Positions 1 to 64,000 of a stretch of DNA of 64,000 nucleotides are shown here, one piece after another (within the stretch, counting starts at the first letter, position 1; each line of letters opens with the position of its first letter). Under the pieces are notes generated by a model. The model worked only from the letters and a program-made list of their open reading frames with translations, was not told the DNA's origin and searched no databases. Made by a program: the position numbers and the translations under genes. Source of the stretch: Halocatena salina (GTDB lineage: Archaea; Halobacteriota; Halobacteria; Halobacteriales; Haloarculaceae); assembly GCF_023115355.1 (NCBI RefSeq), contig NZ_CP096019.1, positions 868,001 through 932,000 on the forward strand, in the 5' to 3' direction.

Positions 1-696
1 TCCGATCCCGTATCGGGCGTTGAAATCCCCCGCGACTACTTGGGGTAGCGATTTTCTTCTAGTCGTTTGGATGAGCTGTTCTTGCTGTGCCGCGTTGATC
101 TCTATGTCGAAAGCGTTCGCATGCACAGAATAAAACCAGAACTGAGCGCCGCGGACGTTGATCCTCGCCGCTGCGATTTTATTCTGTAGATACGCGTTGT
201 CTTCACCGGTCACCCGGAACGGATGCGCTTCGGTGCGGAGTATCGGATGCTTGCTCAAGATGAGATCTCCGTACTGTCCGTGGGCTTCCCCGTACTCCTC
301 GAAGTTCTCCGTACCGGTGTAATCGATGTGGACGAAATATGCCGCGTTCATCCCGGTCCATTTCGAGAGTAACGCAGGCTGATTGTCGAAATCGCTACGA
401 GACGTGTCCCGCCATGGAACGTGATACCCCTTGTCGACTTCCTGTAGAGCAACGACATCCGGATCCACAGCCCGAATCACTGCCGCCACTCTCCGGAGGT
501 CGTACACTCCGTCGGTGCCCATCCCGTGGCGAATATTATACGATAGAACCCGGATCGGTTGTCGTGGGCCCATCGAACCGTCTTGCACTCCGATCGACAA
601 AGCTGTCGTTGTCCGAGTGCCCATTACCCCCGTGATGGCTGCCCCGCCCATCGTGAGAAACTGGCGACGATCGATCCGAGTTTCGTTGCTACTCAT
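1..696 (-). CDS. Exported endonuclease/exonuclease/phosphatase (EEP) family protein, 3' end cut off by window
   Basis: The minus-strand frame is open from an ATG at 696 to the window edge (232 codons), so the C-terminus is missing. The N-terminus has a Tat-type signal (DRRQFLTMGG, residues about 9-18). EEP-fold landmarks follow in order: the metal-site Asn in VLSYNIRHG, the catalytic Glu in VVALQEVD, and GDFN near the edge. The family comprises metal-dependent phosphodiesterases acting on nucleic acids, sugar phosphates or lipids; the substrate cannot be told. An AT-rich TATA-like stretch lies about 25 nt upstream of the ATG. With a Tat signal it should act outside the cytoplasm. Confidence 0.85.
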   Translation of the reverse strand, partial: MSSNETRIDRRQFLTMGGAAITGVMGTRTTTALSIGVQDGSMGPRQPIRVLSYNIRHGMGTDGVYDLRRVAAVIRAVDPDVVALQEVDKGYHVPWRDTSRSDFDNQPALLSKWTGMNAAYFVHIDYTGTENFEEYGEAHGQYGDLILSKHPILRTEAHPFRVTGEDNAYLQNKIAAARINVRGAQFWFYSVHANAFDIEINAAQQEQLIQTTRRKSLPQVVAGDFNARYGIG

Positions 697-899
697 GATG
701 TCTCAAATATAAATAAAGACAATAAAAATTCAGTAAATTAACTATCGACTATATATACATATAAGTATAGCAACATCGATCGTAGCGTCATTCTAGTGGT
801 GTACGATCGTCCCGTTCTGATATATATTTCTGTGGAGCTGTCTGAAACGTATGGTGAATCACACTCTTTTATCGATCGCCTCGAAAGATATACCAACCG

Positions 900-1940
900 A
901 TGAGCACACGTCGAATTGCCGTCGTCGGTGCCGGTGTTGCCGGTGCTGGCGTCGCCTACGCCTTACGGAACGCACCCGTTTCAGTTACGGTGTTTGAACG
1001 AACCGATCGGATCGGCGGGCGGGCAGCGACCCATACCGCCCACGGCTACACCTACGATCCCGGAGCGAACTACGTCAAAAACGACGATCCGGCGGTTGTA
1101 GATCTCATCACGGAGACGCTGGACGCCGAGGGGGTAATCGATATCACGGACCCGGTGTGGACGTTTACCGAGGATGGAACGATCACATCCGGCGAGGACA
1201 GCGATGCGCACAAATGGGGCTACGAACGAGGCATCGCGGAACTTCCTCGACGGCTGTTCGAAGAGAGCGACGCCACTGTCGTTCGGAACACCGCCGTTAC
1301 CGAGATCGACCGCGACGATGGGGAGTGGTCGCTCGCTGGCCCACGACCGCTCGGGACGTTCGATGTGGTCGTGCTCACACCGCCAGCACCGCAGACAGCG
1401 TCGCTCCTTTCGACCATCGAATGGGACAGCGATAGCTACCGAGCACTCCACTCGACCGTCGAAGAGGTCGAGTACCGTCCGATCCACACGGTCGTGTTGG
1501 GGTATCCGTTCGAGATCGACGTACCGTACTACGCGCTGGTCAACACCGACCGAAACCACGAGATCGGGTGGCTCTCCAGAGAGGAGTGCAAACCGGGGCA
1601 CGTCCCGACGGGTGAATGCCTGCTGGTGGTCCAGATGGCTCCCGACTGGTCGGCACGACGGATCGACGATTCCGACGAGACGGTGATCGATCACGAAGTG
1701 ACTGATCTGACGGCGGAGCTGCTCGATGATGAACGGTTTCGAGCGCCCGACTGGACCGATACCATCGCGTGGTCTCACGCGCTTCCCGACTTGGAGGGCG
1801 CTCCTGACATCGATCCGGAACTGCGCCAGCATATCGAGCGCGAGGGACTGTTTCTCGCTGGTGATTGGGTGACCGGCGAGGGACGCATCCACCGGGCGCT
1901 GGGCAATGGTCTGATGACGGGACAGCGCATCGGTCGCTAG
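900..1940 (+). CDS. FAD-dependent oxidoreductase (renalase / amine-oxidase-like)
   Basis: A 346-aa protein with an N-terminal Rossmann dinucleotide motif (VVGAGVAGAGVAYAL, residues about 8-22), then the second FAD motif with Glu (VFERTDRIGGRAAT) and a C-terminal FAD motif (GLFLAGDWVTGEGRIHRAL). The layout matches the flavin amine oxidase / renalase-like NAD(P)-binding group. The substrate is unknown. It is a single gene with an AT-rich TATA-like element about 30 nt before the ATG; the next gene, rqcH, has its own start region. Phytoene-desaturase-like relatives are possible, but the protein is shorter than those enzymes. Confidence 0.8.
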   Translation: MSTRRIAVVGAGVAGAGVAYALRNAPVSVTVFERTDRIGGRAATHTAHGYTYDPGANYVKNDDPAVVDLITETLDAEGVIDITDPVWTFTEDGTITSGEDSDAHKWGYERGIAELPRRLFEESDATVVRNTAVTEIDRDDGEWSLAGPRPLGTFDVVVLTPPAPQTASLLSTIEWDSDSYRALHSTVEEVEYRPIHTVVLGYPFEIDVPYYALVNTDRNHEIGWLSREECKPGHVPTGECLLVVQMAPDWSARRIDDSDETVIDHEVTDLTAELLDDERFRAPDWTDTIAWSHALPDLEGAPDIDPELRQHIEREGLFLAGDWVTGEGRIHRALGNGLMTGQRIGR

Positions 1941-2000
1941 CGTTGTTTCACGGGGTGAACAGAGCGACATCCCTTTTCGCGTGCTCCGACTGTGCTCGAT

Positions 2001-4094
2001 ATGGACCAGAAACGCGAGTTGAGCAGTATCGATCTCGCGGCGCTCGTCACGGAGCTTCGGGCCTACGAGGGTGCGAAGGTCGATAAGGCGTATCTCTACG
2101 ACGATTCGCTGGTGCGGCTCCGGATGCGCGATTTCGATCGGGGGCGCGTCGAGCTGTTGATCGAGGTCGGGGATCCAAAGCGGCTCCACGCCGCCGACCC
2201 CGAGACCGTTCCCGACGCCCCGGGGCGTCCGCCAAACTTCGCTATGATGCTCCGAAACCGAATCTCGGGCGCTGATTTCGCCGGTATCGAACAGTACGAG
2301 TACGACCGCATCGTCACCCTTCGGTTCGAGCGACCGGACGGCGTCACGCTCGTGATCGCCGAGTTGTTCGGTGATGGGAACGTGATCGTGTGTAACGCCG
2401 ACTACGAGATCATCGACTGTCTGGATACGGTTCGACTCTCTTCGCGGACGGTCGTCCCCGGTGCCCAGTATGAGTATCCTCAATCACGGTTCGATCCCTT
2501 GACCACGAGCGAGGAGGCGTTCCACCGACAGATGGAGGGTTCGGACACCGACATCGTCCGTACGCTCGCAACCCAGCTCAACTTCGGCGGGCTGTGGGCC
2601 GAAGAACTCTGTTCGCGGGCTGATATCGAGAAAACGAAACCGATAGCTGATGCTGATGATTCGGAGTATGCGGCTCTCTTTCGGGTTCTCACGGAGCTCA
2701 GAAGCGCGCTTGCAGACGGGGCGTTCGAGCCGCGTGTCTACTACGAAGACGACAGTCCAGTCGACGTCACTCCGATTGCGCTTCGTGAGTACGAGGCGCT
2801 CGAAACCGACCGATTCGACAGCTTCAACGAGGCGCTCGATTCGTATTTCCTCGAACTAAACGAGGCCGAGACTGCTACGAGCACCGAATCTGACCGTCCC
2901 GACTTTGAGGCCGAGATCGAGAAATTCGAACGAATCATCGAGCAACAACAGGGTGCGATCGAGGACTTCGAGGCGGAAGCAAACGAAGAACGACGGAAAG
3001 CTGAGTTGCTGTACGAGCGCTACGGGCTGGTCGACGAAGTGCTGTCGGCGATTCAGAACGCTCGCGCTGACGATATTCCATGGGAAACGATCAGAGAGCG
3101 GTTCGAGGAAGGCACAGAACGGGACATTCCCGCTGCTGAGGCCGTACAGTCGGTCGATGGATCCAAAGGGACGGTGACGCTTGATCTCGAAGAGGCGACT
3201 GTCACGCTCGATACGACGATCGGCGTCGAAAAAAACGCCGACCAACTGTATCAGGAGGCAAAGCGGATCGAAGAGAAACGGGAGGGTGCACTCGAAGCGA
3301 TCGAAGAGACACGCGAGCAGCTCGCAGCCGTCAAACAGCGGCGTGAGACGTGGGGTGAAAGCGCCGACGCCGACGAGGAAACAACCGAGGAGACGACGCC
3401 CGAACAGTGGCTTTCGGAGCCGTCGATTCCAGTTCGACGCGATGAAAAATGGTACGAACGCTTCCGGTGGTTCCACACGAGCGATGGCTTTCTCGTTATT
3501 GGTGGGCGCAACGCGGATCAAAACGAGGAGCTGGTGAAAAAATACATGGAAAGCGGGGATCTGTTCTTTCACACACAGGCTCACGGCGCTCCGGCGACGA
3601 TCCTGAAAGCGACCGGGCCGAGCGAAGCGGCCAAAGACGTCGAGATCCCCGAGCAAAGCCGCGAGGAAGCCGCCCAGTTCGCAGTGTCGTACTCTTCGAT
3701 CTGGAAGGACGGCCACTACAGCGGCGACGTGTACATGGCAACGCCCGATCAGGTGACGAAAACCCCAGAGAGCGGCGAGTTCATCGAGAAAGGATCGTTC
3801 GTCATTCGGGGCGAACGGACGTATTACCGCGACACTGCCGTCGGCGTCTCGATCGGGATCACTTGTGAACCGCAAACCCGCGTCATCGGCGGTCCATCCG
3901 ACCCGATCGAAACCCAGACCGTGACGAACATCGAGCTCGAACCCGGACGGTACGCCCAAAACGACATCGCAAAGCTCATCTATCGAGAATTCCGCGATCG
4001 ATTCGAAGACGAAGCGTTCGTCCGGAAAGTGGCAAGCCCGGATCTGATTCAGGAGTTCTGTCCTGCCGGTGGGAGTCGCATCCACGAGGAATAG
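2001..4094 (+). CDS. rqcH: Ribosome rescue protein RqcH (NEMF/Rqc2 family, NFACT domains)
   Basis: Protein of about 697 aa with an NFACT-N domain (residues 1 to about 290), a long charged coiled-coil middle (about 300-460), and an NFACT-R domain from about 480 with the characteristic KWYERFRWFHTSDGFLVIGG segment and a following HTQAHGAP. The family binds stalled 60S/50S subunits carrying peptidyl-tRNA and tags the nascent chain with C-terminal residues. An in-frame GTG lies 9 nt upstream, but a TATA-like CCCTTTTCG about 26 nt before the ATG at 2001 favours the ATG as a leaderless start. Older annotations call this family fibronectin-binding. Confidence 0.93.
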   Translation: MDQKRELSSIDLAALVTELRAYEGAKVDKAYLYDDSLVRLRMRDFDRGRVELLIEVGDPKRLHAADPETVPDAPGRPPNFAMMLRNRISGADFAGIEQYEYDRIVTLRFERPDGVTLVIAELFGDGNVIVCNADYEIIDCLDTVRLSSRTVVPGAQYEYPQSRFDPLTTSEEAFHRQMEGSDTDIVRTLATQLNFGGLWAEELCSRADIEKTKPIADADDSEYAALFRVLTELRSALADGAFEPRVYYEDDSPVDVTPIALREYEALETDRFDSFNEALDSYFLELNEAETATSTESDRPDFEAEIEKFERIIEQQQGAIEDFEAEANEERRKAELLYERYGLVDEVLSAIQNARADDIPWETIRERFEEGTERDIPAAEAVQSVDGSKGTVTLDLEEATVTLDTTIGVEKNADQLYQEAKRIEEKREGALEAIEETREQLAAVKQRRETWGESADADEETTEETTPEQWLSEPSIPVRRDEKWYERFRWFHTSDGFLVIGGRNADQNEELVKKYMESGDLFFHTQAHGAPATILKATGPSEAAKDVEIPEQSREEAAQFAVSYSSIWKDGHYSGDVYMATPDQVTKTPESGEFIEKGSFVIRGERTYYRDTAVGVSIGITCEPQTRVIGGPSDPIETQTVTNIELEPGRYAQNDIAKLIYREFRDRFEDEAFVRKVASPDLIQEFCPAGGSRIHEE

Positions 4095-4166
4095 CGGCAT
4101 CTCCGATTCGATGGGATCGTGATGTCGTATCCGACAGTATATACTGCCCGGTGGATTGATCCCTGT

Positions 4167-5216
4167 ATGTTCGAAAAGCGATCGTGGATTCGGTTGCCCC
4201 GCAACGTCGTGATCGGTCATGGAGTGATCTCGGAGACGGGGCAGATGCTTTCGGAACTCCACCTCTCGGGAACACCGCTCATCGTAACGAGTTCGACGCC
4301 GAAGGTGATCGCCGCTGATCGAGTCACCGAACAGCTAGCGTCCGATCCCCCGGTCGAACTCGTCGAAACGGCGCGGTTTAGCTCGGTCGAACACGTCATC
4401 GAACGTGCTCGGACCGAAAACGCTGGATATCTCCTCGGGATCGGCGGTGGTACGGTGATCGATGTCGCCAAGATGGCCGCTGACGAGTTGGGTGTCGGCT
4501 TCGTCTCTGTGCCGACCGCAGCGAGCCATGACGGCATCGTCAGCGGACGGGGATCGATCCCGGAAGGAACGACTCGCCACAGCGTCGCAGCCGATCCACC
4601 GCTTGGTGTGATCGCCGACACGGCCATCATCGCCGAGGCCCCATGGAAGTATACGACCGCTGGCTGTGCGGACATCATCAGCAACTACACCGCCGTTCGG
4701 GACTGGCAGCTCGCCTCGCGGTTGAAAAACGCCCAATACTCCGAGTACGCTGGTGCGCTCTCGCGGATGACCGCAGAGATGCTCGTCGGAAACGCGGATT
4801 CGATCAACCAGGGATTAGAAGATTCGGCGTGGATCGTGATGAAGGCGCTCGTCTCGTCGGGCGTTGCCATGAGCATCGCGGACTCCTCGCGTCCAGCCAG
4901 CGGGGCCGAACACCTCATCTCCCACCAACTCGATCGGATCGCGGGGGACACCGCTTTGCACGGCCACCAGGTCGGCGTCGCAAGCATCACGACGGAGTAT
5001 CTTCACAGCGGTCAGGACGGGAACTGGCAGAACGTCCATAACGCGCTTTCGAACATCGGCGCGCCGACGACAGTCGCGGAACTCGGCCACAGTGCCGATG
5101 ACTTCATCGAAGCGATGACCACCGCTCACGAGATCCGCGATCGCTACACGATCCTCGGAAACGGCGTCAGCGAAGCTGCTGCACGCGAGGCCGCACAAGT
5201 CACCGGCGTGATCTGA
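4167..5216 (+). CDS. egsA: sn-glycerol-1-phosphate dehydrogenase, NAD(P)-dependent
   Basis: A 349-aa protein of the iron-alcohol-dehydrogenase-like / AraM family. It reduces dihydroxyacetone phosphate to sn-glycerol-1-phosphate, the stereospecific backbone of archaeal lipids. Visible motifs are the nucleotide-binding GIGGGTVIDVAKMAA, PTAASHDGIVSG carrying a metal ligand, SGAEHLISHQ, and LHGHQVGVAS with a metal-binding His. The ATG at 4167 is chosen over upstream in-frame ATGs because GTATATACT is centred about 26 nt before it, as expected for a leaderless archaeal transcript. The gene lies downstream of rqcH and converges with the Nudix-like gene. Confidence 0.94.
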   Translation: MFEKRSWIRLPRNVVIGHGVISETGQMLSELHLSGTPLIVTSSTPKVIAADRVTEQLASDPPVELVETARFSSVEHVIERARTENAGYLLGIGGGTVIDVAKMAADELGVGFVSVPTAASHDGIVSGRGSIPEGTTRHSVAADPPLGVIADTAIIAEAPWKYTTAGCADIISNYTAVRDWQLASRLKNAQYSEYAGALSRMTAEMLVGNADSINQGLEDSAWIVMKALVSSGVAMSIADSSRPASGAEHLISHQLDRIAGDTALHGHQVGVASITTEYLHSGQDGNWQNVHNALSNIGAPTTVAELGHSADDFIEAMTTAHEIRDRYTILGNGVSEAAAREAAQVTGVI

Positions 5217-5221
5217 TCGAG

Positions 5222-5710
5222 CTACTCCAACAAGGGATGGGTGGCGGCCGCTTGCGTGTTCGACGCGTGCCAGCTCGCACATTCTGCTGGCTCACCGGTC
5301 TCATACACGGCCTCGAACGACACGGATAACCGATAGACAGGGTCCCGGTCCGGTGTGGTGGCGTCGTGGACGGCGACGATGTTGGCGCTGACGAGATCAA
5401 CCACATGACAAGAGACACCTGTCCGCTCCCGAACGAGGTGACGCGCGGCCGTTTCGATCGCGGCGTCGTCTACATCAATCAGGCCGTGGGGTGTCCGCTC
5501 GGCACCGTCGGTCTCACACACTAACACCCCGTCTTCGTGACGAACCTTCACGTCCACCTCGACGGTTCCATGTTCGCTGCGCTGTGCAACGCGTTCATAC
5601 GTCTCCCGGTCAACACTCACCGAAGACTGATGGATGGAAAACGAATCGTACGCATCCTGAAGCGTGTTTAACACTTCTGTCACCTGCTTTTGTGTCCGAC
5701 CGGTCACCAT
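5222..5710 (-). CDS. Degenerate Nudix-like haloarchaeal protein
   Basis: A 162-aa acidic protein. Around residues 85-110 it has a segment shaped like a Nudix box (GLIDVDD, then AARHLVRERTGV), followed by alternating strands ending in a VYRLSVSFEAVYETGEP edge. The Glu cluster (REXXEE) that binds metal in active Nudix hydrolases is not present, so catalysis is doubtful. The start at 5710 is preferred over 5767 because a TATA-like ACTTATG is centred about 27 nt upstream. It converges with egsA with only 5 nt between stops. Family assignment is an inference from this single motif. Confidence 0.55.
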   Translation of the reverse strand: MVTGRTQKQVTEVLNTLQDAYDSFSIHQSSVSVDRETYERVAQRSEHGTVEVDVKVRHEDGVLVCETDGAERTPHGLIDVDDAAIETAARHLVRERTGVSCHVVDLVSANIVAVHDATTPDRDPVYRLSVSFEAVYETGEPAECASWHASNTQAAATHPLLE

Positions 5711-5831
5711 GACCGTCGGTAGAACACTGCTATGACATAAGTCTTGTAGATATAGTTGTATACACACCTACAAATGTTGTTTTATATATTTAGTTAGTTT
5801 GTTCTCATATCAATCGAAGTGGGTATGGATA

Positions 5832-6326
5832 TCAGTTGGTTGCGCTTAGCCAGTTGCGAAGCATCAGGAGCGAAGCGACCCCACCGAGACCGAGCGCGAA
5901 TACACAGCCCGCGTAGATAGCGCCCGTCGATATCGTACCGTACAGCGGATTGGTCGATAAGGGAGCAAACGGCTGGATGTCGAGATACAGAACCGAATCG
6001 AGCGTGACATGAATCCACGTTCCTGTCACGCTTGCTAGTAGGACAGCACCAACGGAATCGGGTCGGGAACGGATTCGATCCATCACGGACGGCACCAACC
6101 GAGCACAGATGAGCACGCCACCAGCGAGCACACCAGCGAGTAGAGTCGCTCCGAGGTACGTGTGTAATGGCCCGTGCAATCGTCCAGAGAGAATTCCGAA
6201 GAACACGAACGTTGTTCGAACATCGACGATCACGTTCGCAACAAGAAACGTTACGAAGTCGAGTCGCCGTCTGAGCGGCACACCGAACAACAACGCGGGA
6301 CCGAAATGGAAGGGCGTAAACGGCAT
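5832..6326 (-). CDS. Small polytopic membrane protein, YdjM/DUF457-like metal-dependent hydrolase family
   Basis: A 164-aa protein beginning MPFTPFHFGPALLFG, with four or more hydrophobic helices. Conserved polar spots lie in the membrane region: a His near residue 7, HGPLHTYLG near 50 and HVTLDSVLY near 108. This spacing resembles the YdjM/YbcI group annotated as membrane-bound metal-dependent hydrolases, whose activity is mostly unproven. It is clearly a paralogue of the gene at 54122, sharing the start, PLRRR, the HTYLG block and HVTLDS. It is shorter than that copy, lacking the C-terminal pair of helices. Confidence 0.7.
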   Translation of the reverse strand: MPFTPFHFGPALLFGVPLRRRLDFVTFLVANVIVDVRTTFVFFGILSGRLHGPLHTYLGATLLAGVLAGGVLICARLVPSVMDRIRSRPDSVGAVLLASVTGTWIHVTLDSVLYLDIQPFAPLSTNPLYGTISTGAIYAGCVFALGLGGVASLLMLRNWLSATN

Positions 6327-6381
6327 ACGCTGTAGCTCTTCGTGAAAGCAGAAATTCGTATCGATATCGACACCATCCCGT

Positions 6382-7812
6382 TCAGTCGGCGGGCGAGACA
6401 GGGTCCTCGCCGATAGCGGGGCGTGTCACGTCTCGATCAGCCGCTTCGTCCGGGATGTCGTAGGGATATTCGCCGGTCACACACCCCAAACAGAGATCCT
6501 CTCGTGAAGTGTCCAGTGCGCGCGCGACGGCGTCGATCGAGAGATATGCGAGGCTATCCGCACCGATCTCCTCGCGGATCTCCTCGACGCTGCGGTCGGC
6601 GGCGATGAGTTCCGACCGGCTCGCCATATCGATCCCCATATAGCAGGGCGCGACGATCGGCGGCGCACCGATACGCATGTGGACGGCTTCGGCTCCGGCC
6701 TCTCGGAGCACCTCGACCAGTTGGGTAGACGTGGTCCCCCGAACGATGCTGTCGTCGATGAGTGTGACGGTTTTTCCCTCGACGGTGCTTTTGATGGGGT
6801 TGAGTTTCAGCCGTACTGCACGTTCGCGAGCGTCCTGTGTGGGCATGATGAATGTTCTGCCGACGTACCGGTTTTTCATCAGTCCTTCTGCGAACTCGAC
6901 CCCGTCGGCAACCTCGGCGTATCCCCCTGCAAACGCCCGTCCCGAGTCCGGAACGGGCATCACGACATCCGACTCGACGCCCGACTCCTCCCACAGTTGG
7001 CGGCCCAATTCGCGTCGGACTTCATACACCAAGTTGTCGTCGATCACCGAATCCGGTCTGGCAAAATACACGTGCTCGAAAAAGCAGTGGGCACTGTGGG
7101 TATGCTCCTCAAGCTGGTAGGATGTGTATCCCGTTCCATCGGGATCGAGTCGGATCAACTCGCCGGGACGAACGTCCCTGATCAGTTCGCCGTCGAGCGT
7201 ATCGATAGCAGCACTCTCACTGGTCAACACGTAGCCGTCGTCGATCTTCCCTAAACAGAGCGGACGATTGCCGTCCGGATCACGGACACCGACCACAGCA
7301 TCGTCGTGGATGATCGTCAGGGCGTACGAACCGTGAATCCGGCCCATCGTCCGCCTAACCGCCTGGATGAGCCCCCCATCGAGGAGGTTCCGGGCCAGAT
7401 CGTGGGCGATCACTTCCGTGTCGCCGTCGGAGGTAAACGCGTGACCCTGTGCGGCTAGCTCATCGCGGACCGCATCGGCGTTGATGAGGTTGCCGTTGTG
7501 GGACAGCCCCAGTGATCCGCTTTTGAACGACACCGAAAACGGCTGGGCACAACAGGCGTCTACGCTGCCCGATGTCGGGTATCGAACGTGGCCGATCCCG
7601 ACGGTTCCATGTAACTCTTCGAGTGCTTGCTCGGTGAACGCATCACCGACGAGACCCATCTCGACGTGATCGTACTGTTGGAACCCATCGTGGGTGACGA
7701 TGCCAGCGGATTCCTGCCCCCGGTGCTGTAAGGCGTACAACGCGTAATAAAGTGGGTGGGCGGCGCTCCGGTCAGTGAGTGACATCCCGACAACGCCGCA
7801 TTTCTCATGCAT
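6382..7812 (-). CDS. purF: Amidophosphoribosyltransferase
   Basis: A 476-aa class II glutamine amidotransferase that makes 5-phosphoribosylamine from PRPP and glutamine, the first committed step of purine synthesis. The nucleophile is Cys5 (MHEKCGVVG), exposed after processing of a short propeptide. HRGQESAGI and the glutaminase loop follow. The phosphoribosyltransferase PRPP motif is VTLIDDSIVRGTTS near residue 345. Cysteines in APPIVAPCYMG and LCLGCVTGEYP match the Fe-S type seen in Bacillus PurF. It lies downstream of lsm-rpl37e on the same strand with a 61-bp gap, an arrangement common in haloarchaea. Confidence 0.97.
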   Translation of the reverse strand: MHEKCGVVGMSLTDRSAAHPLYYALYALQHRGQESAGIVTHDGFQQYDHVEMGLVGDAFTEQALEELHGTVGIGHVRYPTSGSVDACCAQPFSVSFKSGSLGLSHNGNLINADAVRDELAAQGHAFTSDGDTEVIAHDLARNLLDGGLIQAVRRTMGRIHGSYALTIIHDDAVVGVRDPDGNRPLCLGKIDDGYVLTSESAAIDTLDGELIRDVRPGELIRLDPDGTGYTSYQLEEHTHSAHCFFEHVYFARPDSVIDDNLVYEVRRELGRQLWEESGVESDVVMPVPDSGRAFAGGYAEVADGVEFAEGLMKNRYVGRTFIMPTQDARERAVRLKLNPIKSTVEGKTVTLIDDSIVRGTTSTQLVEVLREAGAEAVHMRIGAPPIVAPCYMGIDMASRSELIAADRSVEEIREEIGADSLAYLSIDAVARALDTSREDLCLGCVTGEYPYDIPDEAADRDVTRPAIGEDPVSPAD

Positions 7813-7873
7813 TGTCGTAAACTGTGTTTTCGCCCGTAGCTAGTTCACGTTCGGATGTGATCGTGACAGCAGG

Positions 7874-8047
7874 TCAGTCCTCAGCCTTGGATTGCCACGC
7901 GTAGTCGCGTCGCTTGGCTGATTCTCCGAATCCGCATGCCGCACACACCTTCTTTTTCACGTGGTAGGACTTCTCCCCACACCGACGACACCGAACGTGT
8001 GTCGTTTTGTTCTTCTTTCCTTGGCTAGGGGTTCCCGCTCCAGTCAT
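7874..8047 (-). CDS. rpl37e: 50S ribosomal protein L37e
   Basis: A 57-aa basic protein. It is a C4 zinc-ribbon: [11 protein letters not shown], then [13 protein letters not shown], with cysteines at about 20, 23, 35 and 38. It begins [17 protein letters not shown], the usual L37e N-terminus. The start codon overlaps the end of the lsm gene by 4 nt, so the two are translationally coupled. This Lsm-L37e pairing is conserved in archaea. Length and composition match the family. Confidence 0.96.
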
Positions 8048-8229
8048 GTGTTGATGGAAACGACGTTATCGCCGCGTATAACGGTTGTGTCTTCATCTGA
8101 TTCGACGACGAGATTCATGTGCTGGTCGTAGCCGGTCAGTTCGCCAGTGTACGTCTCTCCATCTTTCAGTGAAATCGTCACAGCGGTACCAAGTGATTCT
8201 TCCAACACATCCAGCGGTCGTCCAGCCAT
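8044..8229 (-). CDS. lsm: Sm-like archaeal protein (Lsm)
   Basis: A 61-aa single Sm domain. Sm1 is recognisable from [30 protein letters not shown] and Sm2 from [10 protein letters not shown]. Archaeal Lsm forms ring oligomers that bind U-rich RNA and tRNA/sRNA. It is immediately upstream of rpl37e, with a 4-nt overlap. A TATA-like GCTTAAG sits about 29 nt before the ATG, so this is the first gene of an lsm-rpl37e unit, possibly reading on into purF. Confidence 0.96.
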
Positions 8230-8326
8230 ATTCCTTTCGCCACGTTCCTCTGTCTTAAGCCCACCGAGTGCGATCGATATTAGTGTGAGTAGCTACCACA
8301 GATTCTAGTACTATATCCAACTCGTT

Positions 8327-9379
8327 TTACCTAGTGGTAAGTGTTCGCACGTTGTCCGTTTGCGCACCCACCGCACCGAGCAGCGCCGCGATCGCGTCGA
8401 GATCGTCGGTATCGATGAGTTCGACCGGCGTGTGCATGTATCGATTCGGGAGACCGACGTTGAGAGAAGGCACGCCACCGCGGGCGGTGTAGAAGGCGTC
8501 AGCGTCGGTTCCAGTGGCACTACCGGCAGCTTGGAGTTGGACGTCGATCCCTTCGGTCTCGGCGATATCCCGTACGTGTTCGACGAGACGCGGATGGTTG
8601 GCGCTGCCCCTGGCGATCACCGGACCCGCTCCGATATCGACATCGTCTCTCGTTTCGCTGGGAACAGACGGGGAGTCGGTCGCGTGGGTCACGTCCACGA
8701 CGACGAACGCATCGGGCGTCAGGTCGAAGCCGACCATCCGAGCGCCTTTGAAGCCGATCTCCTCTTGGACGGTGGCGATCGCGTACACTGTCGCATCGGC
8801 GTCGCGTTCGGCAGCCCGCCGCAGTCCTTCCGCCGCGGCCCACACACCGATCCGGTTGTCCATTCCACGAGCCGACAGTCGCGTCCCGTGCAATGACGCG
8901 ATTTCTCCGGACACCGTGATCGGATCGCCGACCTCAACGAGTTCCGCCGCCTCCGCTCGGGAGTCGACACCGATGTCGACGTGTTGCTCCTCAATGTCGT
9001 CGACGCTGTCGTCGTCGTTGCGCAGATGGATGGCCGTCTGTCCGATAACGCCGGGAACTCGTTTCTCGCCGTGGACCGTGACGTGCTGGCCCCGTGTGAC
9101 CGTTTTGTCGGTTCCACCGACGCTCGTCAGCTTCAGGAACCCCTCGTTGGTGATGGCCCGCACCATCAGCCCGATTTCGTCGGCGTGGCCGGCAAACGCG
9201 ATCTCCGTGTCGTTTTCCCCGTGGTGGACCGCTACCGCGTTGCCGTAGGCGTCCATCCGTACCTCATCCGCGAACGTCTCGACATACTCCATCCACACCT
9301 GCTGTCCGGCGTGCTCAAACCCCGATGGCGAAGCAGTCGTCAGCAGTTCGTCGAGAAAATCCCGCTGACTGTCGTTCAT
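8327..9379 (-). CDS. M42 family metallopeptidase (tetrahedral aminopeptidase-like)
   Basis: A 350-aa dinuclear-metal aminopeptidase of the M42 (FrvX/TET) family, which forms large tetrahedral dodecamers that trim peptides released by the proteasome. The metal and catalytic residues are in place: His in FAGHADEIGLMV, the bridging Asp in ARGMDNRIGVWA, the catalytic Glu pair in TVQEEIGFKGARM, Asp in VVVDVTHATD, and a late His in YMHTPVELID. The insert between the first two motifs is the PDZ-like oligomerisation domain typical of M42. It stands alone, divergent from the membrane protein at 9527. Confidence 0.92.
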   Translation of the reverse strand: MNDSQRDFLDELLTTASPSGFEHAGQQVWMEYVETFADEVRMDAYGNAVAVHHGENDTEIAFAGHADEIGLMVRAITNEGFLKLTSVGGTDKTVTRGQHVTVHGEKRVPGVIGQTAIHLRNDDDSVDDIEEQHVDIGVDSRAEAAELVEVGDPITVSGEIASLHGTRLSARGMDNRIGVWAAAEGLRRAAERDADATVYAIATVQEEIGFKGARMVGFDLTPDAFVVVDVTHATDSPSVPSETRDDVDIGAGPVIARGSANHPRLVEHVRDIAETEGIDVQLQAAGSATGTDADAFYTARGGVPSLNVGLPNRYMHTPVELIDTDDLDAIAALLGAVGAQTDNVRTLTTR

Positions 9380-9526
9380 AGACGACGTTAGCTATTAGGA
9401 CACATGAACACCACGATCGGAAGAATACGTCGTGACGAAAACGAGATCCCTGCTGGCGAATCAGTGCTGGGTAGGTCGATCTCGCGTGGTGCAAATCCCT
9501 ATGGGTTTGCCAGTCCTACTCGTAAT

Positions 9527-9883
9527 ATGGATATCACCGTCTTCAAACTGAAGATCGACGATCCGACGTTTAACGCGCCGTTCAGCGGCGATAAGAGATC
9601 CGTCGAAGGTGAGTCAGACGACTCGTCAGGTTCGGGTGTGAAACGCATCGTCGGACTCGGAACCCTCCTCTTGGCGACGATTATCGGGGGTGTCATCGCG
9701 CTCAAGCGTCGAATCGGTGGTGACGAACCCGAACAGGACGTTGATCGCTCCCCATCACCGGATGCGAAAGAAGATGAATCCCGGAAGGCCCTTCCAGCGC
9801 TCGTGGGCCTTTTCTTTCTCATCGTTTTATCCATAGCTATGAAAAAGAGAAGGGATTCGAAAGAACCCGACCAAACCCCGTGA
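9527..9883 (+). CDS. Hypothetical haloarchaeal two-helix membrane protein
   Basis: A 118-aa protein with a short soluble N-terminus (MDITVFKLKIDDPTFNAPF), a linker, a hydrophobic helix (about 46-60), an acidic loop and a second helix (about 86-101) followed by a basic KKRR tail. No enzyme motif is visible. An in-frame ATG exists at 9404, but the 9527 start gives a protein whose N-terminus looks like haloarchaeal homologues I recall. A likely structural or anchoring protein of unknown role. Confidence 0.6.
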   Translation: MDITVFKLKIDDPTFNAPFSGDKRSVEGESDDSSGSGVKRIVGLGTLLLATIIGGVIALKRRIGGDEPEQDVDRSPSPDAKEDESRKALPALVGLFFLIVLSIAMKKRRDSKEPDQTP

Positions 9884-10168
9884 TCAGTTCCGTACCCCAC
9901 CCTTCATCTATATGATATATTTGTTTCTGTTTTCGTGATAACCCACACTAAGCAGCAGGAATATAACAATCGTCAATACGTAATATTCTGAAACGTACAC
10001 ACTCACGGTCAGTTTAGATAGAGTGTACGATCACCGTGGCTACTGCTGACCAGAGGATGCGGCCATGGGCGGCGATCGATGGGAGTCGTCATTCCACGAG
10101 TGACGCAGTGCCGGGCGTCGTGTCCGCATAGGCGGAAGGACTTTGCGTCCTGCGTGCCTTTGAATTCT
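9884..10168. other. Non-coding interval before the metalloprotease gene
   Basis: This 285-bp interval is AT-rich in its first half (around 9910-10020). No convincing gene, RNA or repeat is seen. In-frame upstream codons before 10169 have coding-unlike composition (many Cys and Arg), so they are left out of the next gene. Confidence 0.5.
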
Positions 10169-11119
10169 ATGAACTTTTATCGCGCCGTACGAGCTGTTGC
10201 GGACGCGTCCGGCACCGAACCGATCGATTGGTCGGCGGTGACCGAGTCCGCAAAAGCGGGCACGAAGCCGGGGAATCTCGATCTCACAGCAGAAGAGATC
10301 GAGGGGTACCAGAGCGACGTTCGCATCGCACGTGATCGGATCCGTTCGATCGGGGGCGTGACGTTCGATCTCCCTTCGACAGTGGAGATTCAACATCGCC
10401 ACCACTGGATCGACACGAATGCGACGACGTTCGAGCGGGTTCTCGACGGGGTCGATTCGGAACTCAACCATCTACCAGGCGTCGTTCGGGCGATCAACAC
10501 CGGATCGATGGCAGTCTCGATGGGGTTTCTTGCTAACAACGTTCTCGGACAGTACGATCCGTTGTTGCTCTCATCAGGCGATGAACACGCGTTGTATTTC
10601 GTACATCCGAACATCGAACGCATCGCTCGGGAGCTGTCGGTCGACCGTGATCGGTTCAGGCGCTGGATCGCGTTCCACGAGGTGGCTCATGCAGCCGAAT
10701 TCGGTGGCGCACCATGGCTCACCGACCACCTCGAAGGGTTGATCGAAGAGGTCATCGAAACGCTCTCTTCGGGCCAGTTCAGCCGACTCGATCTCGATCG
10801 AATCGACACAACCATGACCGCGGTCGAAGGTTACGCCGAACTACTGATGGATCGGGCCTTCGACGCCGAGTACGACGATCTCCGTCGTAAACTCGATGCC
10901 CGTCGTCACGGCGGCGGACTGGTGACTCAGCTCATGCGTCGTCTGCTCGGACTTGGCCGCAAGCGCCGCCAGTACGAGCGCGGAAAGGAGTTCTTCGAAA
11001 CGGTCGCCGACAAACGAGACCTCGACACCGCTGCTCTGGTGTGGGAGCAAGCGGACAACCTCCCGACTGAGACCGAACTCGACGATCCCACGCTGTGGCT
11101 CGAACGGATGCCCACGTGA
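10169..11119 (+). CDS. Zinc-dependent metalloprotease-like protein, DUF2342 / F420-biosynthesis-associated family
   Basis: A 316-aa protein containing a zincin motif HEVAH at residues 170-174, preceded by a helix (RFRRWIAF) and followed by WLTDHLEGLIEEVIE. This is the layout of DUF2342, annotated as zinc-dependent metalloprotease or coenzyme F420 biosynthesis-associated protein. The F420 link comes from actinobacterial genome context, not biochemistry. No F420 genes are adjacent here. The ATG at 10169 is chosen because the 30 codons upstream do not look coding. It converges with the PAP2 gene. Confidence 0.85.
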   Translation: MNFYRAVRAVADASGTEPIDWSAVTESAKAGTKPGNLDLTAEEIEGYQSDVRIARDRIRSIGGVTFDLPSTVEIQHRHHWIDTNATTFERVLDGVDSELNHLPGVVRAINTGSMAVSMGFLANNVLGQYDPLLLSSGDEHALYFVHPNIERIARELSVDRDRFRRWIAFHEVAHAAEFGGAPWLTDHLEGLIEEVIETLSSGQFSRLDLDRIDTTMTAVEGYAELLMDRAFDAEYDDLRRKLDARRHGGGLVTQLMRRLLGLGRKRRQYERGKEFFETVADKRDLDTAALVWEQADNLPTETELDDPTLWLERMPT

Positions 11120-11142
11120 GTGCGATTCGAGGCCCGCTGTAC

Positions 11143-12015
11143 TCAGTCGTTTCGCCGCCAGTTTCGAACGTACGTGACCGCCCGGTATCCGATCCAATCG
11201 GTTGCGAACAGTCTCGGCCCACGGTGCAACCGTTCGCCGTACCGGATCGCCAAGGCAACGCTGATGACCGCAAGGACCGTCCCGACGACGACGTCTGTCA
11301 ACCAGTGGATCCCCAGATACATCGTCGCGATCGCAACCGAGACGGCAAGCAGACACGCGATGGGGACCCACCGAGAGTACACGTCCCGGTACCGGTACGA
11401 CAGGAGTGCGACGGTAACCGACAGCGAGGTGTGAAGAGACGGGAAAACGTTCGTATTCGTGTTCACCTCGCTCGTCAGCAGTTGTGAGTGGGGCCAATTC
11501 GTATACAACAACGGTTCGACCAGCTCCGGGATGAGGTTTCGCGGCCCGTACGCGACGAACACGATGTAACAGACTAGACCGACGCTGTAGTTGAGGATGT
11601 ACGCGGTAACGGTTTCATAGAGCGGCCGCAGGTCGTCGTGGAGGAGGTAGGCGAACAACGGAAACACCAGCAAGAACGTGTATCCAAAGACGTAGATGGC
11701 GCTGAAATACGTCGTCAACGCCGGCGTTGCCATCGATTGCAGGTCGGCAACGAACTGTCCTTCGAACGTGTGGATGTGGCCAGTAATGTTGATACCGATG
11801 ATCCACGAGAGGTTGTTACCGGTGTCACGAGCGATACTGTTGATACCCAAGACGATCCCGAGCGCCACGTAAACGGGAGCTGCCTCCCTGAGTTTCGGTT
11901 TGAGATTCGAGAGGGACTTCCATAGACGACTCGGACCCACGACGAAAATCAAGGCTACCGGGAGGAGCAGGGAAACGACGACCACTACCTCCGAAAAGAT
12001 CTCCATCAAGTTCAT
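11143..12015 (-). CDS. PAP2 superfamily membrane phosphatase / phosphotransferase
   Basis: A 290-aa integral membrane protein with about six helices. The C-terminal half carries the PAP2 active-site pattern: FPSLHTSLS (about 202-210) and HWLTDVVVG (about 250-258), with conserved His and Asp. The upstream basic motif of classical PAP2 enzymes is weak. The family includes lipid phosphate phosphatases and inositol-phosphorylceramide-synthase-like transferases. A role in lipid or polyprenyl-phosphate turnover is inferred. It lies 3 bp downstream of the binding-protein gene on the same strand, so co-transcription is likely. Confidence 0.85.
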   Translation of the reverse strand: MNLMEIFSEVVVVVSLLLPVALIFVVGPSRLWKSLSNLKPKLREAAPVYVALGIVLGINSIARDTGNNLSWIIGINITGHIHTFEGQFVADLQSMATPALTTYFSAIYVFGYTFLLVFPLFAYLLHDDLRPLYETVTAYILNYSVGLVCYIVFVAYGPRNLIPELVEPLLYTNWPHSQLLTSEVNTNTNVFPSLHTSLSVTVALLSYRYRDVYSRWVPIACLLAVSVAIATMYLGIHWLTDVVVGTVLAVISVALAIRYGERLHRGPRLFATDWIGYRAVTYVRNWRRND

Positions 12016-12018
12016 CGA

Positions 12019-13851
12019 TCATTTCCCCACGAGCTTTCCATCGTCGAACTGGTATCCAGCCGTTTGGAACGCCTTTCGTGCCTGCGCTACGTCTAGTTCC
12101 CCGTCCGTTCCAAGAAACGGCGTCACGGGATCGGTTTCATCCCACTGAAGACTCTCGGGAAGCCAATCCGTTCCGGTGAGCGGACTCACAGCCGGCTGTG
12201 CGTATCCGTTGAATATGTCCTCGACGAGATATCTCTTGTCTATGAGCTGGGCGATCGTGTTTCGAATCCGAGCGTTTGCGAGCGGCGACTGGCGCGCGTT
12301 GTATCCCACCATATACAGCGACGTCGAGCGATTGACGACCAGATCGAGTACGCTTTTGCGGCCGATACGCGGGACTTTATCGGCACCAACGGCTGTTCCC
12401 GTCACGTCAGTTTCGCCGCTGGCGACCATTTCCACAGCGGCGACATCAGAGCCCACGGCGCGGACGGTGAGTCGATCGAACGCGGGACCGCTAGCCAGTT
12501 CGTTCGGTAGTTTGGATTCGTCCGTTCGAGCGAGGAAATGGTTATCGAACGTATCGAACGTCACGCTTCTCTGAGGATCGTTTTGCGCGAACACGAGGGG
12601 TCCGCTTCCGATCGGCGGGATGTTCTTCGTTACGAGGGCGTCGGTCGCAGTGCCGACCTCGATGCCGCCGATCGAGGAGGGGTTCGTTCGTTGGTTCCAG
12701 ATGTGCTTTGGGAGTATCGGCACAGTGAACGCTCGTTTGGCCGCCTGGGGATGGCACTCTCCGAACCGGAACTCAGCCGTCTGTGGATCGACGACTCGAA
12801 CGGTGGACACGAGATCACTCTGCCCATGGAACCGAGGGACAGGAACGGCCGTGGTATCATCGGTACTGTCGTCTTCGATCCCGGATCCCAGTGTCGTATC
12901 GGACAGAAACGCGTAGGTAAACGCGACATCTTCAGCCGTGAGCGGCGTGCCATCGTGCCAGGTCAGCCCCGAAGGGATTCGAACCGTTGCAAACAGTTCC
13001 GAGTTCCCCTTGGAGAACTCCCACGAGTCTGCGAGCCACGGATCGACCGTTTTCAGACCGGAAGCGTATCCCAACGAATCGTAGAGTAGTCCGGTCAAAT
13101 CATCCGTGCGTCGGAACTCGACGCTCAGCGGATTCAGGTTGGTTGTCAGACGCGTATCGTTCATCACCACGCCAAGCTCTTCGGGGGGACTCGGAGCGTC
13201 CTCGTCTCGTTCGTCCTCAGCGACCCGATCCAATGCCAGGTAGCCAAGCGATGAGCGGAGGTCCTTACTCCGCCAGTTGGTGTACCGGTCGCTCCGCACA
13301 GCCCGGATGTCGTCAGCGAGCGCGAGAGGGGTGAACGGTTGGCTATTGGCGACCGTCTGTTGTAACTGTGAAACCGCCTCCTGACGGCGCTTGCCGCTGT
13401 CCGTGCGTTGGGTCTGTAGCAGTCCATCCACGTTCAGGTTCGCGTATCCGAACGGATTCTGCCAGCCGGAAGCGGTCGTGAACCCCGAATGCAACAACGA
13501 GTAGAGTCCATCAGGCTGTCGGACCCACTGTGGTGCGCGAGTGACGAAAAGATCGAACTCGTGTTTCAACAGCACCTGTCGGAGCAGTTCCTCGTCAGAC
13601 ATCGGTGTCACGTTAGTGTCGATCCCTCCGGTTCGGAGCCACTCGGCGACCTGGTTGGCAAGACGGAGTGCGTAGGGATCTGCATCGGCCGAAACGGTTT
13701 TGATTTCGAGCGTTATTTGATCCGACGGTTCCCAGCCGGTAATCGTTCGCAGGCGACGAATACAGCCGCTAGTAAGGGCAGTCGCGCTGACGGCAAGCAA
13801 GGTCAAAACGTTCCGTCGACGCATAGAGGTGGTAATTTGCGGCCGTGTCAT
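12019..13851 (-). CDS. ABC transporter substrate-binding lipoprotein, family 5 (peptide-type)
   Basis: A 610-aa exported protein with a Tat lipoprotein signal (RRRNVLTLL, then lipobox Cys in LTSGC near residue 30). It has the family-5 binding-protein fold signature: LADSWEFSKGN and GLTWHDGTPLTAEDVAFTYAF, then VPILPKHIW. It should capture peptides or related solutes for an importer. No permease or ATPase of the Opp/Dpp type is present within the window, so partners must be elsewhere. A second in-frame ATG at 13824, directly before the RRR, has a TATA-like element about 26 nt upstream and may be the true start. Confidence 0.88.
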   Translation of the reverse strand: MTRPQITTSMRRRNVLTLLAVSATALTSGCIRRLRTITGWEPSDQITLEIKTVSADADPYALRLANQVAEWLRTGGIDTNVTPMSDEELLRQVLLKHEFDLFVTRAPQWVRQPDGLYSLLHSGFTTASGWQNPFGYANLNVDGLLQTQRTDSGKRRQEAVSQLQQTVANSQPFTPLALADDIRAVRSDRYTNWRSKDLRSSLGYLALDRVAEDERDEDAPSPPEELGVVMNDTRLTTNLNPLSVEFRRTDDLTGLLYDSLGYASGLKTVDPWLADSWEFSKGNSELFATVRIPSGLTWHDGTPLTAEDVAFTYAFLSDTTLGSGIEDDSTDDTTAVPVPRFHGQSDLVSTVRVVDPQTAEFRFGECHPQAAKRAFTVPILPKHIWNQRTNPSSIGGIEVGTATDALVTKNIPPIGSGPLVFAQNDPQRSVTFDTFDNHFLARTDESKLPNELASGPAFDRLTVRAVGSDVAAVEMVASGETDVTGTAVGADKVPRIGRKSVLDLVVNRSTSLYMVGYNARQSPLANARIRNTIAQLIDKRYLVEDIFNGYAQPAVSPLTGTDWLPESLQWDETDPVTPFLGTDGELDVAQARKAFQTAGYQFDDGKLVGK

Positions 13852-14018
13852 ATCGTTCTCCGCCCATTGTCATGCCGATCCAATATCTCTTGGGACTTCA
13901 ACCGGAAACGTTCATCATCGTTCCAAACGTAGGTCTGAAACACCGACAAGCGGGGTGTTCGTCCGGGATCGTCCGCGTGGACGAACAGGAACGGTCCACG
14001 GAGGAGCGATGGCGTCGG

Positions 14019-14420
14019 TCAGCTCGTTTCGGTCGTGAACACCGGCGCTGGTAGTCCGTCGTCCGTTTCCATGACACCTGAAAAGACGACAGAATCGTCG
14101 ATCTCCGGAGGAGCGTCATCAGCATCGGTCTCGATGCGCGCCGTGACTCGGGCAGCACCTACCTGAACGATTCCGACGTGATACGGTCCTTCGAAGCCGG
14201 TCGGCGGAACCTCGACCCGTGTGACGGAGTACAGCGTTCCTTCGGTCGGGAGATCGACTGATTCGAGATTCCGGCTGCCACAGTCGTGACAGACCGAAAT
14301 CGGGGTGCCGTACGTCGCTCCACAGTCGGAACAGGACACCCCGAGGATGCGATCGGATCGCAACGCATCGGCCCACGCCTCATAGCCCACGCTCACAGTT
14401 TCGTCCATGTTCGCGCTCAT
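14019..14420 (-). CDS. DUF35 OB-fold protein with rubredoxin-like zinc ribbon, thiolase partner
   Basis: A 133-aa protein. The N-terminal zinc ribbon has CSDCGATYGTP and CHDCGSR (cysteines near 30, 33, 44, 47), followed by an OB-fold DUF35 domain (GTLYSVTRVEVPPTGF and on). DUF35 proteins bind acyl-CoA and scaffold thiolases; in archaea one such complex channels acetoacetyl-CoA to HMG-CoA synthase for mevalonate. Its ATG overlaps the thiolase stop by 4 nt, so the two are translationally coupled. No HMG-CoA synthase is adjacent, so the pathway cannot be fixed. Confidence 0.9.
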   Translation of the reverse strand: MSANMDETVSVGYEAWADALRSDRILGVSCSDCGATYGTPISVCHDCGSRNLESVDLPTEGTLYSVTRVEVPPTGFEGPYHVGIVQVGAARVTARIETDADDAPPEIDDSVVFSGVMETDDGLPAPVFTTETS

Positions 14421-15586
14421 GTTCGTGCCTCCATGATCGAGATGACCGTGGTTCCGGCGTCTCCACCGAGATTATGCGCCAGACCCCGCTGGGGATCGTC
14501 GAGCTGTCGGTCGCCAGCTTCGCCACGGAGTTGTTCGGTGAGTTCGACGATCTGTGCCACGCCGGTTGCACCGATCGGGTGGCCTTTCGCTTTGAGTCCA
14601 CCGCTGGGATTGATCGGCCGGTCCCCATCGAGCGCCGTGCGACCCGCCTCGGCCGCCGGACCACCCTGTCCGTCCTCGAAGAAGCCGATCGCTTCGCTCG
14701 CCAGCACTTCTGCTCCCGTGAAGCAGTCGTGCACTTCCGCGAAATCGATCTCGTCGGCGGTCACACCGGCCTGCTCGTAGGCTTGGGTCGCAGCGTCGCG
14801 TGCGGCCTGGGTCGCATGGAGCGTCGGTTTCAACCCGAGCGGGACGAGATCGGTGGCGTGACCGACACCCGTCACGTCGACTGGACCGTCGAACGACGCC
14901 GCGCTGTCGTCGCTAGTGACGACGACAGCGGCCGCGCCGTCGGAGAAGGGACAACAGTCCATGAGGTGGAACGGATCGGCGACGATCGGCGAGTCGAGTA
15001 CCTCCTCGACGGTCGTTTCGGAGCCAAAGTGCGCACGCGGGTTGTGGGTCCCGTTCCCGTGGTTTTTCACGGCCACGTGGGCGAGTTGCTCCTCGGTTGT
15101 GCCGTACTCGTGCATGTGACGTTTGGTCAGCAGGGCGAACACGCCCGGAAACGTCAGTCCAGTGGGCTGTTCGTACTGCCGATGTGACGCCGAGGCGAAA
15201 ATCCGGGTCATCTCTCCCGTTCCCTTTCCGGTTTCGGGCGTGCATCGCTCAACCCCGCCGACGAGGATCGTGTCGTGGATGCCTGCCTCGACGGCTTGGA
15301 CCGCGTTCTTGAACGCGTTGGCGGAGGTCGCACAGGCGTCTTCGAACCGTTGTGCTGGAACCCCGGCCAATCCAACTTCAGTGGCGAGCGTCGGTGCCAG
15401 ATGCGTGTCGTTTTCAGTCTGACCACCCATCGCGTTCCCGAAATAGAACGCGTCGATGTCGGCGGGATCGACGCCCGCGTCGTCGTAGGCCGAAAGCGCT
15501 GCCCTTGCGAACAACTCGGGCAGTGACGACTCGTGAACGCCAAAGGTCGTCATTCCGGTCCCAACGACACTTGCTCGTGTCATCAC
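14417..15586 (-). CDS. Thiolase family protein (SCP2-type acetyl-CoA acyltransferase)
   Basis: A 389-aa protein. The nucleophilic Cys lies in EDACATSANAF (about residue 86), and the second active-site regions are EVHDCFTGAE and GHPIGATGVAQ near the C-terminus. This is the archaeal/SCP2-like thiolase type that works with a DUF35 partner, encoded directly downstream with a 4-nt overlap. The expected reaction is condensation or cleavage of acyl-CoAs; the direction (mevalonate entry or beta-oxidation) is not resolvable from sequence. Two consecutive ATGs occur at the start. Confidence 0.92.
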   Translation of the reverse strand: MMTRASVVGTGMTTFGVHESSLPELFARAALSAYDDAGVDPADIDAFYFGNAMGGQTENDTHLAPTLATEVGLAGVPAQRFEDACATSANAFKNAVQAVEAGIHDTILVGGVERCTPETGKGTGEMTRIFASASHRQYEQPTGLTFPGVFALLTKRHMHEYGTTEEQLAHVAVKNHGNGTHNPRAHFGSETTVEEVLDSPIVADPFHLMDCCPFSDGAAAVVVTSDDSAASFDGPVDVTGVGHATDLVPLGLKPTLHATQAARDAATQAYEQAGVTADEIDFAEVHDCFTGAEVLASEAIGFFEDGQGGPAAEAGRTALDGDRPINPSGGLKAKGHPIGATGVAQIVELTEQLRGEAGDRQLDDPQRGLAHNLGGDAGTTVISIMEART

Positions 15587-15688
15587 TAGTGGATTCGACC
15601 CGCAATCACAAAGCTACACGGATATCGTGTTAGGTCACAATACCGTCCGTTCCGGTGGCGTTTAGTTCGCTGATCATCTACCGCGTGC

Positions 15689-16981
15689 ATGTTCGATATC
15701 GAGGGCGAGCAGACGACTGCCCGCGTCTTTCTCGAAGAAGACCAACTCGGGCAGGCCGCCCACGAACAGCTCCAGACGCTGGTGGACCACGCCGCCTTTC
15801 GGAATCCCGTGTGTGTGATGAGCGATGCCCACTGGGGGAAAGGGAGCGTCATCGGCTTCACGATGGAATTGGGTGAACGGGTGGTTCCGAACACCATCGG
15901 TGTCGACATCGGGTGTGGGCTGTACGCCGTCAACGTTGGGTCCGAGCTGTCGGTGTCGGGTGAGGAATTGGATCGTGCAGTCCGTTCCCGGATTCCGATG
16001 GGATCGGCGGTCCGTTCCGACACAGACTACGACATGGCGGCGTTTCCATGGCAGAAGGCGAACGACGTTCTCGAACGGTTCGAAGAGAGCTACGGGCGTG
16101 ACCTAGGGTTCGATGGGTACGATCGATCGTATTTCATCTCCTTGTGTCGTCGCGTTGGGATGGATGAGGGGCGTGCAGTCGACAGCATCGGAACGCTCGG
16201 CGGCGGCAACCATTTCATCGAGTTCGCCCGGAGCGATCGGAGCGGCGACGTGTGGGTCGTCATCCACAGCGGGAGCCGGGGATTGGGGTATGAGATCGCA
16301 ACCCACTGGCAAGAACGGGCGACCGAGCACATGGACACCCGTGGTATCGACGTGGAGGCGGAGATCCAGCGCATCCGCGAGGAGTATGAGGGCGAGGAGA
16401 TCGGCCGTCGCATCGATTCGTTCCAGGAACGGTTGACCGACCGCGACCGGAACGAAACGCTCGACTACCTCGAAGGAACAGAGGCCGACGGCTACTTCGT
16501 CGATATGATCTTCGCACAGCAGTACGCTGCCGAGAACCGCCGGGAGATGGCCCGGCAGATCCGTTCGGTCCTCGAGGCGACGCTCGAAGACGAGATCGAG
16601 TCGGTCCACAACTACATCGACTTTCGGGATCTCGTGATCAGAAAAGGGGCGACGCGAGCCTACGAGGACGAGCGGTTTCTCGTTCCGTTCAACATGCGCG
16701 ACGGCACCCTGATCTGTAAAGGGAAATCGAACCCAGACTGGAACTGCTCCGCTCCGCACGGGGCGGGGCGGGTGATGAGCCGACGACAGGCAACCCGAGA
16801 GGTGGAACTCGATGCGTTCCAGGAAACGATGACCGACGTGTTTTCGAGGAGCGTGAACGGTGACACACTCGATGAGGCTCCACAGGCGTACAAAGACGCA
16901 GAGCTGATCGAGCGGTCGATCGAGCCGACGGCACGAATCACCGACCGACTCGACGTGTTCCACAACATCAAAGCGTCGTAG
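15689..16981 (+). CDS. rtcB: RtcB family RNA ligase
   Basis: A 430-aa protein with the RtcB metal and nucleotide motifs: SDAHWGKG, GVDIGCG (Asp73, Cys76), GTLGGGNHFIEF, HSGSRGLG and CSAPHGAGRVMSR, where the His is the guanylylation site. RtcB joins 2',3'-cyclic-phosphate and 5'-OH RNA ends, including tRNA halves. The DIGCG form and length are closer to the bacterial E. coli-like type than to the longer archaeal form, so this may be a second or specialised ligase. A TATA-like GCGTTTAG lies about 27 nt before the ATG. It converges with the MBF1 gene. Confidence 0.88.
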   Translation: MFDIEGEQTTARVFLEEDQLGQAAHEQLQTLVDHAAFRNPVCVMSDAHWGKGSVIGFTMELGERVVPNTIGVDIGCGLYAVNVGSELSVSGEELDRAVRSRIPMGSAVRSDTDYDMAAFPWQKANDVLERFEESYGRDLGFDGYDRSYFISLCRRVGMDEGRAVDSIGTLGGGNHFIEFARSDRSGDVWVVIHSGSRGLGYEIATHWQERATEHMDTRGIDVEAEIQRIREEYEGEEIGRRIDSFQERLTDRDRNETLDYLEGTEADGYFVDMIFAQQYAAENRREMARQIRSVLEATLEDEIESVHNYIDFRDLVIRKGATRAYEDERFLVPFNMRDGTLICKGKSNPDWNCSAPHGAGRVMSRRQATREVELDAFQETMTDVFSRSVNGDTLDEAPQAYKDAELIERSIEPTARITDRLDVFHNIKAS

Positions 16982-16996
16982 TCGACCAGTGTTGCG

Positions 16997-17527
16997 TCAG
17001 GTTTGCTCGGTCAGCGTGATGTTGAGTCGTGTTTCGATCGCCGTGATCAGTGAACCACCGACGTCCGCGCTAGTAGCGCGTCCTTCCTCAATGGCGATGA
17101 TGTCGTTCTCGGAAGCGTCCAACTCCTCAGCGAGATCAGCAGTTCCGAGGTCGGCAGCGGCCCGGGCGTTTGCGAGCCGATCGGCGTATCCCCGAACGAG
17201 ATACGGAAGCGGATCGCCCTCATACTCCGCATCGTCCACCCAGCCGGAGGGATTTCTCGATCGGGCATCGTCCATTCGGGCGGTGTTGTGCACCGCCCGC
17301 TGTCGTCTGTCGGGTTCGTCCGGATCACGCGTCCCGGTTTCACGTCCGTGCTCGTCGCGCTCCGATTCCGGTGTGCCGGTTTCGGCGTGGCGCGTTCGAC
17401 AGTCGGGGCACACAGCGAGTGTCGCGCCAGCCACCCGCTCGGTGTGGAGCGTCGTCCGCTCGGCACCACACAGCTCACAGCTCCCCTCGTCGTCGGAGCT
17501 GATACCCCCGGTCGAGTACTTTGCCAT
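16997..17527 (-). CDS. Multiprotein bridging factor 1-type transcription factor
   Basis: A 176-aa protein. It has an N-terminal zinc ribbon (CELCGAE and CPDCRTRH), a charged disordered linker rich in Glu/Arg/Asp (about 50-110), and a C-terminal cro/C1-like helix-turn-helix (about 115-170, YADRLANARAAADLGTADLAEEL). This is the archaeal MBF1 architecture. MBF1 bridges TBP and regulators and in archaea is also linked to ribosomes. A TTTAAATAG box about 26 nt upstream of the ATG supports the start. It converges with rtcB (15-bp gap). Confidence 0.9.
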   Translation of the reverse strand: MAKYSTGGISSDDEGSCELCGAERTTLHTERVAGATLAVCPDCRTRHAETGTPESERDEHGRETGTRDPDEPDRRQRAVHNTARMDDARSRNPSGWVDDAEYEGDPLPYLVRGYADRLANARAAADLGTADLAEELDASENDIIAIEEGRATSADVGGSLITAIETRLNITLTEQT

Positions 17528-17627
17528 GCTCGTGTATTCGGTTGCTGCTATTTAAACAGTTACACGAAGATGTGGTCTCACGCAGTCCGTTCGACGTCAC
17601 TTTGGTGCTCGCGCCCTCCCAGACTGT

Positions 17628-18566
17628 ATGTCACGACGCATACTCGTTGCCGGGGAAACGTTGATCGATCTCATTCCGGACGCTCCCGATCGATTCATCC
17701 GGCGAGCTGGGGGTGCGCCAGCGAACGTGGCTGTCGGGCTATCCCGGCTGGGATGGCCGCCATGGTTGTGGACCCGTCTCGGGACCGATCCGATGGGCGA
17801 GCATCTCGCTGATGTGCTCGCCGAAAACGACATTCCTGAGCGGTTCGTCGAACGCGATCCCGACGGGAAAACGACGCTCGCAATCGTTTCGTACGATGAT
17901 GCCGGTGATCGGTCGTTCACGTTCTATCAGGATACTGCCGCTGACACGCGCTTTGCAACCGGTCGCGTTCCGGATTCGGCGCTCGAAACCGTCGATTGGG
18001 TGGTGATCGGTGGTATTGCGCTCACCACGGAGCCATCACGAACGGCGATCCTCGACCTTGCACGACGCGCACGGACCGCAAACTGCACGGTGGTGTTCGA
18101 TCCCAACACCCGTCCCGAGCTGTCGGGACCGGCGTTCAAACGAACCGTCCGTGACGCGCTCAAACACACCCACCTGCTCAAAGCATCCACGGAGGATCTG
18201 CGTGCCATCGGCTTCAGCGGAGCCGATCCCGTTTCGCTTGCGCGTGCTGCGTGTGTGGAGTCGGTTCACACCGTGGTGGTGACACTCGGAGCCGAGGGTG
18301 CCGTGTTCGTCTCCCGTGATGCTGCCCCGTGGGGCGCGACAACGGTCACCCATCCGGGCTACTCCGTCGATGCCGTCGACACGACCGGCGCGGGCGATGG
18401 GTTTCTCGCTGGACTGCTCACAGCGTGTGTCGACGGTGATCGATCACCGGACGAACTGCTCGACATCGCAACGGCAGCTGGTGGTCTCACCGTCACGACG
18501 GCCGGCGCGATGACGGCATTACCCACCCGAGACAGGATCGAAACGCTCCGCAAAACACGCGATTGA
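17628..18566 (+). CDS. PfkB family sugar kinase (fructokinase-like)
   Basis: A 312-aa ribokinase-fold kinase. It has the N-terminal GG signature (RRAGGAPANVAVGLSRLG, about 24-41) and the C-terminal PfkB signature with catalytic Asp in DTTGAGDGFLAGLL (about 246-259). The reaction is ATP-dependent phosphorylation of a sugar or keto-acid sugar. Fructokinase, KDG kinase and related activities cannot be separated by eye. It converges with a Gfo/Idh/MocA dehydrogenase and lies beside a sugar ABC importer, supporting a carbohydrate role. Confidence 0.88.
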   Translation: MSRRILVAGETLIDLIPDAPDRFIRRAGGAPANVAVGLSRLGWPPWLWTRLGTDPMGEHLADVLAENDIPERFVERDPDGKTTLAIVSYDDAGDRSFTFYQDTAADTRFATGRVPDSALETVDWVVIGGIALTTEPSRTAILDLARRARTANCTVVFDPNTRPELSGPAFKRTVRDALKHTHLLKASTEDLRAIGFSGADPVSLARAACVESVHTVVVTLGAEGAVFVSRDAAPWGATTVTHPGYSVDAVDTTGAGDGFLAGLLTACVDGDRSPDELLDIATAAGGLTVTTAGAMTALPTRDRIETLRKTRD

Positions 18567-18576
18567 CGCAGTCGTC

Positions 18577-19671
18577 TCAATCGGCCGTCGGCATTGCGGC
18601 GTCGAGTGTCACCGCCGCGTTGCGCTCGCTCGAACGATACGTCGCATCCATCACTTGCTGAACGACGAGCCCTTGTTCGACGGTGTTTACCGACAACGGT
18701 CCCGATCCCCTCACCGCCTCGATGAACCGACGTTGTTCCTGACGATGGGGATTTTCATCGCGGGTCGTGATCTCGGTGTCAGAAAAGTGTGGAGCACCGG
18801 TCGGAGAGGATTCGAACAGAGTGAGTTCGCCGTCGGAGAGATCGAAACGCGCCCCAGCGTCGGTGCCTTGGATCACGAACTCGGTGCTCGGCGTCCGGTT
18901 GGCAGCCCACGCAACATCGAGCGAGATGGTCGAGTTATCCGCACACCGGATGAAGGCGTTTGCGGAATCGTCGACGTCGAAGGGGCCGTCGCCGTGTTCA
19001 CCCCACATTTCGAGGTGAGTGTAATCCGGTCGGTCACCGAACACCGACCGCGTGACGCCCGATACCTCCGTCACGCGGGGGAAACCGAGCAGATACAGCG
19101 CGAGATCGATCGCGTGAGCACCGATATCGATGAGTGCACCCCCGCCGGCGGACGCTTCCTCAGTGAACCACGTTCCCCGACCGGGTACCCCTCGACGCCG
19201 GATGTACTTCGCCTCGATATGATGTATCTCTCCGAATCTCCCGTCATGGATGTACTGCTTGAGCACCTGAACCGGGCTTGCAAACCGGTTGTGGAACCCG
19301 ACCATACAGAGTCCCGACGATTTCTTGGCCGACTCTCGCACCCGTTTTGCACTGTCGGTCGTGTGGGCGACCGGCTTCTCGATGAGTACGTTGTTGTCCG
19401 CTGCCAGTGCCCCCACGGCGTACTCCTCGTGGTACTGGTTTGGCGTCGTGATGATGACCGAGTCGGTCGTCTCGTACAACGACTCGGAATCGTCGTACGT
19501 CGGCACGCCGAACGTTTCCTCGAACCGATCGCGTGCCATCGGGGAGATGTCCATCCCTCCGACGAGTTCGACATCAAGCTGTGCCGTCAACGAACTGAGC
19601 TGTTCGGCGTGATACCGTCCGATGTTGCCAAGACCGACGATTCCGATAGAATGGGGGACGTGGCTGCTCAT
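18577..19671 (-). CDS. Gfo/Idh/MocA family NAD(P)-dependent sugar dehydrogenase
   Basis: A 364-aa protein with an N-terminal Rossmann fold (GIVGLGNIGRYHAEQL), the family EKP motif (NNVLIEKPVAHT, near residue 98) and the C-terminal alpha/beta dimerisation domain including GGGALIDIGAHAIDLALYLLG with the conserved Asp/His pair. Members oxidise or reduce sugars, inositols or their derivatives. It is separated by 323 bp from the end of the ABC operon on the same strand; co-function with that importer and the convergent PfkB kinase is inferred. Confidence 0.9.
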   Translation of the reverse strand: MSSHVPHSIGIVGLGNIGRYHAEQLSSLTAQLDVELVGGMDISPMARDRFEETFGVPTYDDSESLYETTDSVIITTPNQYHEEYAVGALAADNNVLIEKPVAHTTDSAKRVRESAKKSSGLCMVGFHNRFASPVQVLKQYIHDGRFGEIHHIEAKYIRRRGVPGRGTWFTEEASAGGGALIDIGAHAIDLALYLLGFPRVTEVSGVTRSVFGDRPDYTHLEMWGEHGDGPFDVDDSANAFIRCADNSTISLDVAWAANRTPSTEFVIQGTDAGARFDLSDGELTLFESSPTGAPHFSDTEITTRDENPHRQEQRRFIEAVRGSGPLSVNTVEQGLVVQQVMDATYRSSERNAAVTLDAAMPTAD

Positions 19672-19994
19672 TGGCGAAGTGTATAGCCGCAGGATTGATG
19701 TGTATTGCTATATGGAATCGCGCCGTTCACCCCCCGTGGCGACAACTCATGGGCACGAAGTTATCTCTTGACCCACAGCCGACGACGGGGTGTACCCACT
19801 CGAAAGCCATATCGACGGTCCTATCGGCCGAACTTGATAATACAATATCCAATATTAGAAACAGAAATGGATGTTATTGGATAATAAGTGTTCACACAGA
19901 GCATATGAATTACAGTAGAAATGATCGGGGGTGAGACCCTGTTTCGACCTCCAGTCAATAGTGAGCGACACGGCTGTCCGTCGTCGTGAGTACA
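19672..19994. other. Non-coding interval between the importer operon and the dehydrogenase
   Basis: No gene is convincing in these 323 bp. The centre (about 19835-19925) is AT-rich with short direct and inverted ATATCCAATATT-like words. It sits just downstream of the importer operon stop and upstream of the dehydrogenase ATG, so it likely holds the dehydrogenase promoter and the 3' end of the importer transcript. Confidence 0.4.
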
Positions 19995-21137
19995 TCACGT
20001 CGCGTCGGTCTCTGGGCTCTCGGGGTCGAGTCCGTGTGCGACTGCCCCACCGCTGGCGCTGTCAAAGAGATGGACCCGGGAGCGATCGAGAACTACGTGG
20101 ACGCGTTCGTCGATCTCGATGTCGGTTTCCGGTGGCACGCTCACGAGCAGTTGAGCGGACTCCTCGTCCGCTGTTGCGGCATCCGAACAGAGGAGATAGA
20201 CGAACGTCTCATCACCCATCGGTTCGATCACATCAACGACTGCGTTGATCGTCGTGCTCGGAGCCGACAGCCTATCAGCCCGTTTGGAATCAGCGAGATA
20301 CGCGTCTTCGGGTCGAACACCCAGCGTTACGTCGTCAGGAACGTCGGAGAGATGGTCGAATGAGACGCTGACAGCGTCGGAGCTGAAACCATCCGCGGTC
20401 GTCGTTCCGTCGAAAAAATTCATTCCCGGTGAGCCGATGAACCCCGCGACGAACAGGTTTCGTGGCTCGTTGTAACAGGAAAGCGGTGGTGCGAACTGTT
20501 GGATGGAACCGTCGTTGATGACCGCAATGCGGTCGGACATCGTCATCGCCTCGGCCTGATCGTGAGTGACGTACACCACTGTGGTGTCGAGTTGTTTGTG
20601 TAGTCGCTGGAGTTCGGTACGCATGTGGGTTCGCAGCGTCGCATCGAGGTTTGCGAGCGGTTCGTCCATCAGGAAGACATCGGGATTCCGGACGATCGCG
20701 CGAGCGATGGCGACTCGTTGGCGTTGTCCACCCGACAACTCCTCTGGCCGGCGGTCTTTCATCTCGTCCAGCCGAACGATCTCCATCGCTCGATCGACGC
20801 GCCGTTCGATCTCGGCGCTATCGTAATCGCGCAGTCGCAGCCCGAAGCTGACGTTTTCGAAGACGTTCAGGTGGGGAAACAACGCGATGTTCTGGAACAC
20901 CATTGCGATCCCCCTGTCTTTCGGTGGGAGCGTCGTCACGGTCCGGTCGCCGATGTGCACCGATCCCTCGGTCGCTTTCGTGAGTCCGGCGATGATCTCT
21001 ATGGTGGTCGATTTCCCACAGCCTGACGGACCGACGAGGGTGATGAACTCCCCATCAGCGACGTCGAGGCTCAGATCGTCGACGGCGACGACATCTTCAT
21101 AGCGTTTCGTGATGTGATCGAGTGTGAGGCGTGCCAT
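19995..21137 (-). CDS. Sugar ABC transporter ATP-binding protein (MalK/UgpC type)
   Basis: A 380-aa ATPase. Walker A is GPSGCGKST (about 37-45), the Q-loop is in VFQNIALFPH, the signature is LSGGQRQRVAIARA, Walker B is VFLMDEPLANLDA and the switch His is in YVTHDQAEA. A C-terminal TOBE/MOP regulatory domain follows (LGVRPEDAYL and beyond), as in carbohydrate importers. The ATG at 21137 is the natural start (MARLTLDHITKRYEDVVAVD); longer frames read into the permease gene. It is the last gene of a four-gene operon with 2-5 bp gaps. Confidence 0.93.
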   Translation of the reverse strand: MARLTLDHITKRYEDVVAVDDLSLDVADGEFITLVGPSGCGKSTTIEIIAGLTKATEGSVHIGDRTVTTLPPKDRGIAMVFQNIALFPHLNVFENVSFGLRLRDYDSAEIERRVDRAMEIVRLDEMKDRRPEELSGGQRQRVAIARAIVRNPDVFLMDEPLANLDATLRTHMRTELQRLHKQLDTTVVYVTHDQAEAMTMSDRIAVINDGSIQQFAPPLSCYNEPRNLFVAGFIGSPGMNFFDGTTTADGFSSDAVSVSFDHLSDVPDDVTLGVRPEDAYLADSKRADRLSAPSTTINAVVDVIEPMGDETFVYLLCSDAATADEESAQLLVSVPPETDIEIDERVHVVLDRSRVHLFDSASGGAVAHGLDPESPETDAT

Positions 21138-21141
21138 TGTT

Positions 21142-22065
21142 TCACTCCTTGAGTGCGCCAGCGGTGAGTCCGCTGACGATCTTTTCTTGGGCGACAGCCA
21201 CCAGAATCGCGACCGGTAGCACACCGATGAGACTGGCGGCCCCCATCAAGTTGTACAGTTGTGTGTACTGCGTCTGATAGTTGCGTATGCCATACACCAG
21301 CGGTGACCAGTCGGTAAATTCCCCGGTAGTCATCAAAAACGAGAAGAAAAATTCGTTGTACACGTAGATGAACGTGAGCACGGCGACGGTCGCTACACCC
21401 GGTGCCGACAGCGGGATGATCACCCGAACGAGTGCGCCGAGTCTGGTCGTTCCTTCGATACGAGCAGCGTCTTCGAGACCGTCGGGAATCTGGGCGTAGA
21501 ACGTGGTGAGAATGAAGATCGACAGCGGCATGAACAGCGCGGTAAACGGCGGTAGCAACGCGGCAGGCGTGTTGAGCACGTTGGGACTACTGATCCCCAA
21601 CAACGAGACGTTCCCAGCGAACAGTCGGTACAACGGAACGAAAAACGCCGCCGGCGGGAAATAGGAGATCGCCAGCACCACCAACAATAGCGGTCGTCGA
21701 CCGGGAAACTCCAACCGACCGAACACGTATCCCGCAAGGCTCGCAACCACGAGAACGATCGCGGTAGTGCCAAGCGCGAGCATGATGCTGTTTGCCACGT
21801 ACATGTGGAACGGGACTACCTCGAACACCTCGACGAACGACTGCCAGTGCAACCCGTTCGGTGTGAGTCCAACCGAGGCCAGTAGCTCCCGCGGCGTCAG
21901 CGCGATGACGACCAGCCAGTAAAACGGAAACAGGGTTCCAAAAAGGAAACCGAAGATGGCGACGTAGAACAACACCCGATAGAGGCGTTCTGGTCGATGG
22001 ATCGTGCGAGTTACCCACCGTTCTATCCGTCCCGAATCCTCCGTGTCCGGTGTTGATGTACTCAT
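21142..22065 (-). CDS. Sugar ABC transporter permease (MalG-like)
   Basis: A 307-aa protein with six hydrophobic helices and the EAA loop that docks on the ATPase (DGLEDAARIEGTTRLGALVRVIIPLSAPG, conserved EDAARIEG core). MalG-type permeases end in a short cytoplasmic tail, here SGLTAGALKE. The start at 22065 (MSTSTPDTEDSG) follows the upstream permease stop by 2 bp; longer frames overlap that gene and are rejected. It forms the channel with the gene at 22068. Confidence 0.92.
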   Translation of the reverse strand: MSTSTPDTEDSGRIERWVTRTIHRPERLYRVLFYVAIFGFLFGTLFPFYWLVVIALTPRELLASVGLTPNGLHWQSFVEVFEVVPFHMYVANSIMLALGTTAIVLVVASLAGYVFGRLEFPGRRPLLLVVLAISYFPPAAFFVPLYRLFAGNVSLLGISSPNVLNTPAALLPPFTALFMPLSIFILTTFYAQIPDGLEDAARIEGTTRLGALVRVIIPLSAPGVATVAVLTFIYVYNEFFFSFLMTTGEFTDWSPLVYGIRNYQTQYTQLYNLMGAASLIGVLPVAILVAVAQEKIVSGLTAGALKE

Positions 22066-22067
22066 TT

Positions 22068-23048
22068 TCAGACCACCTCCTGAGCGTATCGAACGATGTA
22101 GATAGAGACGAACACCCCGATGATCACGGCAGTGATGAACGCGACCGCAGCGGCAGTCGCATACTGGTTCGTCGAGAGCAATGTTTCGACGACGAGACAC
22201 GACAGCGTCGGAACGGTCGAACAGCCTGCATCCGAGGCCACGACCAGCCCGTACACCCGCATCGCGCCGATCGTCCGGAACAGGACGGCGACCAGCACCG
22301 CCGGAAGGATGAGTGGGAGCGTCACCCGTCTGAATCGCTGCCAACGCGAAGCTCCGGCCACCTTCGCTACATCGTACAGATCCCGGTCGACGCTCTGTAG
22401 TCCGGCGAGGATCAACAGCGCCATGAACGCAGACGTCTTCCAGATGTCCGCCACGATCACGATCAACAGCGAGCTGGCGCTGTCATTGAACGGTTGGTCG
22501 GCCAGTAGACCGAGCTGCTGGAGCGGCTGTGACGCAAAGCCCACAGTGGGATCGAACATGAGATAGAAGATCATCCCCTGAATGACGATGGGCACCGCCC
22601 ACGGCAGGATGATAGCGACCCGTACGAACCGACGCCCCCGAAAAGACCGATCCAACACGAGGGCCTGTCCGAAGCCGATGATCGTCTCGAACGCCACGGA
22701 TACGATGGTGAACAGAAACGTCACGATAATGGCGCTCTGCAACGGGTAGTCGAGATCGAACAACGGTCGGATCAACACCTTCTCGCCGGTGAGAATCCGG
22801 ACGTACTGATCGAGTCCGATGAATTCGCCGAGCGGTTCCGTGAGACTGTTCGCGTGTAATGACATCTCGAACGTACTCGCCAGCGGCCAGAACGCGACGA
22901 AACCGAGAATGAGAAACACCGGTCCCAACAGCAGGTACGCGAACTGTGTTTCGCTTAACCCTTCGATCCAACGCAGCAGGCTCGCGGTCGGTCCCGATCG
23001 TCGACCCTTCTCGGACGCCGTATCCGTAGATGTCGGTTCCGTGCTCAT
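22068..23048 (-). CDS. Sugar ABC transporter permease (MalF/UgpA-like)
   Basis: A 326-aa protein with an acidic N-terminal tail, a first helix (about 37-57) and five further helices. The EAA-type loop reads DLYDVAKVAGASRWQRFRRVTLPLI, with the conserved VAGAS-x-W-x-x-F-x-x-V-T-L-P. Its start abuts the binding-protein stop. It is the partner permease in the SBP-permease-permease-ATPase operon; the sugar is unknown. Confidence 0.92.
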   Translation of the reverse strand: MSTEPTSTDTASEKGRRSGPTASLLRWIEGLSETQFAYLLLGPVFLILGFVAFWPLASTFEMSLHANSLTEPLGEFIGLDQYVRILTGEKVLIRPLFDLDYPLQSAIIVTFLFTIVSVAFETIIGFGQALVLDRSFRGRRFVRVAIILPWAVPIVIQGMIFYLMFDPTVGFASQPLQQLGLLADQPFNDSASSLLIVIVADIWKTSAFMALLILAGLQSVDRDLYDVAKVAGASRWQRFRRVTLPLILPAVLVAVLFRTIGAMRVYGLVVASDAGCSTVPTLSCLVVETLLSTNQYATAAAVAFITAVIIGVFVSIYIVRYAQEVV

Positions 23049-24524
23049 CTATGTGACCTCATTCTCGATCGATCGCAGCTGATCTTTGAGTTCGGTCATC
23101 GCGTTCGTCGTGGGTTTGTCCATAGCGGCAGCAGCGTTGACCTGCTGATAGATAGCCGTCGCCTCTTGGGGCCAGACGGGCGTTGCCGGACGGGAGATCG
23201 CGTTCGTGCCCGCAATCTTCAGCGTCTCCATATACCGGCCGACTGGTTCCTGCTCTGTAGCTGCCGTCGCGTCGTACAGCGCCGGTTTGGGTGGCATCCA
23301 GCCCGTGATCCCCAACAAACCGAGCTGAAAGTCGTCTTTCATAGCGACCTCGATGAGTTCGAGCGCCATCTCCGTCCGGTTAGTGTTGGCGTTGACCGTT
23401 ATGTGCCACCCACCCAGCGCAGAGGTCGATCCCCCGGTACCGGATGCTTGGGCGTTCTCCGACGACACCGCGTACGGGAGTGGCATGACGCCATAATCGG
23501 TGCCGAACGCGTCCTCGGCTGCCAACGAAGCGATCGCGTACGGCCAGTTGCGCATGAACACCGCCGTCCCGTTTTCCATCGCTCTGAGCGTGTCTTGTTC
23601 TTTCCATGAGAGAACGTCGCCCGGAACGATCGACCCTCGATATCCCGAGAGCGCCTCGTTGTCGGTCCCACCGTGGATGAACTGGCGCACCATATCCAAC
23701 GCGTGAACGACCGGCTCGTCGTCAACTGTAACGGGACGGTTACCGATCGGCCCGAACAAGTTTTCGCGTCCACCGAAGTACGCGCCCCCCCACGAACTCA
23801 TGAACTCGTTGAACGTACAACAGGCGAGTCCCTCATAGGTGTCAAACTGAAAGACGAATCCGTGGTCCGCGTCGGTTTTATCGCGTACATCCTGTGCGAT
23901 CGTCGAGAACCGTTTCCACGTCATCGGGGTTGTCGCCCATCCCTCGCCGTTCGGATCGTAGCCGGCATCGGTTACAAGGTCCTTCCGGTACTGTATCGTC
24001 GAGAAATCCGGAAACAACGGTACGCCGTAGAGATCGCCCGAATCCGGATCTTTCGCCGTTTCGACGCTGGCCGTGAAGTAGTCGTTCTCGATCGTCGAGA
24101 GCAACTCACCCGAAAGCGCGTTCGTTAGGTTCAACAGGTGTCCACCGACGATGAACGGGATCGTCCATCCACAGTCCATCAAAAACACGTCGGGATCGAC
24201 CTGATCGGATTGGAGCAACTGCGTGTAACTCTGACGACGCTCACTGGAATCTTGGCTCCCTTCGATGAACTCGATCGTGATGTCCTCGGACAGCCCCTGA
24301 TTGTGAAACAGCTGTTTTATCCGACCACCGTTCTGTCTCACTTGGACTGGATCGAACCCGAACGTAATCGTGTTTCCGTCTTCGCCCTCGTCCCCGTAGA
24401 TACACCCCGCAAGACCCACCGTGATGCTCGAAGCACCGATCGACCCGAGAAACCGGCGGCGCGAGATCCGATCCCGGGAATCGGTCGGTGTGGTATCCGC
24501 CGACATACTCAGTACCTGACTCAT
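23049..24524 (-). CDS. ABC transporter sugar-binding lipoprotein (family 1)
   Basis: A 491-aa Tat lipoprotein (RRRFLGSIGAS, lipobox Cys in GLAGC near 41). The mature part shows family-1 sugar binding-protein features: YGVPLFPDFSTIQYRKDLV and MENGTAVFMRNWPYAI, with a C-terminal AIYQQVNAAA helix. It is the first gene of the importer operon. The 24524 ATG is chosen over the longer frame because TTTATAATTATATTTATAA lies about 20-40 nt upstream. A second ATG at 24506 is possible. It likely binds a mono- or oligosaccharide. Confidence 0.9.
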   Translation of the reverse strand: MSQVLSMSADTTPTDSRDRISRRRFLGSIGASSITVGLAGCIYGDEGEDGNTITFGFDPVQVRQNGGRIKQLFHNQGLSEDITIEFIEGSQDSSERRQSYTQLLQSDQVDPDVFLMDCGWTIPFIVGGHLLNLTNALSGELLSTIENDYFTASVETAKDPDSGDLYGVPLFPDFSTIQYRKDLVTDAGYDPNGEGWATTPMTWKRFSTIAQDVRDKTDADHGFVFQFDTYEGLACCTFNEFMSSWGGAYFGGRENLFGPIGNRPVTVDDEPVVHALDMVRQFIHGGTDNEALSGYRGSIVPGDVLSWKEQDTLRAMENGTAVFMRNWPYAIASLAAEDAFGTDYGVMPLPYAVSSENAQASGTGGSTSALGGWHITVNANTNRTEMALELIEVAMKDDFQLGLLGITGWMPPKPALYDATAATEQEPVGRYMETLKIAGTNAISRPATPVWPQEATAIYQQVNAAAAMDKPTTNAMTELKDQLRSIENEVT

Positions 24525-24691
24525 GGACCCACATATAATTATTGGTTTATAATTATATTTATAAATTTGATGTGTTACTCCGATCATCTCTCTGAAGGGG
24601 GCGTTTCCGGCGATTCCTCGGGATCGCGGATGACAGGATAGACGAATTATATCAGCGTCACTTTTATGAGTCATTAGAGAACTGATACTGT

Positions 24692-25147
24692 ATGGCGCTT
24701 GAGTCCGTTCTTCTCGCGATCGGGGAAGGTGACGCCGAGAGAGTTGGGTTACTGGCCCAGACAGTGATTGACATCGCTGGTCCGGCTGACGGGACGGTAA
24801 CGCTCACCCACGTATTCACAGCCGAAGAGTTCGAAACCGTCCGCTCTCAGCTCGATTACGGGACAGAATCCTCCGTCGATCCGGACGAAGTGGCGCGTCG
24901 TCACACGACGACGCGATCGATCGAAGCGGAGCTGACGGCTGCTAATGTGGATCACTCCGTTCGTGGGTCGGTCGGTCCACACGGAGAATCCATCGTCGAA
25001 ACCGCCACAGAGATCGGCGCTGATCTCATCGTCGTCGGGGGCCGGAAGCGCTCGCCGACAGGGAAGGCCGTGTTCGGAAGCACGGCTCAGGAAGTGCTGT
25101 TGAACGCTCCCTGTCCGGTGACGTTCGTTCGAGAGCAAGGGGACTGA
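24692..25147 (+). CDS. Universal stress protein (UspA) family
   Basis: A 151-aa single Usp domain. The start is ALESVLLAIGEGDAERV. The nucleotide-binding loop is GADLIVVGGRKRSPTGKAVFGSTAQEVL (G-2x-G-9x-G-S/T type, near 113-140), ending in CPVTFVRE. ATP binding is likely since the loop is intact. It lies between the importer operon (divergent) and gfcR. A TATA-like ACTTTTATG sits about 29 nt before the ATG. Confidence 0.92.
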   Translation: MALESVLLAIGEGDAERVGLLAQTVIDIAGPADGTVTLTHVFTAEEFETVRSQLDYGTESSVDPDEVARRHTTTRSIEAELTAANVDHSVRGSVGPHGESIVETATEIGADLIVVGGRKRSPTGKAVFGSTAQEVLLNAPCPVTFVREQGD

Positions 25148-25228
25148 CCCGACTCCCCCTCACCGCCGGGGGGGAAGCGCTATCGGCACCTCGAATGTTT
25201 ATACCTGTAGCCATGAAAGCTCCACCAT

Positions 25229-25867
25229 ATGAAGAACGTCGATGATCTGATCGAGAGCGCGGCGGATCTCACCCAGCGAGGGCTATCGAAAGGTGAGATC
25301 GCGGACGAACTGAACGTTTCGCGGGAGACCGCTAGCTGGCTCATCGAACGCGGCAGCGTTCAAGAGACGACGCCGGGAACGACTGCACAGGTCGGCGGCC
25401 CACACGACATTCACGTCGATTGGAGCGCGCTCGGACGCGATAGCCGTCGACTGTCGTACGCCGGTGCGGCGATGGCCGATCTCCTCACCAAAGAGGGCGA
25501 AGAGGTCGATCTCACGATCGGTATCGAGAAGGCTGGCACTCCGCTTGCCACGACGATCGCCCGAGAGCTGAACACAGATCTCAGCGCGTACAACCCGCGC
25601 AAACACCAGTGGGAGGAAGGCGACATCGAGGAGCTAGAGGGATCGTTCTCCCGGAACTTCGCCACGATCCGCGATCGGGACTGCTACATCGTCGATGACA
25701 TCATCACCAGTGGAACGACGATGACCGAGGCGATCGAAGCGGTGCGGGCAAAAGGTGGAACGCCCGTCGCCTGCGTCGTGCTTGCCGACAAGCAAGGCGT
25801 CGAAGAACTCGAAGGCGTCCCCGTGTTCTCACTGCTCCAAGTGATCCGCGTGGGCAACGATGCGTGA
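25229..25867 (+). CDS. gfcR: GfcR-type transcriptional regulator (HTH plus phosphoribosyltransferase-like domain)
   Basis: A 212-aa protein. The N-terminal helix-turn-helix (about 14-42, LSKGEIADELNVSRETASWLIERG) is fused to a PyrE-like phosphoribosyltransferase domain with the PRPP-type loop YIVDDIITSGTTMTEA (about 152-167). Proteins of this kind were once annotated as orotate phosphoribosyltransferase-like; in Haloferax, GfcR activates genes of the semi-phosphorylative Entner-Doudoroff pathway. Its position next to a sugar importer, PfkB kinase and dehydrogenase fits that role. TTTATAC lies about 29 nt upstream of the ATG. Confidence 0.9.
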   Translation: MKNVDDLIESAADLTQRGLSKGEIADELNVSRETASWLIERGSVQETTPGTTAQVGGPHDIHVDWSALGRDSRRLSYAGAAMADLLTKEGEEVDLTIGIEKAGTPLATTIARELNTDLSAYNPRKHQWEEGDIEELEGSFSRNFATIRDRDCYIVDDIITSGTTMTEAIEAVRAKGGTPVACVVLADKQGVEELEGVPVFSLLQVIRVGNDA

Positions 25868-25962
25868 TGAGTGAAATGCATTGGGAACGGTGTGCAGTGA
25901 ACGACGGAAAGGGAAGGGCTTTTATTAGCCTACGAAATACGATTAGATGCACGCAACACTGA

Positions 25963-26047
25963 GCGTGGGTAGCCAAGCTAGGCCAACGGCGCAGCGTTGA
26001 GGGCGCTGTCCTGTAGAGGTCCGCCGGTTCAAATCCGGTCCCACGCA
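25963..26047 (+). tRNA. tRNA-Leu (anticodon GAG)
   Basis: An 85-nt cloverleaf: acceptor GCGTGGG pairs with CCCACGC followed by discriminator A. The anticodon stem CAGCG/CGCTG closes the loop TTGAGGG, giving anticodon GAG (reads CUC/CUU). It has a long class II variable arm and a T-loop TTCAAAT. No intron is seen. CCA is not encoded. CTTTTATTAG about 40 nt upstream is a likely TATA box. Confidence 0.95.
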
Positions 26048-26060
26048 TAAGCGGAGAACA

Positions 26061-26082
26061 AGACCGGATTCGAATCCGGTCT
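26061..26082. terminator. 22-bp perfect palindrome just after tRNA-Leu
   Basis: AGACCGGATT is followed directly by CGAATCCGGTCT, giving a perfect dyad, with flanking GAGA/TCTC adding further complementarity. Only 13 nt separate it from the tRNA 3' end. The core echoes the tRNA T-arm (CCGGTTCAAATCCGG). It could end tRNA transcription or be a relic of a tRNA 3' fragment left by recombination. The terminator call is an inference. Confidence 0.4.
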
Positions 26083-26133
26083 CTCGCCATCTTTTCCACG
26101 AAGCGATGGACGAGTAGCATCGGAGCGGTCACG

Positions 26134-26550
26134 TTACTCGCTTGACCGTTCCTGATTGGTCATTAGGAACGAATCAACTTCCGCCGCGATCAGTTTTGGG
26201 GCTTCGCTGGGTCCGCCGTGACTGATACCGTCGAACTCAACGAAGCTGCTGTGCGGAAGGGCCGTGTGGACAGCGCGAGCACTCTCACGGAGGAAATCCA
26301 GTCCGTCGGTGCCGGTCAGTACGAGCACGGGAGCATCAACATCGAGACGGTCTGGAAGCCGGTACTGCTCAACGGCACGACTCATACGAAGGACCTCTTC
26401 GGCAAGGTCTACACATTCCGTCCAAACTGACCACGCTGCTAACCAGGCGTCGAGATCGTCACTGCCACCGGGGTGGAGAACCTGTTCGATGTAGCGTTTT
26501 ACCGCCTCGCGGCGTTCATCTTCCTCAGTGATATCCTCGCCCGCCCTCAA
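26134..26550 (-). pseudogene. Truncated alpha/beta hydrolase, N-terminus lost
   Basis: The readable part (about 130 aa) is the C-terminal third of an alpha/beta hydrolase: cap helices (AVKRYIEQVLHPGG), then the strand APVLVLTGTDGLDFL carrying the acid region, and the catalytic His region FDGISHGGPSEAPKLIAAEVDSFL. The lid, oxyanion hole and GxSxG nucleophile elbow are absent. On its 5' side the frame runs straight into IS-like sequence (feature at 26536), indicating that an insertion removed the front of the gene. It lies 86 bp from tRNA-Leu. Confidence 0.75.
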
Positions 26551-26890
26551 GGGCGGGGCTTCCTACAAGGGAAGCCTCGCGTCGAGGGAGGTTTCAGGAC
26601 TGAAACGCCGCAAGCGTCGTCTATCGGGATTGCCGACTCTGTGTGCGGTGTCCTGTGGCGAGTCATCGTCACCAGAAACGGACGCCGTTTCTGGTTGGCA
26701 GCTAGAACTCATCGAGTTCTGGCGACGCCCTGCCGATTTCCAAGGCAGACTCTCTTCCCACGGGGTAGCGCGACCCCCCGTTTGCGGACAACCGGGGTAC
26801 GTCGTTCTCTCAGTAGTGAGGCCGTTTAAACAGAACGGCGCCCGAAGATCAAGGCTACAGGCTTCGGGAGCGACAACTGCAAGACGGTAC
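26536..26890 (-). mobile_element. Probable IS605/IS1341-type end remnant
   Basis: A 355-bp stretch without a gene. At its hydrolase-proximal edge is the hairpin CCCGCCCTCAAGGGCGGG followed by GCTTCC, a pattern I associate with right ends of haloarchaeal IS1341-type (TnpB-only) elements. More hairpins follow: GAAACGG-ACG-CCGTTTC near 26677-26693 and AGAACTC-ATC-GAGTTCT near 26704-26720. No TnpB catalytic or zinc-finger motif survives. It interrupts the hydrolase and reaches to within about 20 bp of the DUF420 start. Family assignment rests on the end pattern only. Confidence 0.4.
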
Positions 26891-26907
26891 CGTGTCTGTT
26901 CTGAGAT

Positions 26908-27465
26908 ATGCACCAACAGATCAAACAGAACGTTCCAGCAGTGACGGGGGTGTTAACTCTCCTCTCGCTCGGATTCGTGTTCGGAGCGGCTCTCCAGATC
27001 ATCCCATCGACCGTATTTCCCCACGTCTCTGGTCTCATTGCGGTGATTCCACACCTCAACGCTGGCATCAGCCTCACTGCGATCGCGTTGATCAGCGCAG
27101 GCTGGTATTTCATCAGGAACGACGCGGTCGAGAAACATCAGTACGCGATGGTGACGAGCTTCGGTCTGTTTGTCGCCTTTCTCGGGTTGTATCTGTATCG
27201 CGTGACGCTCGAAGGGCCGTCACCGTTTCTCGGACCGGACGTGATCAAAACGTACGTGTATCTGCCGCTGTTGGCCATTCACATCCTGCTTGCGATCGTC
27301 TGTATCCCGCTGTTGTACTACGTGTTGTTGCTTGCGCTCACGCGTCCCGTTTCCGAGCTGTACGCGACGAATCACCGGCGGGTCGCTCGGATCGCCGCGC
27401 CGCTTTGGCTCATCTCCTTTTTCCTCGGCGTCGTCGTGTACGGACTGTTGCACGTAGTGTACTAG
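26908..27465 (+). CDS. DUF420 family membrane protein
   Basis: A 185-aa protein with five to six helices. It shows the DUF420 pattern: PHLNAGISLTAIALISAGWYFIR, KHQYAMVTSF, then YVYLPLLAIHILLAIVCIPLL and NHRRVARIAAPLWL. Conserved His residues lie at the helix ends. DUF420 proteins often neighbour haem-copper oxidase genes and are thought to assist their assembly; no oxidase genes are here. Its 5' flank is the IS-like remnant, so its original promoter may be displaced. It converges with the HTH regulator (5-bp gap). Confidence 0.88.
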   Translation: MHQQIKQNVPAVTGVLTLLSLGFVFGAALQIIPSTVFPHVSGLIAVIPHLNAGISLTAIALISAGWYFIRNDAVEKHQYAMVTSFGLFVAFLGLYLYRVTLEGPSPFLGPDVIKTYVYLPLLAIHILLAIVCIPLLYYVLLLALTRPVSELYATNHRRVARIAAPLWLISFFLGVVVYGLLHVVY

Positions 27466-27470
27466 GAAAA

Positions 27471-28118
27471 TCAGAACAGGTGTGGAACGACGGCTGATTC
27501 GGCTTTTCGGAGGTGTTCGTCGACAGTACTGGGGGCACAGTCGAGTTCACCCGCGATATCACGATGGGTCACGCGACGGGGAACGTCGTAGTAGCCCGCT
27601 TCGACAGCGGTCTCGAACACTTCCCGCTGGCGGTCAGTGAGTGAGGCCAGGAGGTCGTTGGTACCGGGATCGTATCGTCCGGCGTTCCGAACCGAGACGG
27701 TGAGCTCCCCGGGAACGGACTGAAGCACCGTTCCCAACCGCGCTGTGTTCCCGACCAAGGTGACGTTCATGCCGTCGGCGTCGAACGTGATCGGTGTGTC
27801 GATGATGAGACTATGGTCGTGTGCGAGTTCAACGAGGTGTCCGTCGGTGTTTGACACATCAAGATGGATGTACGCGTACACGTCGTCGCCATCAACGGAG
27901 ACGATTTCATGGTCGAGCACGGTCTCGTGGGTCGTGATCGCCGTCTCGATGACTGAGCGAGGACCTGTGAGATGATACAACACGAGATACGTCTCATTAA
28001 ATCGGATATCGAGGTGGAGTAACGTCTCGCGTGTAACGTGTTCCTGCGTCGTGAGATGCCGATCGATCGGGTGGAACGCGCGATCCGTCGGTCCCAGTGA
28101 GAGCGTGAGATATTTCAT
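27471..28118 (-). CDS. Bacterioopsin-activator-type HTH regulator
   Basis: A 215-aa protein. The C-terminal HTH-10 domain is clear (LTDRQREVFETAVEAGYYDVPRRVTHRDIAGELDCAPSTVDEHLRKAE). The N-terminal 150 aa form an alpha/beta sensor-like region with no recognised ligand motif. HTH-10 regulators are abundant in haloarchaea and control single adjacent or distant genes. The ATG at 28118 (MKYLTLSLGP) is preferred; the longer frame adds 23 residues of unlikely sequence. Signal unknown. Confidence 0.88.
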   Translation of the reverse strand: MKYLTLSLGPTDRAFHPIDRHLTTQEHVTRETLLHLDIRFNETYLVLYHLTGPRSVIETAITTHETVLDHEIVSVDGDDVYAYIHLDVSNTDGHLVELAHDHSLIIDTPITFDADGMNVTLVGNTARLGTVLQSVPGELTVSVRNAGRYDPGTNDLLASLTDRQREVFETAVEAGYYDVPRRVTHRDIAGELDCAPSTVDEHLRKAESAVVPHLF

Positions 28119-28398
28119 GATCAGTGGGCTGTTCGTACGTCCACGTGGTAGAGAGCCGGTACTGATTATTGTGACAAACCCATCCAAACGAACTGAAATT
28201 CAGGTTGCCGCTCGTCTCTGCGCCGAAGGGCGGCAACGATGTGGTCCGTACGTTGTAAGAAACATTGTAACCACATGATATGATCGATCGTGTGAACGAG
28301 GCAGTTCGTGACTGTCTCACAGCCCCAGAGGTCAGTTCCGTGTGCGGTTCAAACGTCGGAAGGGAACGTTTAACCTCGCACTGTCCTCAATCACGAGC

Positions 28399-28707
28399 AT
28401 GGACTGGCCTCACGATCCGGATGCCGAGGAGGGAAGCGAAGGGATGCGCAAGTACGGGCAGGCGATCCTCGCCAAGAAAGTCGACGAGGAAGAGGATTTT
28501 CCCTTGTCCAAAGCCGAATTCCGAGAGCGCGTCGGTGATCACCCAGTTCGCATCGACCACGAAACCGTCGTCAGCGTTGCTGACGTGCTCGCGGACGTCG
28601 AGACCGAGGAGTTCGAAGACATCCAGTCGTTCAACCAGGCGATGGGCCGAGCGCTGCGCAAGCAAGGCAACTGGCCGTACGAAACTGGGAGCGCCACGAG
28701 CGACTGA
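28399..28707 (+). CDS. DUF5785 family haloarchaeal protein
   Basis: A 102-aa, very acidic soluble protein: MDWPHDPDAEEGSEGMRKYG, with a KVDEEEDFPL stretch and a C-terminal ALRKQGNWPYETG. It is typical of a small Halobacteria-only family (DUF5785) of unknown function. It stands alone with about 90 bp to the next gene. No catalytic motif can be seen. Confidence 0.82.
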   Translation: MDWPHDPDAEEGSEGMRKYGQAILAKKVDEEEDFPLSKAEFRERVGDHPVRIDHETVVSVADVLADVETEEFEDIQSFNQAMGRALRKQGNWPYETGSATSD

Positions 28708-28793
28708 CAGCCGTCCCCCGCTCTGTTCATGAGTGTCCCGTTCCGTGTGAACGTGCGCCACGCTTATTCAGTCGGCACCACGTACCTGTTGAC

Positions 28794-29132
28794 ATGGCAG
28801 TCGATTCACCGAGTACGACCGACGCCGGACAGAGATTACCCGAAACGGTGATCGAGGAGTTGCTCGCCGAGCCGTATCGGCGTACCGTGCTCCAGTCACT
28901 CCGTGCGGCTGACGGAGAGATCACTGTCAGACAGCTCGCTACCCGTGTTGTCGCGCGCGAACGCTCCGTTCGCCCCGAGGCGGTTCCAGCGCGCAAGCGC
29001 GAGCGTGCTCAGGAACGTCTCTACGAACACCATCTTCCCAAGCTCACCGCAACCGATGTCATCCAGTACAACTCCCGAAACGCGAGCGTCGAACTGGGCG
29101 AAGCTGCCGATCAACTGCTCGATCGGGTCTAA
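28794..29132 (+). CDS. DUF7344-type winged-helix-like haloarchaeal regulator
   Basis: A 112-aa protein with a predicted winged helix: LLAEPYRRTVLQSLRAADGEITVRQLATRVV, then RAQERLYEHHLPKLTATDVIQYN, ending VELGEAADQLLDRV. The HHLPKL turn followed by an I-x-Y-N strand is typical of the haloarchaeal DUF7344 group, presumed DNA-binding. A strong hairpin follows the stop after 9 bp and probably ends its transcript. Confidence 0.82.
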   Translation: MAVDSPSTTDAGQRLPETVIEELLAEPYRRTVLQSLRAADGEITVRQLATRVVARERSVRPEAVPARKRERAQERLYEHHLPKLTATDVIQYNSRNASVELGEAADQLLDRV

Positions 29133-29475
29133 ACACTCACTTTTTTTATACGAGGGTGGCAAAACCACCTTCGTATAAAAAATCCGAACTAAAAAGCCGC
29201 TCGCTTGACGAGACGATCGCTCACTTCGTTCGCGCTGCGACTCGTTAGCTCCCGCTCGCGGTGCTGCATCTTGCCCGCAGTGCCTCTGCACTGCTACCGA
29301 ACCGCATCATCGCAGACAGACTATTTGTCCTCGTGCCACACCGTCAAAGTGATAGTAAGAATAGATAATATCATCGGTAGTAGCGTCCACCGGTACTGTC
29401 TCAGTCTCGTCCGAAGAGCGCCCCCTGAGAAAGGAGTTGTAAGTATGATATGACATTACTCGTTACATCAGTACC
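29133..29475. other. Non-coding interval with terminator hairpin and CG-rich dyads
   Basis: No gene is convincing here. It starts with the strong hairpin listed at 29142, then a CG-rich part (29190-29290) of short dyads such as GCAGTGC-CTCT-GCACTGC, a pattern widespread between haloarchaeal genes. The last 150 bp are AT-richer and lead to the promoter at 29476. Confidence 0.5.
29142..29182 (+). terminator. 18-bp stem hairpin flanked by T and A runs, likely bidirectional terminator
   Basis: TTTTTTATACGAGGGTGG at 29142-29159 faces CCACCTTCGTATAAAAAA at 29165-29182 across a 5-nt loop, with a single C/T difference that still pairs as G-U in RNA. T-run outside one arm and A-run outside the other suit termination in either direction. 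It begins 9 bp after the DUF7344 stop. A small MITE-like element is an alternative, but no target-site duplication is visible. Confidence 0.6.
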
Positions 29476-29483
29476 TTTATATG
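29476..29483 (+). promoter_or_regulatory. TATA box upstream of structured RNA
   Basis: TTTATATG in an otherwise mixed-composition stretch is a good haloarchaeal TATA box. Archaeal transcription starts about 25 nt downstream of its centre, predicting a start near 29504-29507, exactly where the long P1 stem of the structured element begins. No start codon lies at that position, so a leadered or non-coding transcript is expected. Confidence 0.55.
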
Positions 29484-29506
29484 TGAAGGAGTAAGGAACG
29501 ATAAAC

Positions 29507-29586
29507 GAGAACGCCAGCATGGCGGCAACGCATGCGCGTTCATTGAAACGCGCCGGGTGTGCACACCACCCGACGCTGGGGTTCTC
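29507..29586 (+). ncRNA. Candidate structured RNA: three-way junction
   Basis: P1 pairs GAGAACGCCAGC (29507-29518) with GCTGGGGTTCTC (29575-29586), 11 of 12 positions. P2 is GCGCGTT-CATTGA-AACGCGC (29534-29553) and P3 is CGGGTG-TGCACAC-CACCCG (29554-29572), stacked directly on P2. Junctions are 15, 0 and 2 nt. P1 starts at the predicted transcription start. It may be an independent small RNA or the leader of the gene at 29747. An overlapping ATG at 29519 opens a 29-codon frame (to TGA at 29606-29608), so a leader peptide is also possible. It matches no RNA family I recognise. Confidence 0.45.
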
Positions 29587-29746
29587 AGCCGCAAACGAAA
29601 ACCCATGATTGGGAACGAAGCAGAGACATGTAACGGTGTCGAATCGTATCAGAAAAATAAACAGCGCCGCAGTGTCGGAACTGTGGGCGGCCGGTTCGGT
29701 CGCGGTACGCGCATCGGATTGATTGCCCCCTATTGGAGGGCCGTCG

Positions 29747-30298
29747 ATGATGTTGCCAGTGTTTCAGTTCTGGGACCGGCTTGGCGAGTCGGTGAACCTC
29801 TCGATGGTTGAGGATCGAGCGACGATCTCGAAGGCCGAACTGTACCACGTCGTGGATGTGGGGCAAGGGGTCTGGTGTCGGCCGTGTCGGAGTACGGGTT
29901 GTGCGCACGCCACGCAGATCGAGGAGATACTGGCGACGGCCGGGCTTGGTCAGTCACAGCTGGCGTACGACGATCTGCCCGGGATTGCGAACGTCACGCG
30001 CTACGACGCAGCAAAGGAGTCGGTCGTCACCGGGTGGTTCGAGAACGGTGGCCGCGTGCGGTATCACGAACAGCGCGATGGGACCGTCGTCCAGTCGGTG
30101 TACACACCTGAAAACGATCGGGAACCAGCCGAGGTGACTGAACAGCCCGACGCAACGAGTGCCCCAGCCGCGTTAGTCACAACGCTGGCGGCGTACTGCC
30201 ACCATCGCCAGCGCGGCGATCCCGATGGATTGCGGGCCTGTTACCCTGACGTGGCTCGTATCGTGGACAAGGCTCCAGTCGTCCACGCTGACGACTGA
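29747..30298 (+). CDS. Hypothetical protein with CxxC-x4-CxH cluster (SWIM-like)
   Basis: A 183-aa acidic protein of unknown function. A Cys/His cluster, CRPCRSTGCAH (Cys44, Cys47, Cys52, His54), could bind zinc and resembles a SWIM finger (CxC-xn-CxH) with altered spacing. It is followed by a short helix and an N-V-T-R-Y-D strand region; residues about 105-122 (GGRVRYHEQRDGTVVQSVYT) form likely strands. The ATG at 29747 is used, with another directly after it. No TATA box is close, so transcription probably begins at 29505, giving a leader of about 240 nt that contains the structured element. Confidence 0.5.
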   Translation: MMLPVFQFWDRLGESVNLSMVEDRATISKAELYHVVDVGQGVWCRPCRSTGCAHATQIEEILATAGLGQSQLAYDDLPGIANVTRYDAAKESVVTGWFENGGRVRYHEQRDGTVVQSVYTPENDREPAEVTEQPDATSAPAALVTTLAAYCHHRQRGDPDGLRACYPDVARIVDKAPVVHADD

Positions 30299-30319
30299 GA
30301 ACAACAGAGTCGGCGGCGG

Positions 30320-30535
30320 CGGTCGCGGAGCGGAAGCGGTCGCGGAGCGGGGCGGGAGATGCAAGTGTAGTCACCGCGAGCGCAGCGAGCGGCTTTTTTT
30401 GCCCCATCTTTGTTGCGTTCTCGCGAGCGCAGAGAGGAACGAAGTTCCTCAAGCAACCGGGCGCAGCCCGGTGACAGCGAGTGAGAGCCAGCGAGAGCTG
30501 TGCTCTCGCGCTGTGAGGGTGGCCGGAGGCCACCC
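30320..30535. repeat. Tandem 14-bp repeat plus four short hairpins with 3-nt loops
   Basis: CGGTCGCGGAGCGG occurs twice (30320-30333 and 30337-30350). Downstream are four dyads with three-base loops: GAGGAAC-GAA-GTTCCTC (30434-30450), CCGGGC-GCA-GCCCGG (30457-30471), GCGAGAGC-TGT-GCTCTCGC (30491-30509) and GGGTGGCC-GGA-GGCCACCC (30517-30535). Between them, GCGAGCGGCTTTTTTTGCC (from about 30385) may terminate the upstream transcript. It fills the gap before the GTP cyclohydrolase gene; no coding potential is seen. Confidence 0.6.
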
Positions 30536-30582
30536 GAACGGAAAAAAGGTGGGATCGAAGCACCAATATTCACCAACCAACA

Positions 30583-31353
30583 ATGTCAGTTGTGACGAAC
30601 ACGCAGGTCACCCTCATTCAGATCGACAACTACGGACCATGGACTGTCACACCCGAGCCACGCCGTGAAGTCGACCTGCAAGCACTGCAATCGCGACTGT
30701 ACGCCGACCTCTCCCAGCTGTTCGGTAATCGGAACGGCTACGTCTTTTTCTCTCGGTTCGACAATATGATCGCGGTGACGAACGGGATGACGATCGACGC
30801 CCACGCACTCATCCAAGAATCGATCGCCAACCGGTACCCGGTAACGATCAGCCTCGGCATTGGCGTCGACCGAACTCCGGTCGACGCACTCGGGCAGGCA
30901 ACGAGTCGGCTCCAAGAGGCGGGAAGCGCCCAAGACCGAACACGGCAGGAGATCCTTCGGGGAGAAATGCTGGATGAGTCCCAACGAACCGACGAGGACG
31001 TCCAGATCGCTCATTTCGACGTGAACAACGCGACCGGAGAGTACACCGACCGACTGAACGAGTTCGATACGTTCATCCAGATCGAACAGGGGTACGCCGA
31101 ACTGATGCGGTACATGCGGATGGCGCACGACTCACTGTCGTTTTTCGTCGGTGGTGACAACGTCATTGCGGTCTGTTCGACGATCGATCGACCGGCGTAC
31201 GAAGACGCGGTCGAACACGTCCGGTCGACGGTCGGCGTCGACCTGAAAGTCGGCGTGGGACGTGATCGGACCGCACAAGACGCCGGAATGGCAGCAAAAC
31301 GAGCACTCGAACGGTGCCGCGAGAAGGGGACAGCCGTCGTCCTCGATCTGTGA
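30583..31353 (+). CDS. gch3: GTP cyclohydrolase III (IIa)
   Basis: A 256-aa protein. The family start is ITLIQIDNYGPWT-like (here VTLIQIDNYGPWTVTP). Two ferredoxin-like, cyclase-fold halves each hold an F-F-x-G/R-x-D-N motif (VFFSRFDNMIAVTNG near 51 and FFVGGDNVIAV near 188) and a G-I-G-V-x-R motif (GIGVDRTP and VGVGRDRTAQDA). It converts GTP to the formamidopyrimidine FAPy intermediate, the archaeal route to riboflavin/F420 precursors. Length equals the family norm. It lies alone behind the dyad-rich gap. Confidence 0.94.
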   Translation: MSVVTNTQVTLIQIDNYGPWTVTPEPRREVDLQALQSRLYADLSQLFGNRNGYVFFSRFDNMIAVTNGMTIDAHALIQESIANRYPVTISLGIGVDRTPVDALGQATSRLQEAGSAQDRTRQEILRGEMLDESQRTDEDVQIAHFDVNNATGEYTDRLNEFDTFIQIEQGYAELMRYMRMAHDSLSFFVGGDNVIAVCSTIDRPAYEDAVEHVRSTVGVDLKVGVGRDRTAQDAGMAAKRALERCREKGTAVVLDL

Positions 31354-31446
31354 TTCCGACAGTGCCGAGCGAATACGGAACTACGAGTGCTTGTTTCATA
31401 ATGTTATCGGATCACATTTTACTTGTTCTACGGACTACCTCCGTAT

Positions 31447-31974
31447 ATGGTCACACACGACACTGTTCGAGATGTGCTTGTGCCCGACTTCGTCGGAGCG
31501 AGCGAGAGCGATTCCGTCCCAGCGAGCGCCCGACTGTTACTCGAAGAACGCACTGACCACCTCGTGGTGCTTCGGGGGACCGATCCGGTCGGTCTGGTGA
31601 GCACCCACGATCTCCTCGGGCGGTTTCTCACCGGCGACGCAGCAGACGCAACGCTCGGTGACGTGATGACAACCGACTATGAAACTATCACACCTGACGT
31701 GTCTGTAGAGGCAGCCGCCGATCGGTTCATCGGTTCCTCAAAGCCGCTGCTCGTCGTCGAAAACGGCAAACTGATGGGGCTATTGACCGAGCGGGATCTG
31801 TTGACCGCTCCGCAGGGAGATCCCTACGAACAAGCGCTACCGATCGACGAATCCACGGACAACACGGACGCTGACGCCGCGAGCCAGGGGATCTGTGAGG
31901 ACTGTGGTGCGTTCACTCGATCGCTTACCGTCACTGACGGACGATCGTTGTGTTCGGATTGTCTCGACGTGTGA
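31447..31974 (+). CDS. CBS-domain protein with C-terminal zinc ribbon
   Basis: A 175-aa protein with two CBS repeats (about 5-60 and 68-125; hallmarks LVVLRGTDPVGLVSTHDLLG and LLVVENGKLMGLLTERDLL) and a C-terminal treble-clef or zinc ribbon (CEDCGAF and CSDCLDV, four Cys near 152-173). CBS pairs bind adenosyl nucleotides and regulate partners. The ATG at 31447 is preferred to an in-frame TTG upstream. No direct partner is encoded nearby. The role is regulatory by inference. Confidence 0.87.
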   Translation: MVTHDTVRDVLVPDFVGASESDSVPASARLLLEERTDHLVVLRGTDPVGLVSTHDLLGRFLTGDAADATLGDVMTTDYETITPDVSVEAAADRFIGSSKPLLVVENGKLMGLLTERDLLTAPQGDPYEQALPIDESTDNTDADAASQGICEDCGAFTRSLTVTDGRSLCSDCLDV

Positions 31975-32171
31975 CAATCATCAGCGTCCTGAGATCGTGG
32001 TGGAAATTTCGGATACATCGTCCCAGAATCGCTATTTATGACAATGTTCTTATAATCGCACATCCATCCACAGTCAATCGTTTACTCGCAATCAAAATAA
32101 GATGTGTGACGTTGATCGGAGATCGGGAAGCAAACACAACACCTTTCGTAGACCGCACAGGAACCACGGGC

Positions 32172-33377
32172 ATGATACGGACGCTCGATGATCTCGATGC
32201 CAGCGGGACAGCAGTCGGGGTACGTGTCGACATCAACAGCCCGCTTTCAGGTGATGGGGATGGGTTGTTGGCGGATGATGCTCGACTGCGGGCGCACGTC
32301 GGCACCCTTTCGGAACTCACGGAGCGTAACGCCCGTGTTGCTGTGCTCGCTCATCAGGGTCGGCCCGCGGGTGATGAGTTCATGTCGCTTTCTGCCCACG
32401 CTCGCCGACTCGACGAGTTGCTCGATGCGCCCGTCGAGTACGTCGACGCCACGTTCTGCAAGGCGGCCCGAGACCGCATTGAGACGCTGGAGAATGGATC
32501 GGTGCTCGTGCTCGAAAACACGCGGTTTTACAGCGAGGAAAACATGTCGTTCGATCCAGTGAACGCGGCCGAAACCCATCTCGTCGAACGCCTGTCGAAG
32601 GTACTCGACGTTTTCGTCAACGACGCGTTCGCCGCTGCGCATCGGTCCCAGCCGTCGATCGTGGGCTTTACTGAACGACTCCCGAGCTTTGGAGGGCGGG
32701 TGATGGAACGCGAACTCGAAGCACTGGGTGAGATCAGAGATCGCCCGTCGCCTCGGGTGTACGTTCTGGGTGGAGCGAAGGTTGACGACTCGATCGAGAT
32801 CGCAGAAACCGTTCTTCAGTCGGGAATCGCCGATACGGTTCTCACGACGGGAGTCGTCGGGAACGCGTTTCTCCACGCCGATGGGGTGTCACTCGGGGAG
32901 GAGACGGCGTCAGTCGTCACCTCTCGCGCGCGTGATCGACTTGATCTCGCCGAAGAACTGCTCGATCGGTTTCCGGATCGGATTCAGACCCCCTCCGATG
33001 TCGCCATCAAGCGTGACGGTGAACGCATCGAGCGTTCGATCGAGTCTCTCCCGGTCGAACAGCCCGCGTTCGACGTGGGACAGGAAACGATCGATACGTA
33101 CGCCGAGGTGTTCGAAACCGCTGGAACGGTGGTGCTCAACGGACCAGCGGGAGTGTTCGAAGACGAACGGTTCGCCGTCGGAACCAAGGAACTGTACAAC
33201 AGTGCCACTGACGCCGGGTTTTCGATCGTCGGCGGCGGAGATACGGCTGCTGCGCTCCGTCAACTCGGGTTATCCGGCTTCGACCACGTCAGTACCGGTG
33301 GGGGTGCGGCGCTCGCGCTGTTGACTGGCGAGCAGCTCCCGGCGGTCACGGCGCTCGACTCTGGGGCTGAGAACTGA
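32172..33377 (+). CDS. pgk: Phosphoglycerate kinase
   Basis: A 401-aa protein. It has the N-domain substrate motif GVRVDINSPL (about 16-25), AVLAHQGRP, LVLENTRFYSEE, VNDAFAAAHRSQPS, the C-domain hinge YVLGGAKVDDSIEI and the nucleotide motif FSIVGGGDTAAAL with STGGGAALALL. It transfers phosphate between 1,3-bisphosphoglycerate and ADP in lower glycolysis. In-frame sequence continues upstream to 31950, but it is AT-rich and not homologous, so the ATG at 32172 is chosen. Its stop overlaps the start of the acetyltransferase gene by 1 nt. Confidence 0.96.
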   Translation: MIRTLDDLDASGTAVGVRVDINSPLSGDGDGLLADDARLRAHVGTLSELTERNARVAVLAHQGRPAGDEFMSLSAHARRLDELLDAPVEYVDATFCKAARDRIETLENGSVLVLENTRFYSEENMSFDPVNAAETHLVERLSKVLDVFVNDAFAAAHRSQPSIVGFTERLPSFGGRVMERELEALGEIRDRPSPRVYVLGGAKVDDSIEIAETVLQSGIADTVLTTGVVGNAFLHADGVSLGEETASVVTSRARDRLDLAEELLDRFPDRIQTPSDVAIKRDGERIERSIESLPVEQPAFDVGQETIDTYAEVFETAGTVVLNGPAGVFEDERFAVGTKELYNSATDAGFSIVGGGDTAAALRQLGLSGFDHVSTGGGAALALLTGEQLPAVTALDSGAEN

Positions 33378-33886
33378 TGGAGATCGACACTCCCGATCGG
33401 AACGAGGCGGATGTGCTCACGGATCTGTGGATAGCGCTCGCCCGTGGTCAGCAGGATCACGGCTCACATCTCGCCGCAGAATCAAACCGCACGCCGATCC
33501 GGGAGTCGATCACGCAACATCTGGTCACCGGTGGGCTACTCGTCGCCCGCGCTGACACCGCTGTCCAGCGGACAGAGAGCGACCTAGTCACCGATATTGT
33601 CGGATTCGTGATGTTCAGTGCCCACTCGGGCCGGTATGAGGAGACGACGGCCGCCGGGCTGATCGAAAACTTGTATGTGGTTCCCGACCACCGCGGAGAC
33701 GGGATCGGCTCGTCGCTGCTCGTAGCCGCGGAACAATCACTGTACGAGCAAGACATCGAGACGATCACGCTCGATGTGATGGCAAACAACACGGAGGCAC
33801 AGCAGTTTTACGAACGACACGGCTACACAACCCATCGGGTCACGATGGCGAAACACGAAACCGATATACACTCAAAGGACGAGTGA
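33377..33886 (+). CDS. GNAT family N-acetyltransferase
   Basis: A 169-aa protein with the GNAT acetyl-CoA site (LIENLYVVPDHRGDGIGSSLLVAAE, with R-x-x-G-x-G, near 95-119) and a C-terminal NNTEAQQFYERHGY motif. The substrate (protein N-terminus, amine or small molecule) cannot be told. It overlaps pgk by 1 nt and is probably co-transcribed. It ends 20 bp before tRNA-Thr. Confidence 0.9.
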   Translation: MEIDTPDRNEADVLTDLWIALARGQQDHGSHLAAESNRTPIRESITQHLVTGGLLVARADTAVQRTESDLVTDIVGFVMFSAHSGRYEETTAAGLIENLYVVPDHRGDGIGSSLLVAAEQSLYEQDIETITLDVMANNTEAQQFYERHGYTTHRVTMAKHETDIHSKDE

Positions 33887-33906
33887 TCACTGTATAGATA
33901 CACGCT

Positions 33907-33982
33907 GCCAAGGGAGCTTGGGTCCGGTCCAAGCACTCGATTTGTAATCGAGAATTCATGGGTTCAAATCCCATCCTTGGCT
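33907..33982 (+). tRNA. tRNA-Thr (anticodon TGT)
   Basis: A 76-nt cloverleaf: acceptor GCCAAGG with CCTTGGC plus discriminator T. The anticodon stem CTCGA/TCGAG holds the loop TTTGTAA, anticodon TGT (reads ACA, ACG). The T-arm is ATGGG-TTCAAAT-CCCAT. No intron is seen and CCA is not encoded. It marks the left edge of an accessory stretch (34-40.5 kb). A repeated tRNA 3' end that would prove integration was not found. Confidence 0.95.
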
Positions 33983-34071
33983 CTGCTGAAAACTGTCTCC
34001 AGATTTGTCGCCTCCAAAAGTCCCACACAGCATAGCTGCCTTCGACGAAATATGCGATGTCTCTGAGTGGA

Positions 34072-34628
34072 CTAGGCACTCAACGCAGTAACGACATCTT
34101 CGACCGTGAATAGCCGAAAATCGTCCCGTTTCGCAGCCGCTTCCGTTACAGACTGTTTGAATCCACTCCGTGAAAACAGTGCGTACTCCGCGACTCGTTC
34201 ACTGCCGTTGTTCGGTGTCCGTCGGAGTTGGTTGACGTGACGCTCAAGTTTCGAGAGTGCGTTGTATCCGACCAGTGACTGCTGGAATTTGCATTCGCCA
34301 GCGATCAGGGTCTCTCCAGTAGTGAGTCCCACGGCATCGATCTCGTGTTCGCCGTACCACCACTGTCCGGTCTGCGTGATCGTCTACTCCGGGTACAACG
34401 ACCGAAGCGCTGAACAGCACAACTCCGCAAACGACGTGCTTACGAAATCAGCTACCTCTGGTTCGATGAGCGTCTCGTACGCATCCTATCCGAATTTGTC
34501 GTACTGCTCCAGTCCCATAGACGAAGTGGAACCAGAAGCGGAAGAACGGATCCCTAATAGGCGTCGTCCGACTCGTAGAGAGCACGCAGCCGTGAGAGTT
34601 CCTCACTCCGGTTTACGAACTCCGCCAT
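34072..34628 (-). pseudogene. Decayed archaeal ATPase with DUF234 domain, core deleted
   Basis: The ATG at 34628 opens the family start MAEFVNRSEELSRLRALYE, with a TATA-like ACTATAC about 27 nt upstream, but a stop follows after 24 codons. It is joined directly to the late part of the same family, DPFFRFWFHFVYG, then, after a shift, EPEVADFVSTSFAELCCSAL, a TAG, GQWWYGEHEIDAVGL, ECKFQQSLVGY and the true end. The Walker-containing ATPase core (roughly 250-300 residues) is missing. So one internal deletion plus a frameshift and a nonsense codon have killed a DEXX-box ATPase/DUF234 gene, a family common near archaeal mobile DNA. Confidence 0.82.
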
Positions 34629-34883
34629 AGCTGATGCTATTCGATCTCAACGTATAGTACTTCAAAGTATCATACTCTCGTTCAGGTGTTCGACCTTGGA
34701 TCAGCTCCGACCGACTGAGCGTCGTGCAGTGGTTGGCTGCCGTCCGGTAATCGACGCGTGCTGTCGTGGGTGCTGGTCGCCACAACGTGCCGACCTCACT
34801 GCGGTCAGGAAAACACAGCCCTCACAGCGCACGATCGTCACCAGCGATGTTCTGTCTGTTTCTTAAAAAACGAGGAGAATGAC
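34629..34883. other. Non-coding interval between pseudogene and small zinc protein
   Basis: It contains the promoter-like region of the decayed ATPase near its left end. No convincing gene is seen on either strand; short frames here have low-complexity Arg/Ser/Thr composition. Confidence 0.4.
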
Positions 34884-35132
34884 TTACGGTCCCAAGATCG
34901 ACCGGAACGTTCGGTATGCCTCTCCGTCGACGTCGAGCAAGCGCTTACGGACGAAGTGCCCTTTGGCACAACGTTTGATCTCGACGCTGCCGCCCTCGCC
35001 CTCCTCTTCGATGATACGGGTGTACACAGCCGCCTCACACCACGGCTTGATGCACGTCTCTCGGGCAGGTGATTCCTCATCGTTCTGGTCACAACCGATA
35101 CTTTTCTCTACGTCCGTGTCGTTATGATCCAT
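34884..35132 (-). CDS. Small Cys-rich haloarchaeal protein, probable zinc binder
   Basis: An 82-aa acidic protein with cysteines at about 14, 27, 32 and 54 (CIKPWCEAAVYTRII, later KRCAKGHFVRKRLLDVDGEAY). The C-x4-C and C-x2-GH arrangement and the strand pattern suggest a zinc-beta-ribbon. The composition is strongly haloarchaeal, unlike the overlapping plus-strand frame, which is rejected. No partner or function is known. Confidence 0.6.
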   Translation of the reverse strand: MDHNDTDVEKSIGCDQNDEESPARETCIKPWCEAAVYTRIIEEEGEGGSVEIKRCAKGHFVRKRLLDVDGEAYRTFRSILGP

Positions 35133-35554
35133 TGGTGTTCACTGCTCGTTAACCGCGAACCTCGAACACCGCCGTTCGGGTGTTTCCACCACCCGGACAC
35201 TTTGTGTGTCACGCGGCGTTCGTGCTTCTCATCGTAATCCGTGAGTAAAAAGCTATCGAACAGGAAAGATAATTGTCAATATTGCTGATCGATCAGTTCA
35301 ACTCTTAGCGGCAGGTCGCGAGCCTGTTGATGGCGTGGATGAACGCCAATTCGATCGCTCCGAGTCGAACGGGAATTACTCACGACTGGCCGTTTTTCTC
35401 GCCCTGAGCTACAGTGATGGACTGTTCTAGGTGAGGCGGGTAGCTGAACTGTAGGTGCTAAGCCCCCTTCCTCAACGAACGAGCGTAGCGAGTGAGTAGG
35501 TCGGGGAAGTTCACTAGCGAAGCATGAATATATCGGAATATAGTAATACAGAAT
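35133..35554. other. Non-coding interval with IS-like debris
   Basis: There are 422 bp without a credible gene. Frames near 35290-35420 are open for about 40 codons on either strand but resemble nothing I recognise. The right part holds the CCCCCTTCCTC hairpin described separately. AT content rises toward the 35555 start. Confidence 0.4.
35452..35525 (+). mobile_element. Possible insertion-sequence end remnant (hairpin)
   Basis: GCTAAGCCCCCTTCCTC leads into AACGAACGAGCGTAGCGAGTGAGTAGGTCGGGGAAGTTCAC. The flanks CCCC-TTCCTC and GGGGAAG can fold over a GAGCG/GAGTG-rich loop. I associate this motif with ends of haloarchaeal TnpB-only elements. No transposase is attached. It is only a pattern resemblance. 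Confidence 0.25.
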
Positions 35555-35929
35555 ATGTCAGAAACACTGCGAGATATCGAATTCAATCGAGATTTTTCCG
35601 AGGAGGAGGTGAAAGAGTGGGTCAATACGTCACCAGAGTGGAAACCAGACGAACGCGTGGAAGCGAGTTCGATCGAATACGACCTTGTGACTTTTGTCGT
35701 CTACCAACAGGACAGTAGCGTTGGCTGGTTCGACCTGAACGTCGACGAAATCCCCCACGACGTGGAGAGCGGGCAGGTCTACAACGCTGAGATCGAGGGC
35801 GACACGGTCGTTTGGATGCAGTTCGATCCTGAGGTGACCGAGCGCTCGAAGGAGCGGTTGGAAGAGAATTACGATGACGTCGTAACCACGGTTGAGGAGG
35901 ACTACGAAAACGTCGACCGCGGCGAGTGA
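35555..35929 (+). CDS. Hypothetical acidic protein
   Basis: A 124-aa protein, very rich in Glu and Asp: a helical start (FNRDFSEEEVKEWVNTSPEW), a beta-rich centre (YDLVTFVVYQQDSSVGWFDLNVD, then YNAEIEGDTVVWMQFDPEV) and a helical C-terminus (ERSKERLEENYDDVVTTVEEDYENV). No known motif. It is the first intact gene of the accessory stretch; a 167-bp gap separates it from the DUF3006 gene. The codon use is consistent with a real gene. Confidence 0.6.
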   Translation: MSETLRDIEFNRDFSEEEVKEWVNTSPEWKPDERVEASSIEYDLVTFVVYQQDSSVGWFDLNVDEIPHDVESGQVYNAEIEGDTVVWMQFDPEVTERSKERLEENYDDVVTTVEEDYENVDRGE

Positions 35930-36096
35930 CTGAAGGGAATCCATGGTCTCAGATTCTACGTATGATGAGCACACGTACTGGATCGGAGCTGAGAACCGAA
36001 TGGAGCAATGCTACCGATACCAATCCATATTACATCTAGTTTAGTCTCCCTTCACCAATGTTTATACAGGTTGTGGTGTTGATATAAGATAGAGCT

Positions 36097-36456
36097 ATGA
36101 CGTCGTTCGACGGTGCTCAATACTGGTGGGAAGAGGACCCAGACAATGGTGAGTATGAACTTCAATTTGATCGGTTTGAATCAAACAAGGCCGTTCTTCT
36201 CGTAGTTGACGAGGCAGAGGAGTGGCCTATCGGAGATATCGTTCTCCCAGCAGCTAGTGTTCCTGAACTTGATCCAGATGATGCAGTCGGGACTGCGGTC
36301 TTCCACGGGACAATTGAAGACGGTGAACTCATAGAGATAGCGTACGATTCGGCACTTACTGAGCAACGCATCACAGAAGCTGAAGAGCAGGACAAGCGTA
36401 TCCGTGCGAATTCTGCCGATAAAAGCGCAGAGTCAGACAAGCCAGAGAATCAATAG
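36097..36456 (+). CDS. DUF3006-like small protein
   Basis: A 119-aa protein. Residues about 20-65 resemble DUF3006 (FDRFESNKAVLLVVDEAEEWPIGDIVLPAASVPELDPDDAVGTAV): a strand, a V-D-E turn, and a P-x-x-x-L-P segment. DUF3006 is usually found with ComEC-like MBL hydrolases, as here: the next gene starts 2 bp later. The acidic Ser/Glu/Asp/Lys tail is probably disordered. Two TATA-like elements (TTTATAC, GATATAAG) precede it. It is likely an accessory or regulatory subunit of the MBL protein. Confidence 0.7.
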   Translation: MTSFDGAQYWWEEDPDNGEYELQFDRFESNKAVLLVVDEAEEWPIGDIVLPAASVPELDPDDAVGTAVFHGTIEDGELIEIAYDSALTEQRITEAEEQDKRIRANSADKSAESDKPENQ

Positions 36457-36458
36457 CG

Positions 36459-38519
36459 ATGGGGGCCCGCAATGACACTGACGGGCTTCGTGTGGATGTG
36501 ATCGATGTCGGTCAAGGAGAGAGTATCTTGCTTGAGGGACCCACAGGAGAGACAATGCTCATCGACTCCGGTGATTATCGAGACCGGGGAGAACAGGTTC
36601 TCGCCCATCTGGATGATCGTGGAATTGACTCTCTTGATCATCTTGTCGCTACCCATTATGATGCCGATCATATTGGTGGCCATGCAATGATTGTTGAGGA
36701 ATTTGGGCAAGACAGGATTGGAACGGCATACTGTCCCTCTCAAAAAGGCGTCAACACAAAGAACTCTAAGACAAAGAGCCGGTATAAAGATGCGCTTAAA
36801 GCAAATAACCTTGAGGAGATAGCGCTTCACGAAGGGGATTCAATCAATGTTGACGGAATCACTGTGGAGGTGTTGAATCCATCTCCAGAGATAAATAGTA
36901 AAAAACAAAACCAAAACAGTCTCGCTCTTCAAGCCACCTACGATGAAAAGAGCGTTCTACTCACGGGAGATGTTGAAGGTGAGGCTGAAACCCGATTAGT
37001 CGAAGAGCATGCTGATCAACTCAGTACTGTTGATAGTCTCAAGGTGACCCACCACGGGGCAGAAAATGGAACAGATTCCGAATCACTTGCCCACACACAG
37101 CCGGACTCACTGATTATCTCCAGTGGACTGGACAATCGGTATACGACAGAGAAAAACGACTACGATGCGCATCCCCACGACGAGACGCTTAAACGAATCT
37201 CCGATCATGAGGATGACATCGATTGCTACTGGACCGCATACCACGGGACGACAAGCCTCCGCATCGAAGACGGTGAGCTACAAATTGAGGCAGCCCACGG
37301 CCAGCAAGCGCTCTCAGAAGTCGACCTAGCCGCCCTAAAATACTACGGGCGAGAGCACGATCTCGACAATGAGCAACTGGCCGAGATTGAGGAGTTCCCG
37401 TTTGCTGATTTACCAGGGGAGACGCCCAAGTGGGCATGTGAGGCTCCCATTGTCGACACGAGTCAGGCATTGTCACAAGTAGCAGACAACGAGACCGAAA
37501 CGGAACAGACAGCGCCCCAGACCGAGCAGATAGCGGAGGCCGACGTTGGTGGGATGAACCAGTCCATCAGTGAGAGAATAGATAACGCCACAGACCAAAA
37601 CGATCTCGAGGGAGCCACCCTCCACGTCACTCCCACCGAGAACACCGATGTCGACGCTTCGTTTAGCGAGGGCGATATCACCCTGTCGATCGCCGATGAC
37701 GCACAGACGACAGACGGTACCAAAGTTGACATATCACCAAGTGATGATGACTTCGAACTATCGACAGGCGACGATGGGACACTCACAGTAGCGCTTGACG
37801 AAGCTACTGGCACTACGATGGAAGTTTCTCCGGGGGCGGAGGATGACGCTGACTTCTCGTTTGGAGATGATCTGACGCTCGCGTTCGATGATAGTGAGGT
37901 TCGGGTCTCGCCTGGAGAGGAGGACATTCAGCTGCGTCCCGGCGACGACGGTGCCGTTCAGATGGCTGTTGGCGACGGGTACCTCACCAACGAGCCGAGC
38001 AACGACCCGGCGACAGACCAAACCACCGGCGCGACGGGTCTCGATGATACCGAAGAAACGGAACGAGACGAAGCAACAGCGTCAAAGGACACCAAGGAAG
38101 CAGCTAACGGATTAGCTACCGAGGCAGTACCTAACGAGAGCACGGACAACGAACCCCAAGAGCCAGAAGAGGGAGTGACAGCGGCCGGAGCAAACGGAGA
38201 CGACTCATCCGGCGAGTCCGACGTGGATGAGCACACCGTGGACAAGCCTAGCAGCCTTCCACGGTGGATGGATCTCGACTACGATGGTCTCGTATCGTCC
38301 GTGGACTCGAACAGTAAATGGGTGGATTCGAAGCCCCCCAAATTTGCCGATCCATGGCTGACAGCGCCGGAACGAGAATCTGACGAACGTACGAACGGGC
38401 GTGACCGTGCCACTGAGACCACGCCCCAATCCAATGATGAAAGAAATGCAGACCGCGACGATGCTGACCCCACCCTAACTGACAGTGGACCCAGCAGCGG
38501 TGATCCCAGTATCGGATAG
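36459..38519 (+). CDS. ComEC/Rec2-like MBL-fold hydrolase with long acidic repeat tail
   Basis: A 686-aa protein. Residues about 10-275 are a metallo-beta-lactamase fold of the ComEC C-terminal type: VIDVGQGESILLEG, ligand set ATHYDADHIGG (His66, Asp68, Asp70, His71), LLTGD (Asp171), KVTHHG (His198-199) and NRYTTEK..HPHDETLKRI. All metal ligands are kept. No membrane channel or signal is present, so it is cytosolic, unlike full ComEC. From about 380 to 500 there are four degenerate repeats (SPx..D..FSxGDD.TLxxxDD). The remaining acidic Ser/Thr/Glu/Asp tail is disordered. It is in an operon with the DUF3006 gene. Predicted role: single-strand nuclease. Confidence 0.85.
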   Translation: MGARNDTDGLRVDVIDVGQGESILLEGPTGETMLIDSGDYRDRGEQVLAHLDDRGIDSLDHLVATHYDADHIGGHAMIVEEFGQDRIGTAYCPSQKGVNTKNSKTKSRYKDALKANNLEEIALHEGDSINVDGITVEVLNPSPEINSKKQNQNSLALQATYDEKSVLLTGDVEGEAETRLVEEHADQLSTVDSLKVTHHGAENGTDSESLAHTQPDSLIISSGLDNRYTTEKNDYDAHPHDETLKRISDHEDDIDCYWTAYHGTTSLRIEDGELQIEAAHGQQALSEVDLAALKYYGREHDLDNEQLAEIEEFPFADLPGETPKWACEAPIVDTSQALSQVADNETETEQTAPQTEQIAEADVGGMNQSISERIDNATDQNDLEGATLHVTPTENTDVDASFSEGDITLSIADDAQTTDGTKVDISPSDDDFELSTGDDGTLTVALDEATGTTMEVSPGAEDDADFSFGDDLTLAFDDSEVRVSPGEEDIQLRPGDDGAVQMAVGDGYLTNEPSNDPATDQTTGATGLDDTEETERDEATASKDTKEAANGLATEAVPNESTDNEPQEPEEGVTAAGANGDDSSGESDVDEHTVDKPSSLPRWMDLDYDGLVSSVDSNSKWVDSKPPKFADPWLTAPERESDERTNGRDRATETTPQSNDERNADRDDADPTLTDSGPSSGDPSIG

Positions 38520-38561
38520 GTCTCCGTCACTTTGGTGGATGGCTGGAGAGCATCATGCGTC

Positions 38562-40259
38562 TCAGTCGTGATCAGTTGGTACAGGCGATCGCTGTTCCTC
38601 TGTGGACTCACCCGGTTCGAGTGCTTTTCTCGAAGACTTCTCAGGCAGCGCCGTAGCATCACTACCACTGGCTGGATCAGCTGGCTTGAGCACACTCTCG
38701 ACGAATTCTCGCGTCGTATCATTCAACATCGAGATATACCCATGCAACCACCCGGCTTGTTTCACGACCACACCCACGCCGGGATCCCAACGGCGGATTT
38801 CGCCCGTTGAGAAGGGATGTTCCTCGACCTCCTTGACCTCGCGGCGCTTGCGGTCCCAGCTGTCTTTTCCGACGTGCTGGGTGTACTCCGAGAAGTCCTC
38901 TCCGATCGCTGAACGATAAAATTCGACGGTTTGAGGATCGTTCGGCCGTAGTAGGATCATCGATACTAGCCCCGCCAGAATCGCCTCCCCTCCGGACTCT
39001 CCGTAGTTCTCGTACAGTTGTTGAACGGACTGAAGAGTCACGAGCGTCACAACTTGCTCCCCACGCCCGACGTTGACGAGTTCCTCCAGCCGTCGGAGAT
39101 GCGGAATCTGGGCAAACTCATCCAACACGAAATACGAATACTCATCCGTGTCTTGCATCGCAAACATTGCGGCGTGATCGATCAGAAATCGAAAGATCGG
39201 TTTCGTTGCCTGTCCAGACTCTTTCGGGAAATCGAGTACGATCGGAACTCCTTGTGGATCGTTAGTATGCTCACGAAGCGAAAAACCCCTCCCGTCGTCT
39301 GGTTCGTCTCCGAAATCCCCAACAAACACCTTGTTGACGACACGCTGGACCGACGCATACACGCCCTGGGCCTGTTTGGGACTCGCCTCCACGTCAATGG
39401 CCGATGCGGCCGCCTGGAACTCCGAGTACTCGTTTAAATCCTCATACACCTCTTGAACCCCCCGTGTCTGGAAATAGTAGCGCACTGCCGCATTCGAGAG
39501 GTTCTCCTTGTCGCTCCGGTGTAACATCATCTTCAGGCAGGCGGCGAACACTTGCCGGGCCATATCGTCGAAGAAGTCGTTGTCGCCACCGCTCAGTTGG
39601 GGGAAGAGTGCACGAGCGAATTCATCAACATCGTGATTCGAATCGAACTCTCGAAAAAGGTTCCAGATATGTGTCGAACCTTCCATCGATATTTTAATAT
39701 AATCGACATTGATGGAGTCAAAGAATTCTTGGAAATCAGACTTGTGATCGTACACCAACACCAACGAATCCTGGTCAAACAATAGCTGTTGGACGAGATG
39801 TTTCGCAGCTTCGGTTTTTCCCGAGCCAGGTGCCCCAGCGACGAGAATCGAGCGCTTGGGCAGATCAACGCTTCCAGCCCACTGATCGAGCAAGCCGATT
39901 CCTTCACTCGTATTTTCGATATCCATATTAATAACCAGCCCATCGCCCAATCCCTTCCAATACCGATACGCGTGATATCGACCACGACAGAACCACATGA
40001 GCGACAGCCCAGCCAGCACACCCCAAAGCACTGTTACCGGAATCAACTGGATGGAACGCACCCATATCCCAAACAAGCCCAGTCCGAGGAGCACCAGAAA
40101 CGGCACGATCGTCCAATGAACTGCGCGCAGCGGATCGAAGATCGAGGATACTCCGCGCCAAAACGGACTCCACATCGGCCGCTCAACGAAGAGTGGACCA
40201 ACTGCTAACACGACAAGTCCAGCTAGTATCCACAGGCTGACAGCACTCGCAATCTCCAT
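38562..40259 (-). CDS. VirD4/TraD-like membrane ATPase (type IV coupling protein family)
   Basis: A 565-aa protein. Three N-terminal helices (about 5-25, 50-66, 72-92) are followed by an ATPase: Walker A GAPGSGKT (142-149), LVYDHKSDFQEF, Walker B SYFVLDEFAQIPHL (375-388), then the arginine/Gln region VTLVTLQSVQQL and LLRPNDPQTVEFY. The order matches TraD/VirD4 hexameric pumps that move DNA or protein through membranes. The Pro/Ser/Glu tail is disordered. No relaxase, VirB4 or pilus genes are near. It converges with the MBL gene (42 bp). Confidence 0.85.
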   Translation of the reverse strand: MEIASAVSLWILAGLVVLAVGPLFVERPMWSPFWRGVSSIFDPLRAVHWTIVPFLVLLGLGLFGIWVRSIQLIPVTVLWGVLAGLSLMWFCRGRYHAYRYWKGLGDGLVINMDIENTSEGIGLLDQWAGSVDLPKRSILVAGAPGSGKTEAAKHLVQQLLFDQDSLVLVYDHKSDFQEFFDSINVDYIKISMEGSTHIWNLFREFDSNHDVDEFARALFPQLSGGDNDFFDDMARQVFAACLKMMLHRSDKENLSNAAVRYYFQTRGVQEVYEDLNEYSEFQAAASAIDVEASPKQAQGVYASVQRVVNKVFVGDFGDEPDDGRGFSLREHTNDPQGVPIVLDFPKESGQATKPIFRFLIDHAAMFAMQDTDEYSYFVLDEFAQIPHLRRLEELVNVGRGEQVVTLVTLQSVQQLYENYGESGGEAILAGLVSMILLRPNDPQTVEFYRSAIGEDFSEYTQHVGKDSWDRKRREVKEVEEHPFSTGEIRRWDPGVGVVVKQAGWLHGYISMLNDTTREFVESVLKPADPASGSDATALPEKSSRKALEPGESTEEQRSPVPTDHD

Positions 40260-40499
40260 CAGAGTCCCCCCATATATTGTTTTTTGCTGACATTGATATC
40301 AAAGCTAGATAAAAACAGTTTGGGAACAATGCTTGCCGTCGATCGTGGGCGGTTATGTTTGAGTAATCGTGGCGAATGTATTTTAAATCGAAGTGCTTGG
40401 TCACTCATGTAGTCCCAACTTCACTCAATTCAAACATATATCCTATGATTCTGTTGTTTGTGTCTTCGACCGAACGTTATTCGTTGGACGATAGATAGT
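40260..40499. other. Non-coding interval, right edge of accessory block
   Basis: An AT-rich 240-bp stretch (for example 40370-40390 and 40430-40450). No gene was found. It separates the coupling-ATPase start from the Pus10 stop and is a candidate for the right boundary of the accessory stretch; a copy of the tRNA-Thr 3' end was not seen here. Confidence 0.4.
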
Positions 40500-41786
40500 T
40501 CACGAACCAACGAAATAGTCGGACTGTTCGAACGGTTCGGTTTCTCCTTCGACGCCGGTCACGTCGAGCACCGTCACGACAGCGTCCACGCTCAGCAGTC
40601 CAGCGAGGCTCGGCTCGGTCCGTCCCTCATCACCACTGATGAGTTCTTTGACGTACAGGCCACCTTCCCCGTGGAGTTCGACCGTTCCGTGGTACTCGTC
40701 TGTGACTTCGCCCTCGATATCGTACACTGTTCGCGTTCGATCGATGTCGGCCCGTCGGTGGTCGACGCGGTTGGGTGTGCGCTGCTCGACTGTCGCACCC
40801 TCAAGCGCGCCGAGCGCATCCTGGAACGCTGCCGTGTCGATCGGCGCGTCGAATTCTACCTCCATTCGGTACGTCTTCGAGGCGTCTAATTGCTTGACGC
40901 GTTCGACCATTTCGTGTGTGGCGGCCCGGAGTCCGGACACCTCGACGGCGTCGGCTTGCTCGTTGATTTCCGTTTCGAGTCGATCGAGATCCACAGATCG
41001 CTTGCGCGGTTCGTCGATTTCGATGACGAACGGACGACCGTCCCCGAGCATCCGGGCATCGACATCCTCGCGCCCAGCGCCGTGAAAGACCGCATCGCTG
41101 CCGTCCATCGCCTCTTGAAGAAGCGGTGCCGTCTGCTGTTCGACGCTCGTTCCGTACCGATAGCCGGTCCCCTCACACGCCGCACACCGTTTTCCCCGGC
41201 GCATGCCCGTCTGACCACAGTCCGAACACGGCCACTTCGTTTGAGGCACGTCGCGTTTGAGCTTGCGATACCGCCCGTAAACGAACGCCGAGTTCACCTG
41301 CAGTTCGATCTCATCGGTCGCCAGATCGATGAGGACGAGCGCGTCGGGACGCTCCAGATCGACCTCGCCGTCGATCGCTGCCCCGATCCGTTTTCCGACT
41401 TCGCGGTTGAGTTCGCGTTTCAACGGTTCGCCTGCCGCCGCTTCGAGTCCTACGTCCTCACGCAACAACCGATCGTTCTCTTCGAGCAACGGCGGAACGC
41501 GCGTTCCGACTTGGTAGGTATCGATCTCCCATCCCTCGAGCATCCTGATCGCCCGCTCCGCAAACGAGTCAACACGGGCGGACTCGCCTTCACAAACCCA
41601 ACACGACTCTTCGTCTGCGTGTGGCTCGTACGGATGATCGTCAGCAAGAGCAACGGTGATCCGAAGCGAACGACCGCGCTGGGTGTTCGTGAGACCGAAC
41701 CCCCGATCAGCGACGAGTCGGCCAAGACAAGGATCACAAAGCGGGCCAGTATCCAGTGCCGCCCGAGTAAGCGCAAGAAGGTCCAT
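40500..41786 (-). CDS. pus10: tRNA pseudouridine(54/55) synthase Pus10
   Basis: A 428-aa protein. The N-terminal zinc cluster (CDPCLGRL and CWVCEGES) and THUMP-like part come first; a second CxxC pair lies in the middle (CSDCGQTGMRRGKRCAACEGTGYRYGTS). The catalytic domain has GAGREDVDARMLGDGRPFVIEI with the nucleophilic Asp, and a late RTVYDIEG / KELISGDEGRTEPSL element. Pus10 makes pseudouridine 54 and 55 in archaeal tRNA. The start at 41786 (MDLLALTRAALDTGPLCDPC) is chosen; the longer frame overlaps the zinc-finger gene and has Arg-rich, non-coding composition. Confidence 0.95.
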   Translation of the reverse strand: MDLLALTRAALDTGPLCDPCLGRLVADRGFGLTNTQRGRSLRITVALADDHPYEPHADEESCWVCEGESARVDSFAERAIRMLEGWEIDTYQVGTRVPPLLEENDRLLREDVGLEAAAGEPLKRELNREVGKRIGAAIDGEVDLERPDALVLIDLATDEIELQVNSAFVYGRYRKLKRDVPQTKWPCSDCGQTGMRRGKRCAACEGTGYRYGTSVEQQTAPLLQEAMDGSDAVFHGAGREDVDARMLGDGRPFVIEIDEPRKRSVDLDRLETEINEQADAVEVSGLRAATHEMVERVKQLDASKTYRMEVEFDAPIDTAAFQDALGALEGATVEQRTPNRVDHRRADIDRTRTVYDIEGEVTDEYHGTVELHGEGGLYVKELISGDEGRTEPSLAGLLSVDAVVTVLDVTGVEGETEPFEQSDYFVGS

Positions 41787-41836
41787 GGTGTTAGTATCAC
41801 CAATCGCGCCGAAGGCTTGGTCCTTCCGAGTCCAAC

Positions 41837-42004
41837 TCACACGACGGCGTCGTGTTCTCTCCGAGCGTGCTCTCTGAGTTGCTCGGCCGACTCGAACGTC
41901 ATTCCACAACTGCATCGGTGTTTTATTGTCACCGTTTTGTTAGACCCGTTGGTGGCCATATTTCCCCCTTGGGCCGCACCGATTTGTACGTTATGTTTTT
42001 TCAT
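41837..42004 (-). CDS. 55-aa C2H2-like zinc-finger microprotein
   Basis: The frame from ATG 42004 reads MKNITYKSVRPKGEIWPPTG, then a finger CSCGMTFESAEQLREHARREH with Cys-x-Cys and His-x4-His ligands, ending HDAVV. This is a one-finger C2H2-like domain with haloarchaeal composition. Small one-domain zinc-finger proteins are known in haloarchaea. It lies 4 bp after the glycosyltransferase stop and 50 bp before pus10, all on one strand, so it could be in the same transcript. Function unknown; DNA, RNA or protein binding is possible. Confidence 0.65.
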   Translation of the reverse strand: MKKHNVQIGAAQGGNMATNGSNKTVTIKHRCSCGMTFESAEQLREHARREHDAVV

Positions 42005-42008
42005 ACCA

Positions 42009-43853
42009 TCATGGCTCTTTCGGCGGTGGGGAGCAAGAGCCGGTGCGTTCGAGGATCACAGTGTACTGATTCCGACCGAAATCCTGCGGGTCACCATACT
42101 GGATCGATCTGGGATTCACGCCAACACCGAGGAGATCCAGCCAGCCGTTTCGCTGGGGGGGTTGGTCGAGGAACGCTGGACGAGGACCGAACGTCGCTGC
42201 GACGGAGTAGGGATAGGTGTCCTCGGCAAGCAACGCCCTGTAATAGTCGGTCTGTCCTGACCAGGAGAGCCGTTCGGCTCGGACGTTCCAGTCGTCCGGA
42301 GCGAGATGGAGAATGCCGTTGTGATAGGTTAGCTCGATGTACTCCGGACAACGCTGGGGCATCTCCTGTATCCACCCGGTGTAGGTCTCCCGCGCCACGG
42401 GATCACCGTTTTCGTTCATGTGTTCGTATCGAGGGCGGCTGACAGTCATCCCGTGAGGAATAGCAGCCTCTTGGGGATCGGCCACGTACGTTTCGATCAC
42501 CGCGTCCTCATCGGCGTGTGTCTGGAGCCAGTCGGTTGCCTCGTCTCGGGGTTGGGTCGCGTAGCCAAGCACGCCGATCCCGGCGTACACGCTGCTCGAA
42601 ACCACGAGCACAGCGATGATCGGGCGGGCAAGAGAGCGGTCGTGATCGTGAAGACGCGCCAACCCCACCCCCACGAGGAGAACGACCAACGGAAACGTCA
42701 GCAGGAGGTGATGGGTTCGAATGTAGGACCAGCGAGCGAACACTATCAGAAGCGTCGTGATACAGACCAACGACAGCACGACGCCGTTGGTTTCGGACGA
42801 TCGCTTCCAGAGACGGGGGACGCTCATCGCCACACTGGCGAGTCCTGCGCTGAACAACGGCAGTCCTAGCCCGTCGAGATAGCCACGGAGAAGCCACCAC
42901 CAGCTTGGTCTGTCGAGCCAGCCGTAAACGTTGCTTTTGTTCGACGTGCCGCGGTCCATCCGATGAATGATCCGTTCGATTCCGTCACCAAACACACTGG
43001 GATAGCCGACGACGATGACTGTCACACCGAGGATCAGTCCGAGGCCCAACAGTCCCGGTCGTACCAGTGCATCACTCCACTCCGTGTCAGGTTCGAATCC
43101 GTACAGGACGTACGCGACACCGAGCAGAATCACTCCAATACCGGCGGTGAGTTTGAACGCGATGCCCAATCCACCAAACACACAGCCAGCCAGAAACACC
43201 GCCCGATCACCTGTCTCGGCGTATCGGAGCGCACAGTATACGACGAGCAAGAAGCACAGCAGCGCGGGAACGTCTTCCCCGACCTCGTGGGCCATGGCGA
43301 GAAATCCCCACGTGACCGTCAACAGGAACGCCGATAGCCGCCCAGCGAGACGGTCACGCATCGTAACTCCGATCCGGTAGGTGACGTAGACGCACGCGAT
43401 AGCCACCACGACGTTGATGAGACGTGCGAATAACAACCCCCACGTCCAGATCCAACGCGGCGTATCGAGCCAGTGTGCCCACAGGTCGAACGCTTGTTGC
43501 TCGGGCAGCGTCGTGAACGCCTCGAGCTGTCCGAATACGACGGCTGCGGCGAACACCGGCAAAAGAGCGATGCCGAAGAGATAAAACGACGCTCCGTACG
43601 CTCGTCCCCGCGCGATCCCGTCGAGGAATGATTCCAACGTCGGCTCCTCGACGTAGTATCCGACGGCGACCATCACGTTGTTGATGCGCCACCGCTCATC
43701 GCGCGTTGCGAAGTTCGGAATCCGATGCCAAAACCAAAAACCCGCGAATACCGCGGCTGCTACCAGAATATACGGAAGATACGGATCCGTCTTGAGATCG
43801 TCAGTAACCTGCTGTTTCGCCCGTCCCAGCAGGTCACCCATCGCACGCCACAT
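42009..43853 (-). CDS. PMT/ArnT-like family 39 glycosyltransferase, membrane-bound
   Basis: A 614-aa protein with about 11 hydrophobic helices and a soluble C-terminal part (about 440-614). The first external loop holds FATRDERWRINN, where an Asp-Glu pair replaces the catalytic D-E of PMT-type enzymes. These enzymes use polyprenyl-phosphate sugars to modify proteins or lipids. ARLINVVVAIACVYVTYRIG and AHEVGEDVPALLCFLLVVYCAL follow the usual PMT pattern. It is probably outside-facing and involved in surface glycan addition. An ATG four codons in (43841) is an alternative start. Confidence 0.87.
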   Translation of the reverse strand: MWRAMGDLLGRAKQQVTDDLKTDPYLPYILVAAAVFAGFWFWHRIPNFATRDERWRINNVMVAVGYYVEEPTLESFLDGIARGRAYGASFYLFGIALLPVFAAAVVFGQLEAFTTLPEQQAFDLWAHWLDTPRWIWTWGLLFARLINVVVAIACVYVTYRIGVTMRDRLAGRLSAFLLTVTWGFLAMAHEVGEDVPALLCFLLVVYCALRYAETGDRAVFLAGCVFGGLGIAFKLTAGIGVILLGVAYVLYGFEPDTEWSDALVRPGLLGLGLILGVTVIVVGYPSVFGDGIERIIHRMDRGTSNKSNVYGWLDRPSWWWLLRGYLDGLGLPLFSAGLASVAMSVPRLWKRSSETNGVVLSLVCITTLLIVFARWSYIRTHHLLLTFPLVVLLVGVGLARLHDHDRSLARPIIAVLVVSSSVYAGIGVLGYATQPRDEATDWLQTHADEDAVIETYVADPQEAAIPHGMTVSRPRYEHMNENGDPVARETYTGWIQEMPQRCPEYIELTYHNGILHLAPDDWNVRAERLSWSGQTDYYRALLAEDTYPYSVAATFGPRPAFLDQPPQRNGWLDLLGVGVNPRSIQYGDPQDFGRNQYTVILERTGSCSPPPKEP

Positions 43854-43981
43854 ACAGGCGCTTCAACGAGGAGTGCATATAAACGATGTTAGTTTGACTT
43901 TTCGGCTTCTGGGCTGTGGTTTCCGAGAATGACGGAACGATCGGACGAACGTTTTTATTATCAGTTGTTCTTTCCCACCGT

Positions 43982-44635
43982 ATGAGGTTCGTAATTGTGG
44001 GCTACGGACGGGTTGGTATCAGAACGGCGGACATCCTCCGGTTAGAGGACCACGAAGTCGTGATCGTCGATACCGATCCGGAAAAGGTCGAGCGCGCCAA
44101 AGAGGAAGGATTCGAGGTGTACGCCGGTAGTGGGGATGAGGAATCAGTATTGCTGGAAGCTGGCGTCGAGTCCGCCGACGCGGTCGGCGGGATGACCGGC
44201 GATCTGAACGTGAACCTCAGCGCGTGCGTTATCGCGGATCAATACGACTGTCGGACGGTACTCCGGATCGACGACGACTATCACGCCGACATCTACGAGA
44301 AGTACGCCGCGGAGGTAGACGAAGTGGTGTATCCCGAACGGTTGGGAGCAGCAGGAGCGAAAACTGCCCTGCACGGGGGTGATTTCGATGTGCTCGGAGC
44401 ACTGACGGAGAACGTATCGGCCGGGAGCGTCACCGTCGGTGAAGATGCGGCCATCATCGGGGACCGCGTCGTGGGTGTCGACTTGCCCGGAGAGTCGCTC
44501 ATCTACGCCCACGGCCGGGAGGGCGAATCGATGACGATCCCGCTCCCACAGACGACGATCGAAGCCGGGGATACGATCGCGTTCATGGCCGATCCCGATC
44601 TCGTTTCTGAGGTTCGCGGGCTGCTCAGCGGCTGA
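43982..44635 (+). CDS. TrkA-N/TrkA-C protein (K+ channel or transporter regulator)
   Basis: A 217-aa protein. The RCK N-domain has FVIVGYGRVGIRTADIL (GxGxxG, residues 4-20) and the acidic end VVIVDTDPEKVERAKEEGF that selects NAD(H). The TrkA-C domain (about 145-217) ends GDTIAFMADPDLVSEVRGLL. It should gate a potassium transporter in response to NAD(H)/nucleotides; no channel gene is adjacent. The ATG at 43982 has TTTTTATTATC about 28 nt upstream; 22 extra upstream codons are rejected. Confidence 0.92.
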   Translation: MRFVIVGYGRVGIRTADILRLEDHEVVIVDTDPEKVERAKEEGFEVYAGSGDEESVLLEAGVESADAVGGMTGDLNVNLSACVIADQYDCRTVLRIDDDYHADIYEKYAAEVDEVVYPERLGAAGAKTALHGGDFDVLGALTENVSAGSVTVGEDAAIIGDRVVGVDLPGESLIYAHGREGESMTIPLPQTTIEAGDTIAFMADPDLVSEVRGLLSG

Positions 44636-44687
44636 GAACGCTTTAGCGACCGATGAACGTTTGCCCCTAGAGAACGACCGGGGACGT

Positions 44688-44780
44688 ATGAGCTGGGAAG
44701 CGCTGTTCGACTGTGCCGATGTGTACGACGTGACTGTCGAAGAGATCGAGTCCGCGCTCAGTGCCCGTCGGGATGACTGA
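44688..44780 (+). CDS. 30-aa haloarchaeal microprotein upstream of PIN-like gene
   Basis: The frame reads MSWEALFDCADVYDVTVEE, then IESALSARRDD: a single amphipathic helical peptide. Its stop overlaps the next gene's start by 8 nt, a translational-coupling signature. I recall similar short MSW... proteins in this position in other haloarchaea, which supports reality. Function unknown; being coupled, it may bind or regulate the PIN-like product. Confidence 0.55.
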   Translation: MSWEALFDCADVYDVTVEEIESALSARRDD

Positions 44781-45234
44781 GATAACGCGAATCGTTGTCG
44801 ACAGCGACGTGCTCGCGGCGGATCTCCTCGTCGGGGGGAGTGCCCGTGAGGCGCTCGACATCATCCGGTCGCATTCGTGGATCGAACTGATAGCGAGCGA
44901 TCCCCTCCTCGCCGATGCTCGCGCGGTAATCGCGGAGCTCGCTTCCGAGGAGCTTGCTGTGGCGTGGTACGAGACGATCGAACCCGAACGGTCGGCCGTC
45001 GATCACCCATCCGGGGATCATCCCGCGCTTGCCTCAGCGTACCACGGAAACGCGGCCCACATCCTTTCGTTCGACGATCGCCTCAGGAGCGCGGAAACCG
45101 GAATCGAGATCAGAAAACGAGTGGAAACGAGCGTCAAACATCCCGACGCGTTCGTCGCCCTCTTCGATCCCGAACGCTTCTATGAAGTCGCCTTCGACGA
45201 ACCGTATCCGGGACCGGATCGCTCTCGAAACTGA
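44773..45234 (+). CDS. DUF7384 / PIN-like domain protein
   Basis: A 153-aa protein. The PIN-like start is RIVVDSDVLAADLLVGGSARE (acidic Asp8/Asp10), then DPLLADARAVIAELAS, DHPALASAYHGNAAHILSFDDRL with a late Asp pair, and a C-terminal HPDAFVALFDPERFYE. The acid residues match a PIN ribonuclease active-site layout, but activity is unproven. No antitoxin of a usual type is present, though the overlapping 30-aa peptide upstream occupies the antitoxin position. Confidence 0.8.
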   Translation: MTEITRIVVDSDVLAADLLVGGSAREALDIIRSHSWIELIASDPLLADARAVIAELASEELAVAWYETIEPERSAVDHPSGDHPALASAYHGNAAHILSFDDRLRSAETGIEIRKRVETSVKHPDAFVALFDPERFYEVAFDEPYPGPDRSRN

Positions 45235-45237
45235 ACG

Positions 45238-45756
45238 TTACGATCGGCGACGGACCGCGAACAACGCCGTCACGAAGAGAGCGACGATCGCAGCCGGACC
45301 AGTGAACTCGGTCCGAACACACTGGTTTGATCGTCGTCGGTTTGGACCCCGACCCGTCCGGTTCAGGGGTGGCAGTAGCGTCCTCGGCGTCAGACGACGA
45401 ATCCGATCTCTGGCAGTTCTTTTGTGGGTGCCTCGCTAGCGGGTACATAAATCGTGTCCTGCATCCCTCGAGTTACCTCAGCAACCGATTCAACCTTGAG
45501 GGCATACTCTCCGGATTGGGACGCGGTCGTTGAAAGCCTCGTTGTCCCAACATCCCGGTGTGCGTTGCTACTGTCCAGTTCCGTTTCGTTCTTGGAGTAC
45601 CGATCGATCTCCTTGCTGACTAAGCTCACCGCCTGTGGATGTTCCAGTGATCGGCATTGCGAATTCCTGCACGTCGTTCGGTTCGTTTGCTTCCTTACTG
45701 TTGGCGGCTACGAACGACGGGACTGTCAATCCAACCACGAACAGCACAACAAACAC
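45238..45756 (-). pseudogene. Decayed exported protein with PGF-CTERM-like anchor
   Basis: Three frames must be joined. A signal-like start (VFVVLFVVGLTVPSFVAANS, no ATG found; GTG at 45756) runs into a second frame at about 45629 (SLVSKEIDRYSKNETELDSS to PTKELPEIGFVV). A third gives an acidic linker (SDAEDATATPEPDGSGSKPTT), and a fourth shift yields EFTGPAAIVALFVTALFAV-RRRS and a stop: a Gly-Pro, hydrophobic stretch and Arg cluster like the archaeosortase PGF-CTERM signal. Each piece is in order and together spans a small exported, C-terminally anchored protein. A sequencing error seems unlikely given three shifts. Confidence 0.6.
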
Positions 45757-46038
45757 GGCAGTGCCAATGCGTAGTGGACGTAATCTGAAATCTATTTATC
45801 TATGTATTAATTTCTATATTAGTATTTTCTGTAATATTTAGAAACGGGCAACAGTTACGAATGCGGGGCAAACGGAGACCTCTTGGTGTCTAGAGCAAAA
45901 TCTGCCGTCGTAGAGAGAGTAGCAACTGGTCCAGTGTGTGTCTGTGAAGCGTCAGCGGACATCCGAGTCTGCGGTAATGGTCGTCCCCGGCCCCCGACAC
46001 TGCCGAAAGAATCACCAACAACTAGAAGAACTGACCCC

Positions 46039-46683
46039 CTACCGCTCGGCAAACCACTCCGCGAACTTGGCGAGCGCACGCCCCCGGTGTGAGATAGCGT
46101 TTTTCTCGTCAATCGACATCTCCGCGAACGTCGTGCCGTCGTGTTCGAAGATGGGATCGTAGCCGAAGCCGCCGGTGCCTCGTGGCTCGACGATCCGGCC
46201 GGGGATTGCCCCCTCGAACAGTTTGACCGGCACGCCCGTCGCGTCAACGGTGTCGTCAGTCGCCGCGGTGGCGCGTTCCTCGACGGCCAGATCGTCGCCG
46301 CGCCGCCCTCGATCGACCGAGTCGGGTGTGGCCGAAAACGGCTCACCGTCGCAGTAGGCGATCACACACCGGAACGTGGCTCGGCTCGCTCCAGCGTCCA
46401 GAGCCAGACGGCCGACGCGTTCGATGCCCAAGGTGTCTTCTGCGAATGCGGAGTACGGACCGGGAAAACCGTCGAGTCCGTCGATGAACAGTCCCGCGTC
46501 ATCAACGATGACCGGCTCGCCGACGTGGTCGAATGCCGCGCGCGCGCCATCCACGGCGATCGGAGCGAGCGTTTCGGACTGGATTTCGGGATAGTCGTAG
46601 TCGAAAGCCGTCACTGCATCGTCACCGAGATACTCGCGTGCCTCTCGAACCTTCCCGGGGTTCGTTGTCACGTAGTGAAGCAT
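46039..46683 (-). CDS. Non-canonical purine NTP pyrophosphatase (RdgB/HAM1)
   Basis: A 214-aa Ham1-fold protein. It starts MLHYVTTNPGKVREAREYL (the N-P-G-K substrate loop); PVIVDDAGLFIDGLDGFPGPYSAF carries the metal-binding acids; GTGGFGYDPIFEHDGTTFAEM and ISHRGRALAKF close the fold. It hydrolyses ITP, XTP and dITP to monophosphates, cleaning the nucleotide pool. The ATG at 46683 is used; upstream in-frame sequence is Ser/Arg-rich. A gap of 46 bp separates it from the DUF5808 gene on the same strand. Confidence 0.94.
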   Translation of the reverse strand: MLHYVTTNPGKVREAREYLGDDAVTAFDYDYPEIQSETLAPIAVDGARAAFDHVGEPVIVDDAGLFIDGLDGFPGPYSAFAEDTLGIERVGRLALDAGASRATFRCVIAYCDGEPFSATPDSVDRGRRGDDLAVEERATAATDDTVDATGVPVKLFEGAIPGRIVEPRGTGGFGYDPIFEHDGTTFAEMSIDEKNAISHRGRALAKFAEWFAER

Positions 46684-46729
46684 ACTAACCGCTCGAACGC
46701 CGTTCAGAAAATGACCATCGGTTCCCAGT

Positions 46730-47020
46730 TCAGTCGACGATAACCTCGACCGGCTCGTCGTCACTCGCCGGCTCATCCTCCTCTCCGCTTTGTTGTTGGT
46801 AAAACAGAGCGCCCGCTACGGCGAGGACGATCCACGACCGCCAGTTGGAAAGGTTCAGTGTGTATCCGATCCCAAACGGCTTTTCGACCAACATACCTTC
46901 ATCGGGACGCCAGTAGGCCGACAGCATCCGACCGAGACTCGGACGCTCAAAATTGTACGGCACACCGAACAGTTCACCCGATTGTGGCTTATCGACCATA
47001 ATCTGTGGTATGTCCGGCAT
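46730..47020 (-). CDS. DUF5808 family membrane protein
   Basis: A 96-aa protein. The first half carries a soluble motif (GVPYNFERPSLGRMLSAYWRPDEGMLVEKPFGIGYTLNL) in which a P-Y-N, an R-P-x-L and an F-G-x-G-Y-x-x-N are typical of DUF5808. One helix (about 70-82) is followed by an acidic tail. The ATG at 47020 (MPDIPQIMVDKPQ) is chosen. Function unknown. It lies between rdgB and Kae1-Bud32 on the same strand. Confidence 0.72.
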   Translation of the reverse strand: MPDIPQIMVDKPQSGELFGVPYNFERPSLGRMLSAYWRPDEGMLVEKPFGIGYTLNLSNWRSWIVLAVAGALFYQQQSGEEDEPASDDEPVEVIVD

Positions 47021-47085
47021 GGTTAAACCATTTACCACAACTTGTCATCAGTTATGAAGTTCTCGCAGTCCGGGCGAGGGTATTT

Positions 47086-48666
47086 TTACGATTGGTACCG
47101 ACCACGTCCTTCGATCGTTCGTAGTTGATCGATGACTGTTGGATCGCCAGCATCGCGGTAGGCATCTTCGAACGCTTCGATCAGGGGATCTGGGGTGAGC
47201 GCCGTTCCAGCGATGCTTTGAGAGAACACGTGGAGATCCATTGCGTGATCCTCAGTCGCCTCGGAGTGGTATGCGAGTCCGAAATCGATGAGCCACGTTC
47301 GATCGCCGACACGAACGTTTCTGGTCGTGGGATCGCCGTGGACGATGTCCGCCGCGTGAAGCGTGGCGAGAAGGCGTCCCACATCCCGCACACGGGCTTC
47401 AGTCGGATCGTCACGGAGGTCTACGGTTCCAACGTGTTCAAAGACGATCCGAGGCTCTCGTTCGTCCACATCCTTGAGCACTGGCGTCGACACACCGATC
47501 CGTCGCGCATCGCTCGTCACCCGGGCCTCCGCACGGGTGCGTTCCCGACGAAGCCGCTCGTCGAGGTCGGGATGTCTGTAGGCCTTCGGAACCCGCGTTT
47601 TGACCACGTTCCCGTCGTCGATCTCGACAGTTGCCTCTGCCCCGCGCTGGGGATCGTCAGTGACTGAGCTCGTTGTTTCTGTCGAACGACGATCGGAGCC
47701 AGTCCGCCACGTGACGGGCACCTCATCAGGACGAAAGTTCGGACGCACACGGGAATCCTCGATAGAGATATCATCGCCGACAGCAGCCATTTTCGCCCCG
47801 AGCACCGCGATCATGCCGGCGTTGTCTCGGAGAAAGCGTGGTTCCGGGGCGTAAAATGACGCTCCTCGCGCAGCACACATCGTTTCGAGCATTTCCCGAA
47901 GACGGTCGTTCTGTCCGACGCCTCCACCGAGAACGAGTTCGTCCGCCCCTGTCAACGACAGCGCCCGCTCTGAGACCTCCGTGAGCATCGCGAAGATCGT
48001 TTCTTGGAGCGAAAAGCAGACGTCCTCGATCGCCACACCGTCGTCGTAGGTTTCCTTGGCCGCGCTCATGATCCCCGAGAAGGAGAAATCCATTCCCTTG
48101 ACCACGTAGGGCAGATCGACGTAGTCGCCGTCGGCCGCCGCGGCTTCGACCTTTGGACCACCGGGGTGTGACCAGCCGACGTGGCGAGTGAACTTATCGA
48201 TCGCGTTGCCGACACCGGTGTCCATCGTTTCCCCGAGCACGCGATACCGACCGTTGTGATAGCCGAGAATGTGAGCGTTGGCACCGCTCGCGTTCAAACA
48301 CACCGGAGCGTCGAATCCCGACCGGTGGCGACCGATTTCGAGGTGAGCGAGCATGTGGTTGACGCCGACAAGTGGGACGTCGAGCGTTCCCGCCAGTGCC
48401 CGCCCAGCGGTCCCGACGATACGGAGACACGGTCCGAGTCCCGGCCCTCGAGAAAAGGCGACGACATCGATCTCGTCGGTCGAATCGCGGGCACGACCAA
48501 CCACCTCGGGGATCGCTTCGCGCATGTGCTCTGCGGCTTCGCGGGGATGAATACCGCCGCTCTCCGGTTGGTACTCGTCGGTGAAAATTGACACCGTTTC
48601 AGTCGTTGAATCGTACACTGCGGCACTCGCGGCCCACGCAGTTCCCTCGATACCGAGAACGCGCAT
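47086..48666 (-). CDS. Kae1-Bud32 fusion: tRNA N6-threonylcarbamoyladenosine transferase with kinase subunit
   Basis: A 526-aa fusion. The Kae1 domain (about 1-330) has VLGIEGTAWAASAAV, the metal site in VNHMLAHLEIGRH, GANAHILGY and the GGGVGQNDRLREML loop. The Bud32 domain (about 335-526) has VFEHVGTVDLRD and the kinase/ATPase core DIVHGDPTTRNVRVGDRTWLIDFGLA. Kae1 attaches threonylcarbamoyl to A37 of ANN-decoding tRNAs; Bud32 is its ATPase partner in KEOPS. The fused form is common in haloarchaea. S24e lies directly upstream with a 26-bp gap. Confidence 0.97.
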   Translation of the reverse strand: MRVLGIEGTAWAASAAVYDSTTETVSIFTDEYQPESGGIHPREAAEHMREAIPEVVGRARDSTDEIDVVAFSRGPGLGPCLRIVGTAGRALAGTLDVPLVGVNHMLAHLEIGRHRSGFDAPVCLNASGANAHILGYHNGRYRVLGETMDTGVGNAIDKFTRHVGWSHPGGPKVEAAAADGDYVDLPYVVKGMDFSFSGIMSAAKETYDDGVAIEDVCFSLQETIFAMLTEVSERALSLTGADELVLGGGVGQNDRLREMLETMCAARGASFYAPEPRFLRDNAGMIAVLGAKMAAVGDDISIEDSRVRPNFRPDEVPVTWRTGSDRRSTETTSSVTDDPQRGAEATVEIDDGNVVKTRVPKAYRHPDLDERLRRERTRAEARVTSDARRIGVSTPVLKDVDEREPRIVFEHVGTVDLRDDPTEARVRDVGRLLATLHAADIVHGDPTTRNVRVGDRTWLIDFGLAYHSEATEDHAMDLHVFSQSIAGTALTPDPLIEAFEDAYRDAGDPTVIDQLRTIEGRGRYQS

Positions 48667-48692
48667 CTGTTTTTCAGTTTCTGGCCGTCGGA

Positions 48693-49007
48693 TCAGGCCT
48701 CTTCAGTCTCGGTCTCTGGGTCCGTTTCGGCACCGATCTTGTTTCGGTCGAGCATGTACGACTGCTCAACGTCTCGTGCGTGTTCGGCAGTCTGATACAC
48801 TTTGGCGTATCCGATGGTTTTTCGCATCCCGTATTTCGTGTCGAGTTTGTGAATAACGACCTCGTCGGCGTCTTTGTTCATCATGGCCGCGAGACTGTCG
48901 CGTACCGACAGTCGCGATGGCGTTGCTTCCTCGTGAACGACCCGAAACTGAACATCCGAACGGTGTAACATCGGGTTGTCCTCTTCGTTGATGATTTCGA
49001 TGTCCAT
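48693..49007 (-). CDS. rps24e: 30S ribosomal protein S24e
   Basis: A 104-aa protein. It opens with the S24e pattern MDIEIINEEDNPMLHR, then VRDSLAAMMNKDADEVVIHKLDTKYGMRKTIGYAKVY, ending in a poly-Glu/Thr acidic tail usual for haloarchaea. It lies 26 bp upstream of Kae1-Bud32 on the same strand. In several archaea an S27ae gene sits between these two; none is present here. Confidence 0.96.
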   Translation of the reverse strand: MDIEIINEEDNPMLHRSDVQFRVVHEEATPSRLSVRDSLAAMMNKDADEVVIHKLDTKYGMRKTIGYAKVYQTAEHARDVEQSYMLDRNKIGAETDPETETEEA

Positions 49008-49052
49008 GTTACCGATACTTGCCTCCGAAACAGCTAAAAGGATTTCGAAGCA

Positions 49053-50099
49053 CTAACCGTTCGGTGTGATGACGGCACGGCCCTCGATCTCACGGTGTTC
49101 GAGTTTCTCTGCGACGGTATTGATCTCCGCAAGTGGGTAGTGAGTGGTGTGGAGTTCGACGTCGCCCCGATCGACGAGCGCCATGAGTTCCTGTAACTCG
49201 GTGTACCGACCGACGAGCGTTCCACGGTAGGCGAGTTCGCCATCGACGAGTGCCTGTGCGGGTTGATGGACGTGGCCACCGTATCCGACGACGTGGTAAT
49301 CGCCGCCCGACGCGACGATATCTGGACCGGTCGCAGTCGTCTCGTCGCTTCCGACGAAATCGAGCACCTGAGTGGCTCCCGTTCCGTCCGTTATCGAATC
49401 GATGGCCGAGACGAGGGCTTCGTCGCTCGAATTGATAGTGTGATCGACGCCGAGGCGCTCGGCCAGATCGAGGGCGTCCTGTTTGATGTCAACAGCGACG
49501 ACCGTGGCGGCCGACATCGCCAAGAGACACTGGACTCCGATGTGACCGAGTCCACCGACGCCGATGATGACGGCAGTCGATCCGGGAACGAGCTCGGTGG
49601 TCGCCTTCTTCACGGCGTGGTAGGCGGTGATGCCTGCGTCGGCGTGGGGTGCGATCTCTGCTGAATCGACGCCATCGGGAAGCGTGATCACCGACCGCTC
49701 GTTGGTGAGCAGATACTCCGCAAACCCCCCATCGGTGCTCAGCCCGGGAAACGCGAGGTTCTCACAGTACATGTCCTCGCCGAGCCGACAGGACCGACAC
49801 ACCCCACACGTCCGAACGGGATGACAGATGACCTGATCGCCTTCCATCACCGTCGTCACCCCATCGCCCACCTCAACGACGGTGCCCGCGTTCTCGTGAC
49901 CCAGCGTCATCGGCAGCTCTTGAGAGACGTACTCCGCCCACATCCCCTCGATGACGTGATTGTCGGTCTGGCACCACCCAGCTCCGTCGATCTCGATGAG
50001 CAGCGTGGTGGGATCGGTCACCGTCGGCCGGTCGATCTCATCGATGCTAAGCGCACTACTCATCTCATCGGTGTACTCGTGGAGGCGTGCAGCTTGCAT
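49053..50099 (-). CDS. Zinc-dependent alcohol dehydrogenase, NAD(P)+
   Basis: A 348-aa MDR alcohol dehydrogenase. Catalytic zinc ligands are in GAGWCQTDNHV and GHENAG (Cys43, His70). The structural zinc loop is CGVCRSCRLGEDMYC (four Cys). The Rossmann motif is IIGVGGLGHIGVQCL, with an Asp after it (VVAVDIK) favouring NAD+. It oxidises an alcohol such as 2-propanol. It diverges from the amidohydrolase gene 108 bp away; related ADHs occur next to that gene in bacterial propane-monooxygenase loci, which suggests a shared pathway. The ATG at 50099 is chosen. Confidence 0.9.
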   Translation of the reverse strand: MQAARLHEYTDEMSSALSIDEIDRPTVTDPTTLLIEIDGAGWCQTDNHVIEGMWAEYVSQELPMTLGHENAGTVVEVGDGVTTVMEGDQVICHPVRTCGVCRSCRLGEDMYCENLAFPGLSTDGGFAEYLLTNERSVITLPDGVDSAEIAPHADAGITAYHAVKKATTELVPGSTAVIIGVGGLGHIGVQCLLAMSAATVVAVDIKQDALDLAERLGVDHTINSSDEALVSAIDSITDGTGATQVLDFVGSDETTATGPDIVASGGDYHVVGYGGHVHQPAQALVDGELAYRGTLVGRYTELQELMALVDRGDVELHTTHYPLAEINTVAEKLEHREIEGRAVITPNG

Positions 50100-50207
50100 G
50101 ATAATATCTAACAAAGGCCGCAAAGGAGTAAAAGATATCGTTCGATTATTCTATATATCTATCGCTTCGAAAGTCATTTGTTACCGTGCAACACACTAGG
50201 GAACGGG

Positions 50208-51254
50208 ATGTACCACCACGAGGGAGAGGACGTGTTCATCCTCGATTCGCACATCCACCTCTGGGACGCGAGCGAGGAGAACATCGACCACGAGGGGGGA
50301 GAGCAGTTCATACAGTGTTTTTATGACTATCACACGGCGTTCACACCGGAAGAACACCAATGGGATCTCGAAACGTACCGGCAGTACGGGCCGGAGAAGA
50401 TGGTCAGAGATCTCTTCCGGGATGGGTACGTCGACATGGGAATCTTTCAGCCGACGTATCTCACGGATTTCTACGCGGAAGGGTTCAACACGACCGATCA
50501 GAACGCCGAGCTTGCGACTGAGTATCCCGAGCGGTTCGTTCTCAACGGACAGTTTGATCCCCGCGACGGAGATGCGGGACTCCAGGAGCTCGAACGACTG
50601 AAAGATGACTACGGGATTCAAGGGGTGAAACTGTACACGGCGGAGTGGCGCGGCGACTCGAAGGGATGGCGGTTGGATTCGCCTGAAGCATTCGAATACC
50701 TCGAAAAATGCGCCGAGCTCGGTATCACGAACATCCATCCACACAAGGGACCAACGATCAGACCGCTCAACCGGGACGCGTTCGACGTGGCCGACGTGGA
50801 CGATGCCGCCACGTCGTTTCCCGAGTTGAACTTCATCGTCGAGCACGTCGGATTACCGCGACTGGACGATTTCTGTTTCATCGCTGCCCAAGAGCCGAAC
50901 GTGTACGGCGGGCTCGCGGTCGCCGCACCGTTCGCACAGAATCGCCCGCGGAAATTCGGTGAGATCATGGGCGAGTTGCTGTTCTGGCTCGGGGAGGATA
51001 AGCTCCTGTTCGGTTCGGACTACGCGCTATGGGAACCAGACTGGCTAGTACCGACGGTGATGAACGCCGAACTCACGCCCGAGCAACGCGAGGAGTATGG
51101 GGTCTCGCTCACGACCGACGTCAAAAAGAAGATCATGGGGGAAAACGCCGCGGAGCTGTATGACATCGACATCAAGGAGAAAAAGCGAACGCTGCAAAAC
51201 GACGCCATCAGTCAGCAGTTCGCTCTCGAGGACGGCGAAACCGCCGCGGATTGA
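50208..51254 (+). CDS. Amidohydrolase family protein (amidohydrolase_2, monooxygenase-locus type)
   Basis: A 348-aa TIM-barrel metal hydrolase: first metal motif DSHIHLWDAS (about 13-22), GVKLYTAEW, NIHPHKGPTIRPL, the strand NFIVEHVGLPRLDDF and the late Asp in LFGSDYALWEPDW. From memory the sequence pattern (FFDGYVDMGIFQPTYL-type, EGFNTT, RYLEKC) is the one found beside PrmABCD/MimABCD propane or methylketone monooxygenases of actinobacteria, where it may help enzyme maturation. Whether it hydrolyses anything is unknown. The start at 50208 (MYHHEGEDVFILD) is used. The DUF59 gene follows after 4 bp. Confidence 0.88.
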   Translation: MYHHEGEDVFILDSHIHLWDASEENIDHEGGEQFIQCFYDYHTAFTPEEHQWDLETYRQYGPEKMVRDLFRDGYVDMGIFQPTYLTDFYAEGFNTTDQNAELATEYPERFVLNGQFDPRDGDAGLQELERLKDDYGIQGVKLYTAEWRGDSKGWRLDSPEAFEYLEKCAELGITNIHPHKGPTIRPLNRDAFDVADVDDAATSFPELNFIVEHVGLPRLDDFCFIAAQEPNVYGGLAVAAPFAQNRPRKFGEIMGELLFWLGEDKLLFGSDYALWEPDWLVPTVMNAELTPEQREEYGVSLTTDVKKKIMGENAAELYDIDIKEKKRTLQNDAISQQFALEDGETAAD

Positions 51255-51258
51255 TCCC

Positions 51259-52017
51259 ATGACAACCTCCAAATCATCACCCACCGTCGATCGAGCCGCG
51301 GTCATAAATCGGCTCGACAGCGTCACAGATCCCGAACTCGATCGATCGATCGTCGAGTTGGGATACATCGACGACCTTCGTGTCGAGTCAACCGTGTTCG
51401 TCCGGTTCACGCTTCCGACGGCGTGGTGTTCGCCCGCGTTCGCGTGGATGATGGCGGTCGACATTCGCGATTCGATGAGCGAACTGTCCGGTGTCGAACA
51501 CGTTACCGTCCGACTCGCCGATCATATGCACGCCGAGGAGATCACCAACGGCGTAAACGAGGGCCGCGCGTTCGATGCGGTGTTCGAGGATGCCATGGAT
51601 GGCGTTGAGGCGGTGCGCGCGACGCTCGATGCCAAGGCCCGGCTGGCCCGCCAGTACCGCGCGGTGGAAACGCTCCTTGGGGCGGGACTCGATCCGGAAC
51701 AGATCACCGGGTTACGACGGACAGATCTGACGTTCGATGAGGAGACGAATCGGGTGGCCATCGCCACTGATGGGGTGGTGGTGTACGCGCCAGCACCGCC
51801 GCTCACCGAATACGTCGAAAAAGCGAACGAAACGGGGATTCTCTGTGAACCCGATGACCGACTGTTCGTCACCCCGGAGGGGACTCCCATCACACCCGAG
51901 GCGTTCGAACGCGTCCATCACCGCGCCCGGTCGGCCCGAACGAACATGACCGGACAAGGAGCGGTCTGTGAAGCGCTTCAGGACGCCCGGTACGGACGCG
52001 GTTCGGTCGAACGATGA
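51259..52017 (+). CDS. DUF59 (MIP18-like) iron-sulfur assembly protein with long C-terminal extension
   Basis: A 252-aa protein. The N-terminal DUF59 part has VINRLDSVTDPELDRSIVELGYIDDL and TLPTAWCSPAFAWMMAVDIRD with one Cys. The C-terminal half (about 110-252) ends in helices HHRARSARTNMTGQGAVCEALQDARYG. The same two-part protein lies with ADH and the amidohydrolase in bacterial monooxygenase loci and is thought to help metal-centre assembly. The first ATG (51259) lies 4 bp after the amidohydrolase stop, so the two are an operon. Only 10 bp separate its end from the convergent thioredoxin-fold gene. Confidence 0.85.
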   Translation: MTTSKSSPTVDRAAVINRLDSVTDPELDRSIVELGYIDDLRVESTVFVRFTLPTAWCSPAFAWMMAVDIRDSMSELSGVEHVTVRLADHMHAEEITNGVNEGRAFDAVFEDAMDGVEAVRATLDAKARLARQYRAVETLLGAGLDPEQITGLRRTDLTFDEETNRVAIATDGVVVYAPAPPLTEYVEKANETGILCEPDDRLFVTPEGTPITPEAFERVHHRARSARTNMTGQGAVCEALQDARYGRGSVER

Positions 52018-52027
52018 CGAAACCGGA

Positions 52028-52597
52028 TCAGTCTCGCCACTTGATCGAACAGCCACGCGAAGGACGGAAAGCCGTTTCCACCGGCTCGCCGGCGAGCACG
52101 GCGTCGATGACAGCGCGCATCTCAAAGCCCGGGTCGCCCGATGGGTCCTCGTCCGGCCCGGTTGCGTCGTCAAGCCGACCGTGGTACGCGAGCTGGAATC
52201 CATCATCCTCATTCGTAAACAGGAACGGATCGGGCGTACACATCGCTCCGTAGGCACGGGCGACGGTTTGGCTTTCATCACGGAGATACGCATCATAAGC
52301 GATCGTTCCTTCCGAAACGAGTTCGCACATTCGCTCGAAGGAGTCGTCGGGATACTCCTCCGCGTCGTTCGGATTGATCCCCACGACCGCGACCTCGTCG
52401 TAGTCGGCTGCGATCGCGTTCAATGCGTCCATCTTGGCCTTCGCGTACGGACAGTGGTTGCACGTGAACACTAGCAATAGGACCTCATACCCCTCGAAAT
52501 CCGACAGTGAATACTGGGTATCGTCCGTACCGGACAGTTCGAATGCCGGTGCCTGATCGCCGCGTTCGAGTTCCTGTGTTGACTTTTCGAGCGCCAT
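52028..52597 (-). CDS. Thioredoxin-fold / AhpC-TSA redoxin-like protein
   Basis: A 189-aa protein. It has the redoxin start GDQAPAFELSGTDDTQYSLSDFEGYEVLLLVFTCNHCPYAKA with a CxxC pair (Cys46, Cys49; NHCPY), then VVGINPNDAEEYPDDSFERM and YDAYLRDESQTVARAYGAMCTPDPFLF with a cis-Pro. The family (ResA/TlpA-like redoxins) reduces or oxidises thiols. There is no signal peptide, so it is cytosolic. The ATG at 52597 is chosen; the frame extends 21 codons further without homology. It ends 10 bp from the DUF59 gene, convergent. Confidence 0.87.
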   Translation of the reverse strand: MALEKSTQELERGDQAPAFELSGTDDTQYSLSDFEGYEVLLLVFTCNHCPYAKAKMDALNAIAADYDEVAVVGINPNDAEEYPDDSFERMCELVSEGTIAYDAYLRDESQTVARAYGAMCTPDPFLFTNEDDGFQLAYHGRLDDATGPDEDPSGDPGFEMRAVIDAVLAGEPVETAFRPSRGCSIKWRD

Positions 52598-52985
52598 ACT
52601 GGAATCCTTGTATCCGAGCGCAATGTGTGTTCGCCCCCACGTTTTTCCACTCTTATGCAAAATCGTGGGCGAAAAAAAGCCACCGGCTACCGCTCGCGAT
52701 GAGCATACTCACGTACCACCACGCACCGCTACCGCCTACTAGACCAGGACAAAAGCGATCGCGCGAATCCACAAACGTGAACACGGATTGGACCACCGCA
52801 CCATCGCGTCGTTCATGAACGTGTTTGCTGATGCTAACTATCTAGTCTCATAGCACCCGTGAATTGTACAGGTGTCTATCACGGTTTGGATGGGCAGAAT
52901 TTGATGAAAATTAGAGTAATTATAAAGTTGGAAAGAATTACATGATCACCATAATAATTCCATATTAGAAAGAGAAATAACCGCG
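52598..52985. other. Non-coding divergent promoter interval
   Basis: There are 388 bp between the redoxin-like gene and the methyltransferase gene, which point apart. It becomes AT-rich from about 52900 (TTATAAAGTTGG, CCATATTAG), the likely methyltransferase promoter. No convincing small gene is seen. Confidence 0.45.
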
Positions 52986-53765
52986 ATGGCAAAAGATGAG
53001 CCTTCCGACGAAGAAGAGCGAGAACTGTGGGACAGACTACTCACAACCACCACCGAAGAGGAGTTTCGGAAATTCGTTATTGACCAATTAGCCCTACGTC
53101 CTGACGAATCGGTACTCTCGGTGGGGTGTGGCCCTGGCTTCGAGACAGCAGCTCTCGCCCAGCATATCACAGAAGAAGGAAGTATCACCGGTATTGATCT
53201 AAACGAGGAGGTGCTAGCCGCGGCCAAAGACCGGTGCGGCGATTTCTCACAGGTGTCATTCAAGCAGGGAGATATCACCGACTTGCCGGTGGCAGATGGG
53301 AGATACGACCTCGCTATCGCCAAACAGGTGTTTTCTCAGATTTCCGATGTTGAATCGGCACTGAATGAGCTTTATCGCGTAATCAAACGGGATGGCCGAA
53401 TGGCTGTCACTGCAGGCGACAGGCGGACGCACGTCAAGCATACCCCGACTGACCGGATGCAGCGTGCCGACGACATCTATCGGTCTGAGATGACCGATCG
53501 GCAACGTGGGACACGCCTCGTCGGATTGCTTCCTGAGACCGGCTTCAGCGTTGAGAAAGTCATTCCACGTGCAAAGATTCAGACCGAGATTAACGCTCAG
53601 ATTGAGCGAGGGATTGAAATACAGCGGCGATTTTTACAGGCGAGCGATACGTTTGACGACGCCGAAATCGAGACCTGGGAACAGGAGCTGAGAGAACTCG
53701 ACGAGGCTGACCAATTCCTCTCCTGTGGGACGGCCTTTCTCTACCTCGTTCGTAAACCTGAGTAG
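52986..53765 (+). CDS. Class I SAM-dependent methyltransferase
   Basis: A 259-aa protein with motif I VLSVGCGPGFETAALA (about 40-55), the acid of motif II GIDLNEEVLAAAK, motif III-like DITDLPVADGRYDLAIAKQVFSQI and motif IV-like LNELYRVIKRDGRMAVTAGD. The fold is a typical Rossmann methyltransferase. The substrate is unknown; the late helical part fits small-molecule or menaquinone-type enzymes (UbiE-like). Its composition is more AT-rich than its neighbours, a possible sign of transfer. It is a single gene. Confidence 0.87.
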   Translation: MAKDEPSDEEERELWDRLLTTTTEEEFRKFVIDQLALRPDESVLSVGCGPGFETAALAQHITEEGSITGIDLNEEVLAAAKDRCGDFSQVSFKQGDITDLPVADGRYDLAIAKQVFSQISDVESALNELYRVIKRDGRMAVTAGDRRTHVKHTPTDRMQRADDIYRSEMTDRQRGTRLVGLLPETGFSVEKVIPRAKIQTEINAQIERGIEIQRRFLQASDTFDDAEIETWEQELRELDEADQFLSCGTAFLYLVRKPE

Positions 53766-54121
53766 GCTACTGTCTTTGCCCTCTCTATCAACCGCTCAGA
53801 GCGTCTGGTTGAGAGTATGTATAGTCGTCTAAAGATTTCAACAGAGCTATCCACATATATCAACACGCAGTGACACGGGGTGAGCAAGCTTCCCCGAGTG
53901 TGGCGGACAGGGTGGTAGCAGTAAGTGACCTACCTGCACCGCGACCGCTTCGCCTCCGCTCGCTGGGCAAACATGTTGTTGAGGGATGTCTTACACACCG
54001 CTCTTCTATAGAAACCAAGAGATAGAGACAATGGCTAGGACAGTAGAAGGCATAGGGTCCACCCTAGCTACTATACGATACTCGTAAACACCTTTTTACT
54101 TCCATATCGGAGTGTGTACCG
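53766..54121. other. Non-coding interval with dyads and promoter for the membrane gene
   Basis: Soon after the methyltransferase stop, CTATCAACC and GGTTGAGAG form an imperfect hairpin, a likely terminator. Its centre (53870-53990) has CG-rich short dyads reminiscent of IS debris. CTTTTTACTT about 28 nt before 54122 is a likely TATA box. No gene was found. Confidence 0.45.
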
Positions 54122-54841
54122 ATGCCGTTCACGCTCTACCATCTCGGTCCAGCACTACTGATCGGCCTTCCGCTTCGCCGCCGGATCGATCTCCTGACAC
54201 TCTGTACTGCTAGCGTGGTTCTCGATATCTGGCCAGCACTCGTGTTGTTCGGAGTGTTACCGGGACCGTACCACTGGGTTGAACACACGTATCTCGGTGG
54301 TGCCGTCGTCGCTGGTGTCCTCACAAGCGGAATGGTACTGGGTGCGCGCCAGTACCCAACCCAGTTCGATCGATGGCGATCTGATACAGGCAGCCTCACT
54401 GGTCTCGTTGTCCCGGCTTTCATCGGCACGTTGTTTCATGTCACGCTCGATAGTATTACTCATCCGACAATGGATCCGTTTACCCCGATCGCTGGCAACC
54501 CGTTCTCTCGACTCCTGACACTTATGGAATTGACAGATATTTGCGCTACTCTCTTATGTATCGGTCTTGTGTGGCTCATACTCCTATACACAGCAAGAAG
54601 GCAAAATTCAGAGATGTCGTCCAGCACGGCTCTGGATCGGTTGTTTTCGATCGGTCCGCTGCACATGCTCAGCATCCCTCTCAGACACCGGTTATTTGGA
54701 GCCAGCATTGCCGTCCTCGGCGTTGCGATACTTCTAGTGGCCGGTCGTACCGATATTTTCATCGCGAAGGTCATATGGGGTGCTTCCGGCGGGATCATCC
54801 TGTTCAACGGGCTGTATCTCAACGGCGTCCGGCTTCGATAG
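54122..54841 (+). CDS. YdjM/DUF457-like membrane protein, longer paralogue
   Basis: A 239-aa protein with seven hydrophobic helices, starting MPFTLYHLGPALLIGLPLRRR, with HTYLGGAVVAGVL and HVTLDSITHPTMDPFTP. It shares these blocks with the 164-aa protein at 5832 and adds about 75 residues with two or three C-terminal helices (YTARRQNSEMSSSTALDR linker, then FGASIAVLGVAILLVAG). The two are paralogues. A metal-dependent hydrolase role is annotated for the family but unproven. A TATA box lies 28 nt upstream. Confidence 0.75.
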   Translation: MPFTLYHLGPALLIGLPLRRRIDLLTLCTASVVLDIWPALVLFGVLPGPYHWVEHTYLGGAVVAGVLTSGMVLGARQYPTQFDRWRSDTGSLTGLVVPAFIGTLFHVTLDSITHPTMDPFTPIAGNPFSRLLTLMELTDICATLLCIGLVWLILLYTARRQNSEMSSSTALDRLFSIGPLHMLSIPLRHRLFGASIAVLGVAILLVAGRTDIFIAKVIWGASGGIILFNGLYLNGVRLR

Positions 54842-54976
54842 CAACACAAGCACGATGTTGGTAGCACGCCCGACTCCTGTCGAATATGGTGGCATGGTGC
54901 GGTTTCATCCTGAGGGAGAATATGCGGATGCTTCTCACAGAGAAGTACAGTTATCCACCAAAAACGTAAGAGAGCG

Positions 54977-55156
54977 TTATCTCACGGTCGCCGGTTCACC
55001 CGCTGGAGCCGTCGTCTCCCGAACGTTGATACCGTTACCCTGAAGTCGCTTGTACATCGTTTCCGGTGTCACACCGGCGTAGCCGGCCGCCTGTTCGAGC
55101 GTCAGCGTTCCCGACTGGTACAATGATATCGCAGCCACGACCGCGTGTTGGCGCAT
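54977..55156 (-). CDS. Small UPF0175-like / HTH protein, 59 aa
   Basis: The frame MRQHAVVAAISLYQSGTLTL is followed by EQAAGYAGVTPETMYKRLQGNGINVRE. The helix-turn-helix (LTLEQAAGYAGVTPETMYKRL) resembles UPF0175/antitoxin-type DNA-binding proteins. A TATA-like TTATAGGG about 26 nt upstream of the ATG supports the start. UPF0175 members are often paired with PIN toxins, but no PIN gene is adjacent here. It is short but has a plausible fold. Confidence 0.65.
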   Translation of the reverse strand: MRQHAVVAAISLYQSGTLTLEQAAGYAGVTPETMYKRLQGNGINVRETTAPAGEPATVR

Positions 55157-55271
55157 ACGTCATAATGTGTCTCAATACCCTATAAGCATACTGTGAGGTT
55201 ATATCTCATTATATGCCGTAGGATCTCACTGTGTAGCAAGGCTTTTTGCCGGCGTCATCGCCAATTCCGGC

Positions 55272-55760
55272 ATGGACACACGAGCCGAACTGCTCGGTCT
55301 GTTGCGCGAGAACGCCCGCTACTCCGTGAGTGATCTCGCGCGTCTCACCGGTCGAGACGAAAACGAGATCGAGGAAGCGATAACCACCTTAGAACAGGAC
55401 GGTGTTCTTCGGGGGTATCAGGCCGTGGTGGACTGGAGTCAGGCCGACTCGGAGCCGGTTCGGGCCACCGTCGAACTCAACGTGGCGCTCGATCGTGAGA
55501 CGGGGTACGACGACATCGCACGACGGATCGTGAAGTTCGAGGAGGTGCGCTCGCTCCGTCTGGTGAGTGGAGATTTCGATTTCGCCCTCGATGTCGAAGC
55601 TGACTCGATGGGTGCGGTGTCCCGGTTCATCAGCGAGCAAGTGGCTCCAGTGCCGGAAGTCACCCAGACGGTCACCCACTATGTGATGGAGAGCTACAAA
55701 GAAAACGGGATCGAATTCAGTGACGGGCACGACGACGACCGCCTGTCGGTCACGCCATGA
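55272..55760 (+). CDS. Lrp/AsnC family transcriptional regulator
   Basis: A 162-aa protein. The N-terminal HTH (ELLGLLRENARYSVSDLARLTGRDENEIEEAITTLEQDGVLRGYQ) leads into the AsnC ligand-binding RAM domain (VRATVELNVALDRETGYDDIARRIVKFEEVRSLRLVSGDFDFALDVEA). It senses an amino acid or metabolite and regulates linked genes. Its stop overlaps the start of the aminotransferase by 4 nt, so the two are co-transcribed and co-regulated. Confidence 0.93.
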   Translation: MDTRAELLGLLRENARYSVSDLARLTGRDENEIEEAITTLEQDGVLRGYQAVVDWSQADSEPVRATVELNVALDRETGYDDIARRIVKFEEVRSLRLVSGDFDFALDVEADSMGAVSRFISEQVAPVPEVTQTVTHYVMESYKENGIEFSDGHDDDRLSVTP

Positions 55761-56902
55761 CGGGACCGTCGATCGCCGAGCGTGTTCGTCAGGTCCCCCC
55801 TTCAGGAATCCGTCGGTTTTTCGAACTTGCCGAGGAAATGGATGACGTGATCTCCCTTGGCGTGGGTGAACCGGACTTTACTGCTCCCTCGCGGGCGCGG
55901 GAAGCGGCTATCGGTTCTATCGAGCAGGGGCGCACATCATACACCGCCAATCGGGGGAAGCGCGAACTGCGTGAGACCATCGCGGACCACATCGAGAAGT
56001 GGGATCTCACCTATGACCCGGACGAAGAAATCCTCGTGACGGCGGGTGCGAGCGAAGCGCTCGATCTGACGTTTCGTGCACTCGTCGATCCAGGCGACGT
56101 CGTGGCTGTCACTCAGCCCTCATACGTCTCTTACGTTCCGAGTGCCATCTTCGCGGGCGGGACAGTGTGTCCAGTCCAAACGAGAGCACGAGACGAGTTC
56201 GTGCTCACGCCCGAGGTGCTCGAAGAGGCCGGAGCTGGGGATGCCGATCTGCTCGTGCTCTGTTATCCGAACAACCCGACTGGCGCGACGATGACACGAG
56301 AAGAACTCGCCCGGGTGGCCGCGTTTGCCCGCGAGCACGATCTCACAGTGCTTTCCGACGAGATCTACGCCGATCTCACGTACGTCGGTGAGCACACCTC
56401 TATCGCCAGCTTCGAAGGGATGAAAGATCGGACAGTGGTGTACAACGGCTTCTCGAAGGCGTACGCCATGACCGGACTCCGACTAGGGTACGCGCTCGGG
56501 CCGAGTGAGGTGATCGACGCGATGAACCGCGTTCACCAGTACACGATGTTGTCCGCGCCCACGACTCCACAGTACGCCGCTATCGAAGCCCTTCAGTCGT
56601 GTGATGACTCCGTCGAAGCGATGCGAACCCAGTACGACCGTCGTCGGAAGTTCGTGCTCTCGCGCTTGGAGGAGATGGGTATCGACTGCTTCGAGGCGAC
56701 TGGTGCGTTCTACGTCTTCCCTGAATCTCCATGGAACGACGCCGGGGCGTTCGCCGAGGCGCTCCTCGAAGAACAGAAGGTCGCAATGGTTCCCGGCACG
56801 GCCTTCGGAGAAGGCGGGTCAGGACACCTTCGTCTGTCGTATGCGACCGGCTTGGAAGACCTCCGAACTGCGATGAATCGACTCGAACGGTTCCTGCAGT
56901 GA
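55757..56902 (+). CDS. Pyridoxal-phosphate aminotransferase (class I/II)
   Basis: A 381-aa fold-type I enzyme. It has ISLGVGEPDFTAPSRAREAAI, TAGASEALDLTFRALVDPGDVVAV, NPTGATMTREEL, the region DEIYADLTY and the PLP lysine in YNGFSKAYAMTGLRLGYA. The substrate specificity (aspartate or aromatic amino acids) is not obvious. It is translationally coupled to the Lrp regulator, suggesting that amino-acid supply sets its expression. Confidence 0.93.
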   Translation: MTGPSIAERVRQVPPSGIRRFFELAEEMDDVISLGVGEPDFTAPSRAREAAIGSIEQGRTSYTANRGKRELRETIADHIEKWDLTYDPDEEILVTAGASEALDLTFRALVDPGDVVAVTQPSYVSYVPSAIFAGGTVCPVQTRARDEFVLTPEVLEEAGAGDADLLVLCYPNNPTGATMTREELARVAAFAREHDLTVLSDEIYADLTYVGEHTSIASFEGMKDRTVVYNGFSKAYAMTGLRLGYALGPSEVIDAMNRVHQYTMLSAPTTPQYAAIEALQSCDDSVEAMRTQYDRRRKFVLSRLEEMGIDCFEATGAFYVFPESPWNDAGAFAEALLEEQKVAMVPGTAFGEGGSGHLRLSYATGLEDLRTAMNRLERFLQ

Positions 56903-57030
56903 TCCATCCCCGGGATCGTATCGGATCAGCCATCACTAGTTGAAGAATAGATGTTCATCAGATGTATTTAAGGAATATACATCCATCACAAGAAGTTCTT
57001 AAATACAACCCCGTGATACACTATAACACG

Positions 57031-57129
57031 ATGGAAGACAAGACGCTAAAAGACGTATCCCACACACCACCAGCTGGAGAGTCGATCGAACGGGTGTGGA
57101 AGCGGGGATACGAGACGGACGTCGAGTAA
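57031..57129 (+). CDS. 32-aa haloarchaeal microprotein
   Basis: The frame reads MEDKTLKDVSHTPPAGES, then IERVWKRGYETDVE. TTAAATACA is centred about 26 nt before the ATG, fitting a leaderless start. It is 60 bp upstream of the DUF7315 membrane gene. It is too short for a fold; a soluble partner peptide of the membrane proteins is an inference. A chance frame cannot be excluded. Confidence 0.45.
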   Translation: MEDKTLKDVSHTPPAGESIERVWKRGYETDVE

Positions 57130-57189
57130 AAACAGCTGTAGACCCTCGAAGTGAGGGAAGTGAAGTAGCCTGACCGCGTCAGTTTTCGT

Positions 57190-57489
57190 ATGGCCGACAC
57201 CAACGGATCCGAGCAGTCTACAGAAGACGGTGACGTGATCGTTCCTCTGTCGGTGTATAAGATCGTTACCGTTTTCTCGACGCTCATCGCTGGGGCCGCA
57301 GTCGTGGCGGGGTTCGCTGTGCTGGATACGGCGACTCAACAGGCTCAGGCTCCAGCGAGTGAGATCGACGTTCCGCTCGCCCTGCTCGGAGTCGCGGCGA
57401 TCATCGCAGGATCGGCGGTGTACGTCTTCTCGACCCGGTTTCGAACCGCTGGAATGGGAATGGGAAACGCTAAAGACGACGGTGACTAA
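57190..57489 (+). CDS. DUF7315 family membrane protein
   Basis: A 99-aa protein with an acidic N-terminus, VIVPLSVYKIVTVFSTLIAG (helix about 22-44), then VPLALLGVAAIIAGSAVYVFSTRFR (helix about 58-80) and a short charged tail (GMGNAKDDGD). The pattern matches the haloarchaeal family DUF7315. It lies 9 bp from the DUF7314 gene, forming a small operon. Function unknown. Confidence 0.82.
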   Translation: MADTNGSEQSTEDGDVIVPLSVYKIVTVFSTLIAGAAVVAGFAVLDTATQQAQAPASEIDVPLALLGVAAIIAGSAVYVFSTRFRTAGMGMGNAKDDGD

Positions 57490-57498
57490 CAGCCGATA

Positions 57499-57759
57499 AT
57501 GGCCGACGAATTCATCAAGGGGTTCACCATCCTCACGACCAGCATGCTCGGATGGATGGTTATCGCTGGCTGGTACAACACGCCGGGCTTCGAGGAGGCA
57601 CAGCTCTCGGCGGCAGCACCGGAGAACTTACAGATGCTCGACCAGTTCGCGCTCACGTTCAAATCAGGGCTGCTGTGGTTCGCCCTCTTGGGAACGCTGA
57701 CGTTCTGGGTGTTCATTCCCGCCGGGCGCGAGCTACGGAAGGCGATGGCCACCGAGTGA
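57499..57759 (+). CDS. DUF7314 family membrane protein
   Basis: An 86-aa protein with two helices: GFTILTTSMLGWMVIAGWYN (about 8-27) and SGLLWFALLGTLTFWVFIPAGREL (about 55-78). An intervening amphipathic segment contains GFEEAQLSAAAPENLQMLDQ. It matches the haloarchaeal DUF7314 pattern. In an operon with DUF7315. No enzymatic motif. Confidence 0.82.
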   Translation: MADEFIKGFTILTTSMLGWMVIAGWYNTPGFEEAQLSAAAPENLQMLDQFALTFKSGLLWFALLGTLTFWVFIPAGRELRKAMATE

Positions 57760-57859
57760 TCGTGTCGGACCAACCTCTTCGTTCGTCGACAGGAGACGAG
57801 AAACAGTGTTTATAGATCGCGTTCAAACGCGGAGACGGATCGCGGTGCTCACTACGAAG

Positions 57860-58300
57860 TCACACGATTTGGGTCCAGTACGGTCGGATGAGGAAAAACA
57901 AACTGAGATACCCGGCGTACAAGACCACTAACAGGGAGGCAGCGATCGCGCCTTTCGGTCGTTCGAGAGGGAGTTCCTGTCGAACTTCGACCTTTCTGGC
58001 TTCGAACTCGAAAAAATCGGTGAGTGCCATACCGAGTACGAGGGTCGAGATCACGACACCGGCGTGGTATTCCAGCGTCGTATAATAAAACGCGCCGAGG
58101 ATGAGCAGTAGATTCGTCCCGACGAGTGCGGGATGGCGTTCGATCGCTTCTGCACCGTCCGTTTCGGCCTGACGAACGACCGTTCGATGCCCGACAGCAC
58201 GGGCTATGACGTTCACCACTGCGAGAACGAAAAGCACGTGTTCGATCTGTGGACCGATGATCGTGTCGATCGGGCCGAACAGCGAAGCCGCTAGTACCAT
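57860..58300 (-). CDS. DUF7313 family membrane protein
   Basis: A 146-aa protein with about four helices; a conserved segment DFFEFEARKVEVRQELPLERPKGAI links the last two. It matches the haloarchaeal DUF7313 pattern. It is divergent in orientation to the DUF7315-DUF7314 pair, separated by 100 bp, and it follows the NAD-kinase-like gene by 24 bp on the same strand. Function unknown; a shared complex with the DUF7314/7315 products is speculative. Confidence 0.82.
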   Translation of the reverse strand: MVLAASLFGPIDTIIGPQIEHVLFVLAVVNVIARAVGHRTVVRQAETDGAEAIERHPALVGTNLLLILGAFYYTTLEYHAGVVISTLVLGMALTDFFEFEARKVEVRQELPLERPKGAIAASLLVVLYAGYLSLFFLIRPYWTQIV

Positions 58301-58324
58301 ACCTACACCGGAGAGGTGCTTCCA

Positions 58325-59113
58325 TTAGAGCCTTTCCAATCCTCGTTCGATGTCGATCGTTTCGATCGTCGTTACTGGCTGCAAGCGGAGTGGCTCGGCG
58401 GGCGAAACGGTTCCGACCTGACGCCCATCGACGCGGAGTTCAACGGCCGTATCGTCCCGGTCGACGGTGAGTTGAACGTCCGACAGCGAGACGACCCAGT
58501 GGTCGGCATCGATCGAAAACGGCGCGATCGGAGCGACGACGCCGACGTCGGTTTCGGCCGCGATTCGCGGCCCTCCAGCGTCGTGAGCATAGCCGTGACT
58601 CCCAGCAGGGGTAGCGACCACGACGCCGTCGGCTCGGACGCTCATGATTCGCTGTCGTCGCTGGCCGTGAGTAGCGACGACAGTGTACTCGGAAATGCGC
58701 GCTGGCTCTTCGGTGATCAACGTCACGTCCGCGAGCGCGTGAATGAGTCCATCGGACCGACCGATTCCGATGACCGGATGTGTGACGGTGAGCTGCTGGG
58801 GTTCGGTATCGGCGTGGTCGTTGGGTCGGTCTCGATCCGACGAAAACAGGTCAAGCAACCACGGTAGCTCCGTTTGAACCCGGTCCAGAGAGAGCGAACC
58901 GAGGCCGGGCGTGTCGGTTCCGATTGGGAGGATCGGGGCTGATGGATCCGGAACGAGCGATCGGAGTGCTGGATCTCCCACAGCGACGATGAACGCAATA
59001 TCGTCGTTCTGTCCGGTGCGATGATCGACGAGTGGAGTCCCACCACCGGATTCGACCGCGGTTACGACCGGCTCGACCGCATCGCCGACGACACCAACTC
59101 GTGGGTCGGTCAT
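58325..59113 (-). CDS. NAD kinase-like protein, probably degenerate
   Basis: A 262-aa protein with the NAD kinase fold order: AFIVAVGDPALRSLV in place of the GGDGT loop, LADVTLITEEPARISEYTV in place of LNEV, ADGVVVATPAGSHGYAHDAGG in place of TPTGSTAYSLSAGG, and a C-terminal RVDGRQVGTVSP. The Gly-rich catalytic loop has lost its G-G-x-G-T form and the N-E pair is changed, so activity is doubtful. It may bind dinucleotides as a sensor. It lies with M28 peptidase and DUF7313 on one strand. Confidence 0.78.
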   Translation of the reverse strand: MTDPRVGVVGDAVEPVVTAVESGGGTPLVDHRTGQNDDIAFIVAVGDPALRSLVPDPSAPILPIGTDTPGLGSLSLDRVQTELPWLLDLFSSDRDRPNDHADTEPQQLTVTHPVIGIGRSDGLIHALADVTLITEEPARISEYTVVATHGQRRQRIMSVRADGVVVATPAGSHGYAHDAGGPRIAAETDVGVVAPIAPFSIDADHWVVSLSDVQLTVDRDDTAVELRVDGRQVGTVSPAEPLRLQPVTTIETIDIERGLERL

Positions 59114-59137
59114 CAGTAGCGTTGTTGGTCCGCCTTG

Positions 59138-60463
59138 CTAAACGACTTTCGAGGATCCATCGTCCGGAAGATCACCGATGAGCGACAGTCCTTCGGCTTT
59201 GCCCTCTCGTTGTAATGCTGCGATGATCTCCGTTCGTGGGCGGTGATGGAGCGACGTCTCATCGCGTGCGAGTAACACGAGGAGTTCGGTGACGAGGATC
59301 GCACTCTCGCGGAGCGTTCGCGGTTCTAACTTGTCGAGCGTGTCCGCGCGAGTGTGTCCCCATCCCCGACCTCGGCTGTCGGTTTCGCTCCTGAGATGAA
59401 GCCCTGGAACTCCGCCTTCAAGCACGAACGGCCAATGATCGCTGTGGGGATTTTGGTGGGGAATCTTCGAGATCGGGTGATCGAATCGATCTGCGATCCG
59501 GTCGAGGACATCATCGAGACCCGGAAATCCGTGAGTAAACGCCGAAATCGTTCGATTTCGTGCGACACCGTCGTTGTTAACGACGGCCTTGATCCGATCG
59601 AGATCGATCCGATCGGCTTCGTGTTCGGAGCCACACAAGCCGACTTCCTCTGCGCCGAACGCGACGAACCGCACTCGTGTCTCTAGCTCGTCTTCACGCA
59701 TTGCGAGCGCAGCGGCGAGTTCGACGACCATAGCCGTCCCCATTCCGTTGTCCATCGCACCCTCGGCGATGTCGTGTGCATCGAGGTGGCTTGTAACGAG
59801 GATCTCCTCGTCCGTGTCTGGACCCATCACGGCGTGAACGTTTTGGCTCGTTGCGGTACCGACGTTCGCTCCGACCTCCACCGTGGCTGGTTCGCCTTCG
59901 AAGCGCCGGACGAGTCGCTCTCCCACCTCCTTGGACACGCCAACGGCAGGGATCGCACCGATCGGTTCGGCAGGAGTTCCGATGCTACCGGTTGGGGCGA
60001 GACAGCCATCGATGTGATTTTTGAAAATGAAACCAACTGCACCCGCTTCGACCGCACGACAGTACTTCTCGCGGCGGTGAATGAACCGATCGTACCACTC
60101 CGGGACGGTGCTCGACACCACTACGATCGATCCGTTCAGATCGGCATCGAAATCAGCGGGAAGACCGTGCCCGAGATCGACCAGCTCGCCAGTGGTGTTC
60201 TCGGGAGGGCTGCGCGGCAACGCGATACTTTCGTGGCGACGACCGCCGGCTCGGACGGCACTCGATTCCCGTTCCCATCCTTGGATATCGAACACATCGA
60301 GATGGACCTCACATCCACCAGCCTCTGCGAGTGCGTCACGGGTCGCCACTGCTGCCTCGCGTTCGCCATCACTGCCAGCCATCCGGTCGTCGATGTCGAC
60401 CAGCCGTTCGAGGTGTTCCCATCCGACAGTGCTCGTAAACGTCGTACCGATCCAGTCGGTCAT
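59138..60463 (-). CDS. M28 family zinc aminopeptidase
   Basis: A 441-aa protein. It has the PA-domain-like insert (about 120-200) and the M28 catalytic core with metal-ligand His/Asp in LVTSHLDAHDIAEGAMDNGMG, the catalytic Glu in VAFGAEEVGLCGSEHEA, the Asp in VVNNDGVA and a late His in HQNPHSDHWPF. It is a leucyl/aminopeptidase S or glutamate-carboxypeptidase-like enzyme. There is no signal peptide from this start (MTDWIGTTFTSTVG), so it is intracellular. The longer frame adds 28 residues. Confidence 0.9.
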   Translation of the reverse strand: MTDWIGTTFTSTVGWEHLERLVDIDDRMAGSDGEREAAVATRDALAEAGGCEVHLDVFDIQGWERESSAVRAGGRRHESIALPRSPPENTTGELVDLGHGLPADFDADLNGSIVVVSSTVPEWYDRFIHRREKYCRAVEAGAVGFIFKNHIDGCLAPTGSIGTPAEPIGAIPAVGVSKEVGERLVRRFEGEPATVEVGANVGTATSQNVHAVMGPDTDEEILVTSHLDAHDIAEGAMDNGMGTAMVVELAAALAMREDELETRVRFVAFGAEEVGLCGSEHEADRIDLDRIKAVVNNDGVARNRTISAFTHGFPGLDDVLDRIADRFDHPISKIPHQNPHSDHWPFVLEGGVPGLHLRSETDSRGRGWGHTRADTLDKLEPRTLRESAILVTELLVLLARDETSLHHRPRTEIIAALQREGKAEGLSLIGDLPDDGSSKVV

Positions 60464-60524
60464 ACAGTACACACTACAAACACGACAGTAATCAGTTCGA
60501 TGACCGTCTTCGAGCGGTGAGAAA

Positions 60525-61088
60525 CTACCCGTCGCCGTTTTCGTCAACGATCACGACCGATCCGGAGACGACATCGACGTTGATGAGCGTTTTTACGTCG
60601 TGATCGTCCATTTTATTCTCACCGCCAACCTTTTTGATGACTGCAACGATGTCCGCGATGTCTGCGCCGATCTCTTCGAGGGCACTGGTGATACTGTGGA
60701 GCGTACCTCCCGTCGAGAGAACGTCATCGAGCAACAGCACCCGATCGTCGGGTTCGACATCGTTCAAGTACATCTCGTTTTCCGAGTAGCCCGTTACTTG
60801 CGCGAGCGAAACCTCACCCTCCAGACCGTACTGGCGCTTCCGAATGACGACGAGCGGAATGTCCGTCATCAACGATACGGCTGTCGAAATGTGGATGCCC
60901 ATTGCAGCCGGTGTCACGATCTTATTGACACCGTCGAGATCCGCCTTTCGGATAATCCCGATAACGATTTCGCGGAGCAACTCCGGTTCCAACATCGGAA
61001 CCCCGTCACTGATGGGATGGACGAAGTATTCGTACTCCCCCTTTTGAATGATTGGCGCGTCCCGAAGCGACTGAGAGAGCCGTTCCAT
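60525..61088 (-). CDS. Hypoxanthine/adenine phosphoribosyltransferase family
   Basis: A 187-aa type I phosphoribosyltransferase. The PRPP loop is [17 protein letters not shown] (about 116-132), preceded by [16 protein letters not shown]-terminal archaeal features are [26 protein letters not shown]. It salvages purine bases using PRPP. The family is annotated as archaeal HPRT or APRT; the exact base is uncertain. A TATA-like ACTTTTACG lies about 26 nt upstream. The M28 gene follows downstream on the same strand after 61 bp. Confidence 0.92.
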
Positions 61089-61572
61089 GCTGCCCGTACA
61101 TGATGAAGACGTAAAAGTACAGCTTGTTGTACTTGCGTTCGAGAGCCGTTCTCACATCGGACGACCGGTCGATCCGGCATCTAGTATAGAATATGGTGTA
61201 TGTTATGTGTCACTTGCTCGTTTACAGGCGGTCGAGGCGATTCACGAGGAAGTTGCTCCAACACGAAGATCCAGCCGGTTACCGAGTAGGTTCCAAGACC
61301 ATCCCTTCTGAGGCTGGTGGGTTTTATTCCCATCCGGGACGGTTCACCGCTTGCGAACGACACGAACCCCACGGTCGATGAACAGTGTCGTCGAATACCG
61401 CGAGTCACACCATCCGAAGGGCAGGATTTTCTCTTCGAAGGAAGATAGAGATCGGGGATAACTGAGTAGTATACATCAAGTAACGATGAAGGGAAGCACA
61501 AGAGTTAGAGGCGATACTGACACAGAGTATGTAAGGGAACGACGGTTCAGTCAGCGTCGTCCCGGGACCACA
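61089..61572. other. Non-coding interval between phosphoribosyltransferase and DsbA-like gene
   Basis: These 484 bp contain the promoters of both flanking divergent genes. Several short frames exist but none has haloarchaeal-like acidic composition. In-frame upstream codons before 61573 are Arg-rich and not homologous, so they are left out of the DsbA-like gene. Confidence 0.45.
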
Positions 61573-62376
61573 ATGCCGGACATTCGATCGAACCAGAGAC
61601 GGGCGGTGCTTCGGAGTGTGAGCCTCGTGTTTGCCGGGAGCGTTGCGGGATGTATGAATCTCGTAGGAGACGATCCGGATGCATCGAACGCCGAGGGAGC
61701 GGCGGATCAGACGCCGGGGAACGGCGGAGCGACCGGCACGACACCGCCTCCACCGGACGGTGAACCCCCCTATATGCATCCGGCGAGTGGAACGACCGAC
61801 TACGGCGTTTCGTTGGATGACAGTCCAGTAATGGGTTCGGACGATGCGCCGATCGATATGTACTACTGGAGCGATTATCTCTGCCCGTTTTGTTCTGATT
61901 TTTCACTAAAAATACATCCAAAGATAAACCGCAACTTCGTTGTTGATGGATCTCTGCGGATCGTCTTCCTCCAATTGCCGAACATCGGACCGAACTCGTT
62001 GCCGGCTGCTCTCCTCTCGAAATGCGTCTGGCAGCAGGTGGCCGATGGCGATCCCAACCGGTTCTGGAAGTGGCACCATTCGATATTCGAACAGCAAGGC
62101 GAGGAAAACAGCGGGTGGGCTGACATCGACAAACTCCTCACCATCACCGAAAACGCCGGATTCGATACCGATCCCCTCAAGAAATGTATCCGAAACAGAC
62201 AAGACAGTATTAAGGAGGATATCCAAGCCGAAATCGATGCCGCCAATCAGGCGAATATCACAGGAACACCCGCATTCGTCTTTGTAAACCCCACGACGGA
62301 GAACACCCAGAGGATCACCGGGACGCAACCGTACGACGTGTTCAAACGTACGATACAGTCTATAAAAGACGTTTGA
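61573..62376 (+). CDS. DsbA-like thioredoxin-fold lipoprotein
   Basis: A 267-aa exported protein. It has a twin-Arg-like start (NQRRAVLRSVSLVFAG) with lipobox Cys27 (VAGCM), a Ser/Thr/Pro/Gly linker, and a DsbA fold with the active-site pair CPFC (Cys104, Cys107) in YYWSDYLCPFCSDF and the cis-Pro region NITGTPAFVFVNP. It should oxidise or isomerise disulfides at the cell surface. It converges with the AbrB-like gene. Confidence 0.9.
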   Translation: MPDIRSNQRRAVLRSVSLVFAGSVAGCMNLVGDDPDASNAEGAADQTPGNGGATGTTPPPPDGEPPYMHPASGTTDYGVSLDDSPVMGSDDAPIDMYYWSDYLCPFCSDFSLKIHPKINRNFVVDGSLRIVFLQLPNIGPNSLPAALLSKCVWQQVADGDPNRFWKWHHSIFEQQGEENSGWADIDKLLTITENAGFDTDPLKKCIRNRQDSIKEDIQAEIDAANQANITGTPAFVFVNPTTENTQRITGTQPYDVFKRTIQSIKDV

Positions 62377-62395
62377 TTTGTTCCGACGTAACTAT

Positions 62396-62593
62396 TTATA
62401 AATCGTGTTCGACCTCCTCTTGGTCTGCTTTTTGGATGATGATTTTGTCTTCGCGGACCCGGACAAACACCTCATCGCCGATCGACATTCCTGCGACCGT
62501 CAACTCGTCCTCGTGTAGATTGAGGTGAGCGTTGTGGTACTGACCATCTGCATCCTTGGTCCCACTGGGACTGAGTTTCTTCTTCCTCACCAT
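62396..62593 (-). CDS. AbrB/SpoVT-like small haloarchaeal protein
   Basis: A 65-aa protein: MVRKKKLSPSGTKDADGQYH, then NAHLNLHEDELTVAGMSIGDEVFVRVREDKIIIQKA. The strand-helix-strand with L-x-x-x-G-M-x-I-G-D-E-V matches an AbrB-like swapped-hairpin domain. It may be a DNA-binding or antitoxin-like protein, or a conserved haloarchaeal DUF protein. The start at 62593 is chosen; the longer frame has non-haloarchaeal composition. Confidence 0.68.
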   Translation of the reverse strand: MVRKKKLSPSGTKDADGQYHNAHLNLHEDELTVAGMSIGDEVFVRVREDKIIIQKADQEEVEHDL

Positions 62594-62726
62594 CGGACTA
62601 ACCGTTAGCCATTGTCGGGGAAGCGTCCATTTAACTCTTTTTAGGCGATTCCATCCTGATTTTTTCATTTCGTTCAAGAGTTCTACTAACTCGGTTCCAC
62701 ACCCTCGTTCGATCGTGACGGCCACA

Positions 62727-63143
62727 TCATGGCATCGTGGTGTGAAACAGTGTCGTCGTTCTATCGCTGGTCGGACTGCGCCAAACGACGAGGACCTCAG
62801 CACCACTATCGACGCTTCCGGTGTAGATCGTTTCTCCCGCCGTGTACACCGCATCGGATCCGCCCGGTTCGAGCGCTCCCGACCCGACTGATGTACCATC
62901 CACGACGATGTCGATGGATCGAATGGCGAGCGAATCACCGCTGCCGTGGCGAACCGTCACCTGTTCACCGTCGACGGCGAAATCGAGACGCGCCTGTGGT
63001 GGTTGTTCTTGCTCCCCGCCGAGCCCGAATACGAACGCACCGATAACCGCCGCCAGTATGACTGTTATTGCGACCATTACGATCACACCGATAACCGGCG
63101 ATACTCCCCGTTCCCGCTCGTACAGCAATCGTTTCGTTCTCAT
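62727..63143 (-). CDS. Archaeal type IV pilin (DUF1628-like)
   Basis: A 138-aa protein with a class III signal peptide: basic start [12 protein letters not shown], cleavage before [27 protein letters not shown], the hydrophobic pilin helix (about 14-40). The rest is a beta-rich globular head ([33 protein letters not shown]). PibD-type peptidase would process it. It builds surface pili or pilin-like adhesive structures. The ATG at 63143 is chosen; the in-frame region upstream (to 63560) is unlike any pilin. Confidence 0.93.
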
Positions 63144-63596
63144 TGTATCGATACCCACCAACGTACCGTCGTCCGTCCGACGATCGTCCAACCATCCGGT
63201 AACTGAACGTGGTAGAGGAGATCCCAGTCGGTCCGTGACGATCTGATACACGGACTGGCTGGATCGACGTCGCAACACGTCGATTTCGTCTTCGATTTGC
63301 GTTTCGATGCCTCTTCGACCCGAAGGGATGATGAATGCACATGCGATGGCGGCCCGCTCGGGACGTTGCGAGTGAAAACGACCGACTGGGACCATAGAGC
63401 GTGTCTCCAGAACGCGATCGACCCGATTCGACCTGATCTCCGCGTTCTGGAACGAGACACGGAGAGCGTGCCAAACGATGAATCGCTCCGTCGCATGTGC
63501 AAGGCTGAGTGGTCCCGTTTTTTGGTATAAACCTTCGTACGCTCCGTTCGGGAATCCCATCTCGGCCCTTTTTCGTGTTCGCGTCGAAGCGATCGG
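63144..63596. other. Non-coding interval upstream of the pilin gene
   Basis: These 453 bp lie between the pilin start and the end of coaBC. A minus-strand frame is open through 63560 and reads into the pilin, but its composition is Arg/Ser-rich and it has no homologous motif, so it is not annotated. A plus-strand frame at 63297 is likewise weak. Confidence 0.45.
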
Positions 63597-64000
63597 TCAG
63601 CGTAGTTGGGTGGCGAGTTGGTCGGCGATAGTGAGACCGAGTCCGGTCTTCGATCCCACGTACTCCGTATGGTCGTTCGGACCGACGAGTAGCGCACGGG
63701 TTTGTCGTTCACCCAACACGTTCGTGTCGTTTGCAACGACAAAGGAGAGATCAGCCCGATCGAGGGGACCACGGGCTGCTTCGATCAGGTCGTCGTCGTC
63801 CCCATCGCTTTCGAGTTTGAATCCGACGATCGGAAGATTCGGGTGTGTATCGCGGATGGTATCGATGAGCTTGGGTGTCGGTTTGAGATCGATCGATAGC
63901 TGCTGGCCCGATCGGACCTTCTCGGAGCGCGTTTCGGTGGTGTAATCGGAGATAGCAGCTGCCGAAACGAGCGCGTCCGCCATCGGGGCGTGGCGTTCGA
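63597..64000 (-). CDS. coaBC: CoaBC: phosphopantothenoylcysteine synthetase/decarboxylase, C-terminal part, 5' end cut by window
   Basis: The frame is open to the window edge and ends at 63597. Visible is the ligase (CoaB) C-terminal domain: MADALVSAAAISDYTTET (the A-A-x-S/A-D-Y motif), LKPTPKLI, VGFKLESD, and FVVANDTNVLGE (A-N-D loop), ending in GLGLTIADQLATQL. The bifunctional enzyme joins cysteine to phosphopantothenate and decarboxylates the product on the way to CoA. The rest lies outside the window. Confidence 0.88.
   Translation of the reverse strand, partial: ERHAPMADALVSAAAISDYTTETRSEKVRSGQQLSIDLKPTPKLIDTIRDTHPNLPIVGFKLESDGDDDDLIEAARGPLDRADLSFVVANDTNVLGERQTRALLVGPNDHTEYVGSKTGLGLTIADQLATQLR

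What the first reader, a model, noticed from the sequence alone, without database searches (positions are those of the whole stretch)
36097..40259. Accessory block pairing a cytosolic ComEC-like nuclease with a VirD4-like membrane ATPase
DUF3006, a ComEC-type MBL hydrolase without any channel domain, and a three-helix VirD4/TraD-like ATPase lie together, the last convergent (42 bp). All MBL metal ligands and both Walker motifs are intact, but no relaxase, VirB4, pilin or ComEA is present. The block lies 2 kb after tRNA-Thr in a stretch with a dead ATPase and IS-like debris. One reading is that the ATPase pumps single-stranded DNA while the MBL enzyme cuts it, as a DNA-uptake or anti-invader module. 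That function is inference; the gene set and its intactness are seen.
Basis: partly seen in the sequence, partly recalled or inferred. Interest (0 to 1): 0.7.

Follow-up and report, generated by a model that had tools for sequence, protein, structure and literature searches.

The report
Nuclease cassette beside orphan conjugation ATPase
In a salt-loving archaeon, a DNA-cutting enzyme that relatives normally export is instead made without an export signal and sits beside a conjugation-type motor protein that has lost its usual DNA-transfer partner; the pairing arose at least twice and may be an archaeal toxin-delivery or defence module, though its function is untested.

Summary
The genes are as described: a weak DUF3006-like protein, a ComEC-type MBL hydrolase without a channel, and a convergent VirD4/TrwB-type ATPase (T4CP), all intact. 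A second DUF3006-like gene at 35555-35929 was missed. The block is a 6.5-kb insertion 3' of tRNA-Thr, absent from a congener. The pairing is not chance: DUF3006+MBL lies directly beside a relaxase-less T4CP at five distinct sites (this window; two in a congener; a Halocatena marina plasmid, in two strains; one in another family). The window's T4CP falls among relaxase-linked T4CPs, apart from the other Halocatena ones, so the pairing arose at least twice. On the plasmid the run is HEAT, coiled-coil protein, DUF3006, DUF3006, MBL, T4CP; the coiled-coil and MBL proteins share a C-terminal tail. The window's MBL shares another tail with a HEAT-linked protein. Elsewhere, nearly all DUF3006-partnered MBLs carry an N-terminal export signal; the 14 cytosolic ones lack it. 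Best reading, inferred: DUF3006 is a cytosolic inhibitor, and the T4CP takes over export of the nuclease, recognising the tail. No activity or export is shown. DNA uptake has no support; intracellular defence stays open.

The parts
34884..35132 (-). 82-aa four-cysteine (zinc-ribbon-like) ORF, divergent from the cassette; the ORF plus about 165 bp upstream (34884-35299) is a repeated DNA module
   Evidence: 85% DNA identity to copies placed the same way upstream of two other DUF3006+MBL cassettes (L018, L019) and of a HEAT+ZR cassette (L020) in the same genome; gaps inside the ORF are multiples of 3
   Evidence: PF11213 E 1e-4, below the curated cut-off; own profile 125 bits but it was in the seed
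36097..36456 (+). second DUF3006-like protein (119 aa), 2 bp before the MBL gene; proposed cytosolic inhibitor
   Evidence: PF11213 E 0.026; 39-53% identical to proteins upstream of MBL genes in L067, L117, L159
36459..38519 (+). signal-less ComEC-type MBL hydrolase (residues 10-275), helical segment 280-340, repeat tail about 384-545, C-terminus of low complexity
   Evidence: tail shared with the L020 HEAT-linked protein, z 32
38562..40259 (-). relaxase-less VirD4/TrwB-type coupling ATPase, three N-terminal hydrophobic segments, convergent with the MBL gene
34033..40498 (.). whole insertion between tRNA-Thr(TGT) and the Pus10 gene
   Evidence: congener G338 has the flanks joined with about 43 bp between them (L127); no att repeat over 10 bp

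Best explanation
The block is a horizontally acquired nuclease cassette coupled to a VirD4-type motor. The MBL enzyme is a ComEC-type nuclease of a family whose other DUF3006-partnered members are exported by N-terminal signals; here the signal is absent and a C-terminal tail is present. The DUF3006 proteins are cytosolic inhibitors (immunity proteins) that hold the nuclease harmless. The relaxase-less coupling ATPase recognises the tail and hands the nuclease, alone or with DNA, to a type IV secretion-like channel, possibly the chromosomal VirB4 cluster found in all four Halocatena genomes examined, so that it acts outside or in a neighbouring cell. HEAT plus coiled-coil/zinc-ribbon (ZR) proteins are a second cargo or accessory type with the same tail. 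Shown: the genes, the recurrent pairing, tail sharing, the export-signal contrast, presence of the VirB4 cluster. Inferred: nuclease activity, inhibition by DUF3006, tail recognition, export, any use of the VirB4 cluster.
For: DUF3006+MBL directly beside a relaxase-less T4CP at five distinct sites; 0 of 17 relaxase-linked T4CP loci have it (Fisher p 0.022). Uniform-placement chance about 0.025 in G000 and 3e-4 for two pairs in G338. The tree puts P0002 and its H. marina ortholog among relaxase-linked T4CPs, apart from the Halocatena clade used by the other pairs. Shared tails between MBL and HEAT-linked proteins: z 32 (P0001/L020), z 11.8, 9.0 and 6.1 (L159 set). Elsewhere 29 of 33 DUF3006-adjacent MBLs scored a hydrophobic segment before the MBL domain; of the four exceptions one is the Halocatena cytosolic type, one is truncated at the contig end, and two have signal-like N-termini outside the scored stretch; all 14 cytosolic cassette MBLs lack one. 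DUF3006 proteins mostly lack a signal, as expected of an inhibitor. VirB4-like cluster in 4 of 4 Halocatena genomes. Parallel in Xanthomonas: shared C-terminal domain bound by VirD4, inhibitor genes upstream, dispersed effectors (PMC6536674).
Against: No direct evidence of export, toxicity or inhibition. Tails are not one conserved domain: at least two unrelated types, and L018's MBL and L052's HEAT-linked protein lack them. The VirB4 cluster is also in G183, which has no such MBL or close T4CP, and carries no T4CP itself. Most cytosolic MBL cassettes in the window's genome are not beside a T4CP. T4CPs can also move DNA alone. In the exported family DUF3006 usually follows the MBL gene; here it precedes it.
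Confidence: 0.38

Rival explanations
1. Intracellular defence: the membrane T4CP engages incoming conjugative or viral DNA and the MBL nuclease cuts it, with DUF3006 restraining the nuclease until triggered; the HEAT/ZR proteins are sensors.
For: ComEC-like MBL nucleases are recurrent effectors in Hachiman, AVAST, Lamassu and DRT (PMC12799240); PADLOC profiles for LmuA, RTasMBL, Avs1a and mad8 match parts; multicopy, strain-specific, island-borne.
Against: No complete known system; only partial-profile hits. No protease partner, and the aligned MBL part (9-228) is as long as its match in ComEC (3-224), so no gating insertion is seen. No recognised sensor NTPase. Does not explain the export-signal contrast or tails shared with non-nuclease proteins.
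Confidence: 0.3
2. DNA processing during transfer: the T4CP moves DNA of a co-resident element using a relaxase in trans, and the MBL trims or degrades one strand.
For: Relatives of the T4CP sit behind NikA-like and MobA/VirD2-type relaxase genes; a VirB4 cluster is in the genome; ComEC's own MBL domain works in DNA uptake (family knowledge).
Against: No relaxase of the haloarchaeal type sought was found in five genomes (one query, no positive control among them). No MBL beside any of 17 relaxase-linked T4CPs. No ComEC channel seen with it.
Confidence: 0.14
3. Accidental neighbours: a wandering DUF3006+MBL cassette and a decayed conjugation gene that accumulate in the same islands.
For: Window locus is a 6.5-kb tRNA-side insertion with ATPase debris; the genome has about eight MBL matches; a P0002 remnant lies elsewhere in G338; uniform-placement tests ignore clustering of accessory genes.
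Against: Five sites, two or more T4CP lineages, two orientations, gaps of 42 to about 320 bp, all genes intact; plasmid operon with shared tails.
Confidence: 0.12

Closest known systems
VirD4/TrwB/TraD type IV coupling proteins
   Same: RecA-like core, both Walker motifs, TraG/TraD C-terminal region, N-terminal membrane helices; TrwB is the solved relative
   Different: No relaxase, NikA-like protein or T4SS genes beside it
ComEC/Rec2 MBL nuclease domain and DUF3006-linked exported ComEC-like MBLs
   Same: Same MBL subfamily and ligands; closest solved structure is the ComEC MBL domain 9ic4; DUF3006 neighbour
   Different: No channel domain, no export signal, long C-terminal tail, DUF3006 before rather than after
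Xanthomonas bacteria-killing T4SS (X-Tfe/X-Tfi)
   Same: Dispersed effector plus upstream small partner, C-terminal region shared by unrelated effectors, VirD4-type ATPase, chromosomal T4SS-like genes (PMC6536674)
   Different: Archaeal; no full VirB set; tails not one domain; no delivery or immunity tested
MBL nuclease-protease pairs of Hachiman/AVAST/Lamassu/DRT
   Same: ComEC-like MBL nuclease recruited repeatedly to different partner genes (PMC12799240)
   Different: No protease, no gating insertions seen, different partners
Archaeal Ced/Ted DNA import
   Same: Archaeal T4SS-derived membrane system with a HerA/VirB4-type ATPase (PMC9905601, PMC11868833)
   Different: P0002 is VirD4/TrwB-type and only marginally like CedB/CedD; no CedA or CedA1 recognised here

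Membership tests
Type IV coupling protein (VirD4/TrwB) | TrwB/TraD ATPase core with Walker A and B | tested here: met
   TrwB_AAD_bind, TraG-D_C, T4SS-DNA_transf above cut-offs; motifs conserved in A4
Type IV coupling protein (VirD4/TrwB) | N-terminal transmembrane segments | tested here: met
   three hydrophobic segments, 7-25, 49-67, 72-90
Conjugative or mobilisable element | relaxase with accessory RHH protein beside the T4CP | tested here: not met
   none in the window; none found in five genomes with one haloarchaeal relaxase query
ComEC/Rec2 competence protein | MBL nuclease domain with metal ligands | tested here: met
ComEC/Rec2 competence protein | membrane channel domain | tested here: not met
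   MBL starts at residue 10; ComEC_Rec2 model matched only at 441-641 of 663; no hydrophobic N-terminus
X-T4SS effector/immunity system | shared C-terminal domain on several effectors | tested here: inconclusive
   two unrelated tail types each shared by an MBL and a HEAT-linked protein; not universal
X-T4SS effector/immunity system | complete VirB set with VirD4 at a chromosomal locus | tested here: not met
   only a VirB4-like gene with membrane proteins of no clear family at a separate locus
X-T4SS effector/immunity system | partner neutralises effector | not testable with these tools
   needs biochemistry
MBL nuclease-protease defence module | partner trypsin- or caspase-like protease and gating insertions | tested here: not met
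   no protease among the block's genes by Pfam; no extra length against ComEC over the aligned part
Ced/Ted DNA import | CedA-type channel and CedB/CedD ATPase | tested here: not met
   P0002 scores 11.5-11.8 bits on CedB/CedD against cut-offs of 600-700; CedA not searched separately

The most novel reading that the evidence does not exclude
Halophilic archaea have a VirD4-directed antagonism system in which signal-less ComEC-type nucleases and HEAT-linked coiled-coil proteins carry exchangeable C-terminal tails, are restrained by DUF3006-type inhibitors, and are delivered to other cells through a domesticated archaeal T4SS.
Probability: 0.2. Interest if true: 0.88.

Novelty: new variant of a known kind. 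Interest (0 to 1): 0.58.

Why it matters
[quoted passage not shown] It would also give DUF3006, for which no paper was found, a testable role as inhibitor of exported ComEC-type nucleases in both bacteria and archaea. Even without the delivery step, the repeated pairing of a coupling ATPase with the same nuclease cassette is a gene association for which no description was found.

Tried and rejected
Simple conjugative-plasmid fragment: rejected as the full account, since five relaxase-less T4CP sites carry the MBL cassette and no relaxase-linked one does. ComEC relic: rejected, no channel domain. Protease-gated defence nuclease: no protease, no extra length over the aligned MBL part. att repeats at the island ends: longest shared word 10 bp. 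P0002 in viral contigs: none. IS debris was not searched for specifically. MBL counts per genome in the class-wide search are incomplete (top 3 candidates scored). A short C-terminal motif (SLGL, GFSL and the like) seen at the ends of many cytosolic MBLs was not tested against chance.

Full report
What is there. The window lies on the main contig of a Halocatena-like genome (same genus as H. marina). Between tRNA-Thr(TGT), 33907-33983, and the Pus10 gene lies a block of lower G+C with: remnants of an archaeal AAA ATPase (34093-34628, two stops and a large deletion); an 82-aa four-cysteine ORF on the minus strand (34884-35132); two DUF3006-like genes (35555-35929 and 36097-36456); the MBL gene (36459-38519); and, convergent with a 42-bp gap, the VirD4-type ATPase gene (38562-40259). 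In the congener G338 the same flanks are joined with about 43 bp between them, so 34033-40498 is an insertion or, less simply, was lost there. No attachment repeat longer than 10 bp was found.

The MBL protein. Its first 275 residues are a ComEC-type MBL domain: Lactamase_B E 5e-13, ComEC_Rec2 100 bits over the MBL part of that model, and solved ComEC structures as best sequence and fold matches (9ic4, 30bt, 9vc6). Ligand positions are invariant in 12 relatives. It starts at residue 10 with no hydrophobic N-terminus. Residues about 384-545 match a HEAT-linked protein elsewhere in the same genome (L020).

The ATPase. P0002 is a T4CP by three Pfam models, with TrwB the only solved relative found by sequence. 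A class-wide search found relatives at E below 1e-30 in 37 of 391 genomes. In most of the neighbourhoods fetched the T4CP follows a NikA-like RHH gene and a small MobA/VirD2-type relaxase gene, sometimes with a VirB4-like gene. Those are ordinary mobilisation modules at roughly 40-47% identity or less. The window T4CP and its 60% identical H. marina ortholog have none.

Co-occurrence. DUF3006+MBL stands directly beside a relaxase-less T4CP in the window, in G338:C26 (L067) and G338:C48 (L117), in G330:C10 of another family (L069, also convergent), and on H. marina plasmids of strains QDMS1 and RDMS1 (L159, L160). That is five distinct sites, the plasmid one in two strains. None of 17 relaxase-linked loci has it (Fisher p 0.022; loci were not sampled at random). 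Under uniform placement, adjacency within 500 bp has chance about 0.025 in G000 and 3e-4 for two pairs in G338; clustering of accessory genes is not modelled. In the tree, P0002 and its ortholog lie inside a supported group of relaxase-linked T4CPs, while the other Halocatena orphans form a separate clade and L069 is a long branch of unsure place. The pairing therefore arose at least twice.

A larger module. On the H. marina plasmid the codirectional run is HEAT (245 aa), a 550-aa protein with a Gly/Ser-rich segment and coiled coil (called ZR here for the cysteine pairs seen in several relatives, by eye), DUF3006, DUF3006, MBL, T4CP. The 550-aa protein and the MBL share their C-terminal region (z 11.8), also with the MBLs of L117 (9.0) and L067 (6.1); in the window's genome P0001 and the HEAT-linked L020 protein share an unrelated tail (z 32; residue-shuffle controls). 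HEAT/ZR-type genes also lie beside T4CPs in L052 and L013, and ZR-like genes in L068. A 415-bp module holding the 82-aa ORF precedes the window's cassette, two other MBL cassettes and the L020 HEAT cassette. Exchange at both ends of such genes is a pattern familiar from recombining effector families; that comparison is inference.

Export. In the haloarchaeal and viral-collection (bacterial) loci, DUF3006 genes were found next to ComEC-like MBL genes in most cases (56 hits below E 0.01, seeded iteratively). Of 33 pairs scored, 29 MBLs have a hydrophobic segment before the MBL domain. The four others are the Halocatena cytosolic type (L072), a contig-truncated ORF (L168), and two with signal-like N-termini beyond the scored stretch (L166, L173), the last judged by eye. 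All 14 cytosolic cassette MBLs checked lack one. The DUF3006 proteins seen mostly lack export signals, which suits a cytosolic inhibitor of an exported nuclease; no assay exists here and no paper on DUF3006 was found in the held library.

A possible channel. A VirB4-like gene with neighbouring membrane-protein genes is on the main chromosome of all four Halocatena genomes examined. It carries no T4CP or relaxase, and it is present in G183, which lacks the MBL cassettes and has only a distant T4CP. It could serve orphan T4CPs but nothing shows that it does.

Judgement. The functional pairing is likely. The mechanism is open: T4CP-directed export of an inhibited nuclease fits the export-signal contrast and tail sharing best (0.38); intracellular defence is the main rival (0.30).

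Noticed in passing
window 34884-35299; L018 8258-8668; L019 11144-11552; L020 7373-7785: A 415-bp module (82-aa four-cysteine ORF plus upstream DNA, about 85% identical) stands upstream of MBL and HEAT cassettes in the same genome; copies elsewhere in the genome were not counted.
   Followed up: partly
L149 5382-13263 (G000:C1, about 67.4-75.3 kb): VirB4-like gene cluster with membrane proteins, conserved on the chromosome of all four Halocatena genomes examined, without T4CP or relaxase.
   Followed up: partly
L163-L214 (viral contigs) and L072-L100: DUF3006 is encoded next to exported ComEC-like MBL genes in many bacterial and haloarchaeal loci, usually just after the MBL gene.
   Followed up: partly
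L069 8236-12462 (G330:C10): A third kind of T4CP with an N-terminal DUF4013 region is convergent (47 bp) with an MBL and a DUF3006-like gene in another family.
   Followed up: partly
L064 8754-10823 (G073:C33): A single 689-aa protein fuses a relaxase-like domain to a T4CP.
   Followed up: no
G195, G216, G134, G060 (genus g42) T4CP matches: Several T4CP matches in one genus have an in-frame TAG or TGA within the matched stretch; read-through or decay was not examined.
   Followed up: no
L118 9424-9652 (G338:C23): A 76-aa N-terminal remnant of a close P0002 ortholog (78% identical) at a different site in the congener.
   Followed up: partly
window 34093-34628 and L159 13822-15204: The dead ATPase in the window has an intact relative downstream of the T4CP on the H. 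marina plasmid.
   Followed up: partly
C-termini of MBLs in L016, L017, L019, L021, L117, L119-L122: Many cytosolic MBLs end in a short hydrophobic motif (SLGL, SIGL, GFSL, SSL, LSL) after an acidic linker; not tested against chance.
   Followed up: no
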